The notes below the pieces were generated by a model. That model had not been told where the DNA came from. It saw nothing but the letters and a program-made list of their open reading frames with translations, and searched no databases. This document shows positions 1 to 28,125 of a stretch of DNA of 28,125 nt, piece by piece. The stretch lies in IMG/VR virus record IMGVR_UViG_3300030060_000067, positions 1-28,125 of that record. One strand, written 5' to 3'. The position numbers and the translations under genes are program-made. Numbering within the stretch: position 1 is the first letter of the stretch; each line of letters starts with the position of its first letter. Source of the DNA: a virus.

Positions 1-1
1 C

Positions 2-33
2 TGGCGGTGGTCGTGGTTAATGTGTGGCCGCCA
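2..33 (+). other. 6-bp hairpin at window start
   Basis: TGGCGG at 2-7 pairs with CCGCCA at 28-33 around a 20-nt loop. No T-run follows directly, so it is not a clear intrinsic terminator. The frame beginning at base 3 reads GGGRG and stops at 18-20, which could be the last codons of a gene to the left, but six codons cannot show that. Confidence 0.3.
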
Positions 34-43
34 TTAGTTGTAT

Positions 44-66
44 TCTGTACGACCTCTTATAACTTT
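44..66 (+). promoter_or_regulatory. Candidate T7-type phage promoter (TACGAC-N4-TATA)
   Basis: TACGAC at 48-53 is followed, after four bases, by TATA at 58-61. This is the same spacing as the T7 RNA polymerase promoter core (TACGAC-TCAC-TATA). The four spacer bases and the initiation region differ from T7. If it works, the transcript would begin near 62-66, directly at the inverted repeat 64-79. A divergent phage RNA polymerase would have to be encoded outside this window. The match is short and unproven. Confidence 0.3.
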
Positions 67-79
67 GCATTACTGCAAA
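64..79. repeat. Inverted repeat TTTGCA-N4-TGCAAA
   Basis: Perfect 6-bp arms (64-69 and 74-79) flank the 4-nt spacer TTAC. The layout matches the palindromes at 540-555 (TTTACA-N4-TGTAAA) and 3392-3407 (TTTACA-N4-TGCAAT). It could be an operator half-site pair or a 5-prime transcript hairpin directly after the candidate promoter at 44-66. Confidence 0.45.
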
Positions 80-158
80 TGAGATATTAATAAAACTTTA
101 CATTAGTTCTTTATTGCTATTCTCTGGCGGGTGCTTGCTTTTGTTTATGCTTGCCTGT

Positions 159-197
159 TTGCTGGCCTCCTGGACTGAATCCCAGGCAATCCAGCAA
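159..197 (+). ncRNA. GC-rich nested stem-loop in leader
   Basis: TTGCTGG (159-165) pairs with CCAGCAA (191-197). Inside it CCTGG (169-173) pairs with CCAGG (182-186), leaving an internal loop (CCT/CAAT) and an apical loop ACTGAATC. This gives twelve base pairs in 39 nt, in a stretch clearly richer in GC than the surrounding genome. It could be a structured RNA element, a processing site or a terminator for a gene to the left. The T-run at 207-211 lies about ten bases downstream, which is late for an intrinsic terminator. No known RNA family was recognised and it is not a tRNA. Confidence 0.4.
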
Positions 198-253
198 TTG
201 AGCACATTTTTAATATGATGCAGGCCAGCCACCCCAGGCCCTCCCCTCCCTTA

Positions 254-273
254 GTTGCATTAATGGTTGCAAA
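254..273. repeat. Inverted repeat GTTGCA-N8-TGCAAA
   Basis: TTGCA (255-259) and TGCAA (268-272) form complementary arms separated by eight bases. They use the same half-site as the palindrome at 64-79 with a wider spacer. An AT-rich stretch with TATAAA (276-281) follows, so a promoter here is possible but weak. Confidence 0.25.
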
Positions 274-307
274 TATATAAAAATCTTCTTTTTATAGAGG
301 ATTTCCA

Positions 308-353
308 GGGGGGCAATGGGGAAAAGTAGCCGAATCAGTATCGATAACCCCCC
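308..353 (+). other. G6/C6 long-range stem, with small hairpin downstream
   Basis: Six G (308-313) can pair with six C (348-353) around a 34-nt loop that contains the palindrome TATCGATA (340-347... on the C side of the loop). A second small hairpin, GCTTA/TAAGC with loop TCGAGG, lies at 392-407. Both fall inside the broken coding-like frame, so structure and coding interpretations compete. Confidence 0.2.
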
Positions 354-480
354 TTAATCGTGAGACCCAAAAAGGGATTATTACGAGAGAGGCTTATCGA
401 GGTAAGCTGAAAGAATATTGGTAGAGAAGGTATGTAAGGTTAAAGGTTATTTGAAGTTAATTCTCTGTAAGATTCTTGCC

Positions 481-495
481 TAAGGAATCTCCTTA
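481..495 (+). other. Tight 6-bp hairpin TAAGGA-ATC-TCCTTA
   Basis: Perfect 6-bp arms flank a 3-nt loop in the untranslated stretch before the first small ORF. One arm contains AGGA, a ribosome-binding-site-like sequence, but no ATG follows at a suitable distance. Between 425 and 539 I see no gene. Confidence 0.3.
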
Positions 496-539
496 ACGTC
501 TCTAATCTAAGCATGGTTTGCTAAAATGGCAAGTGTTGT

Positions 540-555
540 TTTACACAAATGTAAA
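540..555. repeat. Inverted repeat TTTACA-N4-TGTAAA before first small ORF
   Basis: Perfect 6-bp arms (540-545, 550-555) surround CAAA. It lies just before the first small gene of the cluster. It has the same architecture as 64-79 and 3392-3407, which suggests a shared regulatory site. It overlaps any translation initiated upstream of 575, which favours the 575 start for the downstream gene. Confidence 0.45.
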
Positions 556-574
556 TATGAAAGGATACAAGACG

Positions 575-796
575 ATGGAAACTGAGTTAGCGGAGTTTCA
601 GATTAACTATGGGAAGGAGGAGAAAGATTTAACACCGAAGGAGAGGTATAGTTACAAGAGAAGCATGAGAAGGATAAGAGCAAAGTATGGGATAACGGAT
701 GGATTAAGAGCAGATAGAGAACAATTTAAAGAATATTTACGGAAGCGTAGAGAAGAGGATGCAAAACAGCGTCCAGGACGTTACTTTAGTAGATAG
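575..796 (+). CDS. Small charged hypothetical protein (73 aa)
   Basis: The protein has 73 residues from the ATG at 575. This start is chosen because AAGGA lies about ten bases upstream, while the in-frame ATG at 557 and the one at 518 have no ribosome site and overlap the palindrome at 540-555. The sequence is almost all charged or helix-forming. It has an acidic start (METELAEF), a basic middle (SYKRSMRRIRAKYG) and a basic tail (FKEYLRKRREED). There is no membrane segment, cysteine or recognisable enzyme motif. It is the first of five tiny genes leading into the terminase. A small nucleic-acid-binding or host-takeover protein is plausible by composition only. Function unknown. It ends with TAG. 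Confidence 0.6.
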   Translation: METELAEFQINYGKEEKDLTPKERYSYKRSMRRIRAKYGITDGLRADREQFKEYLRKRREEDAKQRPGRYFSR

Positions 797-813
797 ATAC
801 CTGTAACACTCTT

Positions 814-876
814 ATGGCCTACGGAAAACCAAAGAAAGTGAAGCCTTTAAAGAAAGTAAAAGGAGGTAAGAAGTAA
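814..876 (+). CDS. Tiny lysine-rich peptide (20 aa)
   Basis: A 20-codon ORF begins MAYGKPKKVK and ends KVKGGKK; nine of its residues are lysine. No clear ribosome site precedes the ATG. Its final codons contain the strong AGGAGG (861-866) that serves the next gene, and its stop overlaps the next start as TAATG. Very short Lys-rich peptides of this type accompany other small ORFs in marine podophages (family impression, not checked). It may be a real leader peptide or may simply reflect the ribosome site of the next gene. Confidence 0.4.
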   Translation: MAYGKPKKVKPLKKVKGGKK

Positions 877-992
877 TGCCGAAAGCAAAATATTCGGCAA
901 AGCAAAGAAAGCTTGCAGCTACAGCAGCACCTAAAGACAAGATTACAGGTGCAGATCTAAAAAAATTACGTTTTAAGAGGAAGAAAAAGTAA
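876..992 (+). CDS. Small basic hypothetical protein (38 aa)
   Basis: The protein has 38 residues, MPKAKYSAKQRKL at the start and LRFKRKKK at the end, and is strongly basic. AGGAGG at 861-866 sits nine bases before the ATG, one of the best ribosome sites in the window, so translation is likely. Both ends are TAATG junctions (876, 992), so it is probably coupled to its neighbours. Function unknown. The composition fits nucleic-acid binding or packing into the virion, but no domain is visible. Confidence 0.6.
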   Translation: MPKAKYSAKQRKLAATAAPKDKITGADLKKLRFKRKKK

Positions 993-1141
993 TGGCTAAA
1001 CGAGGACTTTATGCAAACATCCATGCAAAAAGAAAAAGGATTAAGGCTGGCTCTGGAGAAAAGATGAGAAAGCCTGGAAGTAAGGGAGCACCTACTGCTG
1101 CAAACTTTAAAAGAGCTGCAAAAACCGCTAAAAAGCGGTAA
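992..1141 (+). CDS. Conserved-type small basic phage protein (49 aa)
   Basis: The protein has 49 residues, beginning MAKRGLYANIHAKRKRI and continuing KAGSGEKMRKPGSKGAPTA. This pattern (RGLYANI, then a Lys/Arg-rich segment with GSGEKMRKPG) is one I recognise from many tailed phages, where it is annotated as hypothetical. No function is known to me. A ribosome site (GAGG at 977-980) lies about eleven bases before the ATG, and the start overlaps the previous stop (TAATG). It is rich in Lys, Gly and Ala, with no hydrophobic core, so it is probably disordered or folds on a partner such as nucleic acid. Confidence 0.75.
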   Translation: MAKRGLYANIHAKRKRIKAGSGEKMRKPGSKGAPTAANFKRAAKTAKKR

Positions 1142-1185
1142 TGTTTACATAACCCTTGTAGCTTGCTGCTTGGTCGTGGTCAGCG

Positions 1186-1225
1186 GGGGTTCTTCAAAAC
1201 CCCTTATTGCCTATGAGGGGTTTTG
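1186..1225 (+). terminator. Terminator-like hairpin with a competing upstream hairpin
   Basis: CAAAACCCCT (1195-1204) pairs with AGGGGTTTTG (1216-1225), a 10-bp stem that could be lengthened by a G-T pair; a T-rich tract follows (TTGTATTTAATTT). This resembles an intrinsic terminator after the small basic ORFs. The same AACCCC (1198-1203) can instead pair with GGGGTT at 1186-1191, so the two hairpins exclude each other, as in an attenuator. No gene lies between 1142 and 1248. Confidence 0.5.
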
Positions 1226-1248
1226 TTGTATTTAATTTATTAAAGATT

Positions 1249-1407
1249 ATGCCTTATTTAACAAACAATCAACGTCTTGATCTTGGTTTAGAAGGAGCAT
1301 GCGTTGTTAAGGATACTACCCTTAAAGCAAAAAAGCCTGCTAATTATTATGTACAGGATGCACCAGTGGTAGAAGAAAAGAAAAAAGAAGAAAAGAAGAG
1401 TGAATAA
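1249..1407 (+). CDS. Small hypothetical protein before large terminase (52 aa)
   Basis: The start at 1249 (MPYLTNNQRLDL) is preferred over the in-frame ATG at 1207, which lies inside the terminator-like hairpin. The resulting protein has 52 residues. It has a short ordered-looking N-terminus (NNQRLDLGLEGACVVKD) and a low-complexity acidic/basic tail (VVEEKKKEEKKSE). Its stop overlaps the terminase ATG as TAATG at 1405-1409, so the two are probably translationally coupled. The ribosome site is weak (AAAG at 1242-1245). Function unknown. Confidence 0.55.
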   Translation: MPYLTNNQRLDLGLEGACVVKDTTLKAKKPANYYVQDAPVVEEKKKEEKKSE

Positions 1408-3173
1408 TGCAAGAACTATGGGAGCCACTTCCTAAAGTTTTAAGAGATAGCTTTCCTAATTTCACTTGTTATCTATTAAGGGAATTAGGATTAGCTAATA
1501 CACCTACTCGTCAACAGTTAAAGGTATGTGAATGGATGCAAAATGGGCCTGATAAAAGCCTTACTGTTGCATTTCGTGGGTTAGGTAAATCAATTCTTGC
1601 GTCTTTTTATGCGTTATGGCGATTAAGAGTTGATCCGAATGAAAAAATTCTTGTTGTCTCAGCTACTGCTGTAAAAGCTACTGATTTTTCTGCTTTTATG
1701 TTGAGATGTATTGGTGAAATAGATATTCTTAACTGTCTTATGCCAGGTAATACCGATAGATTTAGTAATGTTGCTTTTGATGTCGCTCCAGGATCTAAAG
1801 AACAGTCTCCTTCTGTTAGATCAATGGGTATTATGGGTCAAACCACAGGTCAGCGTTGTACTTGTGCAATATTAGATGACGTTGAAACTTTAGCTAATGT
1901 CATAACACAATTAAAACAGGAAAGAGTTGCACATGCTGTTGAAGAAATACAGTCAATAATTAAACCTGAAGAAGGACAATTATTACCTCGTAAGATTTTA
2001 TATCTTGGTACACCTCATACAGAAACAAGTATATATTTACGTCTTGTGAGAGAAAGGAATTATTCTGCTCGTTACTGGCCTGCGTTGTATCCGAAGGAGT
2101 TGGATTGCTACGAGGGCAACCTCGATCCTACGATCCAGGAGGAGGTCATCTCTAACCCCAGCCTCGTGCATGAGCCTACAGATCCAGAACGGTTTGGTCA
2201 TGAAGATATTCTCCAGAGAAAAGCCTCTATGACTAAGGCTTCTTTTGAGTTGCAGTTCATGCTTAATACCAGATTAGCTAACTTAGATAGATTTCCAATA
2301 CGTCTTGGTGATCTTATGGTTATGGATATAGATGGTACTGCTTTACCTGAAACTGTGGTTTGGTCTAATCAACCTGATCAACGATTACAAGATTTAGTTT
2401 GTGTTGGTATGGGTTCTGACAGGTTTTATCACAAACCTATATTTCAAAATGGCTGGGTATCAAAACAAGAAGAATGGAGATGTGTGTTAGCAATAGATCC
2501 AGCAGGCCGAGGTCAAGATGAATTAGCTTGGGCTGTTGTCGCTGAATTAAACGGTAATATGTTTCTTTTAGAGTCAGGTGGCTCTACTCTTGGCTATGCA
2601 GATGAAGTTTTAAAATTTTTAGCTGATGTAGCACATAAATGGGATGTAAATTATGTAATTGCTGAATCTAATATGGGTGACGGCATGTTTTCTGCATTAC
2701 TTAAACCGCATTTATTAAGAACCCATCCTGTAACTATTGAAGAGGTTAGGCATAACATTAGAAAAGAGCATAGACTTTGTGATGTATTAGGCCCATTGAT
2801 ACAACAGCATAGATTAGTTGTTACAAGTAAAGTTATAAGAAATGATTACAGGTTACATGACGATGATCCTGAGCATGGTTACTCCAGGAGTTTATTTTTT
2901 CAGGCAAGTCGGCTTACCGCAGAAAAAGGATGCTTAAGTTTTGACGATAGATTAGATGCTTTAGCTATTGCATGTGGATTTTTTGTCGAATCTGCCGCAC
3001 AAGATCAAATTTTGGCACAAAAAGCCAGAACTGATGAATTAGCAGAAGCAGAATTAGATGCCTGGATGGATGAAACAGTAGGTTCTATTGATGCAATATG
3101 TATGGGTTGGACTAGAAAACCTATTACAGGTAAATCTTATGGCGGTGTTAAGAGGCTGACGGTGGGACAGTAA
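1407..3173 (+). CDS. terL: Terminase large subunit (T7 gp19-like)
   Basis: This is the ATP-driven DNA packaging motor and headful or end-cutting nuclease that docks on the portal. The length of 588 aa is close to T7 gp19 (586). The N-terminal ATPase has a Walker A-like FRGLGKS at 56-62, a Walker B AILDDVE at 154-160 and a coupling-type LYLGTP at 198-203. The C-terminal RNase H-like nuclease has the expected acidic residues: D364 in AIDPAGRG, E420 in VIAESNMG, and DDRLDAL at 513-519. The start overlaps the preceding stop (TAATG). The 3-prime end overlaps the convergent small terminase gene by 26 bp. Residues about 224-262 are encoded by an unusually GC-rich patch whose codon choice differs from the rest of the gene. 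Confidence 0.95.
   Translation: MQELWEPLPKVLRDSFPNFTCYLLRELGLANTPTRQQLKVCEWMQNGPDKSLTVAFRGLGKSILASFYALWRLRVDPNEKILVVSATAVKATDFSAFMLRCIGEIDILNCLMPGNTDRFSNVAFDVAPGSKEQSPSVRSMGIMGQTTGQRCTCAILDDVETLANVITQLKQERVAHAVEEIQSIIKPEEGQLLPRKILYLGTPHTETSIYLRLVRERNYSARYWPALYPKELDCYEGNLDPTIQEEVISNPSLVHEPTDPERFGHEDILQRKASMTKASFELQFMLNTRLANLDRFPIRLGDLMVMDIDGTALPETVVWSNQPDQRLQDLVCVGMGSDRFYHKPIFQNGWVSKQEEWRCVLAIDPAGRGQDELAWAVVAELNGNMFLLESGGSTLGYADEVLKFLADVAHKWDVNYVIAESNMGDGMFSALLKPHLLRTHPVTIEEVRHNIRKEHRLCDVLGPLIQQHRLVVTSKVIRNDYRLHDDDPEHGYSRSLFFQASRLTAEKGCLSFDDRLDALAIACGFFVESAAQDQILAQKARTDELAEAELDAWMDETVGSIDAICMGWTRKPITGKSYGGVKRLTVGQ
2078..2190 (+). other. GC-rich patch with foreign codon choice inside terL
   Basis: Within an AT-rich gene this stretch uses codons such as CTC, GTC, ATC, CCC, AGC and GAG repeatedly (residues about 224-262), while the flanks prefer TTA, GTT, ATT and GAA. 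The reading frame is intact. It may be a recombined segment or an embedded RNA or DNA signal. AGGAGG also occurs in the patch (2138-2143). Confidence 0.45.
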
Positions 3174-3387
3174 GAGGTACGACTTTATCTGCAAGGTTAG
3201 AAAAATCTAATTTATTTTTTAATTTTTTTAATGTACTGCCTTCTGCTGCTGTAGCAGTTACATTATTTTGCTTTAAAAGCTGCATTGCTTCTTGTCTTGC
3301 CTTACGATCTCCGTCTCTTAAATCTTCTAGTACTTGTTCTGCTACTAATTCGTGCATTTCTGCGTAAAGTTCTGATAATTCAGCCAT
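3148..3387 (-). CDS. terS: Terminase small subunit (T7 gp18-like), antisense
   Basis: The 79-aa product (T7 gp18 is 89 aa) resembles small terminases of T7-like podophages. It has an N-terminal helix with MHELVAEQVLEDLRDGD, then a KARQEAMQLLKQNNVTAT helix, then a loose Lys-rich C-terminus. In the family this protein recognises viral DNA and regulates the large subunit. It is the only minus-strand gene in the window. It converges on the large-subunit gene, overlapping its last 26 bp. Its start codon reads leftward from 3387 with no clear ribosome site; TGTAAA lies four bases before it on the coding strand. The assignment is by pattern and neighbourhood, not by a search. Confidence 0.8.
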   Translation of the reverse strand: MAELSELYAEMHELVAEQVLEDLRDGDRKARQEAMQLLKQNNVTATAAEGSTLKKLKNKLDFSNLADKVVPLTVPPSAS

Positions 3388-3482
3388 TTTGTTTACATAT
3401 ATGCAATATATTATTTATATTATGCCAAAAGGTTACATATTTCATGTAAAAAGGGTAATCTAAAGAGTATTACACCTCTGTA
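3388..3482. promoter_or_regulatory. Divergent spacer with two palindromes between terS and late genes
   Basis: This is the only divergent gene pair in the window, so both the leftward small terminase and the rightward structural genes could start here. It contains TTTACA-N4-TGCAAT (3392-3407) and the inverted repeat TTACAT-N5-ATGTAA (3433-3449), set in an extremely AT-rich stretch (3408-3422). Several -10-like hexamers exist on both strands, but none has a convincing -35, so I do not place an exact promoter. Confidence 0.45.
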
Positions 3483-3674
3483 ATGTCTTATTTTCCAACT
3501 ATTGATAAGAAATTACTTGCTGTTTTAGCAGAAAAGTTTCCAGATAAGTCACCAAGCCTTGATCTGAGTGACAAAGAGGTGTGGTTTAGAGCTGGTCAAG
3601 CATCTGTTGTTAGGTATTTGATAGCTCAACATGAAGCCCAAGAACAAAATCCTTTAAATTTGGAGGTTATCTGA
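3483..3674 (+). CDS. Small hypothetical protein upstream of the portal block (63 aa)
   Basis: The 63-residue protein begins MSYFPTIDKKLLAVLAEKFPDKSP and has a second helical segment WFRAGQASVVRYLIAQHEAQ. Short acidic/aromatic proteins starting with a YFPT-like motif occur near the portal in other marine T7-like phages (recognition from memory). No catalytic motif is visible. It is the first gene rightward of the divergent spacer and is joined to the next gene by a TGATG junction at 3672-3676, so they are probably cotranslated. Function unknown. Confidence 0.7.
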   Translation: MSYFPTIDKKLLAVLAEKFPDKSPSLDLSDKEVWFRAGQASVVRYLIAQHEAQEQNPLNLEVI

Positions 3675-4072
3675 TGTGTTTTGGTGGTGGTAGTCCAGGA
3701 ACAATCACAAAACCAGACTATAACGCTTATGACAAGCAGTTTGATTTGCAAAAAGAAGCAATTCAAGCACAAATGAATAATGAAACTATGTTGATACAAA
3801 ATCAATTAACAGCTTCATTACGAGAAAAACAAGATGTCTTGCAAGCGTTAAACACACAAAAACAGATAACAGCTAACAATGTTGATCGTCAGGTTAGGCA
3901 ATTAATGGCTTTAGCTGGGCCTCCACCTCCAGAGAAAAGTGCAGAACCACCAAAAATAGGTGCTGATGCAAGAGGAATTAAGGGAAAAGGTAGAAGTGGT
4001 TTGCGAATACGCAGAAAAACAGCTACAAAACAAGGTTCTGGTTCTGGTCTAAACCTCACTTACAACACTTAG
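3674..4072 (+). CDS. Met-Cys-Phe virion-associated-type protein A (gp6.7/7.3-like position)
   Basis: The 132-aa protein begins MCFGGGSPG. It has a Gln/Lys-rich coiled-coil-like helix (about residues 24-80), a Pro-rich hinge (AGPPPPEK) and a basic C-terminal tail with GLRIRRKTATKQ and SGSGLNL. It is the first of three tandem proteins with a Met-Cys start, a helical middle and a closing GxGxN motif. From memory, T7 gp6.7 also starts MCF and T7 gp7.3 ends in a similar Gly-Gly-Ile-Asn tail; both are minor virion proteins encoded just upstream of the portal, as here. It ends with TAG, one base out of register with the ending of its neighbour, suggesting an indel at the C-terminus. Confidence 0.65.
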   Translation: MCFGGGSPGTITKPDYNAYDKQFDLQKEAIQAQMNNETMLIQNQLTASLREKQDVLQALNTQKQITANNVDRQVRQLMALAGPPPPEKSAEPPKIGADARGIKGKGRSGLRIRRKTATKQGSGSGLNLTYNT

Positions 4073-4088
4073 GAGTTTAATTATGTGT
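4070..4088 (+). repeat. 19-nt direct repeat at MCF gene start, copy 1
   Basis: TAGGAGTTTAATTATGTGT covers the ribosome site and first codons of the second MCF gene. It is identical to 4468-4486 at the third gene. In this copy TAG is the stop of the preceding gene, whereas in copy 2 the same bases are read as part of ATA GGA GTT TAA. This is good evidence of tandem gene duplication. Confidence 0.85.
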
Positions 4089-4478
4089 TTTGGTACACCG
4101 CAAGCCCCAAATATTGTTTATAAAGGGCCAAGCGATGAAGAAATTGCAATGAACCAGGCTTCTTTAGATGCTTTTAAAGAGCAAATGGCTACACAGCAGC
4201 AAACTTTTCAGACACAATTACAGAGTCAAATTGATGCTGCTAATGCTCAAACAGCACAGCTCCAGGAACAACTTGGAAATGAACAAGCTGCTGCCGCTGC
4301 TGCCGCTGCTGCTCAACAAACTTCTACTTACGCTACAACGACTCAGCAGGCAGAATTACCAACAAATGCACAAACTACTGCTGCAAAACCTAAAAAAAAT
4401 AAACCTACAAAAACTTTAAAAATTAATAGATCATTAATGGCAGCTAGTGAAGGTGCTGGCCTTAACATAGGAGTTTAA
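4083..4478 (+). CDS. Met-Cys-Phe virion-associated-type protein B
   Basis: The 131-aa protein begins MCFGTPQAPNIVYKGPSDEE, followed by a long Gln/Ala-rich helix (about residues 22-80) with an alanine run, a Thr/Gln-rich linker and the ending LKINRSLMAASEGAGLNIGV. The ending resembles T7 gp7.3 (SL-V-RS-GGGINI, from memory). It is a paralogue of its two neighbours by layout. AGGAG at 4071-4075 lies seven bases before the ATG. The 19 bases around this start (4070-4088) are repeated exactly at the next gene start. A small ejected or tail-associated virion protein is the likely role. Confidence 0.65.
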   Translation: MCFGTPQAPNIVYKGPSDEEIAMNQASLDAFKEQMATQQQTFQTQLQSQIDAANAQTAQLQEQLGNEQAAAAAAAAAQQTSTYATTTQQAELPTNAQTTAAKPKKNKPTKTLKINRSLMAASEGAGLNIGV

Positions 4479-4486
4479 TTATGTGT
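4468..4486 (+). repeat. 19-nt direct repeat at MCF gene start, copy 2
   Basis: Identical to 4070-4088. It encodes the last codons (Gly-Val-stop, TAA at 4476-4478) of the second MCF gene and the ribosome site and start of the third. Confidence 0.85.
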
Positions 4487-4984
4487 GCACCAGCAGTAAT
4501 ACCAATAGCAAAATATGTTGGAGGGGCTTTAGCAGTAAATGAAGGAGTTAAAGCTGTAGAAAGAGAAAAACAACATCAAGTTGATAAAGCAGCAGCTAGA
4601 GCACAGGCAGAAGCAGATCGTTTAGCAGCACAAAAGAAAGCTGAATTGGAAAGGTTAAAGATACAAAGAGAGGCTACTGCTGCACAACAACAAGCTAGTT
4701 TACAAGCAATGCAGGCAGAGCAAGCACAAATAATTGAAGGGCAAAAATCACAAGCTGCAAGTTTAAGAGCAGAGCAAGAGCAAATATTAGGAGGTATAAG
4801 AGCTAGAGGACAAGCTGTTACTGGTTCTTTGAAAATATTATCTGAAGATCCAAGACGAGCACAAACAGCTCAAGTTGATACAAGAAACAAAACAAGGCGA
4901 GGTGCTAAAACTACACGCACATCATTAAAAATTGGTTCTGGCAGTCAGTCTGACGCTGGCTCTGGTGCAAACATTTCTGTCTAA
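4481..4984 (+). CDS. Met-Cys coiled-coil virion-associated-type protein C
   Basis: The 167-aa protein begins MCAPAVIPIAKYVGGAL, a short hydrophobic segment unlike the other two. It is followed by a very long Ala/Gln/Glu/Lys coiled-coil-like region (residues about 25-110) and a basic tail with TSLKIGSGSQSD ending GSGANISV. The tail aligns with the endings of the two upstream genes (LKI, then a Gly-rich stretch, N-I-x-V). AGGAG lies seven bases before the ATG. It stops two bases before the portal ATG. The hydrophobic start plus coiled coil would suit a membrane-contacting virion protein, but this is inference. Confidence 0.65.
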   Translation: MCAPAVIPIAKYVGGALAVNEGVKAVEREKQHQVDKAAARAQAEADRLAAQKKAELERLKIQREATAAQQQASLQAMQAEQAQIIEGQKSQAASLRAEQEQILGGIRARGQAVTGSLKILSEDPRRAQTAQVDTRNKTRRGAKTTRTSLKIGSGSQSDAGSGANISV

Positions 4985-4986
4985 TT

Positions 4987-6606
4987 ATGGTTTACTCTAA
5001 ATCTGCTGCAATGGCTGAAAAGTTCTATAGAACACATGAACAAGATAGAAATTATCATCTTGATCGTGCTAGAACTTGTGCCAGGTTAACAATGCCATAT
5101 TTAATACCTGAGTCAGCAGAACCTACATATAATTCTAAAGAAAATTATCCTGTTCCCTGGAACGGTATTGGGCCAAGAGGTGTTCTTAATCTTGCAAGTC
5201 GTATGCTGCTTGCTTTGTTACCTCCAACTCAACAGATGTTTAGGTTTTCATTAGATGAAGGAGAGTTAGCAAAACAAGGTGTTGGGCCTGATGAAAAATC
5301 TGCTACAGAAGAAGCATTAAGCAAAATAGAAAGAATGGTATTAAGGGAAATAGAAGCTAGTAATGACAGAGTTGTTTTTCATGAAGCCTTATTGCATTTA
5401 ATTGTTAGTGGTAATGCAATGCTTTATGTAGCAAGTGAAGGTTTGCGTGTATTTCATTTAAATAGATTTGTAATAACAAGAGATCCAATGGGTAATCCTA
5501 TGGAATCTGTTATTTGCGAAGAACTTGCTTATGAAGTTTTGCCTGCTGTCATTAAAGATATGTTAATGGAAGAAGACGAAGAATTAGCGGGTGTAGAAGA
5601 AGATGACTATAACAATCAGCCAGATAGTGAAAAGAAATGTCGGTTATATACGCATATAGAGTGGAGAGATGGTCAAGTTTACTGGCATCAAGAAGTAAAA
5701 AATAAGATTGTACCAGGAACAGAAGGCAAAGCACCAAAAGATAGATCACCCTGGTTGCCATTACGCATGACCAGAGTAGATGGACAAGCATACGGTGTGT
5801 CTTATGTGGAAAGTGCAGCTTTAGCAGATTTACAAACGGTTGAAGCATTATGCCAGGCAATAGCAGAAGGTGCATTAGCGTCATCTAAAGTTTTATTTCT
5901 TACAAAACCTTCAGGAGTTACAAAGGCAGCAGATTTAGCAAGAGCAGCTAACGGATCTTTTGTAACTGGAGATCCAAATGACGTTTTAGCATTGCAAGTA
6001 CAAAAAAGCCAAGACATGTCAGTTGCAATGCAAGCCAAACAGCAGATAGAAATGCGTTTATCTCAAGCTTTTATGTTAGCTGACATGAGAGATGCAGAAA
6101 GAGTTACAGCAGAAGAAGTCAGGTTGCAAGCCTTGCAGATAGAAAATAGTTTAGGTTCTATTTATTCAATTTTAAGTACAGAATTTCAAATACCATACGT
6201 TGCTCGTAAGTTAGATATTTTAACTAGAGAAGGCAAAGTGCCAAAATTACCATCTGATTTAGTACAACCAGTAATAACTGTTGGTTTATCAGCCGTAGGT
6301 AGAGGTAATGATTTAGAACAGTTAGTCAGGTTTGTGCAAACACTTGGACAAACAATGGGGCCAGAATCTTTAGCAACTTATGTTAAGCCATCTGAATTAA
6401 TTAAGCGTTTAGCTTATTCAATGGGTATTGACATAGTGGGATTAGTTAAATCTGAGCAAGAGTTGATGCAAGAGATGCAACAACAACAACAACTAGCTCT
6501 TGCACAACAAGCTATGCAATCAGGCATGGCTGACCCACAAAAACTTGCTAATGCGGCAAAAATGACGCAAGAAATGCAAGCTCCAACAGAAACACCTACT
6601 GAATAA
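4987..6606 (+). CDS. Portal (head-tail connector) protein, T7 gp8-like
   Basis: This forms the dodecameric ring at one capsid vertex that nucleates assembly, docks the terminase and later carries the tail. The 539-aa length is nearly that of T7 gp8 (536). The N-terminus (MAEKFYRTHEQDRNYHLDRA, then TMPYLIPE) and the segment NLASRMLLALLPPTQQMFRF are typical of T7-type connectors. The C-terminus is a Gln-rich helix (MQEMQQQQQLALAQQAMQSG), the usual tunnel or barrel region. The gene begins two bases after the preceding stop, without a good ribosome site, so coupling is likely. It is followed after two bases by the scaffold gene. Confidence 0.93.
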   Translation: MVYSKSAAMAEKFYRTHEQDRNYHLDRARTCARLTMPYLIPESAEPTYNSKENYPVPWNGIGPRGVLNLASRMLLALLPPTQQMFRFSLDEGELAKQGVGPDEKSATEEALSKIERMVLREIEASNDRVVFHEALLHLIVSGNAMLYVASEGLRVFHLNRFVITRDPMGNPMESVICEELAYEVLPAVIKDMLMEEDEELAGVEEDDYNNQPDSEKKCRLYTHIEWRDGQVYWHQEVKNKIVPGTEGKAPKDRSPWLPLRMTRVDGQAYGVSYVESAALADLQTVEALCQAIAEGALASSKVLFLTKPSGVTKAADLARAANGSFVTGDPNDVLALQVQKSQDMSVAMQAKQQIEMRLSQAFMLADMRDAERVTAEEVRLQALQIENSLGSIYSILSTEFQIPYVARKLDILTREGKVPKLPSDLVQPVITVGLSAVGRGNDLEQLVRFVQTLGQTMGPESLATYVKPSELIKRLAYSMGIDIVGLVKSEQELMQEMQQQQQLALAQQAMQSGMADPQKLANAAKMTQEMQAPTETPTE

Positions 6607-6608
6607 CC

Positions 6609-7451
6609 ATGACCGAAACTCCAAACAGCCCACAAATTTCTACACCTGAACAATTAGAAGGTATTGTCGCACCAGGGCAAGAAAATTTATTAGAAGAATT
6701 TGTGCAAGAACAAGAAGCTGCACAATCTAATGACAAAATTTTAGGAAAATTCAATTCTCAAGAAGATTTAGCAAAGGCTTATACAGAATTAGAAAAACGT
6801 GTTGGGCAACAACAAGAAAAAACAGAAGTAGAACCACCATCTAAGCAACCTGATGAAAACTACACAACAGAAGCAGCTTCTGAACTATACGGAAAAGAAT
6901 ATGTAGAGGCTTTAGCAGAAAAAGGATTAGATATGGCTGACGTTATGAAGAGAGCTGATAGCGGAGAAGATATTAGCGAAAGTTATGAAACTATAGCTGA
7001 AGTTTTTAATGTACCTAAAGCAGTAGTAGAAAATTATGTTAATGCTGCACAGCAATCGCAAGCAACTGTTGCTCCTTTAACACCTGAAGATGGAGTGGAA
7101 GTAAGAAATGCTATAGGCGGTGATGAAGCATTTAAAGAAGTTACACAATGGGTTGAAAAAAATGTAGATAAAGAAACATTAAATCAATACAATCAGATAG
7201 CAGATACAAATAAAGAAGCTGCTACATGGGCATTGAAATATTTTCAGTCACAAATGAAGTCTCCTGGGTCAGTTGTAGAACCAAAACTCTACGGTGGTGG
7301 AAATGTACCAGCGGAAAATAAATACGAAAGTAAACAACAAGTGTTAGATGCAATGAATAAAACAAATAGTAAAGGACAAAGATTATATGATGTTGATGAA
7401 GCTTATAGAGATAAAGTTGCAAAAATACTACTCAATTCTGACGTTTTTTAG
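6609..7451 (+). CDS. Capsid assembly scaffold protein, T7 gp9-like
   Basis: The 280-aa acidic, highly charged protein lies between portal and major capsid genes, the classic scaffold position (T7 gp9 is 307 aa). It has an acidic disordered N-terminus and an early conserved-looking motif ILGKFNSQEDLAKAYTELEK (about residues 44-63) common in podophage scaffolds. A helical centre and a C-terminal basic helix (VDEAYRDKVAKILL) follow; in T7-like phages the end of the scaffold binds the capsid protein. The stop is TAG at 7449-7451. The same frame meets a second TAG at 7467 and then runs open for 25 coding-like codons. Confidence 0.88.
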   Translation: MTETPNSPQISTPEQLEGIVAPGQENLLEEFVQEQEAAQSNDKILGKFNSQEDLAKAYTELEKRVGQQQEKTEVEPPSKQPDENYTTEAASELYGKEYVEALAEKGLDMADVMKRADSGEDISESYETIAEVFNVPKAVVENYVNAAQQSQATVAPLTPEDGVEVRNAIGGDEAFKEVTQWVEKNVDKETLNQYNQIADTNKEAATWALKYFQSQMKSPGSVVEPKLYGGGNVPAENKYESKQQVLDAMNKTNSKGQRLYDVDEAYRDKVAKILLNSDVF

Positions 7452-7565
7452 TATATTAAAAACAGTTAGCATTTCAAGCACCAGGCCCGCTTAGGTGGAC
7501 AACCTGTGGATGTTATTGAATTAGGCGAACTAAAAAGTATTTTGTAAATTTAATTTTTTATCCAC
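7452..7565 (+). promoter_or_regulatory. Leader of the major capsid gene
   Basis: This 114-nt spacer holds a small hairpin, AGGT-GGACA-ACCT (7493-7506), and TGTAAA (7543-7548) 17 bases before the capsid ATG. In the scaffold frame, after TAG 7449 and TAG 7467, bases 7470-7544 read 25 protein-like codons (QARLGGQPVDVIELGELKSI) to a TAA, with no ATG. It may be the decayed end of a longer scaffold, a regulatory leader, or both. No ribosome site is obvious before 7566. Confidence 0.4.
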
Positions 7566-8591
7566 ATGGCTGTAACTTTAAGCCGTCTGGGTCAGATTAA
7601 GGGTTCTGCTGCCACCTGGCAAGCTGGAGCTACTGGTCTTGATACAGATAGAGCCTTAATGCTCAAACTCGGTTCTGCCGAGGTTCTCGATGCTTTTGAA
7701 AGAGCTTGCGTTTTTAAAGGCAAAACTAGAGAAAGAAACATAAGAGGAGGCAAATCCGTAGCCTTTCCAATTACAGGCAAGCTAAGTGCTTCCTACCATC
7801 AACCAGGCACTGTTATTAGCGGTGACGGCAACGATCCTTCAGATTTAAATGAGCGTATCATTAATCTTGACGCATTAATGGTTGCAGACGTTGCGATCCT
7901 GGAAGTTGATGAATTAATGTCTTACTTTGACGTTAGACAAATTTATACAACCGAATTGGGAAGGGCTTTAGCCGTAGAGTATGACAAGCGTGTTGCAAGA
8001 ATGATTTTTGCTGCTGCTTCTAATTCTACTGAGCCACTTAACAAATCATCTAATGCTGGTAGAACTGGTCAAGGCATAACACTTGGCACAGATTACACAG
8101 CTTCTGGCGCAACTCGTCAGGCTAAAGGTGATGCTCTTGTTAACGCTATTTTTGATGCAAGAGTTGGTTTTGAATCTAAGGACGTAAGCATTACAGATAT
8201 GTGTGCTGTATTTGGCCCAGAAGATTATTACTTAATTACACAATCATCAAGAGCTATCAATGCTGACTTTGGTGGTAGTGGAACTATTGCTGATGGTCGT
8301 ACCTTGCAAGTTGCTGGTATTCCAATCTTGATGTCTAATCACGTTACACAAGCAAACTATTCATTAGTAGCTGGTGATCATAACTCTGATTACGCACAAA
8401 ACCTAAGTAAATGCAAAGGTCTTATCTTTAACAAAGAAGCTGTAGGAGTTGTATCACTACTATCTCCACAACTACAAATGACAGGTGAAGAATTTAGAGT
8501 ACAGCACCAAGCTGATTTAATGGTTGCTCGTCAAGCATTAGGCATGGGTGTTCTAAGAGCTGAATCTGCATGTAAAGTTGTAATCCCATAA
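7566..8591 (+). CDS. Major capsid protein, T7 gp10A-like
   Basis: The 341-aa protein (T7 gp10A is 345) would form the icosahedral shell in an HK97-type fold. Recognisable features are the N-terminal helix-rich arm, the segment FKGKTRERNIRGGKSVAFPITG (split here across residues about 49-70), the DELMSYFDVR region and the closing VVIP. Its codon use is less AT-biased than its neighbours, as expected of a highly expressed gene. I found no slippery site or open frame after the stop that would give a T7-style 10B extension; instead a perfect hairpin begins at the stop codon. It stands alone, with a leader before it and a terminator after it. Confidence 0.95.
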   Translation: MAVTLSRLGQIKGSAATWQAGATGLDTDRALMLKLGSAEVLDAFERACVFKGKTRERNIRGGKSVAFPITGKLSASYHQPGTVISGDGNDPSDLNERIINLDALMVADVAILEVDELMSYFDVRQIYTTELGRALAVEYDKRVARMIFAAASNSTEPLNKSSNAGRTGQGITLGTDYTASGATRQAKGDALVNAIFDARVGFESKDVSITDMCAVFGPEDYYLITQSSRAINADFGGSGTIADGRTLQVAGIPILMSNHVTQANYSLVAGDHNSDYAQNLSKCKGLIFNKEAVGVVSLLSPQLQMTGEEFRVQHQADLMVARQALGMGVLRAESACKVVIP

Positions 8592-8611
8592 ATTTGATTT
8601 AATATCAAATT
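8591..8611 (+). other. Perfect 8-bp hairpin at the capsid stop codon
   Basis: AATTTGAT (8591-8598) pairs with ATCAAATT (8604-8611) around TTAAT. The first base is the last base of the capsid TAA. Lying just upstream of a strong terminator, it could protect the capsid mRNA from 3-prime decay. Confidence 0.55.
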
Positions 8612-8625
8612 GCATACTTTGGTCT

Positions 8626-8653
8626 AAAAAGAGTCATTTACTGGCTCTTTTTT
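8626..8653 (+). terminator. Intrinsic terminator after major capsid gene
   Basis: AAAAAGAGTCA (8626-8636) pairs with TGGCTCTTTTT (8642-8652), an 11-bp stem with one G-T pair and a 5-nt loop (TTTAC), ending in a T-run. This is the clearest terminator in the window. T7 also has its main terminator directly after gene 10. Confidence 0.88.
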
Positions 8654-8654
8654 C

Positions 8655-8694
8655 TTATTCTTGTAGAATATACTCAACACATGTGTAAATAATC
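8655..8694 (+). promoter_or_regulatory. Possible promoter/operator before tail tubular A gene
   Basis: Immediately after the terminator, TATACT (8669-8674) is a good -10-like hexamer, followed by a perfect 10-bp palindrome ACACATGTGT (8677-8686) and TGTAAAT (8684-8690), five bases before the ATG. No good -35 is seen at the right distance. The position makes a new transcript start likely. Confidence 0.35.
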
Positions 8695-9357
8695 ATGGGC
8701 ATTAGAAACCAATCGGTTACACAGGGTCGTACTACGTTATTAGACGCAGTAAATGTCTTACTGGAAAATATTGGAGAGCAGCCTATAAATAGTTTAGAAA
8801 CAGAACAAATAGATGATTCAAAGCAAGCAGAAAGAACAATATTAGAATTTCACAAAGAAGGACAAACAAAAGGTTGGAGTTGGAATACAGAATTTCAATA
8901 TCCTTTTCAAAAAGATTCAAATACTGGAGAAATTATAGTACCAGCTAATATATTGCAATTTGCATTAGATCCATATTTATATGCTGGCCGCTATCAATTA
9001 CGAGGTCAAAAAATATATGACTTGCAAGAAAGAAGATATACGATGGAAACTACTGTTAATGAAATAAAAGCTGATGTTATATGGTTATTAGCTTGGGATG
9101 ATGTGCCAGAAGCTTATAACAGATGGGTAACAATTAGAGCTGCAAGAGTATTTTCTGATCGTGTATTAGGATCTGATGCTTTATTCAAATACACATCTAA
9201 AGATGAACTTGACGCAAAGATAGTTTTAGAACGTATGGAGCAGCAGCAAGAAGTTCCAAATATTTTAACTGGTGGTCGTAATTATTTGCCATTTCCTACT
9301 TATGACCCAGCTATGGGCTTGGCAACAAGAAGAATAGGTACAGCGTATAGGTTATGA
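8695..9357 (+). CDS. Tail tubular protein A (T7 gp11-like gatekeeper)
   Basis: The 220-aa protein (T7 gp11 is 196) would form the ring joining the portal to the tail nozzle. Typical family features are the N-terminal segment TTLLDAVNVLLENIGEQPINSL, an aromatic WSWNTEF stretch near residue 61, and the later helix RWVTIRAARVFSDRVLGSD. It opens the second structural transcription unit, after the terminator at 8626-8653. Its TGA overlaps the next ATG (ATGA at 9354-9357), so it is translationally coupled to tail tubular protein B. Confidence 0.93.
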   Translation: MGIRNQSVTQGRTTLLDAVNVLLENIGEQPINSLETEQIDDSKQAERTILEFHKEGQTKGWSWNTEFQYPFQKDSNTGEIIVPANILQFALDPYLYAGRYQLRGQKIYDLQERRYTMETTVNEIKADVIWLLAWDDVPEAYNRWVTIRAARVFSDRVLGSDALFKYTSKDELDAKIVLERMEQQQEVPNILTGGRNYLPFPTYDPAMGLATRRIGTAYRL

Positions 9358-11882
9358 GTTCTTTAACAAGTTATTCAATACCAAATTTAGCTCAAGGCAT
9401 TAGTCAACAACCTGATGCTCAACGTGATCCATCACAGGCAGAAATACAAATCAATGGAATGTCTTCTATTGTAGAAGGCTTAAGAAAAAGAGATTGCAGC
9501 GAAACAATAGGTTTAGTTTCTAATAGTAGTTTTGGTGATTGTTTTATTCATAGTATTTTAAGAGATAAAGTAGAAGAATTTTTAGCAGTCATAACATCTA
9601 GTACTATCAAAGTTTATGACTTAGAAGGTAATCAAAAAACTGTAAATCCAGCAAGCAATGCTTATAATTATTTATCAACAATAACTGATGCAAAAACTCA
9701 GTTAAGAGCTGTTACTATTGCAGATTTTACGTTTATAACTAATACCCTTACAATACCAGCGATGACAAATGACGTTGCACCAGTTGTTGCAAGGTCAACT
9801 ACACATGAAGCATTAATTTGGGTAAGAGCTGCTACTTACGGACAAACATATAGAGTAAACGTAAACGGAACAGAAGTAACGGTGCAGACTGCGGTTGCAC
9901 CAGTTGTTGCAAGTGGAAGTACTGTAACAGAAAATAGAATTAGTTCTGAAGATATTGCCACTAATATTATTAATGGTTTTTCATCTTTGTCGGGTGTTAA
10001 CTTCTCCAGAAGTGGTGCTGTTATACATGTCACATCTAATAATCCAATAACAATATCTGTATCTGATGCCAGATCAAATGCTGATATAACTGCAATATTC
10101 AATAAGGTTCAAGCTTTTACGGAGCTGCCAACTATAGCTCCAGAAAATTACCAGGTAACTATAGAAGGTGATCCAACAAATAGTTTTGATGATTTCCATG
10201 TTTCTTTTGCACCAAAAAGCGGAACATTTGGTGAAGGTACTTGGAGTGAAACAGTTAAGCCTGGAGATAAGTACAAAATAAATAGAGATACTATGCCACA
10301 TCTGTTAGTGGCATTGCCAGATGGTACATTTTTCTTTGGCCCTGCAAATGGATCTACACAATCAGGAACAATAAATGGTGTTGCTTGGGAGGTAAAGATT
10401 CCAAGCTGGGGTGAACGTATTGCTGGGGATACAACAACAGCTCCAGATCCAAGTTTTATTGGTAATCCTATTAATGACATATTTATCTATAAAAATAGAC
10501 TAGGATTTCTTGCAGATGAAAATGTAATACTTTCCAGGGTTAGATCATTATTTAGTTTCTTTCCAGAAACAGTTACTACTGTTTTAGATAGTGACCCTAT
10601 AGATGTTGTTGCTAGTAATAACAGAGTAAGTATTCTTAAATATGCAATACCCTACCAAGATGAATTAATTTTATTTAGTTCGCAATATCAATTTAGATTT
10701 AATGCAGCAGAAACAATATTAACTCCAGCAACTGCACAAATTACAGTTTTAACGCAGTTTGAAATAGATACAAATGTTAGACCACAACTAGCGGGTGGAG
10801 GTATTATATTTTGCCAGGCAAACGGTGATTTTTCACAATTTAGAGAGTTTAGTGTTCGGGGTGCTGGTACTGCTTTAACTGCTGATGCACAAGATTTAAC
10901 AGGTTATGTATCTGCTTATGTGCCAAGTAGTGTTTTTAAAATTACTGTCAATGATACAAGTAATGCTTTATTTGCACTTAGCCATAAAACAGGATTTACA
11001 AATAGAATTTACGTTTACAAGTATTTTTTAAGAAGTGGCAGTGGAGGTGTAGAAAGAGCACAGTCAAGTTGGAGTCATTGGACTTTTGCTGGAGCAGATG
11101 AAATATTGCAAGTGCTTTGTATTAGAGAAACTTTGTTTTGTTTAATGAGATACGGCACAAAAGTATTTTTAGAAAAGATACCAGTACAAGATCGTAGTCC
11201 AGAACCTCCTTCTGGTAGCCCCTATCCATTGTTGCTAGATAGAAGAGTTTCTACAACAACTGATACCCCATCAGCCATGAGGGTGGCTTCTGGAACTTAT
11301 AACGCTACTGCAAACACAACTACCTGGACATTGCCTTTTACTGCTGCTGCCACTACTCAGGCATGGTCAGGATTTCATACTACATTTAATGGCGGTGTTT
11401 TACTGTCAACAATAACTTCTGGCACTTCTATTACTGCCTCTGGAAATTGGGCTAATGCTCCAGTATTTTTTGGCGAGCAATATGAATTTAGATACAGGTT
11501 TACAAAATTCAAATTATATAAAGAAATTGGAGGAGGTAAAGCTGCTGCAAACGTAGAAAGAACACAAGTAAGACATGCAAAACTTAGATACCACGAAACT
11601 GCATATTTTGATATTGAAGTTACAGCAGAAAGAAGAAATACATCTATTTATAAGTTTGACGGAACAGTATTAGGTAGTCGTATATCTTTAATAGGTTCTG
11701 CATTGCCTAATGGCTATAACCCAGATGACAACAGGTTTAAAGAGGGTGTATTTACTATTCCAATAATGTCCAGGGGAGAAAGATGTGTAGTAGAAATTAA
11801 AAATGACACACCGCATCCATGCAAGTTTTCTACTTGTGAATGGACTGCCTTAATTACAGGTAAAGCGAGGTCATTACGATGA
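9354..11882 (+). CDS. Tail tubular protein B (T7 gp12-like nozzle)
   Basis: The 842-aa protein (T7 gp12 is 794) would form the hexameric tail nozzle through which DNA leaves. The N-terminus SYSIPNLAQGISQQPDAQR, then QINGMSSIVEGLRKR, is diagnostic of the family. The central segment with FIGNPINDIFIYKNRLGFL and SRVRSLFSFFP is also typical, followed by a beta-rich C-terminal half. It is coupled at both ends by ATGA overlaps (9354, 11879). The extra length compared with T7 lies mainly in the Thr/Ser/Asn-rich stretch around residues 165-260, which could be an added surface domain. Confidence 0.93.
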   Translation: MSSLTSYSIPNLAQGISQQPDAQRDPSQAEIQINGMSSIVEGLRKRDCSETIGLVSNSSFGDCFIHSILRDKVEEFLAVITSSTIKVYDLEGNQKTVNPASNAYNYLSTITDAKTQLRAVTIADFTFITNTLTIPAMTNDVAPVVARSTTHEALIWVRAATYGQTYRVNVNGTEVTVQTAVAPVVASGSTVTENRISSEDIATNIINGFSSLSGVNFSRSGAVIHVTSNNPITISVSDARSNADITAIFNKVQAFTELPTIAPENYQVTIEGDPTNSFDDFHVSFAPKSGTFGEGTWSETVKPGDKYKINRDTMPHLLVALPDGTFFFGPANGSTQSGTINGVAWEVKIPSWGERIAGDTTTAPDPSFIGNPINDIFIYKNRLGFLADENVILSRVRSLFSFFPETVTTVLDSDPIDVVASNNRVSILKYAIPYQDELILFSSQYQFRFNAAETILTPATAQITVLTQFEIDTNVRPQLAGGGIIFCQANGDFSQFREFSVRGAGTALTADAQDLTGYVSAYVPSSVFKITVNDTSNALFALSHKTGFTNRIYVYKYFLRSGSGGVERAQSSWSHWTFAGADEILQVLCIRETLFCLMRYGTKVFLEKIPVQDRSPEPPSGSPYPLLLDRRVSTTTDTPSAMRVASGTYNATANTTTWTLPFTAAATTQAWSGFHTTFNGGVLLSTITSGTSITASGNWANAPVFFGEQYEFRYRFTKFKLYKEIGGGKAAANVERTQVRHAKLRYHETAYFDIEVTAERRNTSIYKFDGTVLGSRISLIGSALPNGYNPDDNRFKEGVFTIPIMSRGERCVVEIKNDTPHPCKFSTCEWTALITGKARSLR

Positions 11883-12325
11883 AATTAATTGAACCTACTA
11901 CAGAATTTATAAAAGAGGTTGGCTTTGAGATGAGAGAAGCTGATGAGTTAGAAGTACGTCTTAGTCATGACTTAGATCCTTTAACTGCTGTTATAGAAAG
12001 TGCAAAAAATTCTAATATTTGCAAAGTTATAGAAGGAGATAATGGAAACCCTGTTGGATTAACTGGTGTTACAAATCAATCAATATGGTTATTAGGCACA
12101 GATGAATTAACAGCTACAAAAAATCATAGAAAAACTTTATGTATTGATGGTATTAAATGGGTTCAATATTGTCTTGATAAAACAAAAAAACCTATAGGAA
12201 ATTGGGTATATCACGAAAATAAGTCATCAATTAAATGGTTAAAATATCTTGGCTTTACGGTTGAAACCCCTAGACCGTATGGCCTTTCTAGGGCTTTGTT
12301 TTGTCAATTTTGGAGGACTAACTAA
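11879..12325 (+). CDS. T7 gp13-like internal virion protein with GNAT-like core
   Basis: The 148-aa protein (T7 gp13 is 138) sits between gp12-like and gp14-like genes as in T7. The segment NWVYHENKSSIKWLKYLGF (residues 108-126) matches the T7 gp13 NYVWVGN--HIRFLKTIG pattern, and both resemble the last strand-helix of GNAT N-acetyltransferases. The usual acetyl-CoA loop (R/Q-x-x-G-x-G/A) is not evident; the corresponding area reads ATKNHRKTLCID. A catalytically inactive, structural GNAT fold is therefore likely. In T7, gp13 is needed for proper virion morphogenesis. ATGA and TAATG junctions couple it to both neighbours. Confidence 0.8.
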   Translation: MKLIEPTTEFIKEVGFEMREADELEVRLSHDLDPLTAVIESAKNSNICKVIEGDNGNPVGLTGVTNQSIWLLGTDELTATKNHRKTLCIDGIKWVQYCLDKTKKPIGNWVYHENKSSIKWLKYLGFTVETPRPYGLSRALFCQFWRTN

Positions 12326-13104
12326 TGATTGCACCAGCGGTAGGTTTTGGTATTGTTTCTGGTGGTCTTAACTTTTTAAGTGGGATAGCAAACTACCAGG
12401 CACAAAAACAAGATTATGTTAATAAATTAGCTTATAAAAAAGCATCTGATGAATTTGCTACCTGGTCTGCCAGGCAGCAAGCATCTCAGGCAGATTTGAA
12501 TAATCAATATAGGTTTTGGGGAGAAAAAATAAATTACGGTCAAAGTCTTGCATATACAAATTCTCTTAGAAATTATGAATTAAGCAAAGCAATAGTTAGT
12601 GCAGAAGAAGTTGCAAGAGCAAGGGCATCTGCTGGTGCAGATTACATAAGTACAAGCGAAGCGTTTGCTCAAGGGTTTCAACAAGAAGCAATGTCTGATG
12701 CCGTAGCTTTATATCAATACAATGTGCAAGCATTAAAAGCTAGAAGTACTATTGCAGCGGGTGCTACGGAAGGGCCATCTGTTGATAGGTTAATGAATGA
12801 TTACGCAAGGCAAGTAGGAGATTTTACAACTTTAAAACGTATAAATGATGGATTTAAAGAAAGTCAATACAACAGGCAACAAGCTGGTGCTGTTTCTCAA
12901 TATCTAAATCAATACAATAGTCAGCAGTTTTATCAACAGCAAGAATATCTTGATCCTATTCCACCATTTGCTCCATTACCTACATTGATCGGCCCTGCTG
13001 GGCCATCAATGGTTGGCAGCGGGCCAAGTTCAGGGGCAGCATTACTTGGTTCTGTTGCTGGTGGTTTATCTGCTGGACTATCTACTTATGGAGCATTGAA
13101 ATAA
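12325..13104 (+). CDS. Internal virion protein B (T7 gp14-like)
   Basis: The 259-aa protein (T7 gp14 is 196) has a hydrophobic N-terminal segment (APAVGFGIVSGGLNFLSGIANY), then long Gln/Ala-rich helices typical of this family (QAQKQDYVNKLAYKKASDEF, then ARARASAGADYISTSEAFAQ), the tract AAGATEGPSVDRLMNDYARQ, and a Gly/Ser/Pro-rich end. In T7, gp14 is ejected first and forms the outer-membrane channel. It starts by TAATG overlap with the gp13-like gene and ends by TAATG with the gp15-like gene. The Gln-rich tail (about residues 180-208) is longer than in T7. Confidence 0.85.
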   Translation: MIAPAVGFGIVSGGLNFLSGIANYQAQKQDYVNKLAYKKASDEFATWSARQQASQADLNNQYRFWGEKINYGQSLAYTNSLRNYELSKAIVSAEEVARARASAGADYISTSEAFAQGFQQEAMSDAVALYQYNVQALKARSTIAAGATEGPSVDRLMNDYARQVGDFTTLKRINDGFKESQYNRQQAGAVSQYLNQYNSQQFYQQQEYLDPIPPFAPLPTLIGPAGPSMVGSGPSSGAALLGSVAGGLSAGLSTYGALK

Positions 13105-15350
13105 TGGTACAAGAACTTCCAAAAAACCAATTAAACCCTACTGCTAAACCAGTAAATAGATTTTTGTCTTATAGGTCAGAGCAACCCGCTGCACCGCCTA
13201 AGTTAGTAGAGATGCCAACTCCAAAAGGTGTCAACATAATTCAACGATCTAACGAGATGAGTGTTCAAGGCTACAACAGCTTTAAACAATTATCTGATGC
13301 CTTAAAACAAACAAGCCAGGCTGTTAGTCAGCTAGGGCCAGTTGTTAAAAGTATTGAAGAACAGAAAGGTAGAAATGATGTGTTAAAAGCTTATTCATTA
13401 AGCAATAAACAAGCTATAAATAATGCAGAAAATTACGCTGCAACTAATAAGCAAGTGTCCAGAGAAGATGCCATTGCAGGCATGATGATGGATGAAGTCA
13501 ACCCCTGGAGGCAAAAGGCAAGAGAAGATCAACTTAGTAAATTAGCTGCTGGTGAAGCTGGTATATACATGGATAGGGTGTACAACAAATACGCAGCAGA
13601 AATAGTATCTTTAGATCCTTTAAACCCAAGATTAGATCAAATAAAAGCAGAGGCTGTTACACAATTAGCCCAGGATTGGGGAGTAGATGAAACAAGTGCA
13701 AGTTTTATTGATTACACAATTCCTTCTGTGAACAAGTCATGGCAGGGTTTTAACAGTAAACATTTAAAGGCATATACAAAATTTCAGAAAGAATTACAAA
13801 AAACATTAACTAAAGCACAGCTATACCAAGCATTAACAAATTGGAAAAAAGAGGAATTAACAGAAAATGATTTAGTAGCAAGTTTAGGAACTATTCTTAA
13901 TGACCAAGTAAAAAAATTAGGTTTACCTTTAGAGCCAACAGAATTTAAAAAAGATGTTTTATTGGCATTAAGAGCACAGTTAGAAGTAGAAGCTATAGAT
14001 CCAAATAACAAACATTCTCAAAGAGCTGCTAGTTATTTAGGAATGTTAGAAAGTGTGCCAGTGCACATGGTTACAGATGACGAAGGTAATGTCACCAAAA
14101 TAACTACTGCTGGTGAAATGTTTGGTGCAGATTTTCTTATTGAATCTAATAAAATTGGCAATGCTGCACATCAAATAAATAAAAGAAAAGAAGAGGCAGC
14201 AGAAAAAGATTTTGTTCTTAGATGGGCCGAAACTATTGTTCCATTAGAAAAAGGTAGTGCAGAATATAACGCTGCTGTAGCTGAATTATTGTCAGATGAA
14301 AATATTCCATACGATAAAAGAATAACACTGTTCCAGGAAATAGATCAGTTAGATGAAACTGCTGCAAAGACTACATTTAATACTGCACCTGTAGAAGAGA
14401 TATTTGCATTAAATCAAAGCAGGCATGGGGTTAAATACGATGAAGTTGCAGTTAGAAAAGAATTAACTGAAGCATTGGCTGGTATTCCTCCAGAGCTTGC
14501 AGAATATAAGACAAAGAAATGGCAAGAATTTGCAACCATGACAAGACAAAAAAGGTCTGAAGCTGGTGGTGCTTACGAGACATCCATAATTAACAATAAA
14601 ATAAAAGATAATACAAAATTACAAGTAGAAAAGTATTACAAAGAATTAGGAGGTTTATATACGGATGAAAATATTGATATTAAAACAGTCAATTTACAAT
14701 CTTACATAAGTAATTTACAAGTTAATCGACAAGAAGGAGCTATTACATATAGCAATGCTTTAGAAGACAAAATATACGCAGATTTATCTAATGCGATAAA
14801 CGAAAAAGGAGATTTAGACCCAGCAGAACAAACAAAAATTATTACTAATAGTATTGCTGAATTTAATAAAGATGAAGAATCAATTAAAAGTATGTTTCCT
14901 TTGCCAAAAAACAAACAAAAAAAAGATGAAAAACCAATAGATGCTCCACCTACTTACAGAATTGATGCGGCAGATACAATTCCTATGTCAAGAATAGAAA
15001 AAAACGATTATAAACAATTTGCATTATTTGATAAAGAAAGCACACAAAAAGTATTGAAATTAGTAATGGAGGGAAATCCTATACCTGTACCCATGCGATC
15101 AGCAGCAAATAAATACAATATCTCGCCATATCAGTTACTTATTGATACTTTAGAGCATTATAGAGATGAGGAGTTCTACCCTAGTGAAGACACAAAAAAC
15201 TTTCTTTTAAAAAAAGGAAACAAGCTGAAAGGATTAAAAGATTCAGCTAAAGGGTTTTCTCCAGGAACAGGTCAATTATCTGATGCTACTAATTACATCG
15301 CTTATGTCTTAAGTGGTACAGCACCAAAACGATTTATTTACAGAGGTTAA
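13104..15350 (+). CDS. Internal virion protein C (T7 gp15-like)
   Basis: At 748 aa it matches T7 gp15 (747 aa) and has the same position. It is mostly helical. Its N-terminus is loose and Pro-rich, followed by a SNEMSVQGYNSFKQLSDALKQ motif near residue 49 and many charged helices. The C-terminal part includes MRSAANKYNISPYQLLIDTLEHY and ends GTAPKRFIYRG. In T7, gp15 stacks with gp16 as the internal core and then forms the periplasmic tunnel. Sequence similarity is weak by eye, so the call rests on length, order and composition. It starts at a TAATG junction, and three bases separate it from the next gene. Confidence 0.8.
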   Translation: MVQELPKNQLNPTAKPVNRFLSYRSEQPAAPPKLVEMPTPKGVNIIQRSNEMSVQGYNSFKQLSDALKQTSQAVSQLGPVVKSIEEQKGRNDVLKAYSLSNKQAINNAENYAATNKQVSREDAIAGMMMDEVNPWRQKAREDQLSKLAAGEAGIYMDRVYNKYAAEIVSLDPLNPRLDQIKAEAVTQLAQDWGVDETSASFIDYTIPSVNKSWQGFNSKHLKAYTKFQKELQKTLTKAQLYQALTNWKKEELTENDLVASLGTILNDQVKKLGLPLEPTEFKKDVLLALRAQLEVEAIDPNNKHSQRAASYLGMLESVPVHMVTDDEGNVTKITTAGEMFGADFLIESNKIGNAAHQINKRKEEAAEKDFVLRWAETIVPLEKGSAEYNAAVAELLSDENIPYDKRITLFQEIDQLDETAAKTTFNTAPVEEIFALNQSRHGVKYDEVAVRKELTEALAGIPPELAEYKTKKWQEFATMTRQKRSEAGGAYETSIINNKIKDNTKLQVEKYYKELGGLYTDENIDIKTVNLQSYISNLQVNRQEGAITYSNALEDKIYADLSNAINEKGDLDPAEQTKIITNSIAEFNKDEESIKSMFPLPKNKQKKDEKPIDAPPTYRIDAADTIPMSRIEKNDYKQFALFDKESTQKVLKLVMEGNPIPVPMRSAANKYNISPYQLLIDTLEHYRDEEFYPSEDTKNFLLKKGNKLKGLKDSAKGFSPGTGQLSDATNYIAYVLSGTAPKRFIYRG

Positions 15351-15353
15351 GTT

Positions 15354-18300
15354 ATGCCATTAGAACAAGATCCAAACACAAACGAATTAATCACTAAACC
15401 TGTTGAAGAAGAAGAAACTCTTGTTGCAGAAGTTGAAGAAGAAACAGAGAAAAAGCAAGGAGAACTTGATCACCCCTGGTGGGATGTAACAGAAGGCAGA
15501 GGCGGTGCAGCTTTAGAGTCAGTTAAAAATTTTGCTGGCAAAGTAAAAGAAGGAAATGTAACAGGCGGTGATGTTGGTGATTTATTTGGCTCTTTATTGC
15601 ATTTACAAGCTGAATTAACTTTACCTGAGCATTTAGATAATACTTATGCTTTAGGAACAATAAAAGCTATTGGTAATGCGACAAAAGCTATTACTGATAT
15701 GAGAAAAGGAAATTATACAGATTATGCAATAGGTAGAGGTGCGGACGAATTTGTAGAAAGTGGATACAAAGCAGGCGGTTTTAAGCCTCCTTCAGAAATG
15801 ACAACCGCTGAAAAAAGAGGTGATGATTTCAGGTCATCTTTAATGTTAAATGCTTATTTAGCGGCTGCTTCAATGGGTGTTGGTGGATTACTAAGTGCTT
15901 CTAAGATTCCTTTCGTTCAAAAAGCAGTTCAAGGCTTAGATCCTACAAAAGCAAAAAACTTTATGCGGGCAATAGGTAGGGTTGCTGCAATAAATGCCAT
16001 TGATGAAATACCAAGTACATTTTTAGATGACAATAGAGGAAACTTTGGTACTAAACCTGGAATGAGTTTTTCTGAGGCATCAAATGCTGCTTTCGGTTAC
16101 AACCAACTTATGTCTGGTTTGGCTTCAGTAGGTTTAAATGCAATACCGTTGCAACAGCTTTTTGCAAAAAAAGCAAAAGAATTAGAACTTTTTCAAGAAG
16201 CTAAAAGAGCATTAAAAGGGGAATCTATGACTACCCCAAGAAGGATGTATAGAAGCAAGCAAAAAGCTAATGGAATTATTACAGAGGATGCTGGTGGTAA
16301 ATTTGCTTTTACAAAAAACGTAGATCCTGATGGCACTAATGCTGAAAAAGTTACAGCAAAAACACCAGAATCAGATTCAGTTGAAGAAGCATTACAAAAT
16401 TTAGATAATACATTAATATCAGAAGTTGATAAAGCAGAGACAAACATACCTGAAGTAATAGAACAAATATCTAAAAGAGCTGGTGACGGTGATCAACAAT
16501 TACTAAAATATAGCGATGTATCTGCACCGACAGAAAGCCTTGCAATAACTGATATTAATGCTCGTATAGGGCAAGTGCCAACAGATAATTTAATGTCTCT
16601 TGCAAATCCTAAAAATGGCACAGAGTTGTTTGACGTAATATCAGATGCCACAGGCAAAGAATTTGAAGAATTTACAAGAGTAGATGTTGTTAATGGTATT
16701 AAAAAATTAGAAGGTGAAGGCAGAACATTAATGCCTAACAGGTTAATGGGCATGCCAATTATGAATGTAAATGAAATAAAGTTAGATCCAGTAAAGTTTC
16801 AATATAAAGGCGGTGTTGATGCTCAAGGAGTACAAAAAGGTCAATCATTAGAAGGTGTAGAAAAATGGAATAACGATGCAGAAGGTGTAGTCCAGGTATG
16901 GGAAGATTCAGACGGAATAGTTAATATGGTTAATGGACATAACAGATTGCAAAAAGCAAAAGAGCTAGGCATACCTACAGTTAAAGTTGAATTTTTAGAT
17001 GCTCCAGATGCTATAACTGCAAGGCAACAAGGAGCATTAACTAATATTGCTCAAGGCGGTGGTACTCCTTTTGATGCGGCTAATTTTTTAAAAGAATCAG
17101 ATATAACAAGTCCAGAACAATTAACAGATATAGGAGTTCCATTAAAGTCTGGTTTAGGAGCAAAAGGTTTAGCTCTTAGCAAATTGCCACAAAATATTTA
17201 CCAGGACGTATTAGACGGCAAAATAACACAAAACAGAGGATTATTGCTTGGTGGTAGTGGTCTTGATGAAACTGGTATGCAAACTGCATATAAAGTTTTA
17301 CAAAAGAAAGACGTAACTGACGCAACTTTTTCTGAAGTATTGCAACAAGCTAAAAATGCTCCTACAGCAGAAGGCGGCCAAGTTGATTTGTTTGGTAATA
17401 CAGAAATGTTAAATTTAATGATTGAAAAAGGTCAGTTAGCAGCATCTATTAGAAGAAATTTAGTTCAGGATCGTAATTTATTTAGAAGAGCTGGTCAAGG
17501 AGCAGATAGACTGGAGGCTGCTGGTAGTAAAATTGACAGGTTTGAAGCTGCAAATCAAAAGAATTTTGCTGAATCTGCAATAGCACAGTTTGATGCGGAC
17601 AAATATGCAGATACAAATATAAGCAAGTTATTAAATGAAGGTGCAGAACAGATTGGTCAGGGAGCAAAAGTTGGAGTAGTTACAAGAAGAATACAGCCAA
17701 AAATAATAAATGAAATATTAGATAATCCTGTCTTACCTACTAAAACACCTGAGATACAAACAGAATTACCTACTGCAACAGAATTACCTAGTAGGCAGGC
17801 AATGATAAACAATATTATTAAAAAAGCTGCAATAAATGGAGAAGTAAGACCTCCTAGTACACCTTTAATACAAACTCCTAAGCCATCAGACGTAAGTATC
17901 AGCAAAGTAATTAAAGAGCTAGACGAAGGTATAGAAAAAGGTCAGATAGAAGCAAGTGACGATGCAATACGTTTGTTTAGTGACGAATTAAGGCTTGGTG
18001 ATGAGCACAAAACTTTAGATGACGCTATAAATGCAGATCGTGTTGCTGCTAAAAGAAATGAAATAGGTTGGGATAACAAGACTTATGAGCAAAAAAAGAA
18101 TGAAGATTTTTTAAAAATTATGGAAGAAAGTAGCAAAAAGTTTGTTAGGCAAATGGAAATTGATCCTATTAATAAATTAAAAAAAGAGATTCCTAATTTA
18201 TCTATAGATCAATTACAAGCTAAAAAATTAGAGTTAGAAAAAGGTGGTTATCCACTTACAAAAAGAGTTGCAGGCAATATACAAAGAAAAAGAAATCAAT

Positions 18301-19913
18301 TCCCTTATGTAGAAACTAAACAAAAAGCTGAACAAGCAAGATTAGATTTAGTTTCAGATGAAAACTTAAATAAAATATATAAAGATGGCGAGGAAATAGG
18401 CGATCAAATATTTGAAGCAGAACTAAAAAGAATTGAAGATTTAGAAGCAAATGCGTCTAATAGCTTAGATCCAAGATTGATAGGTCAAGCAGAGTATGAT
18501 CTGGTGTTAAATGAATTAAATAATAAAACTACACAAGGATTTAAATTGCCTAATGAATTTGCAAGAATGAAGCCTCGTTATGGTTTAGGTGAAATTGAAT
18601 TTGATAATGATTTAGACAGGGTTGCATACATTATTAGAAGTAAAGCTAAAAAATCTGCAAGAGAAGATGACATAGTTGCGATGTTAAAACAGCAAGGTGT
18701 AGATCCTGAAGCTGCAAGAAGGCATGGAAGCAAGGTACATCAATTTGTAAAAAACTATGTAAAGGAAGAAACTGGTAGTGCTGCTGCTAACAATGCTGCT
18801 GGCATGCTTATAAAAGTACCTGACCAGGGATTTTTTGAAGCACCAAGCATGAGTTTTGCTTCAGGTGTTGATTTTACTGGTGGTACTTATAACGAGGCAA
18901 ATGTAAGGAGAGCATTAGAGCTATATAAACAAAGGCTAAAAATTAATCAGATGGATCAACTTGCTGATTATGGACAGCGTATTGCAGATGATGCAGAAGG
19001 TATTTTAAATCAAAGCAAAGAGTTGGCCTATGAAGCAAATAAAGCTTTAAAAGAAGCGATGGTTATTTCTGGTATAGAACCAGGCAAAGTTAAATTTTTA
19101 GATGAACTTAATATGGATCAAATGTTTTCTTTTGAAGATAACGTAAGATCTACGGCACAATGGCGGCCTGACATAGCTACTTTTATGGCTCGAAATCCTT
19201 CTGATCCTCTAAGTAATATGGGGGTGGGTCAAACATCGGCAATATTTGTTCCTCCTGATTATCAAGGTGCGATGAGAGGTTCGATTTATTTGTCTCTTCA
19301 TGGGAATTTGAGAAGACGTTTAGGAGGCGAGTTATCAGGTGTTTCACAGAAAGGTAGAAGGTTTTTTGCTGATGCTGGTCATGAAGCATTTCATGCAGTA
19401 CAGGGCATGTTAAATAAGTTAGGTGATAAAAGGTTAGCTAATGCTTTAGAACAACCAAAAGCTATAGAAGAGATGATTTCTATTATTAAACGATCTCAAG
19501 GTAATTTTCAACCTGGTATGAACAATAAAGAAATACAAGCGGAAGCATTTGGTCAATGGTTTAGCGATAGAACAGTAAAATTACAAGACGGTGGATTAAA
19601 GGCTGTATTTGAAAGAGCTAAAAAATATTTAAATGAATTTGGCAGAAAATTAAGATTAATATTAAAAAAAGATCCTACTTATGTTGATGTTTTTGAGTTA
19701 GCAGCAAGTGGTGCTATTGCAAGAAAATCAAAAGTAAATAAATTAACACCAGTTCAATTAGAAGCAATGATAGGCAAAATGGATGCTGAACTAGACCGAA
19801 GCATCCCTGAGCTAACTCAGCGTATTAATGATTATTTGGTCGCCAAAAAGATTGAATATGAAAATATGCTGAATGGTTGGAATGATTCTGTAGCAAAAGG
19901 AGGTTGCATCTAA
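15354..19913 (+). CDS. Giant internal virion protein with ParB-like and zincin domains (gp16-like, part 1)
   Basis: A 1519-aa protein in the gp16 position. The N-terminus is very acidic, followed by a hydrophobic helix at about 162-183 (SSLMLNAYLAAASMGVGGLL). A ParB-like region spans about 470-555, with MNVNEIKLDPVKFQ, then NGHNRLQKAKELGIPTVKV; NGHNR is at 527-531. Near the C-terminus GHEAFHAVQ gives an HExxH zinc site (H1343, E1344, H1347), with a probable third ligand in QAEAFGQW (E1397). The lytic transglycosylase of T7 gp16 was not found at the N-terminus or elsewhere. An ejected protein that modifies DNA, protein or peptidoglycan is plausible. AGAGG about eight bases upstream supports the start. 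Confidence 0.75.
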   Translation: MPLEQDPNTNELITKPVEEEETLVAEVEEETEKKQGELDHPWWDVTEGRGGAALESVKNFAGKVKEGNVTGGDVGDLFGSLLHLQAELTLPEHLDNTYALGTIKAIGNATKAITDMRKGNYTDYAIGRGADEFVESGYKAGGFKPPSEMTTAEKRGDDFRSSLMLNAYLAAASMGVGGLLSASKIPFVQKAVQGLDPTKAKNFMRAIGRVAAINAIDEIPSTFLDDNRGNFGTKPGMSFSEASNAAFGYNQLMSGLASVGLNAIPLQQLFAKKAKELELFQEAKRALKGESMTTPRRMYRSKQKANGIITEDAGGKFAFTKNVDPDGTNAEKVTAKTPESDSVEEALQNLDNTLISEVDKAETNIPEVIEQISKRAGDGDQQLLKYSDVSAPTESLAITDINARIGQVPTDNLMSLANPKNGTELFDVISDATGKEFEEFTRVDVVNGIKKLEGEGRTLMPNRLMGMPIMNVNEIKLDPVKFQYKGGVDAQGVQKGQSLEGVEKWNNDAEGVVQVWEDSDGIVNMVNGHNRLQKAKELGIPTVKVEFLDAPDAITARQQGALTNIAQGGGTPFDAANFLKESDITSPEQLTDIGVPLKSGLGAKGLALSKLPQNIYQDVLDGKITQNRGLLLGGSGLDETGMQTAYKVLQKKDVTDATFSEVLQQAKNAPTAEGGQVDLFGNTEMLNLMIEKGQLAASIRRNLVQDRNLFRRAGQGADRLEAAGSKIDRFEAANQKNFAESAIAQFDADKYADTNISKLLNEGAEQIGQGAKVGVVTRRIQPKIINEILDNPVLPTKTPEIQTELPTATELPSRQAMINNIIKKAAINGEVRPPSTPLIQTPKPSDVSISKVIKELDEGIEKGQIEASDDAIRLFSDELRLGDEHKTLDDAINADRVAAKRNEIGWDNKTYEQKKNEDFLKIMEESSKKFVRQMEIDPINKLKKEIPNLSIDQLQAKKLELEKGGYPLTKRVAGNIQRKRNQFPYVETKQKAEQARLDLVSDENLNKIYKDGEEIGDQIFEAELKRIEDLEANASNSLDPRLIGQAEYDLVLNELNNKTTQGFKLPNEFARMKPRYGLGEIEFDNDLDRVAYIIRSKAKKSAREDDIVAMLKQQGVDPEAARRHGSKVHQFVKNYVKEETGSAAANNAAGMLIKVPDQGFFEAPSMSFASGVDFTGGTYNEANVRRALELYKQRLKINQMDQLADYGQRIADDAEGILNQSKELAYEANKALKEAMVISGIEPGKVKFLDELNMDQMFSFEDNVRSTAQWRPDIATFMARNPSDPLSNMGVGQTSAIFVPPDYQGAMRGSIYLSLHGNLRRRLGGELSGVSQKGRRFFADAGHEAFHAVQGMLNKLGDKRLANALEQPKAIEEMISIIKRSQGNFQPGMNNKEIQAEAFGQWFSDRTVKLQDGGLKAVFERAKKYLNEFGRKLRLILKKDPTYVDVFELAASGAIARKSKVNKLTPVQLEAMIGKMDAELDRSIPELTQRINDYLVAKKIEYENMLNGWNDSVAKGGCI

Positions 19914-22900
19914 TGTCTAAATGTGATGATTTATTTGAAAAACGTCAATCTTTAATAAGGAAAAAAGCAGAAGTTGACGAACAAATGGCAAGGATGAAGA
20001 CAATACAAATGTCTAATCAAATGCCAAGTGATGACACGTTCCTGGATGCAATGGATCGTACTGCTCAATATTTAGAAGATTTAGAAACACAAAAGTTTAT
20101 TAAAGAATCTATAGAAGCTAAAAAGAAACCAGGTGTAAGTATTCCTCGTAATCAACCTACTAATTTTGTAAAAGAATTAAGAGATAGACCAGAAGATGTT
20201 GTAGCTAATTGGGCTAACTATTCGCAGGCATTATTAAGAGCTGGTAAGGATACATTAGATTCCAGATTTGCATTTTTAAATTCTGATCCATTAAAAAGTG
20301 CTCAAATGCTATCAGACGCTTATGACGGTAAATTAAACATAAATCAAGCGTTAGATGCTGTTAATAAATTAACGGAAGGTGATAAAACATTTGTAGAAGA
20401 TTTAGTTAGAGCTAGATGGTTTCATGACAAAGGTAAAGAAGCATATATAAAAGCTGTTGATGATATTGATATATTTATGGAAAGAAATCCAAATGCAGAA
20501 GTACCAGCAGAGTTATTAGGTAAAACTTTTAATACTTACAAATTAGCTTTAATGAGTGAAGCTACTTATGATTTTTATAGAAACCAATGGTCTAAAGCTG
20601 GTAGAGCACAGCAAGGTAGGTTGTTCCCTGACCAGTTAGAGGTAGTGGATGATGCTGCATTTGTTATACCTGACAATATAAAAACTGCTGAAGCTTATGT
20701 AGATTCTTTAGGTATCCAGGGCAGGAAAATTACTGATACAACAGAAGAAGAATCTATTTCTAGGGTAATTACTGCTGCATCTGAAAATATAACAAGGCCA
20801 AAAGAGGCAATGGATCAGTTAAATCTTGAATTAAATAATATAAGAATACAAGGTACAGACGTTAGGAAAAGATATGATCCTAAAATGGTTAAGGATGCAA
20901 GGTTTAGACATACAAATTTATTAGCAAAAGATTCTCAATTATTTAATTTAAGAACTATGGGCCTAGCTTTTAGTTCTAATGTAGCTATGGCAATAAGAGG
21001 GCCGTATCACGCTTTATACAAAAACACTTTATACAAACCTTATGGTACAAAGCTTACTGATAGCTTTATGGAAGCATGGCAGGCAAACTGGAAAGGTTAC
21101 GCTGCTGCATATAAAGCTGTTAGGGAATCAGGCAAAGAATTATTTATGGATGCCTGGAAAGGTGACAGAATGTTTTACTCAAGCAATGTAGAAACTTATG
21201 GTAAGTTTTATGAGCCAGTAGAAAAAAGAATTGCTGAATTAGAAGCTGATTTAAATGTAGAAGGAAATTGGAAAAGTTATTTAAATCCAGAAAAGTACAG
21301 AAGAGAAATACATGCTGCTACACGTTTATGGTTATTTAGAAAGACAAAACATCCAGCGGCATTAAGACCAGGATTTTCCGCACTGGCAGCTTTAGATGCA
21401 CCTTTTGGTTATGGGTATCATGTCTATAAATTAAGAACTGATTTAGAAATTCAAGCTAGAAGAAATGGAGTTCAGCTAGGTTTATTTGATGAAGAATCAA
21501 TAAACAAATATATTAACGATCAATTTGCAGAACAATTTTATAAATTAGATCCAACAGAAGCACAGATAAAAGCTTATAGGCAAGAGCAAAATATTCCACC
21601 TGGAATAATGGATGATAGGGCTGTTGCTGATGAAATTATAGAAACTAGAGTTGCTAACACTTATGGAGGGCCAGTTAATTTAGATGACCTTAGCAGAGGT
21701 GCGTCTGAGTTTTCACAAGACATGAGGTTTCAAAGTCCTCCTGGTGAGGGTAACTTCTTAGGTAAAAAATTCTACGAAGTTGTTAACGGAGCTAGGCAGT
21801 CATCTCCATTGTTTGACATTACTATTGCACCATACCTTGTTGCACCAATGAAAGGTGTTTCCTTGGACATGAAAGGTCTTGGTTTTGCAAGTATTAACGA
21901 TTGGATAGGTCACGCTACTGGTGCTAGAAGGTTAAGCCCAGAACAAATAGCTAGTGCAAAATCCGATGCCATACTTGCAATGCACATTTGGAGCATGGCT
22001 CTTATAGCAAAAGCTAATGATCAGATAATAGGTAATGGGCCAACAAATCCAACAGAAAGGGCAGCATGGTTAACAGATTTAAAAGCAAAAGGTAAAAAAC
22101 CTAACAGCATGTTTGGTGTTCCTTTGATAGGTGGTTTACCTATTGTTAATACTATGTTTTTAATAAGTGACATAATTGATTCTGGACAAACAGCGGTGAG
22201 AAGTAATTACGATAAGAAAAAAATTGCTGGTGCAATCCTAGATGTATTAGTAGGAAACATTGTTAGAAATACGTCTTTAGGTACTATTTCACAAATATTT
22301 GACCTTGCTTATGGTGATCAGTACGGAAGAAGAAGACCAATGAATTTATTTGGTTATATAGGTGGCAGTCAAATACCAGGTATAGGAATTATAAGAGGTA
22401 CAGAAAGAGCAACAAATTCGCAAAAATCTGATTTATATAGAGATGCACAAATTACCAAAAAAGATGAAGAAATATATGATATTGGTGTTTTAGAAAACGC
22501 AGAAAGATTTTTAAAAAATGCTGCGTATAGTGTGACAGGTCTTGCTGGTGCTGCTGGTGGCTCTTACAAAGACAAAGATTGGTTAGGGTCTAATATAAAA
22601 TTGCCTTTTGGAATGGAACTTGTTCATTATTTAGAGCATAGATTTTTCCCTCATTTGCATCCAAACGATAAAGTATATGCTGAATTGCAAATGCTGGAGC
22701 TATTAGAACCACCAAATCCATTGCTAAGAAAAAGATTAATGGATGTACCAATGGATGATGATTTACAAAAAGAATTTAATGATACCTATGGGTCTATCGC
22801 TCCAGGAGTAAACGATGTGCCCATGCTTGGGCCAGTTGCAAGAGCAGAATTAGGTGGGCCTAATAAATCAATAAGAATTAGTTTACCTGTATTTGTAAAT

Positions 22901-23335
22901 TTAAAAAGTTTAGGAATTAGACAAAAAACATCAAAAGAAATAGTGGATATAAAAGTAAATCCATTATTAGAAAAACATGTATTTGACGAAAAAGGTAATG
23001 GTCGAAAATTTATAGATGCTGCAAGGTCACTAATGAATGATCCTATATATATAAATATGCAGGCAGATCCAACAACTACTGCTGATGTAAGAGTAGCAGA
23101 TAAAACAAATGCAGATTTAAAAAGGATGCCTGGCTATTTAATGATGGCTCAACTAAAGAAATATTATGAATTGATTACAACAGATGCTATAGGAAGAAGT
23201 GATTCTGCTGCTGCTATGAAGTGGCAAGAACGTACTAATATGTTGGAAATAGAACTAAGAGATCAAGCTTTAACAGAAGCAAAAGCTACAGTAAATAATT
23301 TATCTGGTCAAAATCCTGTTCTTGAGTCAAAATAA
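19913..23335 (+). CDS. Giant internal virion protein (gp16-like, part 2)
   Basis: The 1140-aa protein starts at the ATG at 19913. AAAGGAGG (19896-19903) lies nine bases upstream, and this ATG overlaps the previous TAA (TAATG); the in-frame TTG at 19904 falls right against the ribosome site and is unlikely. It opens with a charged coiled coil (DDLFEKRQSLIRKKAEVDEQ). The second half has apolar segments, near residue 685 (LAMHIWSMALIAK) and near 738 (LIGGLPIVNTMFLISDII), followed by GYIGGSQIPGIGIIRG. These suit the membrane-active C-terminal part of T7 gp16. No catalytic motif was recognised. Together with the previous ORF it makes a gp16 equivalent of about 2,650 residues, twice the T7 size, split over two genes. 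Confidence 0.7.
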   Translation: MSKCDDLFEKRQSLIRKKAEVDEQMARMKTIQMSNQMPSDDTFLDAMDRTAQYLEDLETQKFIKESIEAKKKPGVSIPRNQPTNFVKELRDRPEDVVANWANYSQALLRAGKDTLDSRFAFLNSDPLKSAQMLSDAYDGKLNINQALDAVNKLTEGDKTFVEDLVRARWFHDKGKEAYIKAVDDIDIFMERNPNAEVPAELLGKTFNTYKLALMSEATYDFYRNQWSKAGRAQQGRLFPDQLEVVDDAAFVIPDNIKTAEAYVDSLGIQGRKITDTTEEESISRVITAASENITRPKEAMDQLNLELNNIRIQGTDVRKRYDPKMVKDARFRHTNLLAKDSQLFNLRTMGLAFSSNVAMAIRGPYHALYKNTLYKPYGTKLTDSFMEAWQANWKGYAAAYKAVRESGKELFMDAWKGDRMFYSSNVETYGKFYEPVEKRIAELEADLNVEGNWKSYLNPEKYRREIHAATRLWLFRKTKHPAALRPGFSALAALDAPFGYGYHVYKLRTDLEIQARRNGVQLGLFDEESINKYINDQFAEQFYKLDPTEAQIKAYRQEQNIPPGIMDDRAVADEIIETRVANTYGGPVNLDDLSRGASEFSQDMRFQSPPGEGNFLGKKFYEVVNGARQSSPLFDITIAPYLVAPMKGVSLDMKGLGFASINDWIGHATGARRLSPEQIASAKSDAILAMHIWSMALIAKANDQIIGNGPTNPTERAAWLTDLKAKGKKPNSMFGVPLIGGLPIVNTMFLISDIIDSGQTAVRSNYDKKKIAGAILDVLVGNIVRNTSLGTISQIFDLAYGDQYGRRRPMNLFGYIGGSQIPGIGIIRGTERATNSQKSDLYRDAQITKKDEEIYDIGVLENAERFLKNAAYSVTGLAGAAGGSYKDKDWLGSNIKLPFGMELVHYLEHRFFPHLHPNDKVYAELQMLELLEPPNPLLRKRLMDVPMDDDLQKEFNDTYGSIAPGVNDVPMLGPVARAELGGPNKSIRISLPVFVNLKSLGIRQKTSKEIVDIKVNPLLEKHVFDEKGNGRKFIDAARSLMNDPIYINMQADPTTTADVRVADKTNADLKRMPGYLMMAQLKKYYELITTDAIGRSDSAAAMKWQERTNMLEIELRDQALTEAKATVNNLSGQNPVLESK

Positions 23336-23414
23336 GGTTACAATAGCGTAGAACTCTACTTAGCAGCAAAAACCACGACCTAAGAAAATACGACATTTAA
23401 CCATTAGGTTATAG
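23336..23414 (+). promoter_or_regulatory. Spacer before tail fibre with T7-promoter-like bases
   Basis: This 79-nt spacer contains AATACGAC (23387-23394), matching the T7 promoter upstream half, but no TATA at the matching distance, so it is a weak candidate. ACCACGACC at 23372-23380 is the reverse complement of the GGTCGTGGT found at 9-17 and 1172-1180. Small hairpins are GTAG-AACT-CTAC (23348-23359) and AACC-ATTA-GGTT (23399-23410), the latter five bases before the fibre ATG. Confidence 0.3.
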
Positions 23415-25508
23415 ATGCCACTTTCTTATGCCACTTTTACTGGAAATTCTGGAAGTCCACAAAATACTTTCACGATTCCGTATAATTACATTCTTAAAGA
23501 TCATATAAAAGTTTATTATGGTCGTGATATTTTAGCCAATACACAAACATCATTATTAGTAAGCGGAACAGATTATAACTTTACAAGCGATACAACAATA
23601 CAATTAATTGGTTCAACAATTAATTCAGGAACTACTATTGGGAATCCACATAATTTAGCTAATGGTGTTGTCTTAACTCTTGAAAGAGATACACCTGATA
23701 GTAGTCAAATTGTAGAGTTTGCAGATGGATCAAACCTTATAGGTGATAATTTAAATAACGCAAATTTACAAAATTTATTTGTAGTCCAGGAGCAGCAAGA
23801 TAAGAATGATTTGTCTGCGGCTAAAGCTATTGCGGCAGAAACAGCATCAAACACTGCTACGGCTAATGTTGCAAATTTAACAGGCACACAATTTGCCAGT
23901 AATGGCTCAATCCCAATGTCGGGAGATATTAATGCTAATAGCAATAAAATTAAAAATCTTGCTGACCCGACCAATGCACAAGATGGTGTAACTAAAGCAT
24001 ATCTTGAAAGAGCTGGAAGTATTACATCAACGCAAATAGCAAACGGAACTATTGTCAATGACGATATAAATGCAAGTGCAAATATTGCTGGAACAAAAAT
24101 TAATCCTTCATTTGGATCTCAAAATATAACTACTACTGGTACTGCGGCAACAGGTGCGTTAACAGTTACAGGCAATATAAACGTATCAGGAACAGTAGAT
24201 TCAAGAGACATAAACGCTGATGGTACAAAACTTGACACCGTAGAAACTAATGCAAAAGATGATCAGACAGCAGCAGAAATAAAAACTTTATTGCAGTCAA
24301 ATAAAATTACTGACAGCGAGATAGAAACAGGCACTTTAGATAATAGGTACTATACAGAAGCAGAGGCAGATGCAAGATTTTATAATTTAGCAAGTGCAGA
24401 AGAGATACAGTCAGGAGAAACCTGGATTGCTGCTGACAATAAGGTTGCAACGACAGCAGCTATAGATGCAAGAGTTATAGACCTGGTGGATGATGTTGGT
24501 GGTTTTGTGCCGATAGCAAACGAACTAAGTTTCCCCAATACAAACCCTGATATTAATAATGGTGCTGGTACTTTAGTTAGTATTCAAGGACTCAGTACAG
24601 CTTATACATCTGATGGTGGCGGCCAATTTACTATTGCTAATGGAACTATAGGAAACTCCACTGTAACGATTACAGGAGCTACAGCAAGCACTACATTTGC
24701 TGCTGGTTTTGGAATGATATTAGAAACTACTACAACACTAAATACTTATACATTTCATAGACTTGTACCAAAGGCAACAGAGGTAACAACTGTTGCTGGT
24801 AATACATCAAATATTAATACAGTTGCAGGCATAAGCAGTAATGTAACTACTGTTGCTGGTATAGCATCTAGCGTTCCTACTGTTGCTAACATTGCATCTA
24901 ATGTAACTACTGTCGCTGGTGTTTCTTCAAATGTCACCACTGTTGCAGGGATTAGTGGCAATGTGACAACTGTAGCTGGTATCAGCAGTAATGTAACCAC
25001 AGTCGCTAATGATGGTACTGACATAGGAACTGTTGCTGGATCTATTAGTAATGTCAATACAACAGCAGGGTCTATAGCAAATGTAAATACTGTTGCTGGT
25101 TCTATATCAAACGTAAATACAGTTAGTTCAAATATTACAAACGTAATAAATTCTTCAAATTACCTAAATAATTTTTTGCAACTTTATTTAGGTGAAGCAT
25201 CATCTGATCCAACTGCTGATGGTTTAGGTAATGCGATAACAGAAGGCGATTTGTACTTCAACACTGTTGATAAACGTGTTCGTGTTTTTAACGGATCTGT
25301 TTTTCAAAATCTTGCTGAAGGTGCAATAGAAGTTGCCAAGTTTGCAACAGCAACTTTTAACGCTTTGTACACAGCTTCAGCAGGGTCAAACAATATTGAC
25401 CTGGGCGGCCTTGCTGTGTCTGGGGCGGTATTTTCTAATGAAGCTATTGCTGCGAATCGTGTATCGCTAGGCAAAGGTTCTGGCACATTTAATTTAGGAG
25501 GAATTTAA
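23415..25508 (+). CDS. Tail fibre, T7 gp17-like N-terminus with VAG-NV repeats
   Basis: The 697-aa protein has, at residues 1-130, the T7-type fibre attachment domain (SYATFTGNSGSPQNTFTIPY, then HIKVYYG, VLTLERDTPDSSQIVEFADG, and NLQNLFVVQEQQD), which binds the fibre to the tail. A middle part has the GTVDSRDINADGTKLDTVE motif common in marine phage fibres. Residues about 456-578 form a run of ten-residue units of the type (S/N)NVTTVAGI. A short C-terminal module follows (LGEASSDPT, then EGDLYFNTVDKRVRVFNGS). The repeats probably make a triple-stranded shaft. No large receptor-binding head is visible, which suggests that the next gene supplies it. Confidence 0.88.
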   Translation: MPLSYATFTGNSGSPQNTFTIPYNYILKDHIKVYYGRDILANTQTSLLVSGTDYNFTSDTTIQLIGSTINSGTTIGNPHNLANGVVLTLERDTPDSSQIVEFADGSNLIGDNLNNANLQNLFVVQEQQDKNDLSAAKAIAAETASNTATANVANLTGTQFASNGSIPMSGDINANSNKIKNLADPTNAQDGVTKAYLERAGSITSTQIANGTIVNDDINASANIAGTKINPSFGSQNITTTGTAATGALTVTGNINVSGTVDSRDINADGTKLDTVETNAKDDQTAAEIKTLLQSNKITDSEIETGTLDNRYYTEAEADARFYNLASAEEIQSGETWIAADNKVATTAAIDARVIDLVDDVGGFVPIANELSFPNTNPDINNGAGTLVSIQGLSTAYTSDGGGQFTIANGTIGNSTVTITGATASTTFAAGFGMILETTTTLNTYTFHRLVPKATEVTTVAGNTSNINTVAGISSNVTTVAGIASSVPTVANIASNVTTVAGVSSNVTTVAGISGNVTTVAGISSNVTTVANDGTDIGTVAGSISNVNTTAGSIANVNTVAGSISNVNTVSSNITNVINSSNYLNNFLQLYLGEASSDPTADGLGNAITEGDLYFNTVDKRVRVFNGSVFQNLAEGAIEVAKFATATFNALYTASAGSNNIDLGGLAVSGAVFSNEAIAANRVSLGKGSGTFNLGGI
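24780..25150 (+). repeat. VAG-NV short-period repeat region in tail fibre
   Basis: About a dozen ten-residue units cycle through TTVAGISSNV, TVANIASNV, TVAGVSSNV and TVAGSISNV. The codons vary at third positions, so the repeat is stronger in protein than in DNA. This implies old repeats kept by selection, with some scope for unit gain or loss. Confidence 0.85.
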
Positions 25509-25513
25509 CTACC

Positions 25514-28078
25514 ATGCCTGACCAATTACAACTAAGAGGTGGTTCTACCACTGAACATAATTCATTTACTGGTGCTGCAAGAGAAGTCACAGTAGATACC
25601 ACAAAGAAAACATTAGTAGTCCATGACGGATCACAGGCTGGTGGTACTCCACTTATGAGAGAAAGTGGTGGTGGAGTTAATGCAACTATAAATGGTGTAA
25701 GCGTAGGTAAAGGAGCGAACTCTGTTTCTGGTAACACTGTTCTTGGAGAGAGTGCTTTAGATGCTTCTGTTTCTGGTGGAAATAATACTGCTATTGGTAA
25801 AAATGCTTTGGGTACAAACACAAGTGGAGCAGAAAACGTAGCCGTTGGTACTGGTGCTTTAGATGCAAATACTACAGCAAGCTTTAATACAGCAGTCGGT
25901 TATAATGCTTTAGCCACAAATACGACTGGAGCTGATAATACTGCTGTAGGTCGTGCAGCTTTATTTTCAAACACAGGATCTAATAACACAGCAGTAGGTA
26001 AAGAAGCTTTAAAAATCAACACTTCGGGAAGTAATACTACAGCAGTAGGTAGAGCAGCACTCCTTGTAAACACAACTGGAGAATCTAATACAGCACTTGG
26101 TAGTAGTGCTTTACAAAGTAACACTACAGCAGATAATAACACTGCTGTAGGTAAATCTGCTTTACTTGCAAACACAACTGGAACATCAAACGTAGCTGTC
26201 GGTGCTTTTGCGTTAGATGCTAATACTACAGGCAATAACAACCTTGCAATAGGTAGTAGTGCCTTGGGTGCTGTTACAACAGGATCACAAAACGTTGCTG
26301 TTGGTGGTCTTTGTTTAGATGCTGTAACTACTTCTACCTACAACACAGGTATTGGTTATGCTGCTGGATCAGCTTTAACAACAGGTGGATTTAACACAAT
26401 ACTTGGAGGTAACGCATTAGTAACAGCCACTAATGCTAATAACAACGTGGCTGTTGGTTATAATGCTATGAACGCAACTACAAGTGGTGCTGAAAACGTA
26501 GCTGTTGGTTTTGCAGCGTTAGACGCAAACTCATCAGGTAGTGCAAACATTGCAATTGGAAATAATGCTTTAACATCTGCTACAACTAGTTCTAATAATG
26601 TAGGTGTTGGTAATAATGCTTTATCAAGTAATACTACTGGAACATTTAATACAGCCCTAGGTGCTAACGCATTAGATGCTAATACCACAGCAAGCAACAA
26701 CACAGCAGTTGGTTTGAACTCATTAACAGCAAACACAACTGGAGCTGGTAACACAGCCGTAGGAGGAAACGCTTTAGATTCAAATACTACAGCAGAGGAA
26801 AACACAGGTATAGGTTATTTAGCGTTAGAAGTAAACTCAACTGGACAATATAATACTGCTGTTGGAGCAAGAGCATTAGACGCTAATAGTACAGCAAGTA
26901 ACAATACGGCAGTTGGCAGACAAGCTTTAACAACAAATACTACTGGGGCAAACAATACAGGAATTGGGTTTCAGAGTTTATTAATGAACACAACTGGAGC
27001 TAATAACACTGCTGTTGGAGCTAACGCTTTAGATGCTAATACAACCGGAGAAATTAATACTGCTGTTGGTAAAGATTCATTAGGTTCAAATACAACAGGT
27101 TCTAATAACACTGCTGTTGGTAATGAAGCATTAACTACAAATACAACAGGTGCAAATAACGTCGCTGTTGGTAAAGATTCCTTGCAAGCAAACACAACTG
27201 GAGCTAACAACGTAGCTGTAGGAGCTTTCGCTTTAGATGCTCAAACTACTGATTCAAATAATACTGCTGTTGGTTATAAAGCTTTAAGTGAAAACACTCA
27301 AACAAATAACACTGGTATTGGTCATCAAGCTTTAATGTCAAACACAACTGGGGCACAAAACGTAGCTGTAGGTAGTGCAGCCTTAGATGCTAATACCACA
27401 GGAGGTGATAATAATGCTTTCGGTCATATTGCTTTAGGTAAAAGCACAACTGCCTCAAACAATTGTGCTTTTGGAAGAAGTGCTGGTCAAGAAGTTACTA
27501 CAGGAGGTAGCAATACACTAATAGGTCACGATGCTGGCGGTAATACCAGCACAGGGGATTCAAATACTTTTGTTGGAAGAAGTTCTGGAGTTGTATGCAC
27601 AACTGGTACAAATAATATCTGTATAGGTACTCATGCAGACTTATCTAATAGTGATGCTGATAACAGAATTGTAATTGGTCGCACTATATCGGGAGGAACT
27701 GATAATACTTTTTCCTTTGGTAAACAAAGCAATGTTGTTTCAAATACTTTTACCTCAAATGCTACTTTCACTAGAAACTCTGATGTTTCATTAAAAAAAG
27801 ACATTCTTACAAATGAGGATTGCGGTTTAGACTTTATAAATGACTTAAGGACAGTTACATTTAAATGGATAGATGACAGCAGTTATAAAGAAAAAATGTA
27901 TGGATTTATTGCACAGGAAGTTAAGGCAGCATTAGATAAGCACAACATCACAGATTTTAACGGATGGAATGAACAACCAGATGGATTACAAGGTATTTCA
28001 TACGAAATGTTTATCATGCCTCTAGTAAAAGCAGTACAAGAATTATCAGCAAAAGTCACAGCCCTCGAAGCAGGGTAA
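25514..28078 (+). CDS. Repeat-rich tail fibre/adhesin with S74 chaperone tail
   Basis: The 854-aa protein has an N-terminal fibre cap (LQLRGGSTTEHNSFTGAARE, then VTVDTTKKTLVVHDG, residues 4-39) typical of marine phage fibres. About 38 units of 17 residues with consensus N-T-A-V-G-x-x-A-L-x-x-N-T-T-G-x-x follow (about 73-720), probably a trimeric beta-roll like YadA heads. The C-terminus is an S74 intramolecular chaperone: SDVSLKKDI at 756-764, FKW, then YGFIAQEV and the closing helix KAVQELSAKVTALEAG. In this family the domain trimerises the fibre and cleaves itself before the Ser of the SD pair, here S756, releasing about 99 residues. AGGAGG at 25496-25501 lies 12 bases upstream of the ATG. 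It probably forms the receptor-binding fibre with the previous protein. Confidence 0.9.
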   Translation: MPDQLQLRGGSTTEHNSFTGAAREVTVDTTKKTLVVHDGSQAGGTPLMRESGGGVNATINGVSVGKGANSVSGNTVLGESALDASVSGGNNTAIGKNALGTNTSGAENVAVGTGALDANTTASFNTAVGYNALATNTTGADNTAVGRAALFSNTGSNNTAVGKEALKINTSGSNTTAVGRAALLVNTTGESNTALGSSALQSNTTADNNTAVGKSALLANTTGTSNVAVGAFALDANTTGNNNLAIGSSALGAVTTGSQNVAVGGLCLDAVTTSTYNTGIGYAAGSALTTGGFNTILGGNALVTATNANNNVAVGYNAMNATTSGAENVAVGFAALDANSSGSANIAIGNNALTSATTSSNNVGVGNNALSSNTTGTFNTALGANALDANTTASNNTAVGLNSLTANTTGAGNTAVGGNALDSNTTAEENTGIGYLALEVNSTGQYNTAVGARALDANSTASNNTAVGRQALTTNTTGANNTGIGFQSLLMNTTGANNTAVGANALDANTTGEINTAVGKDSLGSNTTGSNNTAVGNEALTTNTTGANNVAVGKDSLQANTTGANNVAVGAFALDAQTTDSNNTAVGYKALSENTQTNNTGIGHQALMSNTTGAQNVAVGSAALDANTTGGDNNAFGHIALGKSTTASNNCAFGRSAGQEVTTGGSNTLIGHDAGGNTSTGDSNTFVGRSSGVVCTTGTNNICIGTHADLSNSDADNRIVIGRTISGGTDNTFSFGKQSNVVSNTFTSNATFTRNSDVSLKKDILTNEDCGLDFINDLRTVTFKWIDDSSYKEKMYGFIAQEVKAALDKHNITDFNGWNEQPDGLQGISYEMFIMPLVKAVQELSAKVTALEAG
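25730..27690 (+). repeat. Tandem 51-bp (17-aa) repeats in second fibre
   Basis: By reading the translation I count about 38 consecutive units, a few shortened to 16 residues (for example near 25960 and 27290). Early and late units drift (NTILGGNAL, NCAFGRSAG, NTLIGHDAG), while the centre stays close to consensus. DNA copies are diverged, but near-identical stretches such as AACACAACTGGAGCTAA recur, giving potential for recombination. Confidence 0.9.
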
Positions 28079-28103
28079 ACTGTAAACAAATCTATTTCTA
28101 ATT

Positions 28104-28125
28104 ATGGAAGAAAGAACCGCAGATG
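28104..28125 (+). CDS. Start of a following gene, cut by the window end
   Basis: An ATG at 28104 opens a frame (MEERTAD) that runs off the window. It lies 26 bases after the fibre stop, with TGTAAA at 28081-28086 but no clear ribosome site; weak ribosome sites are common in this genome (portal, capsid). Only seven codons are visible, so no function can be given. Confidence 0.4.

Follow-up and report, generated by a model that had tools for sequence, protein, structure and literature searches.

A two-gene tail fibre of a marine T7-like phage and a candidate C-terminal peptide joining its stalk to an Mtd-type tip

The 28,125-base stretch of DNA analysed here (the window) is a virus record from a marine T7-like phage and carries the structural genes. 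The major capsid protein shares 80% identity with that of uncultured phage MedDCM-OCT-S37-C6 (Oinezvirus, Autographiviridae); the identity to that of Synechococcus phage S-SRP02 is 53%. Two neighbouring genes of the same direction, A and B, are separated by 5 bp according to the ORF calls (Table 1). A search of NCBIfam gave no matches. Homologues of gene A include those at loci L007, L087, L088, L091 and L100, among others. The MEERTADE gene that closes the fibre cassette on the right also lies 3' of two-gene fibres at six loci (L007, L087, L088, L091, L096 and L066) and of one-gene fibres at four (L040, L093, L117 and L141). Elsewhere in the window, two large proteins of 748 and 1519 aa (13104–15350 and 15354–19913) occupy the position of internal virion proteins; neither has a Pfam match, and the 748-aa protein has no PHROG match either.

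Table 1. Features of the fibre cassette, with positions in the window
Feature	Position (nt)	Strand	Basis
Gene A, T7 gp17-like tail fibre/adaptor stalk, 697 aa	23415–25508	+	ORF, PF03906, homologues
A aa 5–134, tail-binding N-terminal domain Phage_T7_tail	23427–23816	+	PF03906, E 1.5e-15
A aa ~454–575, shaft of NVTTVAGISS-type repeats	24774–25139	+	TRF arrays
A aa 584–642, small fibre domain (YLGEASSDPT...YFNT)	25164–25340	+	profile AC1
A aa 651–697, 47-residue C-terminal tip	25365–25505	+	profile AC2
A C-terminal plug peptide NLGGI-COOH (putative)	25491–25505	+	motif statistics upstream of Mtd_N genes
AGGAGG, gene B Shine-Dalgarno, inside LGGI codons of gene A	25496–25501	+	sequence, relatives' codon table
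Gene B, Mtd-type distal tip protein, 854 aa	25514–28078	+	ORF, Pfam
B aa 1–52, Mtd_N prism, proposed socket for A C-terminus	25514–25669	+	PF18454
B aa 74–717, 38 units of ~17 aa, predicted beta-solenoid	25733–27664	+	periodicity, AlphaFold2
Predicted B self-cleavage, aa 755/756	between 27778 and 27779	+	S74 motif
B aa 756–854, S74 intramolecular chaperone, Ser756/Lys761	27779–28075	+	PF13884
Downstream gene start (MEERTAD...), right border of fibre cassette	28104–28125	+	kept in relatives

The PF03906 match of A exceeds the curated cut-off and is the only Pfam domain of the protein: the search found no S74 domain, no recognised receptor domain and no C-terminal receptor-binding head, and the chain ends in a 47-residue tip. 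This agrees with the original prediction of a gp17-like protein that has the tail-binding domain and lacks a large head. A matches the fibre structure of P-SCSP1u (8i4m) with an overall E-value of 8.7e-24 (phmmer). Its shaft repeats are common to the BPP-1 fibre bbp9 and many marine fibres, and A 452–561 is 43% identical to the bbp9 shaft (tblastn); the small fibre domain that follows is retained within one-gene fibres too. A structure match to a "60 kDa protein" (9lc0) covers just the shaft repeats and was set aside. The AlphaFold2 model of the C-terminal 257 aa (mean pLDDT 45) was unusable, as is expected for a trimeric fibre.

B begins with an Mtd_N domain (PF18454, aa 6–40, E 3.9e-14). When B was compared with all solved structures, the sole family matched was Mtd of Bordetella phages (1yu3; phmmer, E 4.7e-11), the similarity being convincing for B 4–50 only and weak over the remainder of the 4–160 alignment. 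In alignment A1 the prism is ~60% identical to that of BPP-1 Mtd. The Pfam search found no lectin domain in B, and the AlphaFold2 prediction of B leaves aa 1–72 without a model. A fibre cap had been proposed for this part of the protein; an N-terminal domain is indeed present, and its identity, unrecognised in that first reading, is here refined to Mtd_N.

The prism is followed by repeats of consensus NTAVGxxALxxNTTGxx. Their number had been put at about 38, and 38 units are found, starting at aa 74–701; the spacing is exactly 17 aa in 35 of the 37 intervals, and the identity at lag 17 is 0.465 (at most 0.151 in 500 shuffles). In the AlphaFold2 model the repeats form a regular solenoid, each 17-aa turn of which has three short strands (pLDDT mostly 80–93). 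The nearest folds listed for the monomer model are tailspike beta-helices (Z about 16, about 10% identity), a likeness that, for this predicted model, is generic. With YadA-like heads the repeats have in common short tandem units with a conserved N..A.G and a putative role as the head of a trimeric adhesin. They differ in their 17-aa unit, there is no Pfam YadA match in B at E 0.1, and YadA structures are absent among the fold matches listed for the model, though the repeats may still have a YadA-type fold.

At the C-terminus of B, the expected S74 chaperone is present (PF13884 Peptidase_S74, aa 756–810, E 5.8e-11), with Ser756 and Lys761 intact. Their counterparts, S587/K592 in MyRF and S911/K916 in endosialidase NF, are indispensable for cleavage (PMC8326128), and S756, D757 and K761 are invariant in a 12-sequence alignment (A2). 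B resembles endosialidase NF and the MyRF ICA in the Ser/Lys spacing of five residues, in the C-terminal position of the domain and in fold: the C-terminus of the B model matches 7dc3 and 3gw6_B with a Foldseek probability of 1.00, the E-value being non-significant for the whole 854-aa model. The S74 domain of B differs in being attached to a repeat tip and in its motif, SDVSLK, in which Ser replaces the Arg common in relatives (SDxRxK). Given the matching catalytic pair, its invariance in A2 and the fold match of the C-terminus, self-cleavage of B is likely. MyRF is cut just before the serine (PMC8326128); since SDVSLK begins at Ser756, the equivalent cut in B would leave residues 1–755, a position that fits the product of about 755 residues in the original prediction.

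Relatives that are 77–89% identical in nucleotide sequence to window 23004–24100 carry longer fibres. Three of these run off the contig ends (L105, L113 and L114), and that of L093 is complete: its one-gene fibre of 2108 aa corresponds to A(1–650) followed by B(~62–854), and lacks exactly A(651–697) and B(1–~60), that is, the A tip and the B prism. The same junction occurs in L040 and L117, and the alignments of all three end at A 648–650. In L093 and L117 the A part to about residue 650, the NTAVG repeats and the S74 domain are all shared with the two-gene form; these fibres and those of P-SSP6 and P-SCSP1u differ from it in being covalently continuous, without the C-terminal plug or the Mtd prism. 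The fibre of P-SSP6 matches A just to residue 651 and then continues into an unrelated tip. The A tip profile (AC2) is found in 24 two-gene fibres and in none of the 19 long one-gene ones. The loci retrieved when A served as the sole query, a few pairs of which are near-duplicates, comprise 33 fibres with both the C-terminal motif described below and a following Mtd_N gene, 14 long one-gene fibres with neither feature, and no mixed cases. Cultured phages are found in both groups, with Synechococcus phage S-TIP37 and Roseobacter phage CRP-3 in the two-gene group and P-SSP6 and P-SCSP1u in the one-gene group. In addition, a C-terminal module (..GKKYKFNLTEVS) ends the separate Mtd_N tip protein (the second gene) of L157 and also the covalent one-gene fibres of L111, L125, L128 and P-SCSP1u; the virion structure of P-SCSP1u has been solved, and the fibre tip is not resolved therein.

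From the split/fused correspondence it follows that B continues A distally, and the additional material of the split form becomes a candidate coupling device. Because the fused relatives lack exactly the A tip and the B prism, B would be placed coaxially at the distal end of A. The original prediction, a two-gene fibre with A as adaptor and B distal, is thus borne out at the level of sequence by relatives that encode A(1–650) and B(~62–854) as one chain; of the two layouts it allowed, branched or extended, the extended one is favoured, since the same relatives run through the junction and A has no branching receptor domain of its own, and attachment is probably end-to-end. In a branched fibre, A would keep a receptor function at its tip, with B at the side or two B trimers per A. 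Two-protein fibres in which one protein anchors the other are known, LtfA-LtfB of the T5-like phages DT57C and DT571/2 and gp14-gp15 of phiEco32 (PMC4728585), and gold labelling in BPP-1 pointed to an Mtd hexamer on each fibre (PMC3567102). As in the window, two genes in DT57C and phiEco32 replace the single-gene fibre of relatives, and S74 domains are present (PMC4728585). In DT57C, however, both LtfA and LtfB carry S74 and proposed receptor domains, and the fibre was inferred to be branched, whereas A has neither a recognised receptor domain nor S74. In phiEco32 the coupling elements of A and B are missing: gp14 ends VEMPSK and gp15 has no prism. With one-gene relatives running A straight into the B repeats, a branched arrangement seems unlikely, though one with two B trimers per A is conceivable.

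B could also be an independent or released adhesin that is just co-transcribed with A and forms no virion tip, S74 proteins being found in several appendage types. Against this stand the fused relatives, the perfect split/fused dichotomy and the fibre-mtd gene order of BPP-1, and we give this reading almost no weight.

The closest parallel to the end-to-end arrangement is that of BPP-1, where Mtd is reported to lie at the distal end of the tail fibres (PMC10743442; PMC3567102) and its N-terminal beta-prism "presumably" attaches to the fibre (PMC10743442). In BPP-1, mtd comes directly after the fibre gene bbp9, just as the Mtd_N gene B comes after fibre gene A. Besides the similarities of prism and shaft, bbp9 ends DLGGIA and A ends NLGGI. 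In contrast to the Mtd system, with its C-type lectin domain, variable repeat and retroelement, B has none of these and carries the 17-aa repeat solenoid and S74 chaperone instead. As judged from sequence, B shares the coupling of Mtd but is not an Mtd, and the arrangement is that of an Mtd-type two-piece fibre with the lectin replaced by a repeat solenoid and S74 chaperone.

The conserved C-terminal peptide of A went unnoticed in the first reading of the window. Fibres encoded before Mtd_N genes end in [DN][LFY]Gx[ILV], which was scored as [DN][LFYIMV]Gx[ILVMF] at most two residues from the stop, a pattern written before further data were seen. Of the 83 distinct C-termini that precede an Mtd_N gene, 61 have the motif, compared with 9 among 1319 other genes; in the data gathered once it had been noticed, it occurs in 43/49 viral contigs, 4/7 phage records and 5/17 bacterial genomes. 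The 70 residues preceding the peptide fall into 27 clusters, 14 of which contain the motif, so that it recurs in fibre contexts without detectable mutual similarity. These contexts, at least 14 in number, include BPP-1 and the window, and examples of the motif are found in Pseudomonas phage AH02 (VNLGGLA), Pelagibacter phage HTVC008M (VDLGSVA), CRP-3 (FDFGSI) and S-TIP37 (IDFGTL). The peptide is missing upstream of some Mtd_N genes (S-SSM7, Phosso and several bacterial contigs). Within these fibres the motif is ~3.5 times commoner than in other proteins and may therefore partly be a structural element of the fibre class; it could be a fibre-fold strand that stays exposed at the terminus. Literature searches of open-licence papers found no description of the peptide.

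In the window, the gene B Shine-Dalgarno lies within the LGGI codons and so couples the two genes and the peptide. It might be argued that such a peptide is conserved for translation and not for docking, its G-G, G-S or G-A codons carrying the Shine-Dalgarno of the next gene, and GGAG, GAGG or AGGA does occur in the last 21 nt of 35 of the 61 motif cases, the window among them. However, equally tight gene pairs with a Shine-Dalgarno core in the last 21 nt have the motif in just 3 of 181 cases, compared with the 61 of 83 upstream of Mtd_N genes (Fisher p 4e-37). In BPP-1, L178, L207, L225 and L052, moreover, the peptide is present though the Shine-Dalgarno sits in the intergenic gap, and the Shine-Dalgarno leaves the D/N, the F/Y/L and the final I/L/V of the peptide unexplained. 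A purely translational origin thus appears very unlikely.

Some loci contain chains of such genes. A B. ansorpii prophage (L177) encodes a protein ending LDLGNLS, then an Mtd_N protein that itself ends LDLGDLT, and then another Mtd_N protein. L178 also has a chain, the second tail of which is a DGG variant, and L158 is a further case. In Parasutterella muris (L169, 3135–4531), three tandem Mtd_N genes with Cys-rich C-termini lie after a fibre ending VDLGGLS. Apparent in-frame fusions of peptide and prism in L176 and L189 were rejected as ORF over-extensions in GC-rich contigs.

Tails of the form [DN]GG[TSN][FY] occur before genes starting ..IKxKRS..GE.. or ..VARGTTSN..EGE.. at nine loci and in AP013546 (L281). 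Such combinations of tail and start resemble a sister form of the peptide-prism pairing; a profile comparison with Mtd_N gives weak similarity (probability 33%, E 5e-4). T4-like phages and the sibling phage AP013546 have this putative sister form, with [DN]GG[TS][FY] before KRS..GE prisms. The repeat-S74 part of B is also found behind another N-terminus (MxQHDYVIDNSTGANVRxDxN...), which replaces Mtd_N at 13 loci; the gene upstream of these proteins always ends ..TAVGFGRGS or ..ATGFGRGS. The GFGRGS C-terminus and the VIDNSTGANVR N-terminus apparently constitute a second coupling pair.

The domains, the catalytic pair, the gene order, the split/fused correspondence and the peptide-prism association can all be read directly from the DNA; physical binding of A to B, the geometry of the trimers, cleavage in B and receptor binding by the repeats are what we infer. 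We consider it likely that A and B form one fibre in which the C-terminal plug of A is held in the Mtd-prism socket of B and the repeat-S74 part of B forms the tip. In the proposed assembly, A trimers would bind the tail via the gp17-type N-terminus, the remainder forming an outward-pointing stalk whose last residues (tip aa 651–697, ending NLGGI) would be the plug. The Mtd-type prism of B would be the socket, so that a B trimer would sit end-to-end on A, like Mtd on the BPP-1 fibre. The 38 repeats would form a solenoid tip of roughly 18 nm if the rise per turn is about 0.47 nm, and the S74 domain would trimerise and fold this tip before cutting itself off ahead of Ser756. More generally, we lean towards the view that [DN][LFYW]Gx[ILV]-COOH generally serves as the plug for an Mtd-type prism encoded by the next gene. 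This plug would join unrelated fibres to exchangeable tips, could be chained, would have a sister form and would tell where Mtd docks on the BPP-1 fibre.

A junction made of a short peptide and a ~50-aa domain would allow the tip beyond the prism to be exchanged freely between phages. Two-gene relatives with the A tip and the prism have, in five cases, unrelated tips in which Mtd_N is the sole recognisable domain (L090, L098, L107, L127 and L160) and, in three others, a different S74 tip (L100, L102 and L129). Swaps of the whole tip are commoner among relatives than changes in its length. The number of repeats can nevertheless vary, as had been suggested: repeat-bearing relatives have 23–57 units, most starting at residue 74. 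Recent gain or loss of units was not visible among the five loci retrieved with degenerate DNA patterns, none of which is close enough to B. A shift of host range with unit number, also suggested, is so far unsupported.

The variation in unit number with the same start register in most relatives, the uniformity of the units and the regular solenoid of the AlphaFold2 model would also suit a passive spacer that lengthens the stalk, with recognition located elsewhere and unit number tuning reach and not specificity. Yet the repeats come almost last in the chain once S74 is removed, and no other receptor domain is obvious; the YadA/S74-bearing C-terminal part of the fibre in marine relatives recruits too few reads, which is also how host-recognition regions behave (PMC3909814). 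We therefore regard a mere spacer role as possible but doubtful.

The surprising part of the finding is the recurrent C-terminal peptide, by which the proposed fibre-side partner of the Mtd prism is five residues long. If this is correct, one phage group would have the same fibre in a covalent and a two-piece form, sequence would predict which phage proteins stack on which, and the junction would explain how unrelated phages trade receptor tips without redesign of the fibre.
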